Assembly (NCBI GenBank): GCA_022801925.1
Contig: JAAWTG010000016.1
Span: 1 to 57,964, forward strand
Source of the DNA: Clostridia bacterium
GTDB lineage: Bacteria; Bacillota; Clostridia; RUG12999
Direction of reading: 5' to 3'
DNA: 57,964 nt
Shown here one piece after another: positions 1 to 57,964 of this stretch. The notes under the pieces are model-generated. The model was not told where the DNA came from and searched no databases. It saw only the letters and a program-made list of their open reading frames with translations. Position 1 is the stretch's first letter, and every line of letters begins with the position of its first letter. A program made the position numbers and the translations under genes.

Positions 1-2
1 CG

Positions 3-107
3 GAGGATGCAGACAGGCTGGCGCCTACGGGAGACGACAAGCCGAAAGATGCCTTAATTTCGCTATTTCAGGCGGGTTCGGATTCGTTGGTTTACCCTAT
101 ACCATGA
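3..107 (+). CDS. C-terminal end of an unidentified protein (partial)
   Basis: An open frame enters from the left edge and runs 34 codons to a TGA at 105-107, ending in the residues SDSLVYPIP. It lies 32 bases before yaaA on the same strand, so the two could be cotranscribed. Only the tail is visible, with an acidic start followed by a short hydrophobic stretch. I do not recognise the family. Being open to the edge and ending just before a well-spaced gene is the only support. Confidence 0.45.
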   Translation, partial: EDADRLAPTGDDKPKDALISLFQAGSDSLVYPIP

Positions 108-139
108 TATGTATATTCCGTTTAAAGGAGAACGCTTGA

Positions 140-895
140 ATGAAAATAATCATTTCACCTGCCAAAAAGATGAAACGGGAAGAGGTTTTGCCGCCGGAAG
201 GGCTGCCGGTATTCACGGAAAGAGCAGAACAACTTATGCGGCACTTAAAATCGTTGCCATACGGTGCGCTGAAAGAATTGCTGCAATGCAATGATTCGAT
301 TGCAGCGCTGAATTTTGAGCGGTATCAAAAAATGGAATTACACGGGCAGCTATCGCCTGCAATACTGTCCTATGAAGGGATTCAATACCAATATATGTCA
401 CCGCATATTTTGGACAGACAAAGCCTTGACTACGTGCAGAAACATGTTCGCATTCTTTCAGGATTCTATGGTATTTTAAAACCGTTTGACGGCATTGTGC
501 CATATCGGCTGGAAATGCAGGCGAAACTGGAAACGCTATTTTGCAGGAATCTATATGATTTCTGGCAAGACAGCATTTATCAGGAACTGGTGCGGGAGGA
601 CAAAACAATTCTAAATCTTGCGTCAGTAGAATATAGCAAAGTTGTTTCGCGGTATTGCAAGGCGGATGAACATTTTATCACTTGTACATTCGGACAGTGG
701 CAGGACGGAACAGTAAAAGAAAAAGGCGTATATGTGAAAATGGCGCGGGGAGAAATGGTGCGCTTTTTGGCAGAGCGAAATATCACGAAACCGGAGGGAG
801 CCAAAGCGTTTGACCGGCTGGGATATCGGTATCAGGAATCGCTGTCGGATACAACGCACTATGTTTTTGTTGCAACAGGGAAGGGGACAAAATGA
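140..895 (+). CDS. yaaA: YaaA family peroxide-stress protein (DUF328/UPF0246)
   Basis: A 251-residue protein beginning MKIIISPAKKM, the hallmark N-terminus of YaaA/DUF328, at about the usual family length of 250. The conserved central block with LSGFYGILKPFDGI and YRLEM is present near residues 110-128. In E. coli YaaA limits intracellular free iron and protects DNA and protein during hydrogen peroxide stress, and it binds DNA. The start is supported by AAAGGAG about 8 bases upstream. Its stop overlaps the start of the downstream repair-type gene (ATGATGA), so the two are translationally coupled, which fits an oxidative or DNA-damage theme. The family call is secure; the role is taken from the E. 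coli homologue. Confidence 0.92.
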   Translation: MKIIISPAKKMKREEVLPPEGLPVFTERAEQLMRHLKSLPYGALKELLQCNDSIAALNFERYQKMELHGQLSPAILSYEGIQYQYMSPHILDRQSLDYVQKHVRILSGFYGILKPFDGIVPYRLEMQAKLETLFCRNLYDFWQDSIYQELVREDKTILNLASVEYSKVVSRYCKADEHFITCTFGQWQDGTVKEKGVYVKMARGEMVRFLAERNITKPEGAKAFDRLGYRYQESLSDTTHYVFVATGKGTK

Positions 896-3800
896 TGATA
901 GCAGATTTACACATTCATTCTAAATATTCCAGAGCAACCAGCAAAACTTGCGTGCCGGAGTACCTGGACTTGTGGGCGCGAAAAAAAGGGATTGAACTGT
1001 TGGGAACGGGGGATTTCACTCATCCGGCATGGCGGGAAGAACTGAGGGAAAAGCTGAAACCGGCGGAGGGCGGGCTATATGTTTTGCGGGAGACGGAACG
1101 AATACAGGACAAGGCGGCAAGCGGCGGGACGCCGCGGTTTGTCCTGTCGGGAGAAATTAGTTCTATTTATAAAAAGAACGGAAAAGTGCGTAAGGTACAT
1201 AATGTGATTCTGCTTCCGGGTCTGGAGGAAGCGGAAGCGCTTGCGAAGAAATTGGAAGCAGTGGGCAACATTCATTCAGACGGACGCCCTATTTTGGGGC
1301 TGGACTGCCATGATTTGCTGGAAATGACACTGGAAACCTGTCCGGAAGCAGTGTTCATTCCGGCGCATATTTGGACGCCGCATTTTTCACTGTTCGGTGC
1401 ATTTTCAGGGTTTGATACAATAGAAGAATGTTTTGAGGATTTGACGCCATATATTCATGCACTGGAAACGGGTCTGTCGTCAGACCCTGTAATGAATTGG
1501 CAGTTGTCGGCACTGGACAGGTTTACGCTCGTGTCCAATTCCGATGCGCATTCCCCTGCAAAACTGGGACGGGAAACCAATTTGCTAGACATTCCGTTCG
1601 GGTATCCGGCATTGGCGCGTGCCTTACAGGAAGGGGAAAGCGCAGGATTTCGCGGTACCATTGAATTTTTTCCGGAGGAAGGTAAGTATCACTTTGATGG
1701 ACACCGGAACTGTCATTTGTGTCTGAAACCTGCTGAAACGGTGAAATTTGGCGGCAGATGTCCTGTTTGTGGGAAAAAGATTACCATTGGCGTGCAGCAC
1801 CGCGTGGAGGAGTTGGCGGATAGGGAAGCAGGATTCCGACCGGAAGGGGCGTTGCCGTTTGAAAGTCTGGCGCCGCTGCTGGAAGTGATTGCAGCGTCCA
1901 CCGGTCTTTCAGCAACAAGCAAAAAAGTAGACCAGCAGTATGAAGCGCTGTTGCAGAAAATAGGGCCGGAATTTGTAATACTGCGCGAAGCGCCGCTGGA
2001 AGAAATCAGTCATTATGCAGGTCCGTGTGTGGCGGAGGGAATTCGGCGGTTGCGTGCAGGAGAAGTGGAACGGATTCCGGGATATGACGGAGAATATGGC
2101 GTGATTAAACTGCTTGATGAAGCGGAAATTCGAGACATGAACGGACAAACCACGTTTTTAAGCCCTGAGGATTTTAAAGAGCCGCAAAAAGAAGAGAAGG
2201 AACTGCCTGCGCTGCCACAGGAAGCGGAACCAGAGTTAGCGGAATCGGCAATAGAAACACAGGAACAAGATTTGCTGGAGGGACTGAATCCGGAACAATT
2301 ACAGGCTGTGATGACGCCGCAGCAGGTGACGGCAGTCGTTGCCGGTCCTGGCACGGGAAAAACAAAAACGCTGGTGTCAAGAATTGCGTATCTGGTGCAG
2401 CGGCGCGGCGTGAAACCGTCAGAGATGACCGCGGTGACCTTCACCAACAAAGCGGCGGCGGAAATGCGTTTGCGTTTGGAAAAGCAGCTTGGGAAACGTG
2501 CAGTGCGTGCGATGACAATTGGCACTTTTCACGCCATATGTTTAGAATTGCTGCAGGAACTTGGGGAAACGCGGACATTGATAGGCGGAGAAGAAGCGGC
2601 AGAACTGGCGGAACAAGTGATTCAGACATATAAAATGAAGATGAAGCCAAAACGTTTTCTGCAAGAAATCTCCAATCGGAAGAATGGATTGGAAGTTTTA
2701 GAAGCAATGCCGGAAGAAGTCTGTATTGCCTATCAGAACCTGCTGCAGGAGAAAAATGTGATGGATTTGGATGACATACTGCTGGATACGGTAGCGTTGT
2801 GGGAACAGCAAAGTATCTTAAAAAAGCAGGGAAAACGGTTTCAACATTTATTGGTGGACGAATTTCAGGATATCAATAGGGTGCAGCACCAATTGATTCA
2901 GGTGTGGGCGGAAAAAAGCAAAGGACTGTTTGTAATCGGCGATCCGGATCAGTCCATATATGGGTTCCGAGGAGCGGAGGCGGCTTGTTTTAAGCAATTA
3001 GAGGAGACATATCCGACACTGCAAAAAATCTATTTATCGCAGAATTACCGCTGTACACCGGAGATTTTAGAATGTGCGCTTGCCGTAATGGAAGCGGACG
3101 GCAACGGGGAACGGCGGCTAAAGGCAAACAGGGAAAACGGAGAGAAAACGCAGCTTTTGACGGCGGAAAGCGCGCTGTCGGAAGGGATTTTTGTCGCAAA
3201 GAAAATCAACCGGATGGTGGGCGGTATTGATATGCTGGACGCTTATGGGTTTGCGCGTCCGACAGAGGAAAAGAAAACCAGAAGTTTTTCGGAAATGGCT
3301 GTGCTGTACCGGACGCATAGGCAGTGCAAGGTGCTGGAACAATGTCTGGCACAAGAGGGAATCCCTTATGTGGTTGTAGGGCAGGACGAACTGCTGACAG
3401 ACCCCATTATTCGCGGAATCATAGCGTTTTTTCGGTTTTTATTGTCGCCGGAAGATTTCTTTTCTATGCGGACAAGCCTGAAACTACTAATCGGCGTAGA
3501 TGAAACATTTGCTGCGGCGGTGCAGGAGAAGTTGCAGGGTACAGATGGGACGTTACAGGAGCGATTGGCGGCATATCAAACCGGCGGAAGCGCGGACGCG
3601 TATTTTAGGTGTATGGCGGAATGTTTGCCTAAGATAGCAAAGGAAAAACCTGTGAAATTGCTGGAACGCGCCATCGCTGCATTTGGTCTGGAGGAAGCGG
3701 AACCAGTGAGCCGTCTTTGCAATATGGCGGTTTTATACGATAGCATGGAGAACTTTTTGAACGCGTTGGTGCTTGGAAAAGAAAGCGATATTGTACGAAA

Positions 3801-4119
3801 TTCTGGTCGGCATTACACCTCTGATGCCGTTACGTTAATGACATTGCACGGCTGCAAGGGACTGGAATTTCCTGTTGTATTTTTGTGCGGTGTAAATGAA
3901 GGGACGCTGCCACTGGAAATGAAGCATGACACGACCGACCATGCAGAAGAAAGGCGGCTGTTTTATGTTGGTATGACGCGGGCGCAGGAGGAATTATATT
4001 TGCTGTCCTCGCCAAAACCGTCCCTCTTTTTGAGTGATATTCCAAAGGAAATGCTGTGCCATGTACAGGCGCGTCCGCCCAAACAGCAGGAGGTACGACA
4101 AACGAGTATGTTTGATTAA
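892..4119 (+). CDS. EndoQ-like PHP nuclease fused to UvrD/PcrA-type DNA helicase
   Basis: A 1075-residue fusion. Residues 1 to about 400 resemble endonuclease Q: a PHP metal site starting ADLHIHSKYSRATS, a further NSDAHSPAKLG block near 215, and a four-cysteine zinc site (CHLC...CPVC) near 275-295. EndoQ cuts DNA 5' of deaminated bases and abasic sites. From about residue 460 a superfamily 1A helicase follows: Walker A AGPGTGKTKTL near 484, LLVDEFQDINR near 653, GDPDQSIYGFRGA near 683, TLHGCKGLEF near 984 and VGMTRAQEELYL near 1026. An acidic, E/Q-rich linker (about 425-460) joins the halves. The likely role is strand incision plus unwinding in repair of deaminated DNA; this is inference from domains. 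It is coupled to yaaA upstream and closed by a terminator. Confidence 0.88.
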   Translation: MMIADLHIHSKYSRATSKTCVPEYLDLWARKKGIELLGTGDFTHPAWREELREKLKPAEGGLYVLRETERIQDKAASGGTPRFVLSGEISSIYKKNGKVRKVHNVILLPGLEEAEALAKKLEAVGNIHSDGRPILGLDCHDLLEMTLETCPEAVFIPAHIWTPHFSLFGAFSGFDTIEECFEDLTPYIHALETGLSSDPVMNWQLSALDRFTLVSNSDAHSPAKLGRETNLLDIPFGYPALARALQEGESAGFRGTIEFFPEEGKYHFDGHRNCHLCLKPAETVKFGGRCPVCGKKITIGVQHRVEELADREAGFRPEGALPFESLAPLLEVIAASTGLSATSKKVDQQYEALLQKIGPEFVILREAPLEEISHYAGPCVAEGIRRLRAGEVERIPGYDGEYGVIKLLDEAEIRDMNGQTTFLSPEDFKEPQKEEKELPALPQEAEPELAESAIETQEQDLLEGLNPEQLQAVMTPQQVTAVVAGPGTGKTKTLVSRIAYLVQRRGVKPSEMTAVTFTNKAAAEMRLRLEKQLGKRAVRAMTIGTFHAICLELLQELGETRTLIGGEEAAELAEQVIQTYKMKMKPKRFLQEISNRKNGLEVLEAMPEEVCIAYQNLLQEKNVMDLDDILLDTVALWEQQSILKKQGKRFQHLLVDEFQDINRVQHQLIQVWAEKSKGLFVIGDPDQSIYGFRGAEAACFKQLEETYPTLQKIYLSQNYRCTPEILECALAVMEADGNGERRLKANRENGEKTQLLTAESALSEGIFVAKKINRMVGGIDMLDAYGFARPTEEKKTRSFSEMAVLYRTHRQCKVLEQCLAQEGIPYVVVGQDELLTDPIIRGIIAFFRFLLSPEDFFSMRTSLKLLIGVDETFAAAVQEKLQGTDGTLQERLAAYQTGGSADAYFRCMAECLPKIAKEKPVKLLERAIAAFGLEEAEPVSRLCNMAVLYDSMENFLNALVLGKESDIVRNSGRHYTSDAVTLMTLHGCKGLEFPVVFLCGVNEGTLPLEMKHDTTDHAEERRLFYVGMTRAQEELYLLSSPKPSLFLSDIPKEMLCHVQARPPKQQEVRQTSMFD

Positions 4120-4124
4120 AAAAG

Positions 4125-4158
4125 AAAAAACGGTGAAGGAATTCCTTCGCCGTTTTTT
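4125..4158 (+). terminator. Rho-independent terminator after the EndoQ-UvrD gene
   Basis: A 15-base-pair stem (CGGTGAAGG / CCTTCGCCG core, one G-T wobble, flanked by A6/T6) with an AATT loop, followed by TTTTTTCTTTT, begins six bases after the stop codon. The A-tract on the other side would also allow some termination of minus-strand transcription. Confidence 0.9.
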
Positions 4159-4273
4159 CTTTTGCATAGAAAACTGTCGGTAAAGTTAGCGTTTTTAGCC
4201 GGATAATGCAGTAAAAGACAGAAAATGCATTATGGAAAAAAAGGTTTATGCATGAAATACCAGTAATTTCATA

Positions 4274-4302
4274 TTGAAAAAGAGTCTGATACGCGCTAAA
4301 CT
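4274..4302 (+). promoter_or_regulatory. candidate sigma-A promoter for the surface-glycan locus
   Basis: TTGAAA, a 17-base spacer, then TAAACT. It lies about 55 bases before the SLH protein start at 4358 and after the preceding terminator. The -10 box is imperfect, so this is only the best candidate in the roughly 200-base gap. Confidence 0.35.
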
Positions 4303-4357
4303 GGAAACAGAAGAACAAGCTTGGGAAATCAATCTTTAAACCAAAGGGGAGGAAATT

Positions 4358-7300
4358 ATGAAAAAACGTGTAACAAGATGGCTGGGATTGCTATTGTCAT
4401 TCGTTATGCTGCTCATGACATTACAAATATCTGTCACGGCGGCGGGAGAAACGAATCTATGCGCAGGCATTGTACCAACGCTCAGCCAAGAGGCAAGCAG
4501 AAATGATACTGCCAAAGCAACGCAGGCGGCGGCTTTGACAGATGGTAAGATTGCAAATGGATATAGCAATTCAGCATGGTTTATTCGGAATGATGTCAAT
4601 GCAGATATTGTTCCGACAGCAACCTTTGATTTGGGAGAAGAGAAAAAGGTTGGGAAATGGGTAATTACAGGCGCCAGCAGCTTTAAGACAGCGTTTGCCA
4701 AAAAATATGATATATCCTATAGTGCGGACGGAGAAAACTGGACGGTGGCAAAGTCGGTAGAGAATAACACAGAATATGCCGCTACAACAGAGTTTTCCAA
4801 TATAGCGGCGCGTTATTGGCGTTTGACCGTATATTTTACAGGGGAGAACAATACAGATTTGGACAAAGCCAGCCCCTATGAGCAAGTACGGATTTCTGAA
4901 ATTGAAATGTATGAGGGCGAGGACGCGCAAGATTTTGGGGTGGAAATAACAGCGCCGGGGACTTTGTCTGAGTTAAGCGAGGGAGATAACCTGACGCTGA
5001 AAGCGGCAGTGACCGGAGCGGCGGACAGTGTTACGAAAGTAGAGTTTTCTGTCGGAAATAATACGGTGGCAGCAGTGCAGGATGCGCAGGATAACAGCGT
5101 ATGGACAGCGGCGGCAGAAAATCTCAGCGCGGGAGACTATAGTATTACAGCGGCAGCATATGTCGGCGAGAGTTCTGTGTGCAGTGAACCGATAAACGTC
5201 AGGGTGCATGCGACCACCTATACCAATATTGCACAAGGAAAACCGGCGAAAGTATCGGTGATATCCACCGGCGCAGCTTCGGGCATTGTAGACGGCGACA
5301 GCGCTGCAAGTACCGGTACGCATGTGTGGTTTGTCAATGGGACAATGGTAAACAGCACGCCGTCTAACGGCGCAACGGCTGAAATTGACCTTGCGGACGG
5401 TTATCCCAATACGTTTTTATTGCAGTCCATTAAGCTATATACAGGCGGAAACGGAGACCCTGCTGTTTCGGATTTTGCACTGTACTATAAATTAGGAGAA
5501 ACATGGACGGAAGCTGCAAGTGAAACAGGAAATACTGAAGGGGCATATACCTATACGTTTCCGGAAGAAGTGGAAGCGGACGCGGTTCGGTTTGTGTGCA
5601 ACACAGCGAACTTGAAATTACGTGTCAGAGAAATCGAAGTATATGGTAAAGTTTTAAGACCGGAGCCGCCGAGCGTGACAGTACCCTCTACGAATATGAC
5701 AGTCTCCACAAACGAAGTGGAAATTACGGCAACAGTCGATGCGGGAAGAGATACTATCAGCAAGATTGGCGCAGAACTGAACGGCGCGGCAACCGACGCA
5801 CAGGTGACAGGAAGCGGAATGCATTATAAAGTGAAAGTCAGCGGACTTGTACAAGGGGAAAATACAGTAGTCATAACGGCGGAAAGCAGCGAAGGGCTTG
5901 TTGGACGTTCTGAAATCATTACCGTGACATATGACCCCAGTACGGCGGAGGTATCTGCGATAGAAATAATAACGCCAAAGGAATCAACAGAAATGTGTGA
6001 AAATGAGGCATTGACCATCACTGCACAGGTGACAGGAAAAACACAAGGAATAACGGCAGTGCGGTTTTATGCAGGCGAAACACTTCTTGCCAGTGGCAGG
6101 GAAAGAACCGATAACAGATGGACGGCAAAAGTAGAAGCGCTTAGTATTGGTACATATACCGTAACGGCAAAGGCATACAGAGGCGAAGTAGAAGCAGCAG
6201 TCAGTGAAGCGATAACGGTTACAGTCAGCGAATTTAAAAGCGACAATATTTCCAAGAAAAAGCCGGTGGGAGTATCCTATCTTTCGACAGGGTCTGCTTC
6301 CGGTATTACAGACGGAAACACAACAGCAACCTCAGGAAATTATGTGTGGTTTGTCAACGGAACGATTTCTGCAACACCTTCTGGTGGCGCATGGGCGGAG
6401 ATTGATCTTGAAGAAATGTATTCAGTGAACTATGTCCGGCTGTTTTCTGGCAGAAGCGACAGCGGACCGGTACCGGATTTCACATTTTACTATAGAGTGA
6501 ACGGCGAATGGATAGAAGCGCTGAAAGTGACGGGGAATACGCAAGAAGACAGGAAGTGCAATTTTGATGAAATCGTAAAAACAGATGGGATTCGATTTGT
6601 CTGCAATACAGACGGCATTAAATTTTGCGTCAGAGAAATTCGAGTCGCCGGCGCACTGGCAAAAGCGGAAGCACCTGTTATAACGGCGCCGGATTTGAAA
6701 GACGGAACAATGAATGTGTTTGAGGAGACGGTAACGCTTACGGCGAATGTAAATGCAAACGGAAGTACAATTCGTGAAATTGGCGCGGAAGTGAATGGGA
6801 AGCCGGTTGAAGTAGAGACAGAAGGTTCCGGCAGCGAATATAAAGTGACAGTAAAAGGGCTTGTTTCAGGGAATAACACGGTATTTTTGTTGGCTGAAAA
6901 TGCCGACGGAACCCTTGGATATTCCGATGAACTCACCTTGGTATACTACAGTTCAGAAGATTTCATGACAGCATTTGCGGCGGTAAATACCCAGCAGCAG
7001 TTAGGACAATTTATCATGGATAACAAATCTCTGCTGGAATTGGAAGAGGACGACTATACCAATCAAGAAAAATATGGAAGAATCTACAGCGGTGTATTAA
7101 AGGCGAAAAATGAAATCAAAACAATAGCTGATTTTCTTGCTGTATTCACAGAAAATAAAAAACTGGAAGAAATCAGAACCGCAGGCAACGAGAACTTCAT
7201 TGAAGTGTTGCAGACGGCGTTTTCGGAAATTGATGTATCCATGCTGGAGACAGCATCCAGTAATATAAAAACATCGTTCGCGGCAATGGTGAAAGCAGCG

Positions 7301-8248
7301 GAGTTTCATAATGCAGCGGAACTCGCAAAATGTGTGGAAACGAGTTATGCATTGAGTAAAATCAAATATACACCGTGGAACGGTCTGACATCTGTGCTGG
7401 AACAATATCACACTTGTTTGGAACTTACGGATTATCAAGACTATGCAGCTTTGACGCCGGCACAAAAATCTTATGCAAACCAGATGATTGCAGCGGATAG
7501 AGCGTCCGGTCAAATGAATACAAAAGAAGGATTTAAGGCAATCTTTACGGAAGCTGTGGCAAAAGGTAAAAATTATACCGGCGGAAGCGGTACAGGCAGT
7601 GGCGGCGGTTCCGGTTCGGGTTCAGGCGGAAGAGGCTCAGGATCTAAAGTATCCGGTGGTACAATCAGCGTACCGCCAAATATGACGGCGCCGAATGAAA
7701 TTGATGTAAATTACTACAGTGATGTTACACCTTCTCATGAAGCATGGAATGCTATTACCTATATGACAAAGATAGGAAAAATTCAAGGCGTTGGCAATGG
7801 ACAGTTTCTGCCGGATGCCTCCATCACAAGAGAGGAATTTGTAAAAATTTTAGTAGAAGCCTTGTTTACGGTAGATGCTTCAGCAACAACTGCATTTCAG
7901 GATGTTGCGGTGGATAGCTGGTATTACAAATATGTCGCTACAGCACAAAAACTGGGTGTGGTAAACGGCATTTCTGAGACCTCATTTGGCAGTGGGGCGC
8001 ATATGACACGGGAAGAAATGGCAACGTTGGTCTACCGTGCGGCAGCGGCTACCGGTATCTCGCTTGATACGGAAGGAAGCAGTGCGGTTGCAGCAGATGA
8101 AGATAATATTTCCACTTGGGCATATTATCCGATATATGCTCTGCGGCGCAGCGGCATGATAACCGGCGAAAATGTGCGGCCGCGTGACCGGGCGACACGT
8201 GCTGAAGCGGTGCAGCTTTTATATCAGATGATACTGATGGAGGGATAA
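4358..8248 (+). CDS. Secreted SLH-anchored protein with F5/8 type C and Ig-like modules
   Basis: A 1296-residue surface protein. A signal peptide occupies residues 1-28 (KKR start, hydrophobic LLLSFVMLLM core, VTAA cleavage region). Three F5/8 type C (discoidin-like) carbohydrate-binding modules appear near 30-190, 290-432 and 632-770; the second and third share the patterns STGxASGI and VWFVNGT. Ig-like repeats separate them (about 195-285, 435-630, 775-870). A helical, FIVAR-like region spans about 870-1050, a Gly/Ser linker about 1073-1100, and three SLH repeats end the protein (about 1115-1296) for binding pyruvylated cell-wall glycan. The likely role is tethering the cell to, or displaying, a polysaccharide; no catalytic domain is seen. 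GGGGAGGAA precedes the start. It is the first gene of the locus and lies four bases from the next. Confidence 0.85.
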   Translation: MKKRVTRWLGLLLSFVMLLMTLQISVTAAGETNLCAGIVPTLSQEASRNDTAKATQAAALTDGKIANGYSNSAWFIRNDVNADIVPTATFDLGEEKKVGKWVITGASSFKTAFAKKYDISYSADGENWTVAKSVENNTEYAATTEFSNIAARYWRLTVYFTGENNTDLDKASPYEQVRISEIEMYEGEDAQDFGVEITAPGTLSELSEGDNLTLKAAVTGAADSVTKVEFSVGNNTVAAVQDAQDNSVWTAAAENLSAGDYSITAAAYVGESSVCSEPINVRVHATTYTNIAQGKPAKVSVISTGAASGIVDGDSAASTGTHVWFVNGTMVNSTPSNGATAEIDLADGYPNTFLLQSIKLYTGGNGDPAVSDFALYYKLGETWTEAASETGNTEGAYTYTFPEEVEADAVRFVCNTANLKLRVREIEVYGKVLRPEPPSVTVPSTNMTVSTNEVEITATVDAGRDTISKIGAELNGAATDAQVTGSGMHYKVKVSGLVQGENTVVITAESSEGLVGRSEIITVTYDPSTAEVSAIEIITPKESTEMCENEALTITAQVTGKTQGITAVRFYAGETLLASGRERTDNRWTAKVEALSIGTYTVTAKAYRGEVEAAVSEAITVTVSEFKSDNISKKKPVGVSYLSTGSASGITDGNTTATSGNYVWFVNGTISATPSGGAWAEIDLEEMYSVNYVRLFSGRSDSGPVPDFTFYYRVNGEWIEALKVTGNTQEDRKCNFDEIVKTDGIRFVCNTDGIKFCVREIRVAGALAKAEAPVITAPDLKDGTMNVFEETVTLTANVNANGSTIREIGAEVNGKPVEVETEGSGSEYKVTVKGLVSGNNTVFLLAENADGTLGYSDELTLVYYSSEDFMTAFAAVNTQQQLGQFIMDNKSLLELEEDDYTNQEKYGRIYSGVLKAKNEIKTIADFLAVFTENKKLEEIRTAGNENFIEVLQTAFSEIDVSMLETASSNIKTSFAAMVKAAEFHNAAELAKCVETSYALSKIKYTPWNGLTSVLEQYHTCLELTDYQDYAALTPAQKSYANQMIAADRASGQMNTKEGFKAIFTEAVAKGKNYTGGSGTGSGGGSGSGSGGRGSGSKVSGGTISVPPNMTAPNEIDVNYYSDVTPSHEAWNAITYMTKIGKIQGVGNGQFLPDASITREEFVKILVEALFTVDASATTAFQDVAVDSWYYKYVATAQKLGVVNGISETSFGSGAHMTREEMATLVYRAAAATGISLDTEGSSAVAADEDNISTWAYYPIYALRRSGMITGENVRPRDRATRAEAVQLLYQMILMEG

Positions 8249-8251
8249 GAA

Positions 8252-10852
8252 ATGAAGAAAAGAATATTGGCTTTATTTGTTGCTGTTTTACTGGCGGGAA
8301 CGCTGGTAAACGTTGGTGCGACAGAGGAAAATGCGCAAACGGAACCATCTTATCAAGTGGCGTTTTTAACAAAGCTTGGCATATTGCCGAACGATTTCAA
8401 TGCGGACGCAACATATACAAAGGCAGAATTTGTCTGTTTGGTGATGAAAGCGCTTGGCGGTGCAGAGAATTTTGGGACAGGGGACAAGGTATATTTTCTT
8501 GATGTGACGCAGGAACGCGCCGATTATGCGGCAATTTATGCAGCGGCGGCGCTTGGCATTGTTCGCGGAGAAGAAAATTATCTGTTTAATCCTGATAAAA
8601 CCATTTCCTATGAAGAGGCTGTCAGCATTGCAGTGAATGCTATGGGATATAACGTCAAAGCTATGGTAAACGGCGGCTATCCGGCGGGATATATCATGGT
8701 AGCGCGGGATGTTGGTATTTTGGTGAACGTTGGGAACGAAGCAAAGAGCGGCAATCTTGCCAATTTGATTTTTAATATGATGAAGGAACCCATGCTTGCC
8801 ACATCTACCGTCTCAAATGAATACGTGACCTATCAGGGAGACGACGAGGACTATACAATACTGCATGTATATTGGAATATAAAATTAGGAAAAGGCATGG
8901 TGACGGAAACCGCTGAAACATCGCTGAGCGGCGCGGGCAGAATGGGTAAAGGAAATGTGCGGATTGGCGACAATGTGTTTTCGCAGGAGGATACAAACGC
9001 GGCAAACTATTTTGGCTATCAGGTAGAATTCTTTTACAAAGACGAAAATGAAACAGTCAATCCCTTGGTTTATGTCTATACAAAAAGCAAAATGAACACC
9101 GAAAAACAGATTGCTGCAGCGGATATTCGCAGCGTTGATATGCTCAGCCGCACCATCAGCTACTATGACGGCGCCAGAACAGGAAAAGAAAGTTTCGCCG
9201 CTGCGGTATATGTAGTCTATAACGGTGTTGTATTAACTGATTATACAGAAGAAGACCTCATGCCGGACTACGGAAATATTACGCTGCTGGACAACAATAA
9301 CGACGGCGTGTACGAATTTATTTTTGTGAATGAAATCCACTATTTTGTTGTCGGTTCAGCGAATGAAAGTGCAATGAAAATTTATGAAAAATATACCGGT
9401 GAAACATTGGACTTAAGCGGACAGAGTGTTTCTGTTAGAATCACCAAGGACGGCGCTGAATTTTCTTTGTCCAAACTGGCGGCATATCATGTGCTGAGCG
9501 TGAAGGCAAGCCGCGATGCCACAAAATATGACATTACCGTATCGGATAAAGTGGTGAAAGGAAAAGTGGAGTCGATTGATTCCGAAGGTGATATCACCAT
9601 TAACGGCAGCGTATATGAAGTTTATAAAAATATTGAAAACAGACCGAAACTGGGAGATACGGGAGCATTTTATATCAGCGCAGAAGGGCTGTTGGTAGCA
9701 GCGGAACGGACACATGTACAGAGAGTTGCAGTTGTTTGTGAACTCGGGACAGCGGCGGCGCTTGATAACGGTTATCAAATGAAGGTTGTCACAGCAAACG
9801 GAGAGGCTGTTTGGAATCTGGCAAACAAAGTGAAACTGAATGACACGACTGTAACGGCAATGAACGCATTTAATACGCTTCGCGAATTATACAGCGATAA
9901 GAGCAACAGCCGGATTATAGATTATGAACTAAACAACAGCGGCGAACTCCAAACGATTAATACGCCACAGAACAATACGGACGGCAGCATAAAATATGAC
10001 GAATCGGTGCTGACAATGGATTTTGAAACCACCGCAGGTCACCGATATTTCAACCAATTGTTGGGCGCAAAATATAAACTGAACAGCGATTGTACCGTAG
10101 TGTATACCTCAATGATAGATGCAGAAGGGAAAATGGATCCGGACTATGTTGCTATCGGAACGGTTGGCGCGCTGGAATCGGGGGACAGCTATAACAATTT
10201 CAGACTGTATTCCATTGACGAATATCAATGTGCAAGTATTATGGAACTAACCAACCGTACGTCAAAAGGAAGCGCAATGGATTTTTCCTATGATGCGCAG
10301 GCGTTCATTGTTGCTAAAATTGCGCGGGAGACGGACAAAGAAGGTATGCAGGCAACCAAAATTTATGGTTATCAGGGCGGTTCCTATACATCAGCGCTGT
10401 TTAACGGCGAAAGCACAGTAGATGACCAATATCCCAATACCGTATCAACGCCGATTCAATCTCCAGCTGATTTGAAAGTGGGCGATATGCTGCAATTGAC
10501 GCGTGATGATAATGGTATCGTGACAACCTACCGCGTACTTTATAACATTGTGGATGGGCTGGAAGAGAAAGAAATCATGCAGCACCTCGGTTCCGGATAT
10601 CAGGGATATCCGCATATAGACACCGCGATGGGGACGGTGGAACGGTATTCGGACGATGTTATGCTTGTGAAGGTTGGAAGCGTAACAAACTTGTATTTGA
10701 CGAACAATCCTAAGGTTTATAAATATAAAGATGGTGAAATTGAAGAAGCGGTGCTTGGCGATGTAGAAGCGTCCGCATTGACTGGACATGGCAGCAAGGT
10801 GCTCGTACATGCAAACCAGAAAAAGATTCAGGAGTTGATTATATTTGAATAA
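8252..10852 (+). CDS. Secreted protein with N-terminal SLH repeats, otherwise unknown
   Basis: An 866-residue exported protein. The signal peptide is MKKRILALFVAVLLAGTLV followed by NVGA. SLH-type repeats fill about residues 35-185 (for example YTKAEFVCLVMKALGG and FNPDKTISYEEAVSIAVNAMG). The remaining 680 residues are beta-rich with no motif I recognise. Proteins with this layout are often found beside LplB/YtcP-type sugar permeases in Clostridia and Paenibacilli, so a role as a surface scaffold for glycan capture is plausible but inferred. The gene starts three bases after the first SLH gene and overlaps the permease gene by eight bases, so it is in the same operon. Confidence 0.8.
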   Translation: MKKRILALFVAVLLAGTLVNVGATEENAQTEPSYQVAFLTKLGILPNDFNADATYTKAEFVCLVMKALGGAENFGTGDKVYFLDVTQERADYAAIYAAAALGIVRGEENYLFNPDKTISYEEAVSIAVNAMGYNVKAMVNGGYPAGYIMVARDVGILVNVGNEAKSGNLANLIFNMMKEPMLATSTVSNEYVTYQGDDEDYTILHVYWNIKLGKGMVTETAETSLSGAGRMGKGNVRIGDNVFSQEDTNAANYFGYQVEFFYKDENETVNPLVYVYTKSKMNTEKQIAAADIRSVDMLSRTISYYDGARTGKESFAAAVYVVYNGVVLTDYTEEDLMPDYGNITLLDNNNDGVYEFIFVNEIHYFVVGSANESAMKIYEKYTGETLDLSGQSVSVRITKDGAEFSLSKLAAYHVLSVKASRDATKYDITVSDKVVKGKVESIDSEGDITINGSVYEVYKNIENRPKLGDTGAFYISAEGLLVAAERTHVQRVAVVCELGTAAALDNGYQMKVVTANGEAVWNLANKVKLNDTTVTAMNAFNTLRELYSDKSNSRIIDYELNNSGELQTINTPQNNTDGSIKYDESVLTMDFETTAGHRYFNQLLGAKYKLNSDCTVVYTSMIDAEGKMDPDYVAIGTVGALESGDSYNNFRLYSIDEYQCASIMELTNRTSKGSAMDFSYDAQAFIVAKIARETDKEGMQATKIYGYQGGSYTSALFNGESTVDDQYPNTVSTPIQSPADLKVGDMLQLTRDDNGIVTTYRVLYNIVDGLEEKEIMQHLGSGYQGYPHIDTAMGTVERYSDDVMLVKVGSVTNLYLTNNPKVYKYKDGEIEEAVLGDVEASALTGHGSKVLVHANQKKIQELIIFE

Positions 10853-11759
10853 AAGTAATTCTTTGCTGCGACGCGCAGTGCGTCAGCGGTATCTGTTGAT
10901 ATTGCTACTTCCAGGACTGATTTATTTTGTAGTATTTAAATATGTGCCGATGTATGGAATCATCATTGCCTTTAAAGATTATGATTTTATGCGCGGTATC
11001 AGCGGTAGCGCGTGGGTGGGGTTAAAATATTTTAAAGAATTTTTCGCAAGTCCTTACTGTTTTCGGCTGATTAAAAACACGTTTTTGCTCAGCGCGGTGA
11101 ATTTGGTTTTGGGGTTTCCCATTCCAATCATTTTAGCGCTGCTGCTCAATGAACTGAAAAGCCAAAAACTGAAAAAATTGACGCAAACGGCAAGTTATTT
11201 GCCCTATTTCCTGTCCACTGTTGTGGTGATAGGCATTTTGCAGCAACTGGTTTCACCCAGCAGCGGCGTTATTAATGCCCTGCGGAACATGATGGGCAAA
11301 GAGAGTATTAATTTCTTTATGGAAAAGCAATATTTCATTCCGCTATATGTCATGACGGAGATTTGGCAAAAGGCAGGATATGACGCAATTATCTATATTT
11401 CTGCTTTAGCCGGAATTGACATGGCGCTCTATGAAGCGGCAAAAATTGACGGAGCGGGACGCTGGAGATGTTTGTGGAACATCACGCTTCCATCGCTGTT
11501 GCCGACCATTTCTATTTTGCTGATTCTAAAGTTGGGTCATTTGATGGACGTTGGATATGAAAAGGTGCTACTGATGTATAATCCGAGCATTTATGAAACA
11601 GCGGATATTATTTCAACGTTTGTATACCGGACAGGAATTAAAAATGCGAACTACAGTTTTGCAGCGGCGGTGGGTCTGATGAACTCTGTTGTCGCATTGG
11701 TTTTGATTTTTGTGTCAAACCGCTGCAGCAATAAATTGTCCGGCGACGGACTGTGGTAA
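10845..11759 (+). CDS. Carbohydrate ABC transporter permease, LplB family
   Basis: A 304-residue integral membrane protein with about six hydrophobic segments and the permease EAA loop YEAAKIDGAGRWRCLWNITL, which docks with the ATPase. It matches the LplB/UgpA-like permeases of oligosaccharide importers, which begin with a basic N-terminus and LLLPGLIYFVVFKYVPMYG. The start is a TTG at 10845 with CAGGAG upstream, overlapping the previous gene by eight bases. It pairs with the permease that follows. No ATP-binding subunit is encoded nearby; such importers commonly share one multitask ATPase (MsmX type), which is probably encoded elsewhere. Confidence 0.93.
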   Translation: MNKSNSLLRRAVRQRYLLILLLPGLIYFVVFKYVPMYGIIIAFKDYDFMRGISGSAWVGLKYFKEFFASPYCFRLIKNTFLLSAVNLVLGFPIPIILALLLNELKSQKLKKLTQTASYLPYFLSTVVVIGILQQLVSPSSGVINALRNMMGKESINFFMEKQYFIPLYVMTEIWQKAGYDAIIYISALAGIDMALYEAAKIDGAGRWRCLWNITLPSLLPTISILLILKLGHLMDVGYEKVLLMYNPSIYETADIISTFVYRTGIKNANYSFAAAVGLMNSVVALVLIFVSNRCSNKLSGDGLW

Positions 11760-11774
11760 AGGAGGGGAAATGGA

Positions 11775-12659
11775 ATGAAACAACGAGAAGGAATTGGCTC
11801 AAGGATTTTTGATGGGATAAATATAGGTATTATGGTTGTTATCATTGCGGTTTCCATTTATCCTTTGATTTATCTGATTTCAAAATCACTCAGCGGTGTG
11901 GAATATGTAAAAGCAAATTTGGTATATCTGTATCCGCGGGGCTTCAATCTGGACGCATATCGGGATGTAATTAAAAACACGCTTTTTTGGATTTCCTATA
12001 AAAACACGATTGTTTATACGGTTATTGGTACTGTTTTGAATTTGGCGTTCACGTCGTCTATGGCATTTTGCCTTTCCAGGCGGGAACTGTTGTTCAGAAA
12101 GACGATTACCATGCTGGTTATTTTCACCATGTTTTTCGGCGGCGGACTTATTCCCAATTTTTTGCTGGTAAAATGGCTGGGAATGTATGATACCATGTGG
12201 TCTTTGATTCTGCCGGGAACAATCAGTACATACAACATGATTATCGTACGGACTTATATGAAAACGATTCCGGAGGATGTGATAGAATCGGTGCGGATAG
12301 ATGGTGGAAACGAACTGCAAATTTTCTATAAAATTATTTTGCCGCTGTCAAAACCGGTTTTGGCAACAATTGGGTTGTTCTATGCGATAGGACACTGGAA
12401 CTCCTATTTTAACGCAATGATTTATTTGAAAACGAATATCAAATTTCCGGTTCAGCTTGTACTCAAAGAAATGATTGTGGACCAAAATATGCAGTCTGTG
12501 TCGACGGCGGCGTATGAATCGTTAAACCAGCAGCCGCTGACCAGTGAAATGCTGGTTGCAGCGTCTATTGTGATTACGCTGATTCCGGTGTTGATTATAT
12601 ATCCGTTTGTACAGAAGTTTTTTGTGAAGGGCATTATGATAGGGTCTGTAAAGGGATAA
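11775..12659 (+). CDS. Carbohydrate ABC transporter permease, YtcP/AraQ-like
   Basis: A 294-residue second permease with six hydrophobic segments and the EAA-type loop IESVRIDGGNELQIFYKIIL, then PLSKPVLATIGLFYAIGHWNSYF, typical of YtcP/LplC. It starts 15 bases after the LplB-type gene behind AAAGGAGGGG and forms the membrane heterodimer of the importer with it. The C-terminus KGIMIGSVKG is the usual family ending. The substrate is not deducible from sequence; the neighbouring beta-helix proteins suggest a plant cell-wall oligosaccharide. Confidence 0.93.
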   Translation: MKQREGIGSRIFDGINIGIMVVIIAVSIYPLIYLISKSLSGVEYVKANLVYLYPRGFNLDAYRDVIKNTLFWISYKNTIVYTVIGTVLNLAFTSSMAFCLSRRELLFRKTITMLVIFTMFFGGGLIPNFLLVKWLGMYDTMWSLILPGTISTYNMIIVRTYMKTIPEDVIESVRIDGGNELQIFYKIILPLSKPVLATIGLFYAIGHWNSYFNAMIYLKTNIKFPVQLVLKEMIVDQNMQSVSTAAYESLNQQPLTSEMLVAASIVITLIPVLIIYPFVQKFFVKGIMIGSVKG

Positions 12660-12687
12660 GAAAAAAGAAAAAGAAAGGCGGATTGTT

Positions 12688-14235
12688 ATGAAAGGGAAAA
12701 AACTATTGGCGGGAGCACTTATTTTAAGCCTGTCTGCGGGAATACTCGGCGGATGCACAGGGAAAGAGGGTGCGGAGAATGAAACGCTCAAGCTGGAAAT
12801 GATGGTATGCAATGACGGCGGCGACAACGACATCAGCAATTACATGATTGTGAAAAAGTTTCAGGAAAAATTTAATATTGACTTAAAATTAACACAAAAC
12901 AGTATCAACAGCCATTTGGAAAAACTGGATTTGCTTGCAGCGGCAAATGAACTGCCGGATATTATTTCGCCGCTGCCGGAGGTGCAGTCTAAAAACTTCG
13001 GCAGCAAAGGGGCATTGGTTCCGGTTGATAAATATTTGGACATCATGCCTGATTTTAAAAATTATATTGAAGCGGATAAAGTGGTATATACCTCTATGCT
13101 CGCAAACGACGGACATTTTTATTCCATTCCCAAAATCAATTTGTTGCCGGAATATAAATGGTGTTCCATCATCAGAAGCGATTTAGTGGAGGAGACCGGC
13201 AAAGAAATGCCAACGACGATGGAAGAATTGATAGAGGTTCTTTCGGCGATTAAGGAAAAACACCCCAATATTGTGGGTGTGGTCAATGCGGATAAAATGA
13301 ATTTCTTGCAAGCATACGGCGTTATGTATAACACAAGTCGTGAAATGTTTTATGACAATATGCAGGATAAATGGGTTTACGGTCCAACGAATGATGGATA
13401 TCGCGAATTGATTGAAGATTTCCACGAAATGAATCAAAAAGGTATCTTGGATAAAGAATTTTTCACTGCGTCCGTGGAACAGTGGGAAGAAAAAGTCGTT
13501 GGTGAAACCGGTGTGTTCACTTTGTATTGGGTCAACCGTGCCGGCATGGAAAATGAAGCGCATAAAGCGCTGCATCCGAATGACACAAAATTTAATTTGA
13601 AACTCATCAAACCGCTTAAAACAAATTATTATCCCAAACAGAGAATCAATAAATCACAGGAAATTGGAACCTATTCCGCCTTTGGTGTATCGTCCAAAGT
13701 GAAAGATGTGCAGCGTGTGATGAAGGCAATTAACTATCTTTATACAGATGAAGGTGCGAATGCGCTGCAATGGGGCGAAGAAGGCGTACACTACACAGTG
13801 GAGGACGGACGCAAAAAATTTATGGACTATGTGAAAATTTCCTATAACCCGAATGGGACGGAAAGTTTAACGGCAACGCAGGGAATTAACAGCCAACATT
13901 TCATGCGGTTGATGAAAAACGATGGTATTTCCACACTGTATCCCGGGGCACAGGAGTATATGCAGGAGATAAAAGACAGCGGCGTAGAGGAATATGAAAA
14001 CAATTATAAAATACAGCTTACCTTTACAGAAGAAGAGGAAGACCAAATCCGTGTGATAACAACAAATCTGGAAACATTTGTAGAAGAAAATACGATTAAT
14101 TTTATTATTGGCACAAAGCCGATGAGTGAATATGACAGCTTTATCCAAAATGTAAAAGCATCAGGCGCGGAGCAATTGGAGCAAATTTATGCAGAGGCAT
14201 ACAAACGCTATTTAGACTTGGCAAAAGGAGTGTAA
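12688..14235 (+). CDS. Extracellular solute-binding lipoprotein for the sugar ABC importer
   Basis: A 515-residue lipoprotein with signal sequence and lipobox ILGGC (acylated Cys23). The body fits the large LplA/family 1 carbohydrate-binding proteins that partner LplB/YtcP permeases: EMMVCNDGGDNDISNY near the mature start, and late LYTDEGANALQWGEEGVHY, a recurring block in these proteins. It would capture an oligosaccharide outside the membrane and deliver it to the two permeases encoded just upstream. AGAAAGGCGG precedes the ATG, and the gene is followed after three bases by the beta-helix gene, so all are cotranscribed. Confidence 0.92.
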   Translation: MKGKKLLAGALILSLSAGILGGCTGKEGAENETLKLEMMVCNDGGDNDISNYMIVKKFQEKFNIDLKLTQNSINSHLEKLDLLAAANELPDIISPLPEVQSKNFGSKGALVPVDKYLDIMPDFKNYIEADKVVYTSMLANDGHFYSIPKINLLPEYKWCSIIRSDLVEETGKEMPTTMEELIEVLSAIKEKHPNIVGVVNADKMNFLQAYGVMYNTSREMFYDNMQDKWVYGPTNDGYRELIEDFHEMNQKGILDKEFFTASVEQWEEKVVGETGVFTLYWVNRAGMENEAHKALHPNDTKFNLKLIKPLKTNYYPKQRINKSQEIGTYSAFGVSSKVKDVQRVMKAINYLYTDEGANALQWGEEGVHYTVEDGRKKFMDYVKISYNPNGTESLTATQGINSQHFMRLMKNDGISTLYPGAQEYMQEIKDSGVEEYENNYKIQLTFTEEEEDQIRVITTNLETFVEENTINFIIGTKPMSEYDSFIQNVKASGAEQLEQIYAEAYKRYLDLAKGV

Positions 14236-14238
14236 AAG

Positions 14239-16968
14239 ATGAAAAAGAAGCTCTTATGTTTGATTCTGGTGTTGTTGATGATACCATGTTACGGTTTTGG
14301 TGAAAATTCCATTTCGGTGACGGTAGATGGGGTTACGGTGAACCTTACAGAAACGCAGCCCTATTCCAAAAATGGGACTGTCATGCTGCCGGTTCGCGCA
14401 GTCGGCACCGCCGCAGGAAGTCAAGTCCGGTGGAACGAAAAGTCGCAGCGTGTTATTGTGGAAGGTAAAAACAGTATTATTACGCTGGAAATCGGAAGCA
14501 CGGAGGTATATGTAAACGGCGAAAAGAAAAGCATGAATGCAGCGCCGGAAGTGCAAAACGGAACGACCTATGTACCGCTGGAATTTGTTGCCAATATATT
14601 GGAAATGGAAGCGGTATATGCGAATAGTACCGTGGCAATCAGTACCGGAAATTCCAATGTCTCCGGAGAAATTGCGGAAAAAACAAACAGCATCTTAAAA
14701 AATATTACCGGCGCGCAGGAGTTTGAAGTACAGCGTCCGCAGGATAACGGTATTGTTGTGGATGTGACCGACTATGGCGCATCGCCCAGCAATACGCCGC
14801 CACAAAACATTGAAGCATTTGAAAAAGCGATTGCAGCAGTGAAAGAAAAAGGCGCATGGAAGCTGAACATTCCCACAGGCGAATATCGCTTGGGCGGCGG
14901 CAAAAAATATGCCATTGAACTGTTTGATATCACGAACTTAAAAATAGAAGGAAACGGTTCCAAGCTGATTTTCAGTCAGCATATCACAAACGAAGCGAAC
15001 GGTGCGTATTTCGGCGTGGAGCGGACAGAAACACTGGAATTGTGTAACATCACGCTGGATTGGGATTGGGATTTATATCCATTGTTTGCTATTGCAAAAG
15101 TGTGCGGCGCCGATGAGAACAAAGGGACAGTTGAGTTTGAAATCGACAATGAATACAGTAAATGTAAATTGGTAGACGGTCTTGTGTACGGCGGCATGTG
15201 TGGTTATGATATTGAAAAACACAATAAGTCGGATTTAAAAGGATATCAGGTTGCGGGAACGATTAACGGTATGGAAAGAACCGGCGAGAATACGGTGCAG
15301 TTGCTATACAATGTGAAAAGCAATGCGGCAAAGGCGAAGATGGGAGACTATGCATTTCTCTATTTCAGAACGCCGCAGTATATCAATGCGTTCCGTATGG
15401 CGGGCAATCGCAATATGACCTTTGACAACATTGAAGTGAATACCGCGCCCTATCAGATTACCTATGCGGACGATTCGGAGTATTATCAGATTATCAACAG
15501 CCGGTTTCAGCCGCAGCCGGGACGGCGGTTCTGTTCCTACGGCGGTTTGGAAACGCATTCTGTAAACGGAAATTTTAAATTGGAAAACTGTATTGTAGAC
15601 GGTGTATGCGATGACATTTTGCATTTGTCCAACCACTTTTTCGGCGGCGGCGTTGAAACAGGCAACCCGAAATTAGACGACCGCACGGTTATGCTGGACT
15701 ATTTGCAGTTTTGGGCGGTGGGCAACGACATCTATGAAGGCGCTAAATTTGTGTGCGGTTCCAAGCAATTTGAAATGTATGACTGGGAATCGACCATTGA
15801 GAGCTTTGAATGGGAGATGAACGTATATACAGGTAACTCCAATCACAGGTGTAAAGTGACGTTTAAAGACCCATTGCCGGAAAACTATGATAAATTTTCC
15901 GTATTCTGGAATGCGGATAAATTTAAAGGGAATTATATTGTGCGCAACAACGAAATGAAAAACAGCATGTGCCATGGATTGTATATCGGTTTGCCGAACG
16001 GACTGATTGAAAACAACAAACTGGACAATTTTGCTTATCCGTCACTGGTGCTGAACTGCGTGATTCGTTGGGGCAGATGGTATATCGGCACGCCGATTGA
16101 CAATGTCATTATCCGTGGCAACGTCATAACAAATAATAATACGGCGCGGCGCGACCCTGCAACGCTCTTTGTCGGCGGCGGGATTGATAACCAGCCGTCC
16201 AACTATTTTCCGGTGGACGGACGCATTGCCAAAAATGTATTGGTAGAGGGCAATGTTGTTGATAATTCTTCTTGGAGCGCCTTTGGCATGTTTTCCGCAA
16301 CGGATACGGTCGTGCGCAACAATAAATTTCTCAATTCCAACAATTTGCCGACAAAACCGCGGTTTAAGGGATGGGGTAGCGTTTATATTGTAGGCTGCGA
16401 TAATATTGTCTTTACTGGAAACGAGATTTCAAACGGATCGGACGCACTGGAAGATGGCGTGTTTGTAGATGATACCAGTTCCACAAATGTCTATGCAGAG
16501 AACAACAAAGGGATTGACAAAGTGAAGAACATGGCGGATTTGGTGGCTGGAATTGAACAGAAATATGATGCGGACGGCAATTTGATTGTGGACGTTGATT
16601 CTTATGGATATACGGAAAGTGCAGGTTCATGGTCAAACAGCACAGGAAGCGGATATTCGGCTGTAACGCGTCAGAGTAGTTCAACAGGTGCGCAGGTGCA
16701 ATGGAAACCCATGCTGGAAAAAGGAAAATATAAGGTTTCTATCTATAAAGTGGCATATGCCGCTTCGTCTGATAATGAAGCCCAAATCATAGTGAAACAT
16801 AAAGACGGAACGTTTGAACGTACTTTGAACTATACGGACGGATCAAGCGGTTGGGTAGAACTGGGCGAGTTTGAATTTGAAGAAGGCAATTTAGGATATG
16901 TGCAAAACACACGTACAAGAAGCACAGCACGCGCCAGTGCGGTTAAGTTTGAAAAAGTTTCAGACTAA
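14239..16968 (+). CDS. Secreted CAO-N plus right-handed beta-helix protein (first of a tandem pair)
   Basis: A 909-residue exported protein. After a signal peptide (about 1-21) a copper-amine-oxidase-N module spans about 26-135, with the typical GTVMLPVRAVGTAAGSQVRW and TYVPLEFVAN blocks; this module is a cell-surface stalk and not an oxidase. From about residue 150 (ILKNITGAQEFEVQRPQDNG) a pectate-lyase-like right-handed parallel beta-helix runs to about 780, beginning with DVTDYGASPSNTPPQNIEAFEKA, the phage-tail/pectate lyase entry motif. A C-terminal beta domain (about 790-909) resembles carbohydrate-binding or golvesin-like modules. It may be a polysaccharide lyase or hydrolase, but no catalytic triad can be named. 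The downstream neighbour is a close paralogue from residue 150 on. Confidence 0.8.
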   Translation: MKKKLLCLILVLLMIPCYGFGENSISVTVDGVTVNLTETQPYSKNGTVMLPVRAVGTAAGSQVRWNEKSQRVIVEGKNSIITLEIGSTEVYVNGEKKSMNAAPEVQNGTTYVPLEFVANILEMEAVYANSTVAISTGNSNVSGEIAEKTNSILKNITGAQEFEVQRPQDNGIVVDVTDYGASPSNTPPQNIEAFEKAIAAVKEKGAWKLNIPTGEYRLGGGKKYAIELFDITNLKIEGNGSKLIFSQHITNEANGAYFGVERTETLELCNITLDWDWDLYPLFAIAKVCGADENKGTVEFEIDNEYSKCKLVDGLVYGGMCGYDIEKHNKSDLKGYQVAGTINGMERTGENTVQLLYNVKSNAAKAKMGDYAFLYFRTPQYINAFRMAGNRNMTFDNIEVNTAPYQITYADDSEYYQIINSRFQPQPGRRFCSYGGLETHSVNGNFKLENCIVDGVCDDILHLSNHFFGGGVETGNPKLDDRTVMLDYLQFWAVGNDIYEGAKFVCGSKQFEMYDWESTIESFEWEMNVYTGNSNHRCKVTFKDPLPENYDKFSVFWNADKFKGNYIVRNNEMKNSMCHGLYIGLPNGLIENNKLDNFAYPSLVLNCVIRWGRWYIGTPIDNVIIRGNVITNNNTARRDPATLFVGGGIDNQPSNYFPVDGRIAKNVLVEGNVVDNSSWSAFGMFSATDTVVRNNKFLNSNNLPTKPRFKGWGSVYIVGCDNIVFTGNEISNGSDALEDGVFVDDTSSTNVYAENNKGIDKVKNMADLVAGIEQKYDADGNLIVDVDSYGYTESAGSWSNSTGSGYSAVTRQSSSTGAQVQWKPMLEKGKYKVSIYKVAYAASSDNEAQIIVKHKDGTFERTLNYTDGSSGWVELGEFEFEEGNLGYVQNTRTRSTARASAVKFEKVSD

Positions 16969-17006
16969 AACCGTTTATGGAAAAATGAGAAAATAGTATG
17001 ATGACA

Positions 17007-17083
17007 AAATGACCCTTGTGACAAGCATAGGCACTGCCGGACGGAAAGGCTGACAGCGAAATATAGCTGCGCAGGGGTCATTT
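17007..17083 (+). promoter_or_regulatory. inverted repeat in the leader of the second beta-helix gene
   Basis: AAATGACCC (17007-17015) and GGGTCATTT (17075-17083) form a 9-base-pair stem enclosing 59 bases, which contain a smaller CAGC/GCTG hairpin. The 3' arm ends six bases before the AAAGGGGAGAG ribosome site. It could partly attenuate readthrough from the upstream operon or control translation of the next gene. There is no T-tract, so a simple terminator is unlikely. Confidence 0.4.
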
Positions 17084-17104
17084 GACAGAAAGGGGAGAGA
17101 TATT

Positions 17105-19867
17105 TTGAGACATGTGGTATCGTTTCTATTGACGCTGGTTTTTGCGTTAAATATAACCATGATAGCAGGAGCGGAAGAGGAAACCATAATAGATAGTAAA
17201 ACAAATACGATGGCATATACCATTGAACGAACAGTGATGACAGACAGCGCAGGAACAGTTGTGGACGATACTATTCCGCAAAGCGGAGCCTTTACAGTTG
17301 CCGCCACAGTCAGACGCAACAGCGTTTCGCAGGACAGCGCAGTATTTGTTGCCGCATCCTACACAGAAGATGGGACACTACTCGAATGCATGACAAGGGA
17401 ACTTTCGTTCGGAAAAGATTCCATTCTAACAGTTCAGGTGCCACTTGGCGCACAAGGAACACCGGCAGAAGTGAAACTGTTTGTATGGGATTCCCTTTCC
17501 GATATGTGCCCTGCTTCAAACGTATATGCATTGACCGAGCATTTGGGTATGACCGAAGCGAATGAAAAAACAGAAGAGATATTGAAGAACGTTACCGGCG
17601 CGCAGGATTTTGAAGTGCAGCGTCCACAGGATAACGGCATTGTGATTGATGTAACGGACTATGGTGCGTCTCCCAACAATACGCCGGCACAAAATATTGA
17701 GGCGTTTGAACGAGCGATTGCAGCGGTGAAGGAGCAAGGGGCGTGGAAGTTGAACATTCCCACAGGAGAATACCGTTTGGGCGGCGGCAAAAAATACGCT
17801 GTTGAACTATTTGATATCAAAAATTTGAAAATAGAAGGAAATGGTTCCAAACTTGTTTTCAGTCAGCATGTGACGAATGAGACAAACGGCGCTTATTTTG
17901 GCGTGGAGCGGACAGATACAGTGGAGTTTTGTAACATTACATTAGATTGGGACTGGGATTTATACCCACTGTTTGCCATTGGAAAAGTTTGTGGAGTTGA
18001 TAAAAATGCGAAAACGGTTGAATTTGAAATAGATAATACGTTGAGCGAATGCACGCTGGTAGACGGACTTGTGTTTGGCGGCGGCTGCGGTTTTGACCCT
18101 GTGGTGAACAATAAATCGGACTTGGTTGGCTTTCAGTTTCCGGGCGGAGCGAGCGCTGTTTCAAAAATAGAAAAAACAGCTGAAAATAAAGTGCAATTGA
18201 TTTATAACAATGCAAAGAATGTGGAAACAGCAAAAATTGGGGAATATGGGTTTCTCTATTTCAGAACGCCGCAATATATTAACGCATTTCATATGACAAC
18301 GAATAAAAATATAACGTTTGACAGTATTGAAGTGAATAGCGTGCCTTATCAGATTATCTATAGCAATGATACGGAATATTTTCAGATTGTGAGCAGCAAA
18401 TTTCAGCCGCAGAGCGGGAAGCGTTTTGTGTCGTATGGCGGACTTGAAGTACATTCCGTAGACGGACATTTTAAACTGGAAAATTGTGTGCTGGACGGTA
18501 TCTGCGACGATGCTGTGCATTTGTCCAACCATTTCTTTGGCGGCAGCGTGGAAACAGGCAACCCCAAAGTAGATGATTACACGGTTATGCTGGATTATTT
18601 GCAGCTTTGGATGGCGGAAACCGATATCTATAAAGGCGCAAAATTTGTGATGGCGTCAGACCAATTTGAGATGTATGACTGGGAATCGACCGTTGAGAGT
18701 TATGTGTGGGAATATGATGTGTATGAGGGAACGGCAAAGAATCGATGTAAAGTCACCTTCAAAGACCCGTTGCCGGCAGATTATAAGGATTCGAGCCTGT
18801 TTTGGAATGCGGATAAGTTTGCCGGAAACTATATTATTCGCGGCAATGAATTTAAAAACGGCATGTGCCATGGTCTGTATATCGGTTTGCCAAATGGAAC
18901 GGTAGAGGATAATGCATTGGACAATTTTGCATATCCCTCACTTGTTTTAAATAGTGTGATTCGCTGGGGCAGATGGTATATTGGCACGCCGATTGAAAAC
19001 GTGATTGTCAGAAATAATAGTATGACCAATAACAACGCCGCGCGGCGAGACCCAGCGTCTTTCTTTATTGGCGGGGGATATGACCACCAGCCGTCCAACT
19101 ATTTTCCGGTGAAGGGACGTATTGCCAAAAATGTTTTGGTGGAGGATAATGTGGTAGATGGATCGTCATGGAGCGCATTCGCTTTGTTTTCCGCTAAGGA
19201 TATTGTTGTACGCCGCAATCAGTTTTTAAACTCCAACAATTTGCCGACAAAAGAACGGTTTAAAAACTGGGGAAATGCTTATATTGTGGAATGCGACGAT
19301 ATTGTTTTTGTAGAGAATATCTTTGAAAACAAGGGCAGTGCATATGAAGAAGGCATGTTTGTAGATGATACCAATACGACAAATATCTATGCCCAAAATA
19401 ATCCGGGAGTCGAAAAAGTGAAAAATATATTGGATATTATTGGAGATGTGCAGCAGAATTATGATGCAGACGGCAACTTAATTGTCGATGTAGGGTCTTA
19501 TGGGTATACAGAATTGACAGGAACATGGACGGACAGTTCTATGAAGGGATATCAGGCTGCAACGCGTCAAAGCGGTTCAACAGGCGCTTCAGTGCAGTGG
19601 AAACCGTTGCTGGAGACAAGTGGAAAATATAAGGTTTCTGTTTATAAGGTGGTCTATGCAGCAGCGTCCGACGATGAAGCGCAAATAACGGTGAACCATA
19701 AAAACGGCATGTCTCAGTTTACGCTAGATTATACCGCCGGAACAAGCGGCTGGGTAGAATTGGGCGAGTTTGAATTTGAAAGAGGAATCAGCGGTTATGT
19801 GCAGAATACGAGAACGAGAAGTGTCTGTCGTGCCAGTGCGGTCAAGTTTGAAAAAATCTCAGACTGA
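17105..19867 (+). CDS. Secreted right-handed beta-helix protein (second of a tandem pair)
   Basis: A 920-residue paralogue of the preceding gene. From ILKNVTGAQDFEVQRPQDNG (near residue 160) to the end the two align almost residue for residue, including the beta-helix core (SSYGGLE-type turns, CHGLYIGLPNG, SVIRWGRWYIGTPI) and the C-terminal beta domain ending TRSxxRASAVKFEKxSD. The first 150 residues are unrelated: instead of CAO-N there is a signal peptide and a beta domain ending KLFVWDSLSDMCP, a module also seen in the DUF362 protein here (KAFFWDLKSIKPL). The start is TTG at 17105 behind AAAGGGGAGAGA. It arose by tandem duplication followed by N-terminal module exchange. Function is probably plant-glycan binding or cleavage. 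Confidence 0.8.
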   Translation: MRHVVSFLLTLVFALNITMIAGAEEETIIDSKTNTMAYTIERTVMTDSAGTVVDDTIPQSGAFTVAATVRRNSVSQDSAVFVAASYTEDGTLLECMTRELSFGKDSILTVQVPLGAQGTPAEVKLFVWDSLSDMCPASNVYALTEHLGMTEANEKTEEILKNVTGAQDFEVQRPQDNGIVIDVTDYGASPNNTPAQNIEAFERAIAAVKEQGAWKLNIPTGEYRLGGGKKYAVELFDIKNLKIEGNGSKLVFSQHVTNETNGAYFGVERTDTVEFCNITLDWDWDLYPLFAIGKVCGVDKNAKTVEFEIDNTLSECTLVDGLVFGGGCGFDPVVNNKSDLVGFQFPGGASAVSKIEKTAENKVQLIYNNAKNVETAKIGEYGFLYFRTPQYINAFHMTTNKNITFDSIEVNSVPYQIIYSNDTEYFQIVSSKFQPQSGKRFVSYGGLEVHSVDGHFKLENCVLDGICDDAVHLSNHFFGGSVETGNPKVDDYTVMLDYLQLWMAETDIYKGAKFVMASDQFEMYDWESTVESYVWEYDVYEGTAKNRCKVTFKDPLPADYKDSSLFWNADKFAGNYIIRGNEFKNGMCHGLYIGLPNGTVEDNALDNFAYPSLVLNSVIRWGRWYIGTPIENVIVRNNSMTNNNAARRDPASFFIGGGYDHQPSNYFPVKGRIAKNVLVEDNVVDGSSWSAFALFSAKDIVVRRNQFLNSNNLPTKERFKNWGNAYIVECDDIVFVENIFENKGSAYEEGMFVDDTNTTNIYAQNNPGVEKVKNILDIIGDVQQNYDADGNLIVDVGSYGYTELTGTWTDSSMKGYQAATRQSGSTGASVQWKPLLETSGKYKVSVYKVVYAAASDDEAQITVNHKNGMSQFTLDYTAGTSGWVELGEFEFERGISGYVQNTRTRSVCRASAVKFEKISD

Positions 19868-19900
19868 AAATGATAGATAGAATCTGAATCCCCAATAATA

Positions 19901-19943
19901 CAAAGAAGCTGTTTTATGCCGCAGGCATGGATCAGCTTCTTTG
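19901..19943. terminator. nested hairpin after the tandem beta-helix genes
   Basis: CAAAGAAGCTG (19901-19911) pairs perfectly with CAGCTTCTTTG (19933-19943), and an inner ATGCC/GGCAT pair extends the structure. No run of T follows on either strand, so it may stabilise the 3' end or stop transcription weakly. The next gene has its own promoter, which fits an operon end here. Confidence 0.55.
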
Positions 19944-20026
19944 CGCAGTGGGTGGATATACGTGGCATGATATAGGACAAAATGAAAAGAAAATAGGACA
20001 AAAACGAAAGAATCCCCTTTTGCCGG

Positions 20027-20055
20027 TTGACATTTTTATGAAATCCATCTAAAAT
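20027..20055 (+). promoter_or_regulatory. sigma-A promoter for the third beta-helix gene
   Basis: TTGACA, a 17-base spacer and TAAAAT lie about 40 bases before the TTG start at 20095. The match to the consensus is strong, so the gene can be transcribed separately from the importer operon. Confidence 0.7.
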
Positions 20056-20094
20056 GATGATAGATTTTAAATGATACTGCAAGGAGGGGTTCTT

Positions 20095-23000
20095 TTGAAA
20101 CGAATTTTAGTATTGTTCTTGGCGCTGGTTTGTATACTCAGTATGACAATGCCGGTATGGGGAGCAGCAGTGCAGACATTGACAGAACTGGAGCCGCCAA
20201 AACCGGCACAGATTGTGACCATGGGAGACGATGGACACTTGCTCTATCCACCATATAATGAGCGGGGCGATGTGATGATGGATTTCTCGCGGGTGGGGTA
20301 TAAAAACGGAGACGAGCCGATTCCGGAGGTGCCGGTTGTGATGGAACTGACGCCATCTGACGGCGAAGGCGATGATACAGCATACATACAGGCGGCGATT
20401 GATAAAGTGTCCGAATTGCAAATGGACAAAAATGGAATCCGCGGTGCACTGCTGCTAAAAAAAGGAACGTACCGTCTTGCAAAATCCGTATATATCAAGG
20501 CAAGCGGCGTGGTACTGCGCGGCGAAGGAGATTCCAAAGACGGCACAGTGATTTTGGCAACGGGAACGGAACAATATAATCCGATTGTCATACAAGGCAG
20601 TGGAAGTGCCACAAAAGACGGAGACCAAATTCAGATAACGGATAAATATGTAGGTGTTGGTGCAAGAACGTTTACTGTTGCAGACGCAAGCACGCTCAAT
20701 TTGGGCGATGAAATCATTGTGTACCGTCCGTCGACGGAATCATGGATTTCCGACCTTGGCATGGATAACATTCCGGCGCCGGCAACGCAGTGGGCGCCCG
20801 GTAGTTTTGACCTTCAGTGGCAGCGTCAAATTACAAAGATTGAAGGAAATACTATTACGGTAGAATCACCCATTACGACCGCAATAGACGCACAGTATGG
20901 CGGTGGTTCTGTGTTCAAATTCAAGTGGGACGGCAGGGTGTCTCATTGTGCAGTTGAACATATTTATCTAGATTCCACTTATACCGACGATATTGATGAA
21001 AAGCATGGCTGGATTGCTGTTCAGTTGAAAAATGCGATAGACTGCTGGGTGCAGCATGTCACAGCAATCCATTATGCATATTCCTGTGTGTCGGTGGAAA
21101 AAACGGCACGGCGTGTGACAGTGCAGGACTGTACTTGTCTGGATATGAAGTCGCGTATCGTTGGCGGATTGCGCTATAGCTTTAATTTATGCGGTCAGCA
21201 GGTGCTCATCACAAGATGTCATGCGGAAACGGGACGGCATGACTGGGTGAACGGTTCGCAGGTGGTAGGGCCGAATGTATTCTATGATAATATATCTACG
21301 CAGTCCAATTCCGTGTCGGAACCGCATCACCGTTGGGCAAGCGGTACATTGTATGATAATATCGTGCAAAAAAATCCGAACAAAGGAGGCGGAACCTTTG
21401 AAGCAGTGAATCGCGGCAATTCAGGAACAGGACATGGCTGGGCGGGCGCCAATATTGTGTTTTGGAATTGTACTTCGGCAATGACTGTTGTATCAGAGCC
21501 GCCAACGGCGCAGAATTTTGCCATTGGCGTTGGTTCCTTGATGCCGGCAGAAGAGGTGGAAACTGCCGGAGAGGGCACGTTAAACTATGCAAACAAACAA
21601 GGCGCGACGCAATTTGCTTATGAAGGACGTCCGCTTGTGGGCAACGGATATATTGAATCGCCGACAGGACCGGTAACGCCACAAAGTTTATACGCACAGC
21701 AGCGGGCCGACTGGGAAGCGAGTACAGAATATCGGATTCATAAAGCGGTTATTTTGGGCGTTAATCAGTCCAATGCAATTGTGCATACCACACAGGTGCC
21801 GATTGATATAAATAATGAGGCGGTGAAACCTTTTGTTATGAATGACCGGACATTGGTGCCGGTACGGTTTATTGCAGAAGCGTTGGGCGCGGAAGTGGGA
21901 TTTGATTCCGCTACAGATACCGTTTCTGTGGATTATCACGGCAGACACGCAACGATGGTGCTTGGGGAAAACGTTTTAAAGATAGACGGAGAAGAAATTG
22001 CACTAGATGTTGCGGCGCAGGACTACAATGATAGGACATTTATTCCGCTGCGGGCGCTGTCGGAACAGTTGTTTAACAAAAAAGTATTCTGGGATGAAAA
22101 AGGGTTTATTGCCATCAGCGATTTTGATAATATTTTGGACTGCGAAAAAGATGCGGCAATCATTGATAATTTACTGGAAAGCATGAAACGAATACCCAAA
22201 GCGGATATCAATCCGGCAGCGCCGATTGACAAATCTCACGCCAAACCGGCAAGCGATACAAAAACACAAACGGTTTCTCCGAGTCTTGCCACCGGAGCGA
22301 CGATTATTTCCTCCGGCGACTATAGTGAAACGTATCCGCCGGCATTAGCCATTGACGGTGATATGGAGACGCGCTGGGCGAGTACGAAAGAAAAAGGAAA
22401 AGACTCATGGCTGTTGCTCACGTTTCCAAAACCGGTGACCTATAAAAGTGTTAAATTTTTTGAATATAATGTTTCGGACAGGATAAGAGAAGTCAAACTG
22501 GAAGCCTCAGACGATGGGAAAACATTCACGGAAATTGCGACATTACCGGTTACGCGTGCAGCGAATAAAATTTATGAAGAAGTGGCGTTTGCAGAGACTA
22601 CTTCCGGGTATTTAAAAATAACGTTTACCGATGTACAGGAAGGAACGGACGTCACACTTCATGAAATCGAAGTGCCGGACGCAACGCTGGGACAAAGCGC
22701 CAATAGGAATCCTAATGCTGTGAAGGTAACAAAGGTGACAGCAAGCGGCAATGATGGGAATGTAGAAGCAAATACCATTGACGGCAGTTTGGAGACGCGC
22801 TGGTCCATGTCCGGTGCGGACGGACAGTGGATTCAATGGGAACTGGAAAAAGAAACAAAAATCAGTTCTGTCGACCTTGCTTTTTATAACGGAGACCAGC
22901 GTGCTGCCATATTTGACATTATGGTGTCGGAAGATGGCAAGGAATTTAAAAAGGTGTTATCTACCCAAAGTTCTGGAAAGTCCAATGGATTAGAGCATTT

Positions 23001-23106
23001 TTCATTTGCCCCTGTCAGTGCAAAGTATGTAAAATATGTTGGATACGGCAACTCTGTCAATAGCTGGAACAGCATCACGGAAGTGAGTATCAATCCGACA
23101 GAATAA
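20095..23106 (+). CDS. Secreted beta-helix protein with CAO-N and two F5/8 type C modules
   Basis: A 1003-residue exported protein. I place the start at TTG 20095 because AAGGAGGGG lies 5-13 bases before it; an ATG eight codons upstream would put that site inside the gene. Signal peptide about 1-24. A right-handed beta-helix (about 70-470) carries MDFSRVGYKNG and RGEGDSKDGTVI, as in secreted pectate-lyase-like and alginate/DUF-type lyases. A CAO-N module (about 567-678; RTLVPVRFIAEALGAEVGFD) and two F5/8 type C modules (about 733-855 and 868-1003; ALAIDGDMETRWAS, ANTIDGSLETRWSM) follow. F5/8C modules bind sugars. Enzymatic activity on a plant polysaccharide is plausible; no catalytic residues can be assigned with confidence. 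Confidence 0.82.
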   Translation: MKRILVLFLALVCILSMTMPVWGAAVQTLTELEPPKPAQIVTMGDDGHLLYPPYNERGDVMMDFSRVGYKNGDEPIPEVPVVMELTPSDGEGDDTAYIQAAIDKVSELQMDKNGIRGALLLKKGTYRLAKSVYIKASGVVLRGEGDSKDGTVILATGTEQYNPIVIQGSGSATKDGDQIQITDKYVGVGARTFTVADASTLNLGDEIIVYRPSTESWISDLGMDNIPAPATQWAPGSFDLQWQRQITKIEGNTITVESPITTAIDAQYGGGSVFKFKWDGRVSHCAVEHIYLDSTYTDDIDEKHGWIAVQLKNAIDCWVQHVTAIHYAYSCVSVEKTARRVTVQDCTCLDMKSRIVGGLRYSFNLCGQQVLITRCHAETGRHDWVNGSQVVGPNVFYDNISTQSNSVSEPHHRWASGTLYDNIVQKNPNKGGGTFEAVNRGNSGTGHGWAGANIVFWNCTSAMTVVSEPPTAQNFAIGVGSLMPAEEVETAGEGTLNYANKQGATQFAYEGRPLVGNGYIESPTGPVTPQSLYAQQRADWEASTEYRIHKAVILGVNQSNAIVHTTQVPIDINNEAVKPFVMNDRTLVPVRFIAEALGAEVGFDSATDTVSVDYHGRHATMVLGENVLKIDGEEIALDVAAQDYNDRTFIPLRALSEQLFNKKVFWDEKGFIAISDFDNILDCEKDAAIIDNLLESMKRIPKADINPAAPIDKSHAKPASDTKTQTVSPSLATGATIISSGDYSETYPPALAIDGDMETRWASTKEKGKDSWLLLTFPKPVTYKSVKFFEYNVSDRIREVKLEASDDGKTFTEIATLPVTRAANKIYEEVAFAETTSGYLKITFTDVQEGTDVTLHEIEVPDATLGQSANRNPNAVKVTKVTASGNDGNVEANTIDGSLETRWSMSGADGQWIQWELEKETKISSVDLAFYNGDQRAAIFDIMVSEDGKEFKKVLSTQSSGKSNGLEHFSFAPVSAKYVKYVGYGNSVNSWNSITEVSINPTE

Positions 23107-23120
23107 AATAAGTTTTATGT

Positions 23121-23156
23121 AAAACGCCCCGCCGCATATCTGCGGTGGGGCGTTTT
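23121..23156. terminator. bidirectional terminator between the beta-helix gene and argB
   Basis: A 16-base-pair stem (AAAACGCCCCGCCGCA with its complement, one G-T wobble) around a TATC loop sits between two convergent genes. The T4 and A4 ends serve both directions. Confidence 0.92.
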
Positions 23157-23171
23157 GTGAAATAACAATGA

Positions 23172-24047
23172 TTACTGTGTAATCATAGAACCAATACCGG
23201 TGTTCGTAAAGATTTCCAGCAAAATACAGTGCGGTATTCGTCCGTCGATGATATGAACGCGTTTAACGCCGTGGTCAATGGCGTCAATACAGCCGTGTAC
23301 TTTGGGAATCATGCCGCCATTGATAATGCCTTGGTCAATGAGTTCCAGAGCATGTTTTTTGGTGAGTTCAAAAATAATCTGTTTGGCTTCGTCTAAAATG
23401 CCTTGAATGTCCGTTAACATAATCAGTTTTTCTGCTTGCAGCGCACAGGCAATTTTGCTGGCGACTGTGTCGGCGTTGATATTGTAGGTTTGTCCGTTAT
23501 CGTCTGTGCCAATGGGGGCGATAACCGGAATATATTCTGCGGTTGCATTATGGCGCAGCAGTTCTGTGTCAATGGAGACAATATCTCCGACAAAACCGAT
23601 GTCTACCGGTTTTCCATTGTCTGTGACCTCTGCTTTTTTACATTTGATTAAATTTCCGTCAATGCCGCATAGGCCAATGGCCTTACCGCCTTTTTGGTTG
23701 AATAGGGAAACAATTTCCTTATTGGTTTTTCCAACCAGGACCATGCGCGCAATATCAACGGTTTCTTGGTCGGTGACCCGCAGTCCGCCGATAAATTTGC
23801 TTTCAATGTTAAATTGCTTAAGTGCGCTGGTGATATCGGGGCCACCGCCATGCACAACAATAGGATTCACGCCAACGTATTTCAGCAGTGTGATATCTTC
23901 CATGACAGAATTTTTTAAATCTTCATTAATCATAGCGTTGCCGCCGTATTTAATAACGACCGTTTTGCCGTAAAGCGTTTGAATATAGGGCAGCGCCTCC
24001 ACCAGAATACTGGCTTTTTTAATCAATACATCCATTTCAAAACTCAT
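23172..24047 (-). CDS. argB: Acetylglutamate kinase
   Basis: A 291-residue kinase of the amino acid kinase family that phosphorylates N-acetyl-L-glutamate with ATP, the second step of arginine synthesis. It shows KYGGNAM near residue 30 (nucleotide loop), [16 protein letters not shown] and the C-terminal [14 protein letters not shown] block, and ends on the arginine-sensing side with TNTGIGSMI. The start is taken at 24047 ([12 protein letters not shown]), which has GGAGAG seven bases upstream; a longer frame to 24083 has no ribosome site. It follows argC on the same strand after 94 bases; argJ and argD, often between or after these genes, are absent. Confidence 0.96.
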
Positions 24048-24055
24048 AAATGAAA

Positions 24056-24133
24056 CTCTCCATTCCGCCGCCCTGCACAGCATATATAGTAAAGTAGGAA
24101 TCTCTTATCGGCAGGGCAGGAATGATAAGAGAT
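24056..24133 (-). promoter_or_regulatory. hairpin and candidate pseudoknot between argC and argB
   Basis: Read on the transcribed minus strand, ATCTCTTATC (24124-24133) pairs perfectly with GATAAGAGAT (24100-24109) around a 14-base loop. The loop (ATTCCTGCCCTGCC) can also pair with GCAGGGCGGCGGAAT at 24062-24076, immediately before the argB ribosome site GGAGAG (24056-24061). The T-tract flanking this stem (24134-24138) lies on the wrong side to terminate argC transcripts. The pairing is what the sequence shows; control of argB translation is inference. Confidence 0.4.
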
Positions 24134-24141
24134 TTTTTGTT

Positions 24142-25188
24142 TTATAGATAATATCCGGCAGCAGAAATGCCTGCTGTTTCTTCCAGACCGAACAGCAGGT
24201 TCATGTTTTGCACTGCCTGCCCGGCTGCACCTTTGAACAGATTATCAATAGCGCTGACAATAATAATACGATTTAGACGTTCATCGATGCAAAAACCAAT
24301 ATCCACAAAGTTGGAACCCGCTACATGGTTACTCTCTGGCAAACCGGACTCATAAATGCGGACAAACGGTTCGCCTTTATAAAATTCCTGATACAAAGAA
24401 ACCACTTCTTGATGAGAGATTGATTTGTTTAAGTTTGCATAAGAGGTTGCAAAAATGCCGCGTTTCATAGGAACCAAATGCGGAGAGAAGGAAAGCATGA
24501 TAGTTTCTCCCGCAACCAGCGACAATTCTTGTTCAATTTCTGAAGTGTGACGATGCGTTGCCAGTTTATAGGCTTTCATATTTTCTGTACATTCGCAAAA
24601 ATGATAGTCAATGCCAAGACCGCGTCCCGCGCCGGAAACACCAGATTTTGCATCAATAATAATGTTTTTGGTGTCGCAAATTTTAGCAGACAGCAGCGGG
24701 GCAAGTCCCAAAATGCTACAAGTAGTATAGCACCCTGGATTGCCGATTAAATCTGCTTTTTTAATTTCCGCGCGGTGCAGTTCCGGCAGCCCATACACGG
24801 ATTTTTCTAACAATTCGGGCGCAGTGTGTTCTTGATGATACCACTGTTCATAAACCCGAATATCGTTATAACGGAAATCACCACTGAGGTCAATGATTTT
24901 CACACCGGCTTCATATAAAGCAGGAATCACTTCTTTAGATGCGCCGTGCGGCAGGGCAGTGAATACAACATCACACCGCTTCTGTGCTGTTTTCACATCT
25001 AATTCTTCGCAGGTTAAATCAACCACATTTTGAAGATGAGGATATACCTCTGACAATTTCTGACCGACATAGCTATGCGACACGATATAGGTTAGTTTGG
25101 CGTTTGGGTGGGAACTGATGATTCGTGCGAGTTCCACGCCTGCATAGCCCGTCACACCTAATATTCCAACACGGACTTGATTTTCCAT
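24142..25188 (-). CDS. argC: N-acetyl-gamma-glutamyl-phosphate reductase
   Basis: A 348-residue NADPH-dependent reductase that makes N-acetylglutamate semialdehyde, the third step of arginine synthesis. The Rossmann start VGILGVTGYAGVELARI, the active-site block GNPGCYTTCSILGLAPLL (catalytic Cys) and SGVSGAGRG are present, and length matches the family. The start is taken as MENQVRVGILG at 25188; AAAGGA lies about 12 bases upstream, a little far, and another ATG at 25200 is too close to that site. It heads an argC-argB unit transcribed from a promoter carrying an ARG box. Confidence 0.96.
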   Translation of the reverse strand: MENQVRVGILGVTGYAGVELARIISSHPNAKLTYIVSHSYVGQKLSEVYPHLQNVVDLTCEELDVKTAQKRCDVVFTALPHGASKEVIPALYEAGVKIIDLSGDFRYNDIRVYEQWYHQEHTAPELLEKSVYGLPELHRAEIKKADLIGNPGCYTTCSILGLAPLLSAKICDTKNIIIDAKSGVSGAGRGLGIDYHFCECTENMKAYKLATHRHTSEIEQELSLVAGETIMLSFSPHLVPMKRGIFATSYANLNKSISHQEVVSLYQEFYKGEPFVRIYESGLPESNHVAGSNFVDIGFCIDERLNRIIIVSAIDNLFKGAAGQAVQNMNLLFGLEETAGISAAGYYL

Positions 25189-25228
25189 AGCAACATACAT
25201 TCCTTTCAAAGTGAATTGTTATACAAAT

Positions 25229-25258
25229 ATTATACATGAAAGTGAATAAAAATGCAAG
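25229..25258 (-). promoter_or_regulatory. argC promoter with overlapping ArgR/AhrC ARG box
   Basis: On the minus strand TTGCAT (25252-25257), a 17-base spacer and TATAAT (25229-25234) form a near-consensus sigma-A promoter 40 bases before argC. The plus strand at 25241-25258 reads AGTGAATAAAAATGCAAG, matching the Bacillus ARG box consensus at 16 of 18 positions and the palindromic TGNATNNNNATNCA core perfectly. It covers the -35 box and part of the spacer, so an arginine-bound ArgR would block RNA polymerase. Confidence 0.8.
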
Positions 25259-25319
25259 ATGAAACTATACAAAATTTTGGTATAAAAATGTCGGGATTTG
25301 TCTATAATAAATGTATAAT

Positions 25320-25348
25320 TTGACAAAATAAGACAAGTGGTATATGGT
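25320..25348 (+). promoter_or_regulatory. candidate promoter of the spoIIA operon
   Basis: TTGACA with 17 bases to TATGGT lies about 40 bases before spoIIAA. In Bacillus the operon is driven by sigma-H; no clear sigma-H pair is visible, so which factor reads this operon remains open. Confidence 0.4.
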
Positions 25349-25390
25349 AAAATAAGGAAATGACACGAAATTTTACAAAGGAGGAGCATT

Positions 25391-25735
25391 ATGGATATGA
25401 CATTAACAGAGCACCATAAAACATTGGTGGTGAAAATCATTGGCGAACTGGATCATCATTATGCAACCAGAATTCGCGAAACAATTGATATTGAAATAAA
25501 GGATAAGGACATCCGTCTACTCATTTTTGACTTGAGTGCACTGGAGTTTATGGATAGTTCCGGAATTGGCGTTATTATGGGACGGTTTCGGCTAATGAAG
25601 CAACAAGGCGGAAAGGTTTGCGTAGCAGGTGCAAAAGATAGTTTGAATAAAATTATCTGTCTTTCAGGACTTTCAGGATTAATTGGAATTTATCACTCCG
25701 TGGAAGAAGCAATGAAGGGAGGACAGGTAGCATGA
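25391..25735 (+). CDS. spoIIAA: Anti-sigma F factor antagonist SpoIIAA
   Basis: A 114-residue STAS-domain protein. Dephosphorylated SpoIIAA binds SpoIIAB and frees sigma F in the forespore. The phosphorylation loop LEFMDSSGIGVIMGR (near residues 51-65) is intact with its serine pair, as in B. subtilis (Ser58). AAAGGAGG precedes the ATG. It overlaps spoIIAB by four bases (ATGA), preserving the classic spoIIAA-spoIIAB-sigF order. Confidence 0.96.
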   Translation: MDMTLTEHHKTLVVKIIGELDHHYATRIRETIDIEIKDKDIRLLIFDLSALEFMDSSGIGVIMGRFRLMKQQGGKVCVAGAKDSLNKIICLSGLSGLIGIYHSVEEAMKGGQVA

Positions 25736-26160
25736 AGGATTTTATCAATTTGGAGTTTCCGTCTAAATCAAGTTATGAATCATTTGCGCGCGCAACAGTC
25801 GGCGCGTTTGCAGCAAGGCTGGACCCGACGATTGAAGAATTATCCGATATTAAGACAGCAGTTTCAGAAGCTGTTACCAATGCAGTGGTGCACGGGTATC
25901 GAGGAAAGGAAGGAATGATATACATAACCTGTGCTTTGGAAGGACGCGAATTGACGGTGGAAGTGACAGACCGGGGCAGCGGTATCAGAGATGTGGAGGA
26001 AGCGCGTCAGCCGCTGTTTACGACAAAGCCGGAGGAGGAACGTTCTGGTATGGGATTTACCATTATGGAAACGTTTATGGATTCTTTGACAGTAGATTCC
26101 GCGCCGGAAAAAGGAACAAAAGTTGTGATGAAAAAAGTGTTGTCCACCATGGAAGCGTAG
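25732..26160 (+). CDS. spoIIAB: Anti-sigma F factor / serine kinase SpoIIAB
   Basis: A 142-residue GHKL-fold kinase that binds and inhibits sigma F and phosphorylates SpoIIAA. The ATP site is complete: SEAVTNAVVHGY near residues 43-54 (N box), DRGSGIRD near 82 and GMGFTIMETFMD near 108. Length agrees with the family (about 146). It is translationally coupled to spoIIAA and lies 13 bases before sigF. Confidence 0.96.
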   Translation: MKDFINLEFPSKSSYESFARATVGAFAARLDPTIEELSDIKTAVSEAVTNAVVHGYRGKEGMIYITCALEGRELTVEVTDRGSGIRDVEEARQPLFTTKPEEERSGMGFTIMETFMDSLTVDSAPEKGTKVVMKKVLSTMEA

Positions 26161-26173
26161 AAGGGTGGGAAAA

Positions 26174-26902
26174 ATGAAACAGAATGATAATTTGCAACTT
26201 GTTTCATTGGTCCAGCAGGGAGATAAACATGCAGAAGATTTATTAGTTCGCCGGAATACACCATTGGTTTGGAGCATGGTGAAACGGTTTCAGGGGCGCG
26301 GGCAGGAGCCGGAGGATTTGTTTCAACTTGGGTGTATTGGACTTTTGCGTGCTGCGCAGCGGTTTGATTTTTCAAAAAATGTTCAATTTTCAACCTATGC
26401 TGTCTATATGATTATTGGAGAAATGAAACGGTTCCTGCGCGATGATGGACTGCTGAAAGTGAGCCGGAGTGTGAAGGAGTTGGCAGTCAAAGCAAAAGCA
26501 GCGCAGGAGGCAATTGAAAAAGAAACTGGACGGGAAGCAAAGATGACAGAAATTGCGCAGCGTCTTGGTGTTGATACAGAAGAACTGGCTGCGGTCTATA
26601 CGGCAAGCAGACCGCCGGAATCTCTGGATGCAGCAGTATATAAAGGAAAAGACGGCGGACAAGTATCCTTGCTTGATACGTTGCCGGACGATGGTGCATT
26701 TGACGAAGAAGTTGTCAATTGTGTCACACTGAAAGAGGCAATGAAAAGGTTGGGAGAACGTGACCGGAAAATTTTACTGCTACGGTTTTATCAAAACAAA
26801 ACGCAAAGCGAAGTATCCGCCTTGCTTGGTATTTCTCAAGTACAAGTATCACGGCTGGAAAAGAAACTGCTGCGGCAATTGCGAGACCACATGATTTCAT
26901 AA
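26174..26902 (+). CDS. sigF: RNA polymerase sigma-F factor
   Basis: A 242-residue sigma-70 family factor for forespore transcription. Region 2 is clear (DLFQLGCIGLLRAAQRFDFSKNVQFSTYAVYMIIGEMKR broken across its -10 contacts), followed by region 3 and a region 4 helix-turn-helix (KTQSEVSALLGISQVQVSRLEKK). The start is taken as ATG 26174 with AAGGGTGGG upstream; a GTG nine bases earlier lies inside that ribosome site. It closes the spoIIA operon, and a strong terminator follows. Confidence 0.95.
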   Translation: MKQNDNLQLVSLVQQGDKHAEDLLVRRNTPLVWSMVKRFQGRGQEPEDLFQLGCIGLLRAAQRFDFSKNVQFSTYAVYMIIGEMKRFLRDDGLLKVSRSVKELAVKAKAAQEAIEKETGREAKMTEIAQRLGVDTEELAAVYTASRPPESLDAAVYKGKDGGQVSLLDTLPDDGAFDEEVVNCVTLKEAMKRLGERDRKILLLRFYQNKTQSEVSALLGISQVQVSRLEKKLLRQLRDHMIS

Positions 26903-26937
26903 AAAAGAAAAGCAGTTGGCTTTTAATGCATAATTAG

Positions 26938-26978
26938 AAAATCTCCTATGGTAGTTTGGTTTTACCGTAGGAGATTTT
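26938..26978 (+). terminator. terminator of the spoIIA operon
   Basis: AAAATCTCCTATGGTA (26938-26953) pairs with TACCGTAGGAGATTTT (26963-26978) with one wobble around a nine-base loop, 35 bases after the sigF stop. The stem ends in T4. Confidence 0.85.
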
Positions 26979-27011
26979 AATGTGGAAAATCACGTTAACG
27001 CAGATGGGCAT

Positions 27012-27098
27012 AAATATCCATGTAACGCCTTATCCGCCCACAGTAAGGGCGCTTAGATTTTTCATTCCTATTTGTAGGCGGAAAGGCTATGGATATTT
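27012..27098. repeat. 87-base imperfect inverted repeat in the gap after spoIIA
   Basis: AAATATCCAT (27012-27021) pairs with ATGGATATTT (27089-27098); further in, GCC (27027-27029) faces GGC (27085-27087) and CCGCC (27034-27038) pairs with GGCGG (27077-27081). No gene is seen in 26979-27168, so this may be a small RNA, a MITE-like remnant, or a structured element. T5 follows on the plus strand. Confidence 0.45.
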
Positions 27099-27168
27099 TT
27101 ATGAAATGTTTTAGAGTATTTTCGAAGAAATCACTCCTGTTTACAATACCGGTAAGGTCAGAATAGAT

Positions 27169-27381
27169 TTATGATAAAGAGTCATCCTCTATATATTCAG
27201 CGATGTCTTCTAAACGGCAATTAAGAATTTTACAGAGTTCATTTAGGGTATAAGTGTTGATATTTCCATTTTTGCGCAGACGGTCTAATTGACCGGTGCT
27301 GAAACCATATTTTTTAATGAGCTGGTATTGGGAAATCCCCCTTTTTCTCATAGTTTGCCATAGTTTTTCATATATGATCAA
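27169..27381 (-). CDS. Small Xre/Cro-type DNA-binding regulator
   Basis: A 70-residue protein that is a single HTH_3-like domain: RGISQYQLIKKYGFSTGQLDRLRKNGNINTYTLNELCKILNC, with the second helix reading the operator. It belongs to the YozG/Cro-like one-domain regulators. The start is a TTG at 27381, chosen because GGGAGG sits nine bases upstream. Its promoter overlaps back to back with that of the small membrane protein gene on the other side, so it probably controls both. Confidence 0.85.
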   Translation of the reverse strand: MIIYEKLWQTMRKRGISQYQLIKKYGFSTGQLDRLRKNGNINTYTLNELCKILNCRLEDIAEYIEDDSLS

Positions 27382-27404
27382 GGCAATTCGCCTCCCTCTA
27401 TCAT

Positions 27405-27455
27405 AGTATAAAATATTGCCAATATGTTGACAATTGCCCGTAAATGGGCTATAAT
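27405..27455. promoter_or_regulatory. overlapping divergent promoters between the Xre gene and a small membrane protein
   Basis: Plus strand: TTGACA (27427-27432), 17 bases, TATAAT (27450-27455), with GCCC/GGGC dyad arms (27436-27439 and 27446-27449) inside the spacer. Minus strand: TTGTCA (27428-27433), 17 bases, then TATACT (27405-27410). The two -35 boxes share the same bases, so the promoters must compete. The dyad is a candidate operator for the 70-residue Xre protein. Confidence 0.75.
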
Positions 27456-27547
27456 GCTATGTAGAAAAGAGTAAATGAAAAAAATGATACGTTTTGCTTT
27501 CCGATAGATTATATAGATGTTGTTGAATACTTGAAGGAGGAAGCTTA

Positions 27548-27799
27548 ATGGGGAAATTTGTGGGATTATTAGATTTTTTTGGATTGTTAGGTTTTGTGGG
27601 TGGAATCGTTTTTTTGATTTTAATTATTATTGTTGCAATTCAGAAAAAATCTATTACAAAAATGTTTATAGGATTTGCGATTTCGATAATTATATTTATT
27701 TTGGGGATTTCTTTGCCGAGTAATATGAACACCCAAAAAACAACAGCAAAACCAATTATGGAAACATCTGTTGCTACCGGCGACGAACAAAAAATGTAA
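27548..27799 (+). CDS. Small membrane protein of unknown function
   Basis: An 83-residue protein with two hydrophobic segments (about 7-28, FFGLLGFVGGIVFLILIIIV, and about 35-56, with MFIGFAISIIIFILGI) joined by a short basic stretch, and a polar, Thr-rich C-terminal tail outside. AAGGAGG stands eight bases before the ATG and a consensus promoter lies 90 bases upstream, so it is expressed. I do not recognise the family. The linked Xre regulator suggests a two-gene regulated unit. Confidence 0.7.
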   Translation: MGKFVGLLDFFGLLGFVGGIVFLILIIIVAIQKKSITKMFIGFAISIIIFILGISLPSNMNTQKTTAKPIMETSVATGDEQKM

Positions 27800-27848
27800 T
27801 ACTGAGTGATTGTGATTCAAAGATTATCTGATAGATGCTAAATATGAA

Positions 27849-27895
27849 AAAGCGGCAGGAACATATAGTTTTTCACTATGCATTCCTGCCGCTTT
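27849..27895. terminator. bidirectional terminator, small membrane protein / LysR
   Basis: AAAGCGGCAGGAA (27849-27861) and TTCCTGCCGCTTT (27883-27895) form a perfect 13-base-pair stem with a further inner ATAG/CTAT pair. T-tracts flank it on the minus strand (TTTTTC) and, less strongly, on the plus strand. Confidence 0.85.
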
Positions 27896-27930
27896 CTGTT
27901 TTGCAATGATTTCATTTCTAGCTGTGGCGT

Positions 27931-28821
27931 TTATAATGTTTCCGTGCCAAATGTCTCCTGTAATTGTTTCAAAAACAGTTCGGCAGGTTTTGAAAAAACT
28001 TGGTACTTTTTCCATGCGATAACCAGACGCGCTGATATTTTAGGCGCAAATGGACGGAAACAAAGTTCGTTTTCTTTAGAGGTATTCGCAAGTCCGTCAA
28101 GCGTGACTGCACAGCCGATACCTTCCTTTACCATAAGGGTTTCGTTATAGACCAAATTATGCGTTCCTATGATATGAAGTTCATCTGTAGAATAGCCAAG
28201 CCAGCCGGATAATTCGTTTTGACTGAATGCTTGTCTGGAATGAAGCAGAGGAAGTTCTTTCAGGTCATGCGGCGTGATAGTCTGATGTGCTGCCAGCGGA
28301 TGGTCGATTCTCATCAGCAATCCCCAAGTATCTGTTGCAGGCAATATGATATGGTCATATTTTTTCAAATCAATCAATCCCACGAACAATCCGAAATCAA
28401 TTAAGCCTTTATCAAGTTTTTCCGCAGTATCATCTCCGTCGCCGCTAATAAAGTGATAATGGATATTGGGGTATCTCTGAAGCAGATGCTTGATTGCTTT
28501 TGCGATATAGCGGACAGCAATAGTTTCGCCGCCGCCGATATAAATATCGCCGCCGATAATATCTTTTTTCTCTCTAAAGGCGGATTCGGTTTTGTCTGCC
28601 AAAGTCACAATTTCCTGCGCATGTTTGCGGAGAAACATGCCGTCCTCCGTCAGTGTGATTTTTCTTTTGCCGCGGAGAAACAATGTCGTGCCGAGCTCGT
28701 CCTCTAAATCTTTGAGTTGTTTTGAAAGTGTCGGCTGTGTGATGTGTAAAGCGTTGGCGGCGGCTGTTATGTTTTCTTCCCGCGCAACCGCAAGAAAGTA
28801 TCTTAAAACACGCAGTTCCAT
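27931..28821 (-). CDS. LysR-family transcriptional regulator
   Basis: A 296-residue LTTR. The N-terminal winged HTH is ELRVLRYFLAVAREENITAAANAL followed by HITQPTLSKQLKDLEDELG; the C-terminal two-lobed inducer-binding domain has the characteristic IYIGGGETIAVRYIAKAI entry and GLFVGLIDLKKYD. The start is ATG 28821 because GGAGG lies eight bases upstream; a longer reading to 28836 lacks this. It diverges from the 28985 gene and the DUF362/CAO-N/alcohol dehydrogenase stretch, which are the natural candidates for its targets. The inducer is unknown. Confidence 0.93.
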   Translation of the reverse strand: MELRVLRYFLAVAREENITAAANALHITQPTLSKQLKDLEDELGTTLFLRGKRKITLTEDGMFLRKHAQEIVTLADKTESAFREKKDIIGGDIYIGGGETIAVRYIAKAIKHLLQRYPNIHYHFISGDGDDTAEKLDKGLIDFGLFVGLIDLKKYDHIILPATDTWGLLMRIDHPLAAHQTITPHDLKELPLLHSRQAFSQNELSGWLGYSTDELHIIGTHNLVYNETLMVKEGIGCAVTLDGLANTSKENELCFRPFAPKISARLVIAWKKYQVFSKPAELFLKQLQETFGTETL

Positions 28822-28856
28822 AGGTAACACCTCCATATTTTGGCAGTAGTGATATT

Positions 28857-28885
28857 ATTATACTGTGTTTTACCATTCTTGTCAA
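28857..28885 (-). promoter_or_regulatory. promoter of the LysR gene
   Basis: On the minus strand TTGACA (28880-28885), 17 bases and TATAAT (28857-28862) form a perfect sigma-A promoter 36 bases before the start codon at 28821. Confidence 0.8.
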
Positions 28886-28912
28886 CTATGATAAAGTATA
28901 GAATATAAGTAT

Positions 28913-28941
28913 TTGCTATTTTAACATAATGTTATTATAAT
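28913..28941 (+). promoter_or_regulatory. promoter of the divergent small-protein/DUF362 unit
   Basis: TTGCTA, 17 bases, TATAAT, 43 bases before the ATG at 28985. The AT-rich stretch between this and the LysR promoter is where a LysR operator would be expected, but I cannot pick one clear T-N11-A box. Confidence 0.65.
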
Positions 28942-28984
28942 AAAATTAAGGGTGGTTAACGGAGACACAAAGGAGGTGTTTTAT

Positions 28985-29218
28985 ATGACTCAGAAGCAAA
29001 TGGAGGAATTTAAAGTAATCGAAACGTTGACAGATGCAGGATGCACACAGGCAATGATAGAGGACTTTTTAAAGAAAGCAAAAAACAACAGTGAAACGCT
29101 TCGATGGCTCACGGGATATCGCACCACAATATTAGATGAAGTGCATAAATACAATAGGGAGTTAGAATGTCTTGATTTTTTAATCTATAAAATAAGAAAA
29201 GCGCTGCATTTCATTTAG
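28985..29218 (+). CDS. Small hypothetical helical protein
   Basis: A 77-residue soluble protein, charged and predicted mostly helical, with two cysteines (DAGCTQAM and ELECLDFL). The start is ATG 28985, with AAAGGAGG eight bases upstream; the open frame extends 11 codons further with no ribosome site. The middle FLKKAKNNSETLRWLTGYR then a coiled stretch recalls small MerR-linked or phage-type proteins, but I do not recognise a family. It is the first gene in the unit that diverges from LysR. Confidence 0.65.
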   Translation: MTQKQMEEFKVIETLTDAGCTQAMIEDFLKKAKNNSETLRWLTGYRTTILDEVHKYNRELECLDFLIYKIRKALHFI

Positions 29219-29238
29219 ACAGCAGGAGGGCGGTATGC

Positions 29239-29292
29239 ATGAAAAAGAAAAGAGCGCCATTGACGAAATGGCATTGTAAAGACAAAAAATAG
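29239..29292 (+). CDS. possible 17-residue basic peptide
   Basis: ATG at 29239 opens 17 codons reading MKKKRAPLTKWHCKDKK, preceded by AGGAGGGCGG. A second ATG at 29235, in another frame, opens 14 codons from the same ribosome site. It lies between the 77-residue gene and the DUF362 gene, so it may be a leader peptide or chance. The strong ribosome site is the only support. Confidence 0.3.
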   Translation: MKKKRAPLTKWHCKDKK

Positions 29293-29308
29293 GAATGAGG
29301 CAGGAAAC

Positions 29309-31240
29309 ATGAAAAAACAAGTATCATTGATTTTGGGTGTGATATTGATGACAGCACAAGTGAACATATTGGCAGCGGGAGATACTTTTCCAAAACATGA
29401 ACCATATGGCGAGAGTGTTGGCGCCATGCCGGGCAGAGTCGTATGGGCGCATGAACCGGATTCTGTTGAGTGGGACGGAATTGGTTATTGGTGGGAAACC
29501 AATCATTTTGATGAATCTGTCATTCAAAACATGGTTGACAGTTCCATTGCAAAATTGGGCGGTAAAAAAATGGCTGCTGAAGGCTGGAATGCCTTGTTTG
29601 CAGACAGAAACGAAAGAAATGGTGAAAGCGGCGGATATCAAAAGGGTGAAAAAATCGCAATTAAAGCAAATATTAACGGTTCTGCGGTAATGGATAATGA
29701 CACATCAGGACGAACGCAGATGAGTTACACAAATCCTGTACTGCTGAAAGCGTTGTTGGTTTCTCTTGTGACAGAGGCGGGTGCAGCGCCGGCGGATATT
29801 ACTGTTTATGATGTATCCAGATTATTTCCGGATTACATGGTTCAAATGTGCAGTGAGGGTATTTTGCAAGGCGTTCATTTTGTGGGGCGTGATAATGGCA
29901 GAGCGGATGAAAGTGCGCCAATTGTATGGTCTCACAAATTTTCCGGTAAGGTGAACTATTTGCCAACCTGTGTTACCGAAGCAAAATATATGATTAATCT
30001 TGCGAATTTAAAAGGGCATAGCTACGGTATCACGCTTTGCGGAAAAAATCATTTTGGTTCATTTATTAACGGGAATGCAATGCGTCCGCCGGAAGGCGCG
30101 AATTTGCATCAATGGCTGACAAAAAACGAAATGGGAATTTATAGTCCGCTGGCTGATTTAATGGCAAACAAACATCTTGGCGGAAAAACGGTGCTATATA
30201 TGCTGGACGCTATCATATGTGCGACTTCTGAGGGCGCGTCAATCACCGGCAGCAATTCAAAATGGCAGCAAGCGCCATTTCATAATGACTATACAGCAAG
30301 TATCTTTGTATCACAAGACCCTGTTGCGATTGATTCGGTAGGCGCGGATTTTCTGACAAATGAACCGACAATTGTAGGTCATAACAGTGCGGCAAATGAC
30401 CCGACAGTGGAGAATTATTTGCATGAAGCAGGACTTGCGGCAAAATCTCCGTCAGGAACCGTCTATACAGATAGCTTTGGTAAAACAATTACAACTTTGG
30501 GCGTGCATGAACACTGGAACAATCCGGTAGATAAACAGTATAGCAGAAATCTTGGCAAGAACGAGGGAATAGAGCTTGTGATGGCAGATAGTTTGGAAGA
30601 TAGACCAGAACTGCACACGGAAAACGGAAAAATCATTGTAAATAATGCGGCACCAAACGGGATGCTGTTGCTTACATTTTATAACAGCAGCGTACTCGTA
30701 AATGTGAAAACCTTTCAGGGAGATGAAACGATAGAAGTTGACGTAGATAAACTGGTGAAAGACAACGCAATTGACGCGACAAATGTAAAAGCATTCTTTT
30801 GGGATTTGAAAAGCATAAAACCGTTATGCAATTTGCTTTCGCTGCCGCTGGACAATATGGAGATACTGCCCGAAGAACCCATTACACCTGAACGCAAGAA
30901 TACAATAACATTGACAATCCATGGGCAGAAGTTTACAGTGCTATTAGAAGAAAATGAAACAGCGGAACGTTTTCAGAAGTTACTGCCAATGACAATTCAA
31001 ATGAGTGAACTAAATGGCAATGAAAAATATTATTATTTGCCGGAACAGCTTCCGGCAAATGCACAAAATGTAGGAACTATTCATGCAGGCGATATCATGC
31101 TGTTTGGTGCAAACTGCGTTGTATTGTTTTATGAAACTTTTCAGACTTCATATCAATATACAAAAATCGGGCATATAGAGGATAGTTCAGCGCTCAAGAC
31201 GGCAGTCGGCAGCGGCAGCGTTACAGTAACCATAGAATAA
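29309..31240 (+). CDS. Secreted DUF362 domain protein with C-terminal beta module
   Basis: A 643-residue exported protein: signal peptide about 1-22 (LILGVILMTAQVNILAAG), then a DUF362 domain (about 90-430) with NLANLKGHSYGITLCGKNHFGSF, VSQDPVAIDSVGADFL and ENYLHEAG typical of the family. Many DUF362 proteins carry iron-sulfur clusters; here no ferredoxin-type CxxCxxC motif is visible, so the redox role is uncertain. Residues about 450-540 form a beta module ending VKAFFWDLKSIKPL, related to the module in the second beta-helix protein. The C-terminal 100 residues are a small unknown domain. GGCAGGAAAC precedes the ATG. It is followed by a CAO-N lipoprotein gene after 21 bases. Confidence 0.8.
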   Translation: MKKQVSLILGVILMTAQVNILAAGDTFPKHEPYGESVGAMPGRVVWAHEPDSVEWDGIGYWWETNHFDESVIQNMVDSSIAKLGGKKMAAEGWNALFADRNERNGESGGYQKGEKIAIKANINGSAVMDNDTSGRTQMSYTNPVLLKALLVSLVTEAGAAPADITVYDVSRLFPDYMVQMCSEGILQGVHFVGRDNGRADESAPIVWSHKFSGKVNYLPTCVTEAKYMINLANLKGHSYGITLCGKNHFGSFINGNAMRPPEGANLHQWLTKNEMGIYSPLADLMANKHLGGKTVLYMLDAIICATSEGASITGSNSKWQQAPFHNDYTASIFVSQDPVAIDSVGADFLTNEPTIVGHNSAANDPTVENYLHEAGLAAKSPSGTVYTDSFGKTITTLGVHEHWNNPVDKQYSRNLGKNEGIELVMADSLEDRPELHTENGKIIVNNAAPNGMLLLTFYNSSVLVNVKTFQGDETIEVDVDKLVKDNAIDATNVKAFFWDLKSIKPLCNLLSLPLDNMEILPEEPITPERKNTITLTIHGQKFTVLLEENETAERFQKLLPMTIQMSELNGNEKYYYLPEQLPANAQNVGTIHAGDIMLFGANCVVLFYETFQTSYQYTKIGHIEDSSALKTAVGSGSVTVTIE

Positions 31241-31261
31241 AACGGGAGGGAAGCTGAAAAG

Positions 31262-31753
31262 ATGAAAAAAATGATATCATTATGTATTGTTTTCCTACAG
31301 CTTGCCGTAAATATGGCGGGCTGCGCTGCCGCACCGGCGGGGGATACGTCTCCCGGGGCTTTTACGATTATCATGCAGATTGGCAATCCTGTTATGAGTG
31401 TAAACGGTGAGAAAAAGGAAATTGATTTAAAAAGGGGTACCGTTCCCATTGTCACCCAAGACAGAACACTTCTTCCGGTGCGTGCTGTTGTGGAAGAAAT
31501 CGGCGGCGTAACCGCGTGGGATGAAGAGACACAAACGGTTTTGATAGGATATGGAAATGATATTGTCACACTTGCCATTGGCAGCAGGACAGCCTATTTA
31601 AACGATAAAGCCGAAACGCTGGACACGGCGCCTGTTATTATCAATCATAGAACAATGCTTCCCATCAGATTTATTGCGGAAGGCTTTGGCTTTACTGTCC
31701 GGTGGGAGGAAGAGACGCAAACCATTACCATCACAGGAGCAGAAGAAAAATAG
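31262..31753 (+). CDS. Copper-amine-oxidase-N domain lipoprotein
   Basis: A 163-residue lipoprotein with a possible lipobox NMAGC (Cys21; the -3 residue is Met, so it is a weak match). The rest is a single CAO-N module of two repeats: TLLPVRAVVEEIGGVTAWDE and TMLPIRFIAEGFGFTVRWEE, each ending in a strand with the TVxIxxG pattern. Such modules act as small surface domains, not as copper enzymes; no other domain is fused. It is cotranscribed with the DUF362 gene. Confidence 0.85.
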   Translation: MKKMISLCIVFLQLAVNMAGCAAAPAGDTSPGAFTIIMQIGNPVMSVNGEKKEIDLKRGTVPIVTQDRTLLPVRAVVEEIGGVTAWDEETQTVLIGYGNDIVTLAIGSRTAYLNDKAETLDTAPVIINHRTMLPIRFIAEGFGFTVRWEEETQTITITGAEEK

Positions 31754-31817
31754 TCATATCTTATAATAAAACAGCTTAAAAAGCGAATTCTATAAAGCGA
31801 AAAAGGAGTAAAAGAAA

Positions 31818-32990
31818 ATGATGAAATTTAACTTTAACAATCCAACCAATATATTGTTTGGAAGCGGTTCCTTAAAGCAACTGGGCAATCAGAAGTTGCC
31901 TGGGAAAAAGGCATTGCTGCTGACATCAAACGGAAAATCAACAAAGAAAAACGGCTATCTTGACAGAACAATAGAGCAGCTGGAAAAAGCGGGCGCCGTA
32001 TATGTGCTGTTTGACAAAATTATGGAGAATCCACTGAAAGAGGTTGTGATGGAAGGAGCGCAGTTTGCGCGTGAAAATCGTTGCGATTTTATCGTTGCGC
32101 TGGGCGGCGGGGCAGTGCTTGACGCCTCTGTTGCAATATCGGCAATGGCGACGCATGATGGTGATTTGTGGGATTATGTAGTGGGCGGCACAGGAAAAGG
32201 GCAACCGCTTGTAAATGACGGATTGCCGATTGTTACTATCACAACAACTGCCGGAACCGGTTCGGAAGTGAACTGCTGGGGCGTGATTTCCAATCTTGAG
32301 ACGAAGGAAAAAATAGGCTTCGGCGCCCCGCGGCTTGTGCCCAAACTTGCAATCGTTGACCCAGAACTCATGAAAACCGTACCGCCGAAATATACGGCAT
32401 ATCAGGGATTCGATGCGCTGTTTCACAACACGGAAGTAATGATGTCAAACGGCGTGAATATTTTAAGTGAGACAATCGCGCTTTCCGCCATTGAACACAT
32501 TGCAAAATATCTGCCGCGTGCAGTAGAGAACGGAAACGATTTGGAAGCGAGAGAGCATGTCGCATATGGAAGCACTGTGGCGGGCATTACGATGCAGCTT
32601 ACCAGCACTACCGCGCAGCACAGTATGGAACATGCCATGAGCGCATATCATCACAATTTGCCGCACGGCGCCGGTCTTATCATGATTTCAAAGGCATTTG
32701 CTGAATTTTTCATTGAGAAACATGTTTGTGACGGACAGTTTATCAAAATGGCAAAGGCAATGGGAATGGAACGGGCAAATAAAGCGGAAGATTTTATTAC
32801 CATGCTCGTGAAATTGCAGGAAGAATGCGGTGTGGCAGACCTGAAAATGAGCGATTATGGCTTTGAAAAGTCAGAGTCCATGACGCTGGCAAAAAATGCG
32901 CGGGAGACAATGGGCGGTTTGTTTTTGGCGAATCCGTGCGAAATGACAGAGGAAGAATGCGCAGGGATTTTTGATAAATCCTATCGCTGA
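31818..32990 (+). CDS. Iron-containing alcohol dehydrogenase
   Basis: A 390-residue group III NAD(P)-dependent alcohol dehydrogenase (YqhD/BDH-like), reducing aldehydes to alcohols. The nucleotide loop is FIVALGGGAVLDASVAIS, and the metal site is supplied by GFDALFHNTE (Asp and His), QHSMEHAMSAYHHNLPHGAGL broken here by HxxxH (two further His). ATG at 31818, or the next codon at 31821, follows AAAGGAG. It is the last gene before a terminator and is probably cotranscribed with the DUF362 unit downstream of the LysR regulator. Confidence 0.93.
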   Translation: MMKFNFNNPTNILFGSGSLKQLGNQKLPGKKALLLTSNGKSTKKNGYLDRTIEQLEKAGAVYVLFDKIMENPLKEVVMEGAQFARENRCDFIVALGGGAVLDASVAISAMATHDGDLWDYVVGGTGKGQPLVNDGLPIVTITTTAGTGSEVNCWGVISNLETKEKIGFGAPRLVPKLAIVDPELMKTVPPKYTAYQGFDALFHNTEVMMSNGVNILSETIALSAIEHIAKYLPRAVENGNDLEAREHVAYGSTVAGITMQLTSTTAQHSMEHAMSAYHHNLPHGAGLIMISKAFAEFFIEKHVCDGQFIKMAKAMGMERANKAEDFITMLVKLQEECGVADLKMSDYGFEKSESMTLAKNARETMGGLFLANPCEMTEEECAGIFDKSYR

Positions 32991-33036
32991 ACAAGGCGGA
33001 TAGAAAAGACTTGTTATGAACTGAAAGAACAAATAA

Positions 33037-33074
33037 GGGTATTCGGTAAATCTATCGGATACCCTTTATTTTTT
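33037..33074 (+). terminator. terminator of the alcohol dehydrogenase unit
   Basis: GGGTATTCGGTA (33037-33048) pairs with TATCGGATACCC (33053-33064), with two G-T wobbles, and is followed by TTTATTTTTT. Confidence 0.88.
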
Positions 33075-33075
33075 A

Positions 33076-33104
33076 TTGCTTTTATCATCGTGCTGTGATA
33101 TACT
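33076..33104 (+). promoter_or_regulatory. promoter of the TfoX-like gene
   Basis: TTGCTT, 17 bases, TATACT, 45 bases before the ATG at 33150. It starts immediately after the T-tract of the preceding terminator. Confidence 0.6.
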
Positions 33105-33149
33105 TTTATCGTATCATATAGAACAAATTTTCATAGTAAGGAGAAAAAC

Positions 33150-33407
33150 ATGCCGGAATTAACATCTATGATAAATATTGGCAAGGAAATGGCAAAAAAA
33201 CTAACAGTAGTTGGAATAGATTCGCCGGAAAAACTGATTGAATTAGGCGCTAAAACGGCATTCTTGAAATTAAAGATGGCATATCCACAGGTTTGTCTGG
33301 TGCATTTATATACATTAGAAGGTGCAATTCATAATATCGAATTTAACAGGCTTTCAGAAGATAAGAAAAAAGAATTGAAAGAATTTAGTGACGGTTTAAA
33401 GGGGTAA
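33150..33407 (+). CDS. TfoX/Sxy C-terminal domain protein
   Basis: An 85-residue protein that is only the TfoX/Sxy C-terminal helix-hairpin-helix-like domain: MINIGKEMAKKLTVVGIDSPEKLIELGAKTAFLKL, then SLVHLYTLEGAIHNIEFNRL-type helices. In gammaproteobacteria the full Sxy/TfoX is a competence coactivator; stand-alone C-terminal domains are common in Firmicutes and their function is unknown. AAGGAG precedes the ATG. It is a single-gene unit between the alcohol dehydrogenase terminator and the two-component genes. Confidence 0.88.
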   Translation: MPELTSMINIGKEMAKKLTVVGIDSPEKLIELGAKTAFLKLKMAYPQVCLVHLYTLEGAIHNIEFNRLSEDKKKELKEFSDGLKG

Positions 33408-33519
33408 TAGGCGTTTAGGATATCGGTCTAATATTGTAAGAAAATCTTCATAATTTTATGTGCGATATGTTTCGGTTTTAGTAGTATACTGTTGATGCAG
33501 TCAAAAAAGAAGGGGTAAA

Positions 33520-34221
33520 ATGATGGAAAAAGCAAACATTCTAGTGGTAGACGACGACAAAGAAATCGTGGAAAGCATTGCGATTTATCTGCAAAATGAA
33601 GGGTATACGGTAAGTAAAGCCTACGACGGGCTTGCGGCGCTGGATATCCTCATGCAGCAGCAAATCCACCTGATTGTGCTGGATATCATGATGCCGAAAC
33701 TTGATGGTATCAAGGCGACTTTGAAAATCAGGGAGGAATATAACATTCCTATCATTTTGCTTTCTGCGAAATCGGAGGATACGGATAAAATCATCGGGCT
33801 GAATATCGGTGCAGATGATTATATGACAAAACCGTTTAATCCCTTGGAATTGATTGCAAGGGTACGGTCTCAACTTAGGCGGTATACCCAGCTTGGGAAT
33901 ATTGTGGCATCGGACAGCAAAATTGTCATTGGCGGTTTGTGTCTGGACACAGATGAAAAATCTGTGACGGTGGATGGCGAACCGGTTCGCCTGACGCCAA
34001 TGGAATATAAAATTTTAACGCTGCTCATGCGCAATCCCGGCAGGGTATTTTCGGCGGACGAGATATACAGCAAGGTGTGGAACGAAGATGTCTGCGTGGC
34101 GGACAACACCATTGCAGTACATATCCGGCGTATCCGCGAAAAAGTTGAAATTGACCCAAAAAAACCGAAATATGTAAAGGTGGTGTGGGGAATTGGCTAT
34201 AAAATGGAAAAGCTTCCCTAA
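33520..34221 (+). CDS. OmpR-family response regulator
   Basis: A 233-residue regulator. The receiver domain has the acidic pocket DDD near residues 11-13, phosphoacceptor Asp55 in VLDIMMPKLDG, and conserved Thr/Lys residues at SAKSEDTDKIIGLNIGADDYMTKPF. The C-terminal winged HTH (LTPMEYKILTLLMRNPGRVF, then VAVHIRRIREKVE-type recognition helix) binds DNA. AAGGGG lies upstream of ATG 33520 (or 33523). Its end overlaps the sensor kinase gene by 29 bases, a tight coupling. Target genes are unknown; the downstream alpha-galactosidase has its own promoter and could be one. Confidence 0.95.
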   Translation: MMEKANILVVDDDKEIVESIAIYLQNEGYTVSKAYDGLAALDILMQQQIHLIVLDIMMPKLDGIKATLKIREEYNIPIILLSAKSEDTDKIIGLNIGADDYMTKPFNPLELIARVRSQLRRYTQLGNIVASDSKIVIGGLCLDTDEKSVTVDGEPVRLTPMEYKILTLLMRNPGRVFSADEIYSKVWNEDVCVADNTIAVHIRRIREKVEIDPKKPKYVKVVWGIGYKMEKLP

Positions 34222-36280
34222 TTGGTTTTATCACAGTGCGCTGAAAAGTGTTGCTTGCATATTGATAGCAGTATGTACTGGTACAGCGTTCATCATAGGT
34301 AGTTACATGAACACGCATATTTCTTATGCAAATGTGATGGAAGAATCTTATATGACGTCAAATGCCAGAGTGACGGAAATGAATTCCATAGCACGCAGCA
34401 CCATACGCTTGCTAAAGACCTACAAAAATGAGGATTATGTGCGCAGCGGCGGGACAATTGATATGGAGTCGGTGGAAGAAAACATTGTGGATAAATATTA
34501 TGGCAGCTATTATGATGACTATAAGGAATCGCTATCGCCTATCGCAGAGGAAGAGTATGTAGAAGTCCCGCAGAATGTTAAAAAAGTCAAGCAAATGTTG
34601 AAGGAAAAAATACTAGCGGAACATGCACAAGATATAGAGATAATGAAGCAGGAAAAAATTGTGGAAGCATTGCAGAGTTATTTTTCTTTGGTAGAAGGAC
34701 TCAATCAAACAGAAGGTGTTTATTATTATGCTACCAACGGACAAATGACGGTGAGCAACGTTCCGGGCGCAAACAAAGAATTTTTCAAAGGACAGCCAGC
34801 CTATCTGTTGTTTGACCATGGAAAATATGAAGGGGACGACCGGTTAGCAAACTATTCTGAATTTGGCAATGTAACCGTGCAGGACGAAGTCTATGTGGCG
34901 CTATCGGCAGAACAAGTGCAGCAGCGGGAACAGATATTCTTGCAGGATAAGCAGTATATGGACAGGATAATGCTATATATTACTTTAATGTTTGCATTAG
35001 ATATATTTGCAATGCTGTATCTGTTTTTTGCAGTGGGGCATAAGGCGGGAGATGAAGCAATTCACCTTTGTCCTGTTGACAGAATTTATACGGATTTCAA
35101 TGTAATTGCGGAAATCATACTAATCATACTGACGATTGCGGCGTGTGTGGGTCTGCATGATTATTTAGACGCCTATCATCAGTATGCAGGGCAGGAGGAA
35201 CAGCTTGCGTCGGCAGGAGGTATTCTGCACAAGCCTGTCATTTTTATCAGTCTGAGCGCTGCAATATTTACCGGAACAGCGATGGTATTGACGTTGTTTC
35301 TATCGCTGGTACGGCAATTTAAGGCACGACAGTTGTTATCGCATTCTCTTGCCGGCGTCATTATACGCAAAATTTGGCATGGAATCCGCCTGTTGATGAA
35401 GAAAGGACCTGTTTTGCTGATTTCTTCGGGAGAACTTTCACTGGTGCGCGGCGGTGTGCAAAAAGTGAAAGACGGAAATTTGGAACACCGGATCAATTTG
35501 CCGCAGGGCAAAATGTTATATGGTTTGGCACAGGACATTAACACCATGTCAGATGGACTGCAAAAAGCGGTAGAAAAAGAACTACAGGCGGAACGGCTGA
35601 AAACGGAATTGATTACAAATGTTTCGCACGATTTGAAAACGCCGCTCACGTCTATTATCAATTATAGCGATTTGCTGACGCGTGAAGAATTAACGCCTGA
35701 CTATGCCAATGATTACGCAAAAGTTCTCAAAGACAAAAGCGAAAAACTGAAACAATTAACCAGTGATTTGTTTGAAATTTCTAAAGTGCAAAGCGGTAAT
35801 ATTGAGGTGCAGACAGAAGCACTGCAAGTGAAGGAACTGATTATGCAGTCCATTGCTGAATATGAAGAAAAATTCAAAGAAGCGCAGCTCAGTATACGCA
35901 TATCAGCAGTGCCGGATGACTTGTATATCCTTTCAGACGGCAAAAAAATGGCGCGTGTGCTGGAAAATTTAGTTGTAAATATTTTAAAATATGCCCAGCC
36001 GCAAACCAGAGTATATATAGATACCTTGGAGCAGGACGGGAAATGTAAAATTATTTTCAAAAACATTGCCAACTATGAAATGAATTTCAGTGCGGCGGAA
36101 ATTGTGCAGCGGTTCGCACGCGGCGATGCATCCAGAACCACGGACGGAAACGGACTGGGATTGGCGATTGTACAGAGTTATGTGGAAGCGTGTGGCGGTA
36201 CGTTTGACGTAGCAGTGGACGGTGACTTGTTCAAGGCAACAGTAGCATTTGATGTGCTGCAGCAGGAAAATCAAGAATAA
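34193..36280 (+). CDS. Sensor histidine kinase with four membrane segments
   Basis: A 695-residue kinase partner of the preceding regulator. TM1 is about residues 16-36, a long external domain spans 37-260, and three more TMs lie near 262-283, 302-322 and 348-370, followed by a HAMP-like segment with NLEHRINLPQG. HisKA has His479 in NVSHDLKTPLTSIINYSDLL. The catalytic domain has an N box VLENLVVNILKYA and GNGLGLAIVQSYVEACGG; the usual DxGxG box is replaced by KNIANYEMNFSAAEIVQRFARGD, as in one Firmicutes subfamily. The start is taken as TTG 34193, because downstream starts would cut TM1; GTGGGG just before it serves as ribosome site. The signal is unknown. Confidence 0.9.
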   Translation: MAIKWKSFPNWFYHSALKSVACILIAVCTGTAFIIGSYMNTHISYANVMEESYMTSNARVTEMNSIARSTIRLLKTYKNEDYVRSGGTIDMESVEENIVDKYYGSYYDDYKESLSPIAEEEYVEVPQNVKKVKQMLKEKILAEHAQDIEIMKQEKIVEALQSYFSLVEGLNQTEGVYYYATNGQMTVSNVPGANKEFFKGQPAYLLFDHGKYEGDDRLANYSEFGNVTVQDEVYVALSAEQVQQREQIFLQDKQYMDRIMLYITLMFALDIFAMLYLFFAVGHKAGDEAIHLCPVDRIYTDFNVIAEIILIILTIAACVGLHDYLDAYHQYAGQEEQLASAGGILHKPVIFISLSAAIFTGTAMVLTLFLSLVRQFKARQLLSHSLAGVIIRKIWHGIRLLMKKGPVLLISSGELSLVRGGVQKVKDGNLEHRINLPQGKMLYGLAQDINTMSDGLQKAVEKELQAERLKTELITNVSHDLKTPLTSIINYSDLLTREELTPDYANDYAKVLKDKSEKLKQLTSDLFEISKVQSGNIEVQTEALQVKELIMQSIAEYEEKFKEAQLSIRISAVPDDLYILSDGKKMARVLENLVVNILKYAQPQTRVYIDTLEQDGKCKIIFKNIANYEMNFSAAEIVQRFARGDASRTTDGNGLGLAIVQSYVEACGGTFDVAVDGDLFKATVAFDVLQQENQE

Positions 36281-36297
36281 TATGCTAAAGAGGAAAG

Positions 36298-36329
36298 GCA
36301 GCCCAAACGATATTGTTTGGGTTGCTTTT
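36298..36329 (+). terminator. terminator of the two-component operon
   Basis: GCAGCCCAAAC (36298-36308) and GTTTGGGTTGC (36315-36325) form an 11-base-pair stem with one wobble, a GATATT loop, and T4. Confidence 0.9.
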
Positions 36330-36384
36330 GTATGCAGAAACCGAAACAGTTTGACGAATGATTGAAAAATAACGAGTTTCTTTC

Positions 36385-36413
36385 TTGACTTTTGTTTTAT
36401 GTTATTATATGAT
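36385..36413 (+). promoter_or_regulatory. promoter of the alpha-galactosidase gene
   Basis: TTGACT, 17 bases, TATGAT, 50 bases before the start at 36463. It shows that in-frame codons further upstream are not the translation start. Confidence 0.75.
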
Positions 36414-36462
36414 AAATGCAGAATTCAATCATAAAACGCAAAATAGGAGAAGGAGAATGATT

Positions 36463-38625
36463 ATGGGTATAGAATTTCAAAATAATAAATTTCATCTTTT
36501 TAACAACGAAATAAGCTACATAATAGAAGTGTCCGAACAGAGCGATTTGCTCCATTTGTATTTTGGCGCGAGAGTAGATGCGGAGGATATTCACAGTTCT
36601 GTAGGAATATGTACCTTTGGCTGCCAGGCAGACGATAGTGACTATTCACTGTCTGCGCTGCCGCAGGAATATCCGTCGGCGGGTGCGGCTGATTTCCGTT
36701 CGCCTGCATATGAAATGGAAACGGACAAGGGGCTGCATACGCCCGAATTGAAATATAAAAGTCATGAAGTGATAATTGGGAAACCGCCGCTAAATGGATT
36801 GCCAGCGGTCTATGTTGAAGACGACAGCGAAGCACAGACGCTCGTTATCACAGCGGCGGATGAAGTGCATGGTGTGGAAGTAAAGCTGTATTATACGGTT
36901 TTTGAGCAATTCAATGTAATCTGCCGCCATAGTGAGATAGTGAATGTTTCCGGTTCCTGTATATATCTGAACAACGCGCAGAGCGTCAGCCTTGATTTTC
37001 CGGCGGGCGAGTATGAATATATTCACCTGGAAGGCGCATGGGCAAGAGAAAAACATGTTGACAGGAACGCAATCCACAAGGGAACACAGGGATTTGAATC
37101 GCGCCGCGGTGCATCGGGGCATGTGGAAAATCCGTTTTTGATGTTCTTTGACAAAGGTGCGCATGAAGACTTTGGCAATGTATACGGAATATCGCTTGTA
37201 TACAGTGGGAATCACCGCTTTTTGATGGAACAGGAAATGTATGAAACCGTACGGGTGCAGGCGGGAATCAATCCATTCCAATTCCGGTTTAAGCTGAATA
37301 GGGGAGAAAGTTTTGTAACGCCCGAGGCGGTCATGGTGTATTCAGACGGCGGCTTTGCAAAAATGTCCAATACGTTTCACAAGCTGTACAGAACACGTCT
37401 TTGCCGCGGCACATGGCGGGATAAAGAGCGTCCCGTTTTGATTAACAACTGGGAGGGGACATATTTTGATTTCACAAAGGAAAAACTGCTTGCGATAGCT
37501 GATGCAGCAAGTGAAATCGGGATTGAATTGTTTGTGCTTGACGACGGCTGGTTTGGTAAACGTAACAGTGACAATTGTTCCCTTGGCGATTGGTATGAAA
37601 ATAAAGAAAAACTCGGCGGAACGCTGTCGAAACTTGCGGCAGAAATGAATCAAAGAGGCTTAAAGTTTGGACTGTGGTTTGAGCCGGAAATGGTTTCTCC
37701 CGACAGCGACTTATACAGAGAACATCCTGATTGGGCAATTAGCGTGCCGAATGTAAAGCCGCATCTTGGCAGACATCAGCTTATTCTGGATTACACAAGA
37801 GCGGAGGTGCGCGATTATATCGTAGAGCGCATGACCGAAATTCTTGGAAATGCCAATATTGAATATGTCAAATGGGATATGAACAGGAATATGAGTGATG
37901 TGTATTCTCTGCATTTAGGCGCAGACCGGCAGGGTGAGTTCTATCATAGATATATCCTTGGACTCTACGACGTGCTGGGCAGAATAACAACGGCATTTCC
38001 GGAAATTCTGTTTGAAGGCTGTTCGGGCGGCGGGGGAAGAAATGATTCCGGAATGCTATACTATATGCCGCAGAATTGGGCAAGCGATGATACGGACGCG
38101 ACAGAGCGGTTGTATATTCAGTATGGCGGAAGCATGGTATATCCGGCGTCTACCGTTGGCGCACATGTATCGGCAGTTCCCAATCATCAGACGGGCAGAA
38201 TGAATTCTCTTTCCATGCGCACAGCTGTTGCGATGAACGGCGCGTTTGGCTATGAATTGGATTTGTCAAGCCTTGACAAATGTGAACTTGAAGAAATGAA
38301 AAAGCAGGTTGCATTTTATAAGAGCAACCGCCATCTTGTGATGACGGGCGAATATTACAGGCTGCTCAATCCATTCACCTCAAGACATTCGGCGTGGATG
38401 TATGTTTCGGAGGACAAGAGCCGTGCGCTGGTGTATTACGTTGTAAAAACGGCAAGACCATCAAACGAAGCTGTGCACTTAAAACTGAAAGGGCTGGACG
38501 AAAACGCACGGTATACGGTGAACGGCGAACCAAAAAGCGGCAGAACGCTTATGAACTACGGAATCGTTATTGATAGCCCTGAGCATGACGGCGATAATAT
38601 AATTTTTGAAGTGAAACGGGTATAA
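36463..38625 (+). CDS. Alpha-galactosidase, glycoside hydrolase family 36
   Basis: A 720-residue cytoplasmic enzyme (no signal peptide) that removes alpha-1,6-galactose from melibiose, raffinose and galactomannan oligosaccharides with retention. The N-terminal supersandwich (to about 320) leads to the barrel with PVLINNWEGTYFDF, DDGWFGKRN, GLWFEPEMVSPDSDLYREHPDW, nucleophile Asp472 in YVKWDMNRNMSD, CSGGGGRNDSGMLYYMPQNWASDDTD broken at the substrate loop, and acid/base Asp542. The 70-residue spacing between the two acids matches characterised GH36 enzymes. The start could be 36457 or 36463; I use the latter, seven bases after AAGGAG. It probably processes galactosides brought in by a sugar importer such as the one at 10.8-14.2 kb. 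Confidence 0.95.
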   Translation: MGIEFQNNKFHLFNNEISYIIEVSEQSDLLHLYFGARVDAEDIHSSVGICTFGCQADDSDYSLSALPQEYPSAGAADFRSPAYEMETDKGLHTPELKYKSHEVIIGKPPLNGLPAVYVEDDSEAQTLVITAADEVHGVEVKLYYTVFEQFNVICRHSEIVNVSGSCIYLNNAQSVSLDFPAGEYEYIHLEGAWAREKHVDRNAIHKGTQGFESRRGASGHVENPFLMFFDKGAHEDFGNVYGISLVYSGNHRFLMEQEMYETVRVQAGINPFQFRFKLNRGESFVTPEAVMVYSDGGFAKMSNTFHKLYRTRLCRGTWRDKERPVLINNWEGTYFDFTKEKLLAIADAASEIGIELFVLDDGWFGKRNSDNCSLGDWYENKEKLGGTLSKLAAEMNQRGLKFGLWFEPEMVSPDSDLYREHPDWAISVPNVKPHLGRHQLILDYTRAEVRDYIVERMTEILGNANIEYVKWDMNRNMSDVYSLHLGADRQGEFYHRYILGLYDVLGRITTAFPEILFEGCSGGGGRNDSGMLYYMPQNWASDDTDATERLYIQYGGSMVYPASTVGAHVSAVPNHQTGRMNSLSMRTAVAMNGAFGYELDLSSLDKCELEEMKKQVAFYKSNRHLVMTGEYYRLLNPFTSRHSAWMYVSEDKSRALVYYVVKTARPSNEAVHLKLKGLDENARYTVNGEPKSGRTLMNYGIVIDSPEHDGDNIIFEVKRV

Positions 38626-38701
38626 GAGGAGTTTCGGGACATTCCTTGAAGTATTTCAATTGTAGCGGGCAGTTTTAATAAGATTTCAATTTGTGAAATG
38701 A

Positions 38702-38731
38702 TTGACAATTATGGCGGAAGCGTGTTATAAT
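38702..38731 (+). promoter_or_regulatory. promoter of the 498-residue CAO-N protein gene
   Basis: TTGACA, 18 bases, TATAAT: both boxes are perfect. It lies about 50 bases before the ATG at 38781, with GGGAGG and AAAGGA between. Confidence 0.85.
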
Positions 38732-38780
38732 AAAAATGGACTTCAAAAAGGGAGGTACCCAAAAGAAAGGATGATATGAC

Positions 38781-40277
38781 ATGAAAAAATTTTTAAGCGT
38801 GTTGCTTGCCGGATTGATGCTGTGCATGAGCCTTTCTGCTTTTGCGCTCACACCGGAGGACTTTGAAGCTGCGGCAAACGAGCAGGTGACCAGCTGCGTC
38901 ATGAAAATGACGTTGAAAGCGGAAGTAACGGAATTAGACAAAGAGGTGCTGAAAACACTCACAGGGACGGATTTTGACGCGCTGCCGTCAATGGAAATCG
39001 GCTATGACATGGTGATGGTAGCAGAGGAAAGTCTGAAGAAAATTCAGGCAAAAGCAGACTTGACGTTAAAGACAGTTCCTGCAATACCGTTCATGAGTCA
39101 GGAATTTGGCACTGTATGGGTTGATTTTGATATAACAAATGCGGAAAGCCCCAGATATCGCGCGATTATGAAAACACCGGAAAGCGAAAAATATCAGGTG
39201 ATGGACTACACAAAAGTGCCGGGCGGAATGCAGATGATAGAACAACTGCAAAAAATGATAGAAAGCATGACGCCGGAAAAAATTGCAGAATGGAATGAAA
39301 ACCTGAATACATATCTGCCGGAGATAAAAAAAGAATACAGAGATAATGCGGAAATTGTCACTTTAAACGATGCGCAGGTCAAAGAATTGATTGGCGGCGT
39401 GCTGACAGGCATGAAAGAAGTCCTGATGCCCATGACAAATGCTATGTTTGGCACAGCAGATATCACTGCGCCGGGTGCAGTAGCAATTTCGCCAATGGAT
39501 TTGCAGGCAAAAACAGAACAGGATATCACTGCTGCGCTGACGGCATTGAAAGATGTGAAACTGTTTGCTGATGATGGTATTGTGGCAACGACAACGCTGG
39601 ACGAGAAAACAAAACAACTGCAATCCATGGATTGTGTTGTGAAAATTGATACTAATTTGAACGAACTGGTTTCCAAAGTCGGAAAAGCGGTAGGCATGAC
39701 AGAGGAAGATATGGCGGACATGTCAAAAGACCTGCCGGCGGATAAAGCAAATTTCAAAGGACAGTTATCCGTAGGTATGGCGTTTAGCAATTTGAATGAT
39801 GAAACGTTGAAAGTGGAATTGCCTGTTTTAACAGATGAAAATTCGGACAATTTGACAGAGCTGATGATGCTTGACGTTAATGCGGTGAATGTTTATTACA
39901 ACGGCAAAAAAGTGGATTTCAAAGATGTGCAGCCTGTGATTGAAAACGACCGTACACTGGTACCGATTCGCCATTTCTGCAATGCATTGGGAATCAGTGA
40001 CGACGATATTCAATATGACGACGGTATTGTTACCATTCAAAACGGAGATACCAAAATGACGCTGAAAATCGACGCGCAAGATGTTGTGATAGAACAAGGC
40101 GGCGAAACAAAGAATGTGACGCTGGACGTTCCGGCAACGGAGCGGGAAGGACGCACGCTGGTACCGCTGCGTTTTATCAGTGAAAACTTTGGTTGTGAAG
40201 TTTTTTACGAAGAGTATACCAATGAGGCAGGGGCTGTAACAGGAAGTCTCATTACCATTGTGTCGGCTAAAGGCTAA
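38781..40277 (+). CDS. Secreted protein with C-terminal copper-amine-oxidase-N domain
   Basis: A 498-residue exported protein. Signal peptide about 1-22 (KKFLSVLLAGLMLCMSLSAFA). Residues 25-360 are an acidic, helix-and-strand domain rich in Met, Glu and Lys (KADLTLKTVPAIP, EKIAEWNENLNTYLPEIKKEY) that I do not recognise; it might be a lipid- or glycan-associated fold. Residues 370-498 are a CAO-N module with two repeats (RTLVPIRHFCNALGI and RTLVPLRFISENFGCEV). Function is unknown; the CAO-N module is a surface stalk. It is a single-gene unit with a perfect promoter and a terminator, suggesting high expression. Confidence 0.82.
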   Translation: MKKFLSVLLAGLMLCMSLSAFALTPEDFEAAANEQVTSCVMKMTLKAEVTELDKEVLKTLTGTDFDALPSMEIGYDMVMVAEESLKKIQAKADLTLKTVPAIPFMSQEFGTVWVDFDITNAESPRYRAIMKTPESEKYQVMDYTKVPGGMQMIEQLQKMIESMTPEKIAEWNENLNTYLPEIKKEYRDNAEIVTLNDAQVKELIGGVLTGMKEVLMPMTNAMFGTADITAPGAVAISPMDLQAKTEQDITAALTALKDVKLFADDGIVATTTLDEKTKQLQSMDCVVKIDTNLNELVSKVGKAVGMTEEDMADMSKDLPADKANFKGQLSVGMAFSNLNDETLKVELPVLTDENSDNLTELMMLDVNAVNVYYNGKKVDFKDVQPVIENDRTLVPIRHFCNALGISDDDIQYDDGIVTIQNGDTKMTLKIDAQDVVIEQGGETKNVTLDVPATEREGRTLVPLRFISENFGCEVFYEEYTNEAGAVTGSLITIVSAKG

Positions 40278-40284
40278 GAATCGA

Positions 40285-40315
40285 AAGCGGTTGAGGATTC
40301 TCAGCCGCTTTTTTT
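40285..40315 (+). terminator. terminator of the CAO-N protein gene
   Basis: AAGCGGTTGAG (40285-40295) pairs with CTCAGCCGCTT (40300-40310) with one wobble and is followed by T5. Confidence 0.92.
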
Positions 40316-40358
40316 ATGGAAAATCTTAAAAATTGCGTATTATATTAAAAAATGGGTG

Positions 40359-40387
40359 TTGCGAATTTTGGAGCGGTGGAGTATAAT
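40359..40387 (+). promoter_or_regulatory. promoter of the serine hydrolase gene
   Basis: TTGCGA, 17 bases, TATAAT. It leaves a leader of roughly 90 bases before TTG 40485, in which GCGCAAC and GTTGGGCGC can pair. Confidence 0.7.
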
Positions 40388-40484
40388 AGTCGCGTAACAA
40401 TGATTAGAAGGGACAAAAGTTCCGCGCAACGAGACAATCCGAAATCGCTGTTGGGCGCAAGAGAAAACAATAGGAGGGAATACA

Positions 40485-41675
40485 TTGGAAACAGAACTGC
40501 AATATGCAATACAAGAAATATTCAAACAAGCAGTGGAAGAACAGGAAGTGGCAGGCGCGAATGCCTTGGTGCTGCATCATGGAAAAGAAATCGCCTATAC
40601 GGAAGTAGGCTGGGCGGATAAGGCAAATGACAGACCGGTCAGACGCAGCGATATATTTCGTATTTTTTCCATGACAAAGCCGATAACAGGCGCGGCGGTC
40701 ATGCTATTGATGGAGCGGGGGAAGATAGATTTAGCAGAACCGGTTTCAAAATATTTGTCGGGATTTCGGGCGCAGATGGTGCAGGAAGGAGACAATCTGG
40801 CTCCGGTTTGGCGGGAGGTCAGAATACATGATTTGCTGTCTATGACGTCGGGCATTTCCTATCCGGGCGGCAGCCGCGATGTTGAAAAACTATTTCGTGC
40901 AGTAGAAGAAAACATGCAGGGGAATAAGCCCTATACAACGCAGGATATCGCAAATGCGTTGGGGAAATGCCCGCTGTTATTTCAGCCCGGAACAAATTGG
41001 GATTATGGTGCGTCCGCTGATGTGCTGGGCGCGGTTGTAGAACTTGTTTCCGGCATGACGTTTGGCGAATTTTTACGGAAAAATCTTTTTGAACCGCTGG
41101 ATATGCAGGACACTGCTTTCTATGTTCCGGCGGAAAAACAGGCGCGGCTGCCAAAGGTATATCAGCCGACAGAAAATGGTCTTGAGGAATTTCCGGGAGC
41201 GCATTTGGGCATATGCTTTGATATGCCACAGCCACCGGCGTTTGAATCGGGCGGGGCGGGACTGGCGTCCACCATAGATGACTATGCAAAATTTGCAAAA
41301 ATGTTAATGAACCACGGAGAAGCTCATGGACAGCAAATTATGCGCCCGTCGACGGTACGCTATTTTACAAGCTGCACGCTGACCGAAGAGCAGCAGAGGG
41401 GAATGAACTGGGTACATATGGGCGGATATAGCTATGGAAACTTAATGCGTGTGATGACAAGACCGGGCGAAGCAGTCATTATGACAGCCAAAGGGGAATA
41501 CGGCTGGGATGGGTACTTAGGCACTTATTTTGCCAATGACCCTAAAAATGAATTAACCTTGCTCATGATGACGCAGCGGACAGGCGGCGGCGATCTTACA
41601 ATAGCAAGAAAAATGTGCAATGCGGTTTATGCGCGACTGGAATCATTGCAGCGCGGCGGTAAAGCGGGATTTTAA
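40485..41675 (+). CDS. Beta-lactamase-fold serine hydrolase (class C / DD-peptidase-like esterase)
   Basis: A 396-residue cytoplasmic protein of the beta-lactamase-related family PF00144. The catalytic SxxK is Ser62-Met-Thr-Lys65 (FSMTKPITGAAVML), the Tyr is in WDYGASADVLG (Tyr174), and the third box is GGYSYGN near residue 310. The start is TTG 40485 with AGGAGGG eight bases upstream. No signal peptide is seen, so it is more likely an esterase or D-amino-acid-type hydrolase than a secreted antibiotic-resistance enzyme. It is a single-gene unit. Confidence 0.9.
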   Translation: METELQYAIQEIFKQAVEEQEVAGANALVLHHGKEIAYTEVGWADKANDRPVRRSDIFRIFSMTKPITGAAVMLLMERGKIDLAEPVSKYLSGFRAQMVQEGDNLAPVWREVRIHDLLSMTSGISYPGGSRDVEKLFRAVEENMQGNKPYTTQDIANALGKCPLLFQPGTNWDYGASADVLGAVVELVSGMTFGEFLRKNLFEPLDMQDTAFYVPAEKQARLPKVYQPTENGLEEFPGAHLGICFDMPQPPAFESGGAGLASTIDDYAKFAKMLMNHGEAHGQQIMRPSTVRYFTSCTLTEEQQRGMNWVHMGGYSYGNLMRVMTRPGEAVIMTAKGEYGWDGYLGTYFANDPKNELTLLMMTQRTGGGDLTIARKMCNAVYARLESLQRGGKAGF

Positions 41676-41731
41676 CGTGGTATATCCGTATCAAGAAGCA
41701 CCGCCAGAGTCAATATTTTTTGATATAAAAT

Positions 41732-41765
41732 AAGAGCCGAGATTTCAGTCAAAATCTCGGCTCTT
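41732..41765. terminator. bidirectional terminator, serine hydrolase / glycosyltransferase
   Basis: AAGAGCCGAGATTT (41732-41745) and AAATCTCGGCTCTT (41752-41765) pair perfectly over 14 bases between two convergent genes. Confidence 0.92.
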
Positions 41766-41774
41766 GTAAGTTTT

Positions 41775-43046
41775 TTAAACTTTTTCCACTTCTTTAATAT
41801 CAATATTTCTGACATGTTTGGTGTGATACCATTCTTTTCTGTTTTTCTTCATGAAACCAACCAATGTAATGGGTACCCATGTCAGGGAATAGACACCAAT
41901 GGTTAAATATCCCCAAATCAATTTGGGATTCAGAATTTTTTTGTCATACGTAACAGTAAACGGTGTATATAGGAATTCAGCGCCTAAGAATATCCACCAA
42001 ACCAGAGAATTGTTAAACAGATACTGCATTTGGAAGAATCCGATATTTCCATCGGGGAAGGCTGTCTGAATCCAAGCCATTAGCGTAATCACACCAAGCG
42101 CCAGTACTTTCAGCGGCTGCATGAGATAAATCGCGCAGTCAAGAGCGCTCATATCGCGTTCTTTGCAAGCTTTTTTCAGCAGTTTTGTCAGGAAACGGCT
42201 TGCAACGTCTGCGTGACCCTGCATCCAACGGGTGCGCTGCCGCCAGGACTGCGCAAGATGCAGCGGTTTTTCATCAAACACAACTGCTTTGTCTGCCCAG
42301 CCGACTTTTTGACCGTTGAGAACTAGCTTTGCAGTAAATTCCATATCTTCTGTGAGACAGGTAGCACCCCAGCCAAGTTCTTTGAGCAGTTCCACATCAA
42401 TAGCAAATCCTGTTCCGCTGAGTTGGCAAGAAAGGTTGATATTGTTGCGCGCCTTTTGATAGAGGCGGTTAATAGACCAAAAAGAAATACTATATTGGCA
42501 GCTAATCCATGTATCAAAGGGGTTCTTGCTATCCAAGCTGCCCTGCACAACACGGTAACCTTTATTGTGCTGGTCGTTAATTTCTGTTAAGAAGTTTTTA
42601 GAAACCAGATTATCTGCATCGAAGATACAAATGGAATCATAATGTTTATCCATTTTATAAATTTTCGCAAACATCCATTCCAGGGCATAGCCTTTTCCGC
42701 GTTTCTCCGTATCCGTACGTTCATAGACCAGAGCACCGGCGTTGCGGGCAAGCTGTGCTGTTTTATCTGTACAATTATCGGCGATGACAAATATATCATA
42801 GGATTCTTTGGGATAATCCAATTGTTTCAGGCTTTCCACCATGCTTTCAATGACCATTTCTTCATCATGTGCAGCGACAATCAGCGCAAACTGGTGCAGT
42901 TTGTTTTTCACATAGGGGACTTCCTTTTTGGGAATCCAAGAAAACAAAGAAATAATGATGTAATAGGCACCAAGTGAAGCCGCAAATACCTGAATAAGAA
43001 TACTCAGAACCAACACGACCGGATTTGCATCTGCAAGCGGACCCAT
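41775..43046 (-). CDS. Membrane glycosyltransferase, GT2 processive type
   Basis: A 423-residue inner-membrane enzyme. An N-terminal TM (about 10-32) precedes a GT2 catalytic domain with IVAAHDEEMVIESMVESL, a donor DxD-type site (CIFDADN), the acid TEDMEFTAKL and the processive Q(Q/R)xRW motif in SWRQRTRWMQGHADVA. Three or four C-terminal TMs follow (about 290-395). The family includes cellulose, poly-N-acetylglucosamine and hyaluronan-type synthases, so it likely extrudes a beta-linked exopolysaccharide. AGGAAAGGAAGG lies six bases before the ATG. It is transcribed alone from a promoter with a ~185-nucleotide structured leader, which suggests regulation at the RNA level. Confidence 0.9.
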   Translation of the reverse strand: MGPLADANPVVLVLSILIQVFAASLGAYYIIISLFSWIPKKEVPYVKNKLHQFALIVAAHDEEMVIESMVESLKQLDYPKESYDIFVIADNCTDKTAQLARNAGALVYERTDTEKRGKGYALEWMFAKIYKMDKHYDSICIFDADNLVSKNFLTEINDQHNKGYRVVQGSLDSKNPFDTWISCQYSISFWSINRLYQKARNNINLSCQLSGTGFAIDVELLKELGWGATCLTEDMEFTAKLVLNGQKVGWADKAVVFDEKPLHLAQSWRQRTRWMQGHADVASRFLTKLLKKACKERDMSALDCAIYLMQPLKVLALGVITLMAWIQTAFPDGNIGFFQMQYLFNNSLVWWIFLGAEFLYTPFTVTYDKKILNPKLIWGYLTIGVYSLTWVPITLVGFMKKNRKEWYHTKHVRNIDIKEVEKV

Positions 43047-43230
43047 AATAACCCTTCCTTTCCTATCTGTAGCGTTTTAAAAATTTTTCCCCACAAAAAG
43101 ACCTGGAATAACCATACTTGGTATAGTCTATGCCAGGCATGACCAAATATGTAATTTCAGGCGGAATTCCATAAAAAAATTCGCCCTGATGGGAAACTAT
43201 GGAATCAAACCATAGATTCGCCAACCTTTT
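43047..43230 (-). ncRNA. structured 5' leader of the glycosyltransferase mRNA (candidate riboswitch)
   Basis: On the minus strand, between the promoter and the start codon, about 184 nucleotides fold into three successive hairpins: CTATGG/CCATAG (43197-43215); TCAGGGCGAATT against AATTCCGCCTGA with two single-base bulges (43157-43189); and CCTGG/CCAGG with an inner ATACC/GGTTAT-like helix (43102-43137). A purine-rich GTGGGGAAAAATT follows, ahead of the ribosome site. I tried to match known classes (c-di-GMP I/II, c-di-AMP ydaO, ZTP, preQ1, SAM) and none fits. The structure is seen; the regulatory role is inference. Confidence 0.5.
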
Positions 43231-43236
43231 CAATAA

Positions 43237-43265
43237 ATTATACAATAATTTTTCCGAAAATGCAA
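43237..43265 (-). promoter_or_regulatory. promoter of the glycosyltransferase gene
   Basis: On the minus strand TTGCAT (43260-43265), 17 bases and TATAAT (43237-43242). The predicted transcription start near 43230 gives the long leader. Confidence 0.75.
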
Positions 43266-43312
43266 CACTTTCAACAAAAAAAAATAAAATTTGCGTTAAG
43301 TAACACATTTTA

Positions 43313-43341
43313 TTTACATTTTAGCTGGTTTATTGTATAAT
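43313..43341 (+). promoter_or_regulatory. promoter of the radA operon
   Basis: TTTACA, 17 bases, TATAAT, 55 bases before the radA ATG at 43397. It diverges from the glycosyltransferase promoter 48 bases away. Confidence 0.75.
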
Positions 43342-43396
43342 ATACGCAATGCATATAGAAATTTTTTAGAATAGATAGGTAAATAGGTGGGAAAAA

Positions 43397-44800
43397 ATGG
43401 CAAAAGAGAAAACAATATATGTTTGTCAGGAATGCGGATTTCAAACCGGAAAATGGATGGGGAAATGTACAGCTTGCGGCAGTTGGAATTCATTGGTGGA
43501 GGAAATTCAGCGTCCGGCAGCAGGTGGCGGGGCATTCAGTAGTAAAAATAAAGTGGAAATAAAGAAACTCAACGAGGTGCAAATCGATACAACCAAACGA
43601 TTACATACTGGCAGTGCGGAATTAGACCGTGTACTGGGCGGCGGTTTGGTGCAAGGTTCTTTGGTGTTGGTAGGCGGCGATCCCGGTATTGGTAAATCGA
43701 CTTTGCTGCTGCAAACAGCAAAGGATTTGACCAAACAGGGCAAGGTGTTATATGTTTCGGGCGAGGAGGCGGCAGGTCAGATTAAAATGCGGGCACAGCG
43801 GCTGGAAATTGCGCCGGAAGACCTCTATTTGCTCTGCGAAACAGATATGGATTTGGTGTTGTCTGCGGCGCAGGACGCACAGCCGGCAGTACTGGTGATT
43901 GATTCTATCCAAACGGTATTTACAGCGGATTTGAGTAGTGTGCCGGGCAGTGTCGGGCAAGTGAGGGAATGTTGTCTGCGTCTTATGAAATATGCAAAAA
44001 CAACGGGAACAAGTGTGTTTGTGGTGGGACATGTAACAAAAGAAGGGGCGATTGCAGGTCCTCGGGTTTTGGAGCATATGGTGGATTGCGTTCTTTATTT
44101 TGAAGGGGAACGACAGCAATCGTACCGTATTTTGCGTGCGGTGAAAAACCGGTTTGGTTCCACAAATGAAATCGGTGTGTTTGAAATGAAAGATTGCGGA
44201 CTATGCGAAGTGCCGAATCCATCGCTGATGATGCTTTCGGGGCGACCGGAAGATACGCCGGGTTCGGCGGTGGTTTGCAGCATGGAAGGGACGCGTCCCA
44301 TTTTAGCGGAAGTGCAGGCATTGGTTTCGCCGACCGGTTTCGGTAATGCCAGAAGAATGGCTTCCGGTATTGATTATAACAGAGCAACTATGCTGCTCGC
44401 TGTCATTGAAAAACGATTGGGTATTAATTTGCAAAATCAGGACGCTTATATTAATATCGCGGGCGGTCTGCGTATTATGGAGACCGCGGCAGATTTGGCG
44501 GTGGTATTGGCGGTGCTTTCAGGTGTGAAAAACGTGGCGCTGCCATATGAACTTGCGGCAATCGGAGAAGTTGGACTGACAGGAGAAGTGCGTTCCATCA
44601 GTTATGCGGAAAAACGGATTGCAGAACTGGATAAAATGGGTTTTCAAATATGTATCTTACCCAAAGCCAATTTGCAGGGGCTGCCCAAGACAAAAATGGA
44701 ATTGTTTGGCGTAGCCAATTTGGCGGACGTTATTAAAATATTAAACCGACTGGTGAAAAAGCAAAAGACCGTGGAAGGCGGTGGAGAACTTGAAAGATGA
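43397..44800 (+). CDS. radA: DNA repair protein RadA
   Basis: A 467-residue RecA-like branch-migration helicase that processes recombination intermediates. The N-terminal zinc finger is CQECGFQTGKWMGKCTACGSW; Walker A is GGDPGIGKSTLLLQ near residue 95; the RadA-specific KNRFG motif (VKNRFGSTNEIGVF) is at about 253; the C-terminal Lon-protease-like domain (about 310-450) contains INIAGGLRIMETAADLA and ends near AEKRIAELDKMGF. Length is normal. It begins an operon with ispE (20-base overlap), gntR and yfbR. Confidence 0.96.
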   Translation: MAKEKTIYVCQECGFQTGKWMGKCTACGSWNSLVEEIQRPAAGGGAFSSKNKVEIKKLNEVQIDTTKRLHTGSAELDRVLGGGLVQGSLVLVGGDPGIGKSTLLLQTAKDLTKQGKVLYVSGEEAAGQIKMRAQRLEIAPEDLYLLCETDMDLVLSAAQDAQPAVLVIDSIQTVFTADLSSVPGSVGQVRECCLRLMKYAKTTGTSVFVVGHVTKEGAIAGPRVLEHMVDCVLYFEGERQQSYRILRAVKNRFGSTNEIGVFEMKDCGLCEVPNPSLMMLSGRPEDTPGSAVVCSMEGTRPILAEVQALVSPTGFGNARRMASGIDYNRATMLLAVIEKRLGINLQNQDAYINIAGGLRIMETAADLAVVLAVLSGVKNVALPYELAAIGEVGLTGEVRSISYAEKRIAELDKMGFQICILPKANLQGLPKTKMELFGVANLADVIKILNRLVKKQKTVEGGGELER

Positions 44801-45668
44801 AATGATAGTACGCTCCTATGCAAAAATAAACATCACACTGGACGTTTTGCGGCGGCGGGAGGACGGATATCATGAAGTGAAAATGATTATGCAGACGGTG
44901 AGTCTTTATGATAGAATACGTGTACGCAAATTAAAACGGGAAATCCGGCTTAACGTAAATTTGCCTTACTTACCCACAGATAATAGAAATTTAGCATATC
45001 AAGCGGCGCAGTTGTTTTTTGAAAAAACAGGCGTGCAGGGCGGTGCGGAAATTCAAATAGAAAAACATATTCCGGTTGCGGCGGGATTGGCGGGCGGCAG
45101 TGGCAATGCCGCGGCGGTACTGCTTGCGCTGAATGAATTATATCATGCGGAATTATCACAGGATCGGTTGGCAGAAATCGGTTTGGAAATTGGCGCTGAC
45201 GTGCCGTATTGTATTTATGGCGGAACCATGCTGGCAGAAGGAATCGGAGAAAATTTGACACGATTGCCGCAAATGCCGCAGTGTTATATTGTGCTGGTAA
45301 AACCACAAATTAGCGTATCGACGAAAAAAATATATGAAACATTGGATATGAGACAAGTCGCGGAGCATCCGGATACCAACGGAGTGATACGGGCGCTGGA
45401 ACAAAAAGACGTCAAAGGGATTGCGATTCGTATGTTTAATGTATTGCAGCAAGTAACAGAACAAACGCATCCTGAAATTGCGGAAATCCGCAGCAGATTT
45501 ATGGAGCTTGGGGTGGAAGGGACCATTATGAGCGGCAGTGGACCGACTGTTTTTGGTGTTTTTGAAGAAAAAACAGCAGCAGAGAAAGCATATCAGGTAA
45601 TGCAGCAGCGTTATCAGGAAACGTTTTTAGCAGAGACCATCACAGAAAGGAATGGAACAGGAAGTTGA
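44781..45668 (+). CDS. ispE: 4-diphosphocytidyl-2-C-methyl-D-erythritol kinase
   Basis: A 295-residue GHMP kinase that phosphorylates CDP-ME in the methylerythritol phosphate route to isoprenoids. SYAKINITLDVLRRREDGYHE is the conserved N-terminus, the ATP loop is PVAAGLAGGSGNAAAVLLAL near residue 95, and MSGSGPTVFGVF near 250 is the C-terminal glycine motif. The start is uncertain: GTG 44781 overlaps radA by 20 bases, while TTG 44790 or ATG 44802 are closer to the conserved domain. It overlaps the next gene by four bases. Confidence 0.95.
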   Translation: MENLKDEMIVRSYAKINITLDVLRRREDGYHEVKMIMQTVSLYDRIRVRKLKREIRLNVNLPYLPTDNRNLAYQAAQLFFEKTGVQGGAEIQIEKHIPVAAGLAGGSGNAAAVLLALNELYHAELSQDRLAEIGLEIGADVPYCIYGGTMLAEGIGENLTRLPQMPQCYIVLVKPQISVSTKKIYETLDMRQVAEHPDTNGVIRALEQKDVKGIAIRMFNVLQQVTEQTHPEIAEIRSRFMELGVEGTIMSGSGPTVFGVFEEKTAAEKAYQVMQQRYQETFLAETITERNGTGS

Positions 45669-46324
45669 AAGAATATAAATGCAAAAAGAAGCAGCCGCTT
45701 AGTGATGTGATATGTGAGACACTGCGCAGCGATATATTGAGCGGCAAACTGAAACCCGGGCAGCGGTTGATGGAAATTCATTATGCACAGCGGTTGGGGG
45801 TTAGCCGTACGCCGCTGCGTGAAGCGATGCGGAAACTGGAATTGGAAGGATTGGTAACCATTGTTCCGCGGCACGGCGCGCATGTGACGGTGATTTCCAA
45901 GAAAGATGTGGAAGAAGTGTTAGAGGTACGTACAGTTCTTGACGGATTGGCGGCAGCATTGGCGCTGCAACATTTGACAGAACAGGATATGGAAGCCATG
46001 GAAGAACTCATTCATCAGTTTAAAAAAAGTGTAGAAACGCATGATTTGGAGGCGCAGATTAAAACAGATGAAGCATTTCATGAATATATTTACATGAAAT
46101 CAGAAAACGAACGACTGATTAGTATTAATCATAGTATCAAGGATCACATATACCGCTGCCGTGTTTTATACCTGAAGGATATTTCCGATACAGCGCAGGT
46201 TGACCAGGAGCATAGGGCACTTATGCAGGCATTTGCCGAAAAGGATATACAAAAGGTGCGCGCTCTATCAGAGGAACATGTGAAAAATCAAAAAATAACA
46301 ATGCTGAATCATTTAGACATATGA
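45665..46324 (+). CDS. GntR-family regulator, FCD subfamily
   Basis: A 219-residue regulator. The N-terminal winged HTH is ILSGKLKPGQRLMEIHYAQ then RLGVSRTPLREAMRKLELEG; the C-terminal FCD helical domain (about 85-215) carries the metal-binding pattern with DEAFHEYIY and a late H residue in ALSEEHVKNQK. The ligand is unknown; FCD proteins often respond to organic acids or metals. The start is TTG 45665 overlapping ispE's TGA. Being within the radA-ispE operon it is probably a passenger here, and its targets are unlikely to be its neighbours. Confidence 0.93.
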   Translation: MKEYKCKKKQPLSDVICETLRSDILSGKLKPGQRLMEIHYAQRLGVSRTPLREAMRKLELEGLVTIVPRHGAHVTVISKKDVEEVLEVRTVLDGLAAALALQHLTEQDMEAMEELIHQFKKSVETHDLEAQIKTDEAFHEYIYMKSENERLISINHSIKDHIYRCRVLYLKDISDTAQVDQEHRALMQAFAEKDIQKVRALSEEHVKNQKITMLNHLDI

Positions 46325-46394
46325 TGCGAATTTGATTATTAAAATATGATTTTGAAACGTATTATGCAGATAATAGATAGAAAGGAATAAAGGG

Positions 46395-46973
46395 ATGGCA
46401 CAGGAACATTATTTTTTTGCACTGCTCTCACGCATGAAACATATCCGGCGTTGGGGACTGATGCGCAATACGGTGCGGGAGAATATTCAGGAGCATAGTT
46501 TGCAGGTTGCAATGATTGCACATGGACTGGCGGAAATCCGTAATGAAATTTTTGGCGGGAAAGCAGACCCTTATTATGTGGCGACAGCCGCCATGTATCA
46601 TGATGCAAGTGAAATTTTAACGGGAGATTTACCAACGCCTATCAAATATTATAATGTTGAACTGTCGGCAGCATATAAAGAGATTGAGAAACAGGCGGAA
46701 ACGCAAATTCTGAAAACACTGCCGCAGCAGCTCCGCACAAGCTATGAAAAGATATTTGAAATGGATGAAGAGACTGGGCAATTGGTAAAAGCGGCGGATA
46801 AACTTTCCGCCTATTTAAAATGTATAGAAGAACTGCAAATGGGTAATTCAGAATTTTCAAAAGCGAAAGAAACCATAGAGCAGGCGTTGCAAGAAATGAA
46901 ACTGCCGGAAGTGGAATACTTTTTGCAGCATTTCTTGAAAGGATTTACATTAACCGTAGATGAACTGAAATGA
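46395..46973 (+). CDS. yfbR: 5'-deoxynucleotidase YfbR family (HD domain)
   Basis: A 192-residue HD-domain phosphohydrolase that removes phosphate from deoxynucleoside 5'-monophosphates. The metal-binding pattern H...HD...D is met by EHSLQVAMIAH (His near 34), MYHDASEILTGDLPTP (HD near 68) and the later KAADKLSAYLKC (Asp near 137). The N-terminus RMKHIRRWGLMRNTVREN is family-typical. AAAGGAA lies before the ATG. It is the last gene before a strong terminator and probably shares the radA transcript, 70 bases after gntR. Confidence 0.93.
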   Translation: MAQEHYFFALLSRMKHIRRWGLMRNTVRENIQEHSLQVAMIAHGLAEIRNEIFGGKADPYYVATAAMYHDASEILTGDLPTPIKYYNVELSAAYKEIEKQAETQILKTLPQQLRTSYEKIFEMDEETGQLVKAADKLSAYLKCIEELQMGNSEFSKAKETIEQALQEMKLPEVEYFLQHFLKGFTLTVDELK

Positions 46974-47021
46974 TTTTTCATTTTTATCTAAAATGTCTGT
47001 TGTACCAGCTTATGAGGTATG

Positions 47022-47063
47022 CGCTCCGCAATTTGCAGGTCTGTAAATTGCGGGGCGTTTTTT
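47022..47063 (+). terminator. terminator of the radA-ispE-gntR-yfbR operon
   Basis: CGCTCCGCAATTT (47022-47034) pairs with AAATTGCGGGGCG (47045-47057) with a single wobble, then T6. Confidence 0.9.
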
Positions 47064-47120
47064 ATTGCTATTTTCGGAAAAACTGTTTCATATGAAAAAT
47101 GAAGTAAATCTCGGAAACTT

Positions 47121-48647
47121 TCATAGATGAAAAATAGATTTTGCGAAATGGAAATCGCGGCGGTGGGCACAGTCTAAAATATAGAGAAATGCCAAATAGC
47201 ATAGTCCGGAGGAACCGGCAAGTAATATTAATGCAGAAAGTTCCGGTAAATGAATGATGTACGAGAAAGACTTTACCAAAAAGACGGACAGACTAATTGC
47301 CAAAGCAGGTTTCAAAAACCATGCACCGAATTTGATTTTGAAATCAACCACTTTCACCAGCCGGTTTAAACTGAGAGTAGTATTGAGCATTTCGCTGGCA
47401 AATAATACAATAATGTATCCATGGATACCAAGCAGTGGCAGCAGCAAATAAACCAATGCAACGCTCATGATGGAATCAATGATATTATATCGCATAGAAT
47501 AGACCTGTTCATTGAGCCCTTTCAGCATACAATCTACTGCATGGTCTAAATACATCAATATCACTAATGGCGCCAGAAGTTTTATATAATAGGCTACCTG
47601 CGATGTATGAAAAAAGATAGAACTGATATTGTCAGCATAGGCAATCAACAGTCCTGCAACACCAATGGCAAATATCAGCGAGAGTTCAATCACGCGTGTG
47701 GATATCATGCGGATACGTTTGTTTTGTGTCTGCGCTAGGCATTCTGTCAGTTCCGGAACCAGCAGACTGGTAAATGCATATAAAAAGCAGGCGGGGAACA
47801 TAATCACCGGAACCGCCATACCATGCACCATGCCATATTGGGCAAGTGCGTTTGTGCTGGTCATGCCCGACTTTTGTAGACCGGGCGGAATCATGAGTTG
47901 TTCTAAAGTGTTGAGACCGGAGCGGATACAGGAACTGAAGGTCACGGGCAATGTAATGTATAGCATTCTGCCGGCAATATGTTTTCCGGCTGACTGACGT
48001 TGCTGGTGGCGGTTTAAATCGCGGCGGTATAGCAAATAGGAATAAATGAACGACAGAACTTCAGCAGCGGTTCCGCCCAGCGCTACAGCAAGGCAGGCAT
48101 ACTCTAAACCGGCAGGCATGAGAATAGAAAGCGCAATGATAGAAAAGATTACGCGTGCAAAGGTTCCTAGAATTTGTTCGGAAGCATTTTTTCCAATTTG
48201 CCGCATTGCCATAAAATATCCGTTCAGTGCAGCAGTGGCGCAAATGAATGGAATGCTAAGTGCCATAGTACGCAGGGAGAAAACACAGCGGACGTCGTGC
48301 AGCCAATGGATACTAATATAATTTGCAAAACAGCACAGAAGAAGGGCGACTGTTCCGCCGGCAACGAGACTATAGATAAAGCAAACACGCATGGCTTTTT
48401 TTGCGCCGCGTGAAGAATGATTTGCCATTTCTTCCGCCACCAGACGTGTGGCGGCGAGATGAATACCGGCAGTAGCAAAGGTGATAGCAAAGCTATAGAT
48501 GGACATGATAAGCTGGAATAATCCAATACCATTCGCACCCAATTTATTGGAAAGATAAATATTAAATGCAATTCCAACTGCCTGAATCAAAAAAGCGGTC
48601 AAGGTCAAAAGAATACCCTGCCATAAAAATGCCTTCAATTTTCTCAT
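47121..48647 (-). CDS. spoVB: SpoVB-like polysaccharide flippase (MVF/MATE fold)
   Basis: A 508-residue protein with about 14 membrane segments, of the SpoVB/Wzx/MurJ superfamily (MATE_like). Family features are FNIYLSNKLGANGIGLFQLIMSIYSF near residue 30 and AIGVAGLLIAYADNISSIFF in the second half. SpoVB moves lipid-linked glycan intermediates across the membrane for spore cortex or wall assembly. The start is ATG 48647 with GACGAGG eight bases upstream; the frame extends 15 codons further without a ribosome site. It stands alone between two terminators. Confidence 0.85.
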   Translation of the reverse strand: MRKLKAFLWQGILLTLTAFLIQAVGIAFNIYLSNKLGANGIGLFQLIMSIYSFAITFATAGIHLAATRLVAEEMANHSSRGAKKAMRVCFIYSLVAGGTVALLLCCFANYISIHWLHDVRCVFSLRTMALSIPFICATAALNGYFMAMRQIGKNASEQILGTFARVIFSIIALSILMPAGLEYACLAVALGGTAAEVLSFIYSYLLYRRDLNRHQQRQSAGKHIAGRMLYITLPVTFSSCIRSGLNTLEQLMIPPGLQKSGMTSTNALAQYGMVHGMAVPVIMFPACFLYAFTSLLVPELTECLAQTQNKRIRMISTRVIELSLIFAIGVAGLLIAYADNISSIFFHTSQVAYYIKLLAPLVILMYLDHAVDCMLKGLNEQVYSMRYNIIDSIMSVALVYLLLPLLGIHGYIIVLFASEMLNTTLSLNRLVKVVDFKIKFGAWFLKPALAISLSVFLVKSFSYIIHLPELSALILLAGSSGLCYLAFLYILDCAHRRDFHFAKSIFHL

Positions 48648-48673
48648 TTTGCTACCTCGTCTCATTGCGGTTG

Positions 48674-48701
48674 ATGCTATCCTCAAAACCATCTATGTCA
48701 A
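48674..48701 (-). promoter_or_regulatory. candidate promoter of spoVB
   Basis: On the minus strand TTGACA (48696-48701), 16 bases, TAGCAT (48674-48679), about 25 bases before the start. A sigma-E promoter, as in Bacillus, is not evident. Confidence 0.4.
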
Positions 48702-48746
48702 CGGATAGATGATTATTTAGTATATGACTGAGACAGGACGCTTATG

Positions 48747-48783
48747 AAAAAAATAGACCGGAGGTTATTTTAAACTCCGGTCT
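48747..48783 (-). terminator. terminator of the minus-strand small-protein/structured-RNA unit
   Basis: AGACCGGAG (48755-48763) and CTCCGGTCT (48775-48783) pair perfectly around an 11-base loop. On the minus strand the stem is followed by ATTTTTTTC (A-tract 48747-48753 on the plus strand), so it terminates leftward transcription. Confidence 0.92.
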
Positions 48784-48794
48784 GGATAGATGTT

Positions 48795-48996
48795 TTAAGC
48801 AAAGAAGAGTCGAACTGCGTGCGGTCTCCGAGGCAGATTTCCTTGCCAGCTACGTTAAAATCACTTGAAATACGCCAGTATTCCTGCGTGCTTTTGCCTT
48901 GCTGGCAAAAAAATCTGCTCCCTAAAGACTTCAGAGAACCGTGCGCGCAAAAATTTTTCGCGCACGGCGCATGTGGTTCGACTCTTCTTTGCTTAA
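48795..48996 (-). ncRNA. 202-nucleotide nested inverted-repeat RNA candidate, possibly raiA-like
   Basis: The ends (48795-48815 and 48976-48996) are perfect 21-base inverted repeats. Inside, GCAGATTT/AAATCTGC (48833-48840, 48911-48918) and TGCCAGC/GCTGGCA (48844-48850, 48901-48907) continue the closed stem. CCGTGCGCG (48939-48947) and CGCGCACGG (48959-48967) form a local hairpin whose 5' arm could instead pair with GCGTGCGG (48817-48824), so two alternative folds exist. A terminator follows 12 bases later on the minus strand. This layout and length fit large bacterial non-coding RNAs such as the raiA motif, but I identify that only by recollection. An inserted MITE-like element is the main alternative. 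The right arm contains the stop codon of the 66-residue gene. Confidence 0.6.
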
Positions 48997-49193
48997 GAAA
49001 GCTGGTCAATATAAGATTTTAAGCTGTCCAACTCTTTGTGCAGCGGTACATTAATCACTTTTTTAATTGCTTGGTTCAGTTCTTCGTATTGGTTTCCAGT
49101 GACAATAACTTCGTCATCTTGGTGTTCTTCCAAAAGCGCAATACGGTGATCAATTTCATGGATAATCTGCTGTTTTAACGAATCGTGTTTCAT
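48993..49193 (-). CDS. Small helical protein of unknown function
   Basis: A 66-residue, charged, soluble protein predicted as two helices (KHDSLKQQIIHEIDHRIALLEE and ELNQAIKKVINVPLHKELDSL, broken by a polar GNQYEEL). AAAGGGG lies eight bases before the ATG. I do not recognise the family. Its stop codon lies inside the right arm of the large inverted repeat that follows, so the RNA element may be its 3' untranslated region, or the element may have inserted into an originally longer gene. Confidence 0.65.
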   Translation of the reverse strand: MKHDSLKQQIIHEIDHRIALLEEHQDDEVIVTGNQYEELNQAIKKVINVPLHKELDSLKSYIDQLS

Positions 49194-49322
49194 AAAATAA
49201 TCCCCTTTATGTGATAGTTCAGATATAGTATAACGTGTTTTTAGAAATTTTATGTATGGTATAAAACCATAATGGAATTATCATACTAATGATAAAAAGA
49301 ACAGATGGGAGCGAAGCGTCAT

Positions 49323-49871
49323 ATGAGTATCTATGATATTGAAGTAGAAAGTATAGACGGTAAAAAAATGCGTTTGGAAACATATCGCGACAAAGTATTG
49401 GTCATTTTTAATTCTGCCAGTAAATGCGGATTTACGCCACAGCTTGGAGAACTACAGGAACTTTTTGATAAATATAAAGACAGGGGATTGGTAGTGCTGG
49501 GATTTCCATGTAATCAATTTCAAGAACAGGAACCCGGAGACCATCAGGAAATCAAAGAATTTTGTTCTAAAAATTATGGCGTCACATTTCCGATGTTTGC
49601 AAAGATAGAGGTCAATGGACCGCAGGCACATCCGTTGTTCCAGTATTTAAAGGAAAAATTTGGATTTAAAGGATTCAACATGGAACACCCGCTTGGAAAT
49701 GTTTTAACAGAACTTCTAACCAAAGAATATGGCGATTTTGCATCAACACCAGATATCAAATGGAATTTTACAAAGTTTATTGTAGACCGCGGGGGACAGG
49801 TGAAAGCACGATTTGAGCCAACAACAGAGCCGGAAGCGATGGAACCGTGTATTGTGGAATTGTTGTCGTAG
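49323..49871 (+). CDS. Glutathione peroxidase family thiol peroxidase
   Basis: A 182-residue thioredoxin-fold peroxidase that reduces hydroperoxides. The active site SASKCGFTPQLGELQ has Cys (not Sec) near residue 33; GFPCNQFQEQEPG and WNFTKFIVD provide the Gln, Trp and Asn of the catalytic tetrad. Most bacterial members with this Cys type use thioredoxin. The start is MSIYDIEVES at 49323; GGGAG lies 11 bases upstream and an upstream ATG in frame (49305) has no better site. It is a single gene, followed by the tRNA-Leu promoter. Confidence 0.94.
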   Translation: MSIYDIEVESIDGKKMRLETYRDKVLVIFNSASKCGFTPQLGELQELFDKYKDRGLVVLGFPCNQFQEQEPGDHQEIKEFCSKNYGVTFPMFAKIEVNGPQAHPLFQYLKEKFGFKGFNMEHPLGNVLTELLTKEYGDFASTPDIKWNFTKFIVDRGGQVKARFEPTTEPEAMEPCIVELLS

Positions 49872-49890
49872 CAAAAAAATAAGAAATCTC

Positions 49891-49919
49891 TTGACATAAA
49901 AACTGGGGCGTGGTATAAT
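49891..49919 (+). promoter_or_regulatory. promoter of the tRNA-Leu gene
   Basis: TTGACA, 17 bases, TATAAT, a perfect promoter 13 bases before the tRNA, as expected for a stable RNA gene. Confidence 0.92.
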
Positions 49920-49932
49920 AAAAGCCATACAA

Positions 49933-50017
49933 GCGGGTATGGCGGAATTGGCAGACGCGCTAGATTTAGGTTCTAGTGTCAATAGACGTGAAGGTTCAAG
50001 TCCTTTTACCCGCACCA
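49933..50017 (+). tRNA. tRNA-Leu (anticodon UAG)
   Basis: The acceptor arms GCGGGTA (49933-49939) and TACCCGC (50007-50013) pair; the anticodon stem CTAGA/TCTAG encloses TTTAGGT, giving anticodon TAG; a long variable arm is present as in class II tRNAs; GGTTCAAGTCC forms the T loop; CCA is encoded (50015-50017). The island-like DNA begins just after this gene, making its 3' end a likely integration site. Confidence 0.95.
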
Positions 50018-50024
50018 AAACATG

Positions 50025-50067
50025 AAAATCCGAACCTTATACCGATTGATGAAGGGTTCGGATTTTT
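50025..50067 (+). terminator. terminator of the tRNA-Leu gene
   Basis: AAAATCCGAACC (50025-50036) pairs with GGTTCGGATTTT (50055-50066) around an 18-base loop and ends in T5. Confidence 0.85.
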
Positions 50068-50116
50068 GCTATATTTTGACTATCCAAATTTTAATAGCAA
50101 GAAATAAGCAAGAAAG

Positions 50117-50145
50117 GCACTTCGGGACAGACTATTCCGAAGTGC
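50117..50145. repeat. CACTTCGGGACA-type hairpin, copy 1 (terminator-like)
   Basis: GCACTTCGG (50117-50125) pairs with CCGAAGTGC (50137-50145). It sits 25 bases past the end of the leftward Xre-type gene and may terminate it; TTTTTT also follows on the plus strand (50152-50157). Its 14-base core recurs at 54542 and, in part, at 57221. Confidence 0.6.
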
Positions 50146-50170
50146 TTCAACTTTTTTGTTATAGCTGATT

Positions 50171-51217
50171 CTAATATTTCTCTATTGATTTAATTGCTGA
50201 AGGTTTATCGTTATATTGTTTTATTAGATCTTCAATTTTGACTAGTAAATTTTTTTTATCGCTGTAATTACTTTGTCCTAATGTATAAAAGTTCAAACTT
50301 ATTAGTTTCATCGTGAAGCCCAAGTCCCACTCCAAGTTTTTATCAAAACTTTCTAAATAGTTGTTGGTATTTTTAACATCAGCTTCTGACATATATTTTA
50401 TTTTTTTCAAAATTTCATTTACTATTTCAATATTTTTTCTATCAAATGAACTAAGCAATTGCAGTTGTTCTTCTTGTGAACTTGCGGTTTCTAATGCTTT
50501 ATTTTTTGACAAAATAGAGTAAAATCGATGTTTTGACAAAAATTCTGTAGCTAACGTCATGATGTCTGCAGTATCATCATCTGAAATATATACAATATCA
50601 TTAAATTTTTCAATTTTAATTAGATAGAAGACAATGCTTAAAAGGTATATGTATCTTGTAACATCAATTTTTTTATCTAAGATATCATTCAAACGCGATT
50701 CTTCCATTCTGATTTTAATACTTTGTGCACCTTTAGGCTTGTTTTCTGGAGAATACCAAATATTGTATTGTATTGATTCATTTTCTTTATCTGAAACTGT
50801 AAGAGATTCATTTGCATTAATTCTAGATAGAAGATATTGTCTTGATAAATTAAGTTGGTCTATTCGGTCATTTATTTCATCAATCAGCGCATCAGGTATT
50901 GGTATTCTCCTTTTTACAGTATCATAATTTGCAAACCATACCTGTTTTTCAATCTCATCATCTGAATATTTATATTTTAAAATAGCATAGATTCGTTCCA
51001 TTATGTCATCTAAGGATGCATTGTTACCAGCTATAAAACTCAATATAGTATTTAATTCATCTACATCAATTGTTTGGATTTCACCTTTCTCTAATTTAGT
51101 AATATATGATGGACTTTTATTTATTTCTTTTGCGAGTGATTTTGCAAGAACTTTATTTTGTAATCGGATAGACTTAATGGTTTCTGCTAATTCTGCTGTT
51201 ACATATACTTTAGCCAT
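50171..51217 (-). CDS. Xre-type regulator with a large C-terminal domain, Hachiman-linked
   Basis: A 348-residue protein. The start is ATG 51217 with GGAGG eight bases upstream; an open frame extends 63 codons further upstream through promoter DNA and is not used. An HTH_3-type domain (about 8-62; AKSLAKEINKSPSYITKLEKG) is followed by a mostly helical region without a recognised fold, containing SLDDIMERIYAIL and DIVYISDDDTADIM. It diverges from the nuclease-helicase pair and has an inverted-repeat operator candidate between the promoters, so it probably represses the defence operon and itself. Codon use is AT-rich, unlike the chromosomal genes, which supports recent transfer. Confidence 0.8.
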   Translation of the reverse strand: MAKVYVTAELAETIKSIRLQNKVLAKSLAKEINKSPSYITKLEKGEIQTIDVDELNTILSFIAGNNASLDDIMERIYAILKYKYSDDEIEKQVWFANYDTVKRRIPIPDALIDEINDRIDQLNLSRQYLLSRINANESLTVSDKENESIQYNIWYSPENKPKGAQSIKIRMEESRLNDILDKKIDVTRYIYLLSIVFYLIKIEKFNDIVYISDDDTADIMTLATEFLSKHRFYSILSKNKALETASSQEEQLQLLSSFDRKNIEIVNEILKKIKYMSEADVKNTNNYLESFDKNLEWDLGFTMKLISLNFYTLGQSNYSDKKNLLVKIEDLIKQYNDKPSAIKSIEKY

Positions 51218-51239
51218 AATACACCTCCATAATGATAAT

Positions 51240-51268
51240 AGTATAACACAGCCGCAAAATATTTTCAA
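51240..51268 (-). promoter_or_regulatory. promoter of the Xre-type regulator
   Basis: On the minus strand TTGAAA (51263-51268), 17 bases, TATACT (51240-51245), 23 bases before the start at 51217. Confidence 0.75.
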
Positions 51269-51272
51269 TATA

Positions 51273-51310
51273 TTTAGTAAAAAAATATTAGAGTAAAATA
51301 ATTTACTAAA
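51273..51310. promoter_or_regulatory. candidate operator between the divergent promoters
   Basis: TTTAGTAAA (51273-51281) and TTTACTAAA (51302-51310) are perfect inverted repeats 20 bases apart, lying just outside the -35 boxes of both promoters (51268 and 51315). This is the natural site for the Xre-type protein encoded to the left. Confidence 0.6.
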
Positions 51311-51314
51311 ACTA

Positions 51315-51343
51315 TTGATTTTTGTTTCGAGATATGCTATCAT
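51315..51343 (+). promoter_or_regulatory. promoter of the HamA/HamB-like operon
   Basis: TTGATT, 17 bases, TATCAT, about 25 bases before AAGGGAGG. Only nine bases separate the operator candidate from this promoter's transcription start region on one side. Confidence 0.65.
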
Positions 51344-51391
51344 ATAACATGAAGTAAAAACGAGGTAAGGGAGGAATATAAAATTAAAATT

Positions 51392-52084
51392 GTGAAATTC
51401 GAGCAAGTAGATTTCAAACGATATGGATTAAAAGCAACATGCAAAGGATACATAATTCATGTTCTTATAGATGATGTTAAAGCAAAAGCTAGTGAAATGA
51501 TTGACATTATTACTGACGAAAGTTGGATTACAAAATTATCTGCGATTAATAAAGCTTCGTTTAAAGCTCGAGCAGAACGAACTGTTACAAAGTTGGCAAA
51601 CGATATTTTCGGTAAAGTTGCAGATTCTGTAACGACAGATTTCGGAGAATATATGGTTTCTCTAAGTGCGCAGGAGGGATTAGTTTCCATGCTAAATCAT
51701 ACCAGAGTGCCATTGGCAGAAGTAATTAAAGAAAAGGTTACGGGCAATCCCGGATTTGATTTTCATACTGAGAGTAACAATCCATTTATTACATTTGGAG
51801 AGGCCAAATATAGCGCGAGTAGGTCACCCTATAAAGATGCATTAGAACAAATAAATGGATTCATATACAACAAAAAGGACGTTAGCGAGTTGGAATTATT
51901 ACAATATTTTGTAAGCGACAATGCAGCCAACAACGCAATTAACAACAAAAAAGCATATGCCGCTGCTTTTTCTATAAATGCAAAGAATCCCTTGCTTATT
52001 TTTGACAAGGCGATAAAGTCAGATTACATCATGCCATTACTACAATATCCAGAATTATACTTAATAGGTGTGGAGGTAGCATAG
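51392..52084 (+). CDS. HamA-like DUF1837 nuclease of a Hachiman-type defence system
   Basis: A 230-residue protein (from GTG 51392). The N-terminal half contains FGEYMVSLSAQEGL (near residues 84-97), and a PD-(D/E)xK-type catalytic core follows with Asp123 (GFDFHTE) and Glu137-x-Lys139 in FGEAKYS. HamA of Hachiman systems carries its essential Glu and Lys at nearly the same positions. HamA is a DNA nuclease kept off until phage DNA activates HamB. AAGGGAGG (51367-51374) is 17 bases from GTG but eight from an in-frame ATT (51383), so an AUU start giving a three-residue extension is possible. It is coupled to the helicase gene by a one-base overlap (TAGTG). AT-rich composition suggests transfer. 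Confidence 0.8.
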   Translation: MKFEQVDFKRYGLKATCKGYIIHVLIDDVKAKASEMIDIITDESWITKLSAINKASFKARAERTVTKLANDIFGKVADSVTTDFGEYMVSLSAQEGLVSMLNHTRVPLAEVIKEKVTGNPGFDFHTESNNPFITFGEAKYSASRSPYKDALEQINGFIYNKKDVSELELLQYFVSDNAANNAINNKKAYAAAFSINAKNPLLIFDKAIKSDYIMPLLQYPELYLIGVEVA

Positions 52085-54414
52085 TGATTGAAAAATTGAT
52101 AATTGGACAAGATATGGAGTATATAAAAAAATTATATTCTGATGTGTTATATAAGATACATAGCCAAGGACCGGTTGATGCAGCTGATTTTGAAAAATTA
52201 GCATACATTAAGAAATTCCATCCTGATGTATTCAATATCCGCGAATCCGAATTAATGTATTTAATGGGCTTGTTTTATAAAATTGATGCCCCAAAGGATT
52301 TGATTGAAAAAGCGTATTCTTTATTTGCTGAAGAAATTATTGAAACCACAGGAAATACATTTACTCCTGTACAGGCGGATGCATACCAAAACATTAGAGA
52401 AAAAACGTTTTTTTCATTTTCTGCACCGACAAGTGCGGGGAAATCATTTTTGTTTAGAGAGTTAATAGGTAATGCTACTAATGATATAATTATTGTAGTT
52501 CCATCAAGAGCATTGGTAGCTGAATATATTAATGCAGTAAAAGAATTGGTAAACAACACCGTTTTGGTGCTTCAATTTATAGATAATGTAAATATACTGA
52601 AAACTACAAGAAGAGTGTTTATTATAACACCAGAGCGCGGTGCTGAACTTTTTGAGTATAAATCTATTTTTGATATCGGGTTATTTTTGTTTGATGAAGC
52701 ACAATTATCCGAAGAAGAAGTACGAGGAATTAGGTTCGATGCATTTGTTCGACGTGTGGCGAAAGAATTTCCGAAGGCTACAAAAGTATTTGCTCATCCA
52801 TATGTGCAGAATCCCAGTGCTCAAATTGAAAAACATCATTTCCCTTTGGAATGTAGTGCGGCTGTTTCATATGAACAAAACTCAGTAGGGAAAATTTATG
52901 TGTCTATTAATAAGAATAAAATGTGTTATTTTTCACCTTTTATTGATAACGGGAAAAATCAAGTGCCTGTAGATGAGGATATTATATCAAGTATATTAAG
53001 TAAAAAGGGAAGTATTTTAGTCTATTCGTCAAAATCAAAATTATATAGCAAAGCATATATCGAAGAATACGGAAAATATTTAAGACTTTGCCCACCTTTG
53101 GAAGATCCTGATGCTAAAAAATATATTGAACAGCTCCGAGAATATATAGGAGCAACAGATGAAAGTGGCAAAAAAGTCTCCTTTATGATTCGTCTAATGA
53201 AACGTGGAATAGTAATTCATCATGGTTCTATGCCACTAAAAATGAGATTGATAATTGAGCAATTTGTAAGGGGGAATCACGCAAGAGTTTGCTTTGCAAC
53301 ATCAACGCTTAAGCAAGGTATAAATATGCCTTTTGATGCAGTTCTCATCGATAATTTTACGAATATGGATGTTTTGACACTTAAAAATTTAATTGGGCGT
53401 GCTGGTAGAAATACAACAGATAAAGATAAGTTTGATTATGGATACACCCTTGTAAAAAGTAAAAATATCAAAACTTTTTGTCAACGAATTAAAGATGTAT
53501 ATAAGTTGAATGAAATTTCAGAATTGGATAATAATCATATGGTGACAGAAGATAACCAAGATTTGATTGAAGCTATTAGACATGATGCCTTTGACAATGA
53601 TACTCGTCTCACAAGTGTACAGGTAGAAAGAATCAAACAATCTGATATTGCAGAAGATGTAAAAACTATATTGGATAATTTAATAACCGAAGGAAGAGTA
53701 CTATCTGGCAAAGAATATTATGAAAACTTATCTGATAGTGAAAGGAAGGCCATTAAAGATGCTTTTAAGCGGATATTTGTTTGTCACTTGAGACGCACAA
53801 CCCTTACAAAAGCAGAGCAAAGCATTCTTAGCACAGCTATCCCTATTTTATTATGGCATATCCAAGGGAAAACTTTTAAAGAAGTATTAGCACTTCGATT
53901 TTCATATTTGACACAACAGTCTAAACAAAGGAAAATTAATTTATCTTTCAAATCCGGTGAGATTTCGGACGAGGAAAGGCTACAACAAATATCAGAATTA
54001 ACCATAAAGTATTCCCCCGCCCCAACACCTCTTCCCAACATAAACGCAAGGAACTACAGCAACTTTAAAAAAGATACTCCTGTTTCGGCATTGGATTACG
54101 ACTCTCTGGTTTTTGATACATATGATTATATAGATAAAGTTATACATTTATCATTAGCTGATCCGATATGTGCCGTTTTTTCAACGTATTTTAATCATAC
54201 TAACGATATTAGAGCAAAAGCGATGGTGAATTATATTAGATATGGGACTAACGATAGTGTTGAAATTTTGCTCCTAAGATATGGGTTTTCATTTGAAGAT
54301 ATTATCTGGCTTTTGGAATATATCGAGCATATTGATGAACAACAAATAGTATTTAAGGACTCAATTCATGAATTAACAGATGAACAGTATGAGATAATTT
54401 CCAGATTTGTATAA
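52084..54414 (+). CDS. HamB-like superfamily 2 helicase of a Hachiman-type defence system
   Basis: A 776-residue DNA helicase. Q-motif-like FTPVQ (93-97), Walker A APTSAGKS (114-121), Walker B/DEAD variant DEAQ (204-207), and motif VI LIGRAGRNTTD (about 434-444) are in order. Motif V-type ATSTLKQGINMPFDAVLIDNF is near 415. The length and its pairing with the DUF1837 gene match HamB, which surveys DNA and holds HamA inactive until foreign or damaged DNA is found. GTG 52084 overlaps the HamA stop; GGAGG is eight bases upstream. A hairpin follows. Alternative: another DEAD-type helicase in a related but unnamed nuclease-helicase system (AbpAB belongs to the same group). Confidence 0.82.
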   Translation: MIEKLIIGQDMEYIKKLYSDVLYKIHSQGPVDAADFEKLAYIKKFHPDVFNIRESELMYLMGLFYKIDAPKDLIEKAYSLFAEEIIETTGNTFTPVQADAYQNIREKTFFSFSAPTSAGKSFLFRELIGNATNDIIIVVPSRALVAEYINAVKELVNNTVLVLQFIDNVNILKTTRRVFIITPERGAELFEYKSIFDIGLFLFDEAQLSEEEVRGIRFDAFVRRVAKEFPKATKVFAHPYVQNPSAQIEKHHFPLECSAAVSYEQNSVGKIYVSINKNKMCYFSPFIDNGKNQVPVDEDIISSILSKKGSILVYSSKSKLYSKAYIEEYGKYLRLCPPLEDPDAKKYIEQLREYIGATDESGKKVSFMIRLMKRGIVIHHGSMPLKMRLIIEQFVRGNHARVCFATSTLKQGINMPFDAVLIDNFTNMDVLTLKNLIGRAGRNTTDKDKFDYGYTLVKSKNIKTFCQRIKDVYKLNEISELDNNHMVTEDNQDLIEAIRHDAFDNDTRLTSVQVERIKQSDIAEDVKTILDNLITEGRVLSGKEYYENLSDSERKAIKDAFKRIFVCHLRRTTLTKAEQSILSTAIPILLWHIQGKTFKEVLALRFSYLTQQSKQRKINLSFKSGEISDEERLQQISELTIKYSPAPTPLPNINARNYSNFKKDTPVSALDYDSLVFDTYDYIDKVIHLSLADPICAVFSTYFNHTNDIRAKAMVNYIRYGTNDSVEILLLRYGFSFEDIIWLLEYIEHIDEQQIVFKDSIHELTDEQYEIISRFV

Positions 54415-54495
54415 TCTTTGATATTAAAAAACAATAAATTGAATTCGGAATTATTTGGTTAGTAAAGGATTGGGGTGTTTTATATTCGGTATCAT

Positions 54496-54517
54496 AACCA
54501 CCGGTGAACTGGTGGTT
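54496..54517 (+). terminator. hairpin after the helicase gene
   Basis: AACCACC (54496-54502) pairs with GGTGGTT (54511-54517) around an eight-base loop, then TTAATC. The weak T-tract makes it a modest terminator. Positions 54415-54495 hold no gene. Confidence 0.5.
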
Positions 54518-54541
54518 TAATCAAGCTAAAAGCGCCAACAA

Positions 54542-54576
54542 AAGGCACTTCGGGACAATTTGCCTCAAAGTGCCTT
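54542..54576. repeat. CACTTCGGGACA-type hairpin, copy 2 (terminator-like)
   Basis: AAGGCACTT (54542-54550) pairs with AAGTGCCTT (54568-54576). It lies six bases past the 3' end of the leftward small mobilization-linked gene and shares a 16-base block AAGGCACTTCGGGACA with copy 1. Confidence 0.6.
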
Positions 54577-54582
54577 AAATTA

Positions 54583-54744
54583 TCATTTGTCTGTATTCTC
54601 TTGTTCCCTTTTCCATTCCTCAAATTCCCGTTTGCCTTCCTCGCTCTCAAAGAATTTCTGTATCTCAGGGAGCAGGCAACGGGCAAGGGCTTCTATTTCA
54701 TGTTCGGGAATACCCGTTCCGTAGTCTTTCCGTTGTTTAGCCAT
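54583..54744 (-). CDS. Small hypothetical protein linked to the MobV relaxase
   Basis: A 53-residue acidic protein starting MAKQRKDYGTGIPEHEIEAL. It ends in a charged helix (EEGKREFEEWKREQEN). Small proteins of this type regularly follow mobilization genes in Firmicutes mobile elements, but their role is unknown. No good ribosome site is seen at 54744; a TTG at 54768 is an alternative start with an equally weak site, so it may be coupled to mobV, which ends 46 bases away. Confidence 0.6.
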   Translation of the reverse strand: MAKQRKDYGTGIPEHEIEALARCLLPEIQKFFESEEGKREFEEWKREQENTDK

Positions 54745-54790
54745 ATCGTTCAATCCATATGTATTCAATTCTAACTTTCATCAGCATTAT

Positions 54791-55747
54791 CTATTTATCA
54801 CTCCTCCAATTCCGGCTTTGTTGTTTTTGCATAGTCTGTATTTCTTTTCGTAAATCGTCAGGTATGGAATCCATGAATTGGCGTAATTCTACAACTTCAC
54901 TTTGTAACTTTCCAATCTCAAGTTGTGTTTTGATTTTGATTTCATTTCCCACCTTTGCTTTTTTGGCAAGCTGGGCATTTTCTTTTTCCAGCAGGTCAAT
55001 ACTTTTTTGATATTTTCGCAACTGCCCCTCAAACTTTTCCATTTTTGGAAACCACTTTTTGAGCATTTTTAGCACGTTGTCACGCTTTTTGCTTGCATTG
55101 AGCGGATTTATTCCTGCCAATTCGTTATCAATCAATGCCGCTTGTTTGGATAGGCTCACACTCTGCTTAAACAGCCATGTTGGAATATGCTTGCGTCCTG
55201 TATCAAAGGCCGATTCACCTCTTGCTAAGTCAGGGTATCTCTTAACCATATGAGAGTGAAATTCATCTTGCCATTTACTAAGTTGGGCGCGGTTGCCAAG
55301 TATATCTTTTGCGGATAACCGCCCATCCTCTGTAATGGGCGTAAAACACAAATGTAAATGCGGCGTTTTTTCGTCCATATGTACAACTGCAGAAAATATA
55401 TTATCCTTTCCTATCTTATCAGCAATGAAGTCAACGGCTGTCCTAAAAAACTCCTTAATTTCACTCTGCTTTTTGCCTTTGAAAAAGTCATGGCTGGCGG
55501 TAATGAGCGTGTCGACAAACATTGTGCTGTCCTTACGTGTCCTGCACCCTGCCACCTTGATTCGTTCGTTCACTTCTAAACGGTAATATTTTGATGGCTG
55601 AATGATATGAAAATTGTACTTGCTTTTTTCAATATCAATATTTGGATTACTTGCGTATTTCTCTTTTTGACGTTCATGGTGTGCTTCCAGCGCACGGCAC
55701 GAACCGCCCTTGTGTTTCTCAAAGCGTAAAATCGCGTATTGCGGCAT
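54791..55747 (-). CDS. MobV-family relaxase (Pre/Mob)
   Basis: A 318-residue relaxase that nicks DNA at oriT to start mobilization. Its start MPQYAILRFEKHKGGSCRALEAHHER is the MobV signature, and the metal-binding HxDExTPHLH motif is present as VVHMDEKTPHLHLCFTPI (near residues 120-137). A coiled C-terminus (about 250-318) follows, shorter than in the longest members. AAAGGAGG lies eight bases before ATG. The element encoding it can be mobilized in trans but carries no conjugation machinery in the window. A palindromic oriT candidate lies just upstream. Confidence 0.92.
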   Translation of the reverse strand: MPQYAILRFEKHKGGSCRALEAHHERQKEKYASNPNIDIEKSKYNFHIIQPSKYYRLEVNERIKVAGCRTRKDSTMFVDTLITASHDFFKGKKQSEIKEFFRTAVDFIADKIGKDNIFSAVVHMDEKTPHLHLCFTPITEDGRLSAKDILGNRAQLSKWQDEFHSHMVKRYPDLARGESAFDTGRKHIPTWLFKQSVSLSKQAALIDNELAGINPLNASKKRDNVLKMLKKWFPKMEKFEGQLRKYQKSIDLLEKENAQLAKKAKVGNEIKIKTQLEIGKLQSEVVELRQFMDSIPDDLRKEIQTMQKQQSRNWRSDK

Positions 55748-55775
55748 GATTTATCCTCCTTTCGGTGACGGTTAG

Positions 55776-55831
55776 AAGCCCATTTCAAGGGGCGTAAGGG
55801 AAAAGATACAGCCACTCTTGAAATGGCGCTT
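55776..55831. other. putative oriT of the mobilizable element
   Basis: AAGCCCATTTCAAG (55776-55789) and CTTGAAATGGCGCTT (55817-55831) are inverted repeats that differ by one inserted base and are 27 bases apart. Another partial copy occurs nearby (GGAATGGGGCTTTCC, 55844-55858). They lie between the MobV start (55747) and the next gene, where MobV oriT sites are usually found. The nick position cannot be given. Confidence 0.5.
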
Positions 55832-55864
55832 ACAAACCCTTTTGGAATGGGGCTTTCCGTGCTC

Positions 55865-56221
55865 CTATTTGTCCGCATTATCCCGCCGTTTTCTGTTGCT
55901 GGCGTTTTTCTGCCGCCGATGAACTTTGGCGGCGCAGCTTGCACAGTATTTGGCGCGGTTAGAGCCAGGGGCAAAGACCGCTCCGCACGCGGCACAATGT
56001 TTCACCTTCTGCCCCATAATCTGGGCATATAATACCTTGTCAACAGGCAATACAGCATTTACAAACCACTTGCAGATGAGCGAGTAAGAAATACTTTGAA
56101 CGCAGACGCATTCTTCCCCGTCATCAAGGGCGATACAGTTGCCATTATCATAGTTGCAGCAGGTTTTTCTAATTAGGGCATTGGCTTTGCGGCGCTGCCC
56201 CGGTGTCATTTGTTTTGGCAT
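55865..56221 (-). CDS. Cysteine-rich VLP-type protein
   Basis: A 118-residue protein with many cysteines in pairs: TCCNYDNGNCIALDDGEECVC broken across its start, then a second cluster CAACGAVFAPGSNRAKYCASC near residues 75-95 in the form of a zinc ribbon. It fits the cysteine-rich VLP family found with mobilization genes in Firmicutes mobile elements; a DNA-binding or structural role is inferred. GGAGG lies seven bases before the ATG. It is transcribed toward MobV. Confidence 0.85.
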   Translation of the reverse strand: MPKQMTPGQRRKANALIRKTCCNYDNGNCIALDDGEECVCVQSISYSLICKWFVNAVLPVDKVLYAQIMGQKVKHCAACGAVFAPGSNRAKYCASCAAKVHRRQKNASNRKRRDNADK

Positions 56222-56248
56222 TATTTATCCTCCGTTTTTATGTTTTCG

Positions 56249-56258
56249 TCGGCCGACT
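56249..56258. promoter_or_regulatory. ten-base perfect palindrome upstream of the VLP-type gene
   Basis: GTCGGCCGAC lies 28 bases before the VLP-type start codon and about 75 bases before the divergent Xre promoter. A perfect palindrome here could be an operator for the Xre protein encoded to the right. Confidence 0.4.
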
Positions 56259-56332
56259 AAGATAAGTGTACACCTTTTCGACCCTCTATCCCGTATATCC
56301 GAAAGGTAGGAATTGGGGCTGAAAAAAAGAGA

Positions 56333-56361
56333 TTTCCACGCTTATGAAAATGTGATATAAT
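56333..56361 (+). promoter_or_regulatory. promoter of the island Xre regulator
   Basis: TTTCCA, 17 bases, TATAAT, 36 bases before the start at 56397. Confidence 0.7.
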
Positions 56362-56396
56362 ATAAATTGCACTACTGGCAGAAAGGGGCGGTTAAT

Positions 56397-57212
56397 ATGA
56401 ATGTAGCCTTGACGATACAAGAAAAATTAAAAGATTTGCGGATAGAACGCGGATTGACGCTGAAGCAGTTGGAAAAACAAACGGGCATTTCCCGTTCTGC
56501 TTTAGGGCAGTATGAAAACGACGAATATAAGGACATCAGCCATACCAGCATTGTGACGCTGGCAAAATTTTATGGAGTGACAACCGACTATCTGTTGGGG
56601 CTGACAGAAAACAAAAATCACCCAAACACAGAACTTGCGGAACTGCATTTAAGTGATGAAATGATAGAATTATTGAAAAATGGGAAAATCAATGTCCGCT
56701 TGCTCTGCGAACTGGCGGCGCACAAGGATTTTGTAAAGCTGATGGCTGACATTGAAATTTATGTGGACGGAATCGCCGCCATGCAGATACAGAATCTAAA
56801 CAGTACGGTAGATTTAGCGTGGGCAGAAATTATAGAACGATACCATCCCGGCGAGCATGACAGGACGCTTTTGACTTTGGAAGCGGCGCATATCAATGAG
56901 AATTTATATTTTGGACAGCGGACTTATGAAGATATGGTCGGTATTCTTCATGATATTAAGGAGAACCACACAAAAGACAGTACCAGTGCGCCCGAAACAC
57001 CCGTTGCGTCACAGGTAAAATCGGCGATAGAGAAAGCCGCCGCCGCGAAAGGCAGTGCACAAGAAAAACAGCTTGCCGCACTTTTGGGAATGCTGGGCAT
57101 TGACTATGATAAGTTATCTATGGAAGAAGTCCGGGTGCTGATAAAAGCATTTGGAAAATCTGAACTTTTGAAAAGCCCAATAAAACAACGGGGCAAAACC
57201 AAAAGGAAATAA
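56397..57212 (+). CDS. Xre-family regulator with C-terminal extension (mobile-element type)
   Basis: A 271-residue regulator. The HTH_3 domain (about 5-65) contains LKDLRIERGLTLKQLEKQTGISRSALGQYENDEYKDI-type elements. A second part with LLCELAAHKDFVKLMADIEIYVDG is helical, and the tail (about 200-271) is Ala/Lys-rich and basic. Such proteins are common controllers of mobile elements. The start is ATG 56397 with AAAGGGGCGG upstream, and the frame extends 10 codons further without need. It diverges from the VLP-type/MobV genes, which it may regulate. Confidence 0.85.
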   Translation: MNVALTIQEKLKDLRIERGLTLKQLEKQTGISRSALGQYENDEYKDISHTSIVTLAKFYGVTTDYLLGLTENKNHPNTELAELHLSDEMIELLKNGKINVRLLCELAAHKDFVKLMADIEIYVDGIAAMQIQNLNSTVDLAWAEIIERYHPGEHDRTLLTLEAAHINENLYFGQRTYEDMVGILHDIKENHTKDSTSAPETPVASQVKSAIEKAAAAKGSAQEKQLAALLGMLGIDYDKLSMEEVRVLIKAFGKSELLKSPIKQRGKTKRK

Positions 57213-57219
57213 GGCGAAA

Positions 57220-57248
57220 TCACTTCGGGACAGACTGTCCCGAAGTGA
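57220..57248. repeat. CACTTCGGGACA-type hairpin, copy 3 (terminator-like)
   Basis: TCACTTCGGGACAG (57220-57233) pairs with CTGTCCCGAAGTGA (57235-57248), an almost perfect 29-base palindrome. An A-tract follows on the plus strand, so the minus strand shows a T-tract before the stem and the arrangement is unusual for a plus-strand terminator. Confidence 0.6.
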
Positions 57249-57269
57249 AAAAATGGTATAGCAACATAA

Positions 57270-57303
57270 ATACAGCCTGATACAAAACCGTATCAGGCTG
57301 TAT
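57270..57303 (-). terminator. terminator of the DUF6809 unit
   Basis: ATACAGCCTGATAC (57270-57283) and GTATCAGGCTGTAT (57290-57303) form a perfect 14-base-pair stem just past the leftward DUF6809 stop, followed on the minus strand by TTATGTT. Confidence 0.8.
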
Positions 57304-57306
57304 GAC

Positions 57307-57606
57307 TTATTCTTCACACGTCCCACTAAATGGAGTATATCTCGGTACTAAAAACGTATCAATCATGAATCTTGCTCCAAGTTTCCACCCCTCAATAAAA
57401 CGCTCACGGGTTTCAGTATCGAGAATTTCGCTTTGCGCGTTCATGAGTTGGGAAAACAAATGTTGCTCCTCACCGCCTAAATAGGCGCTTAGTTTTTCTT
57501 CATTTTCAGAAACAATCTTAACAAAAGCGGCATATTCAGATTTGCGCTGAAAGCATTTTTCTTGTGGGTTGACGTTGCCGTAATAAAATTCTTCCAGTAT
57601 GTTCAT
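57307..57606 (-). CDS. DUF6809 family protein
   Basis: A 99-residue soluble protein whose start MNILEEFYYGNVNPQE is characteristic of DUF6809. The middle (SEYAAFVKIVSENEEKLSAYL) is a long helix and later LMNAQSEILDTETRERFIEGWKLGARF is another. The function is unknown; members accompany conjugative and mobilizable elements in Firmicutes. The start at 57606 overlaps the upstream gene's stop (GTGATGA), with GGGGGTGG as ribosome site. Confidence 0.8.
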   Translation of the reverse strand: MNILEEFYYGNVNPQEKCFQRKSEYAAFVKIVSENEEKLSAYLGGEEQHLFSQLMNAQSEILDTETRERFIEGWKLGARFMIDTFLVPRYTPFSGTCEE

Positions 57607-57887
57607 CACGCCACCCCCTGCCATATCAGAAGTTCCAACAGAGATGAAAGAATTTTGTTGTCTGTAATGAGCGTGTGAAGATGGCCTTGTTCGTCCCTGT
57701 CAACCACTAATGCTTGTAGGGCAACCATTTTATGTCTGTTATCCGGCTGAATTTTTAAAATGTATTCCTTCTTGTCGACTTTCACAGTTACGTTGAAACT
57801 GGCCTCAAATGGATTTTGCTGCGCCCTTGTAATAAGCTGATTTTGAAGATACTCATACCTATCTGCTTTGAGTTGTCTGACTATCAT
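57606..57887 (-). CDS. Hypothetical protein upstream of the DUF6809 gene
   Basis: A 93-residue protein, mixed alpha/beta, starting MIVRQLKADRYEYLQNQLI with a later beta stretch (ASFNVTVKVDKKEYILKIQPD) and a C-terminal helix. AAAGGA is nine bases before the ATG. I do not recognise the family. It is translationally coupled to the DUF6809 gene, so the two probably work together in the mobile element. Confidence 0.7.
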   Translation of the reverse strand: MIVRQLKADRYEYLQNQLITRAQQNPFEASFNVTVKVDKKEYILKIQPDNRHKMVALQALVVDRDEQGHLHTLITDNKILSSLLELLIWQGVA

Positions 57888-57925
57888 ATAAAAACAATCC
57901 TTTCCATACTTTTAGTCGCAATCCC

Positions 57926-57954
57926 TTGAAAAACTTCGGCACAAATGATATAAT
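57926..57954 (+). promoter_or_regulatory. promoter reading out of the window to the right
   Basis: TTGAAA, 17 bases, TATAAT on the plus strand, ten bases from the window's end. It would serve a gene beyond the right edge that diverges from the 93-residue protein. Confidence 0.7.
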
Positions 57955-57964
57955 ATTTTTGTGT

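Follow-up and report, generated by a model that had tools for sequence, protein, structure and literature searches.

A palindrome at the stop codon of a small Clostridia gene is very probably a copy of a TA-inserting MITE

In the 57,964-nucleotide stretch of Clostridia DNA analysed here (the window), perfect 21-base inverted repeats at 48795-48815 (TTAAGCAAAGAAGAGTCGAAC) and 48976-48996 enclose 202 nt, and further stems are nested inside them, as an earlier note on this DNA had described. Does this palindrome specify a functional structured RNA, or is it a transposable element of the MITE kind, the two readings that the note had offered? The T and the A at the outer ends of the 21-mers belong to the flanks, and the element proper occupies 48796-48995. 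The palindrome does overlap the stop codon of a small gene, as had also been pointed out: the gene is a 66-aa open reading frame at 48993-49193 on the minus strand, without a Pfam match, and we refer to it as the host gene. The layout of the region is as follows.

48796-48995, no strand assigned: very probable MITE copy, 200 bp from TA to TA, shortened by internal deletion relative to its 278-317 bp siblings
48796-48815, plus strand: TAAGCAAAGAAGAGTCGAAC, the left terminal inverted repeat, which opens with one of the two TAs of the target duplication
48976-48995, minus strand: right terminal inverted repeat, the perfect complement of the left; the second TA is 48994-48995
48818-48933, no strand assigned: arm A of a Y-shaped fold; its stem pairs covary between subfamilies
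48939-48967, no strand assigned: stump of arm B, a short GC-rich hairpin, CCGTGCGCGC-AAAAATTTTT-CGCGCACGG; deletion junction at 48949-48958
48993-49193, minus strand: host gene, 66 aa; the insertion point lies within its TAA stop, which the first base of the element regenerates
48755-48783, minus strand: the host gene's rho-independent terminator, which is also conserved in a sister species without the element
47121-48692, minus strand: downstream neighbour outside the element, a Polysacc_synt/MatE protein (SpoVB/MurJ-like)
49305-49871, plus strand: upstream divergent neighbour outside the element, a glutathione peroxidase

Elsewhere in the window, a 582-bp TA-to-TA stretch at 23720-24301 has 14 of its 16 terminal bases inverted-repeated; it is unrelated to the MITE and possibly due to chance.

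Folding of the palindrome and comparison with known RNAs

Folded as RNA, the minus strand of the palindrome reached -120.5 kcal/mol (z -11.7) and its plus strand -120.2 kcal/mol (z -11.3), and 0 of 200 shuffles folded as well. Z-scores this extreme speak for an RNA gene expressed from the minus strand, be it the raiA motif or an undescribed riboregulator. However, the two strands fold equally well, and no Rfam family reached its gathering score at the window copy or at four loci with longer siblings. The raiA motif, which the earlier note had put forward as a possibility, was missing from the Rfam match list even when this was extended to E 10. Together with the evidence from copy number, empty sites and arm deletion given below, these results make an RNA gene very improbable. 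The link to sporulation that had been proposed along with raiA came from the SpoVB-like neighbour and nothing else, and is incidental.

The GC-rich arm had further been thought to give two mutually exclusive folds. The alternative pairing can indeed form, with 8 pairs (two of them G-U) between 48817-48824 (GCGUGCGG) and 48939-48946 (CCGUGCGC), but the two folds are not balanced: when this pairing was forced on the plus strand, the energy was -88.5 versus -99.4, about 11 kcal/mol worse. It therefore represents a minor fold and not one side of a balanced switch, and a riboswitch-like switch between alternative folds is rejected on the same energy gap.

A dispersed family inserted at TA

BLAST searches with the element returned 19 matches in its own genome (G000), 18 in G001 and 4 in G002, all of the same genus, while the sole match in 57 genomes outside these congeners was 27 bases long. 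The terminal inverted repeat (TIR), allowing at most one mismatch, occurred 96 times in G000, 106 times in G001 and 11 times in G002, against 0 matches for the reversed pattern used as a control; grouped by eye, the 96 matches in G000 correspond to about 78 sites. In exact form, the terminal repeat was present in 3 of 391 Clostridia genomes, all from one genus of 222, and phages, plasmids and viral contigs contained neither the TIR nor the element. Siblings, which we analysed in targeted stretches around terminal-repeat matches, fall into sizes of 27, 30, 31-32, 44-48, 54-59, 84-85, 160-174, 193-200 and 278-317 bp. At 27-317 bp and with short ORFs only, the element has no capacity to encode a transposase.

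The region of G002 orthologous to the window is collinear with it minus exactly 200 bp, and in this empty state a single TA is found (...ATGTTTTAAGAAAGC... when empty versus ...ATGTTT[TAAGC...GCTTA]AGAAAGC... when filled). At the window site, the outer bases are compatible with TTAA as well. Other sites resolve this ambiguity in favour of TA as the target: for three further long copies (281, 291 and 317 bp), the orthologous sites in a congener carry exactly one TA, and TA precedes 63 of the 70 distinct sites that have a full 17-mer TIR. A paralogous empty TA is also contained in a second repeat family, described below. With one TA when empty and two when filled, these sites show that the element inserted at TA and duplicated it, and that the insertion is polymorphic within the genus.

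An RNA gene would not be expected in dozens of copies at loci unrelated to one another, nor with empty sites that hold exactly one TA. These findings bear out the MITE alternative instead, which came through every test that was run: 19 BLAST matches in the element's own genome, copies that are scattered and end in terminal inverted repeats, exact empty sites, and a duplicated TA. We conclude with high confidence that the palindrome is a non-autonomous MITE copy and that its family is confined, within the searched genomes, to one uncultured gut Clostridia genus. The family is new; its kind, the structured MITE with a TA target, is already known.

At one locus of G000 (L058, G000:C57:6576-6689), elements of 84 and 32 bp adjoin each other and have one TA in common, one having inserted into the target duplication of the other.

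In the window, the TA of the host gene's stop codon was the target, and the element supplied the third base of the codon. The stop of the 66-aa gene is TAA in both the empty and the filled state, preserved because the element begins with TAA or TAG. What had been taken for the palindrome's own terminator is a minus-strand hairpin at 48755-48783 that resembles a terminator and has a T run. Since G002 also has this hairpin at its empty site, with a sequence that differs in places, the hairpin predates the insertion and is the host gene's old terminator, whose distance from the stop the insertion increased by about 200 bp. Across the family, with a crude ORF caller and 62 insertion points, stop-codon TAs (TAA/TAG) accounted for 11 of 62 insertion points compared to 65 of 1036 control non-ORF TAs (odds ratio 5.5, p 6e-5), and ORF interiors were depleted of insertions (odds ratio 0.14, p 1e-13). 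The window site is an additional stop-codon insertion beyond the 11 counted, missed by the caller because the host gene is short. The enrichment is compatible with target choice and with survival alike.

Secondary use by the host would also fit this enrichment, as well as the long, perfect stems that the transcribed strand forms and the position of the window copy between a gene and its terminator. Past stop codons, the folded transcripts of such a MITE would then serve as sites for RNase III, as terminators or to stabilise the mRNA; the Correia element has been reported to be bound and cleaved by RNase III (PMC2649163). Such use, suggested by analogy, is compatible with the MITE reading. However, the harmlessness of the insertion explains the stop-codon bias equally well, and the sister species lacks this insertion, so we regard host use as possible but somewhat doubtful.

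For the MITE reading itself, the expectation is that a hairpin transcribed together with a gene, like the one that follows the stop here on the minus strand, would affect mainly the stability or processing of the 3' end, and by analogy with Correia/NEMIS its transcript may act as an RNase III substrate or as a barrier to read-through.

Shrinkage in place and pairing in the full-length form

At one orthologous site, the element measures 280 bp in G000 and 27 bp in G001, and other orthologous sites hold 278 versus 150 bp and 27 versus 32 bp; elements of this family thus shrink in place through internal deletion. Taking 81 bp of arm B away from the 281-bp sibling L053 yields the window copy. Two AAAAATTTTT direct repeats in that sibling are spaced 81 bp apart, which is the difference between 281 and 200, and it was between these repeats that the window copy lost the inner part of the arm. 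A AAAAATTTTT-type motif is self-complementary and lies on both arms of the palindrome, and is therefore a direct repeat; with direct repeats on both arms, slippage deletion is to be expected, and internal deletions would arise through slippage at the replicating hairpin. Junction microhomology averaged 4.7 bp in 15 decomposable classes compared to 2.3 bp in simulated deletions, a crude test in which many short elements were not cleanly split and the window copy was not resolved. We therefore rely on the directly seen cases only, namely, the window copy and the 278/150 pair.

The shortest forms, palindromes of 27-32 bp present in many copies, recall REP/REPIN-type sequences mobilised by a RAYT (Y1 HUH) transposase. 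However, short and long forms occupy the same orthologous site, empty sites reveal TA target duplication, and Y1_Tnp is absent from the three genomes, which together make a REP/REPIN origin scarcely credible. The free deletion of arms, down to 27 bp, also argues against an RNA gene.

In an alignment of 19 long copies and the window copy, the cores fell into at least two subfamilies and the terminal repeats into three types (AGCAAAGRAGAG, GGCAAACAAAAG and GGCATAAGAGAG). The consensus fold is a Y formed by the terminal-repeat stem, arm A and arm B, with a full length of 278-317 bp. Compensatory changes were present in 22 of 96 pairs and extended across all three large stems; 97.3% of cells were paired, compared to 34-52% when the partner was slid by 1-3 columns, and the covariation score was 0.195 versus 0.117 in shuffles. 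The pairing of the Y-fold is thus maintained by compensatory changes. True compensatory changes in internal stems, beyond the terminal repeats, would be expected of an RNA gene, but arm-to-arm copying in palindromes also predicts covariation. Because the changes represent few evolutionary events and such copying could yield them without selection, they prove conserved pairing and not RNA function. A dedicated RNA function is unsupported.

At two pairs of orthologous sites in two species (L061/L089 and L101/L156), the left TIR type differs, with the remainder of the element almost identical.

Mobilisation, neighbouring repeat families and known relatives

The MITE was presumably moved in trans by a TA-specific transposase, either IS630/Tc1-like or from a TA-targeting group of IS5 type; the IS630/Tc1-like candidate is suggested by analogy with RUP. 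Searches of three genomes of the genus, fragmented metagenome bins from which multi-copy IS could be missing, gave no match to IS630 DDE_3, DDE_Tnp_1 or Y1_Tnp, and the weak IS630-model matches that did appear were equalled in level in 14 of 14 control genomes. Among TIRs facing each other 0.7-3 kb apart in two assemblies, there was no long same-TIR element beyond one 2.2-kb pair (G001:C4), which encloses an Rrf2-like gene and a hydrolase, without a transposase. At one locus of G001 (L193, G001:C7:45316-45552), a 695-aa open frame has a sub-threshold match to rve (integrase core), the sole DDE-type hint in the three genomes.

Other TA-bounded repeats accompany the element. A second, about 285 bp long and with TACCATCACTTGACAA as its ends, is found at L128 825-1109 (G000:C41) and also at L040, L042, L079 and L049; most copies seen have the first element nested inside at a TA, and this composite occurs at several unrelated loci. 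A probable third, with ends TAGCCTGACGCTT, is found at L079 6-282 (G001:C1) and L126 1-259. At L096 1501-1779 (G002:C220), terminal repeats of the first family surround a core about 70% like that of the third repeat, which suggests that ends and cores have been exchanged between families. A wider scenario, which we consider unlikely, would have the genus host at least two and probably three families of TA-bounded structured MITEs. One would be nested in another, an exchange of ends and cores would apparently have taken place, and the mobiliser would be a transposase of an unrecognised type. The Y-fold would then be either required for mobility, through recognition of a folded single strand, or kept by arm-to-arm copying at replication forks, and the 27-32 bp palindromes would be stable end products seeded at stop codons.

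The closest known kinds are Correia/NEMIS and RUP. Correia elements (CREE/NEMIS) of Neisseria target TA, carry TA at either end and are 104-157 bp long; their long terminal repeats are of alternative types, combined symmetrically or asymmetrically, their length classes derive from internal deletion, and their transcript is a long hairpin (PMC2649163, PMC2229807). At a single site, end type or symmetry varies between gonococcal strains (PMC2649163), and the change of TIR type at L061/L089 and L101/L156 resembles these differences. The Clostridia element shares with Correia the TA at target and ends, the TIR types, the size classes from internal deletion and the long hairpin. It differs in its host, its TIR motif, its length of 278-317 bp, its Y-fold and its collapse to 27 bp. 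The likeness is one of kind, and the genus-restricted TIR speaks against membership.

RUP of pneumococcus, 107 bp long, is paired with a candidate partner, IS630-Spn1, whose ends match its own. Like RUP, our element is intergenic, present in about 100 copies, bounded by terminal repeats, inserted at TA and endowed with a conserved predicted fold (PMC2229807, PMC3049150); unlike for RUP, no such partner was found in the three fragmented assemblies. Pneumococcal BOX, another structured repeat that provides stop codons, supplies that of a gene in 36 cases (PMC3049150). BOX is modular (boxA/B/C) and extends the ORF, whereas the Clostridia MITE regenerates the stop with its first base.

Together, these data explain a striking palindrome that would otherwise have been put down as an unknown RNA, and they carry a caution for RNA discovery pipelines, to which very strong folding and covariation alone would suggest a functional RNA. 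They document a Correia-like MITE family in gut Clostridia, with empty sites, collapse in place and covarying arms. The orthologous 280- and 27-bp forms reveal the decay of an element to a palindrome too short for repeat annotation, and the stop-codon bias, combined with ends that restore TAA or TAG, points to a route by which such elements may spread at little cost.
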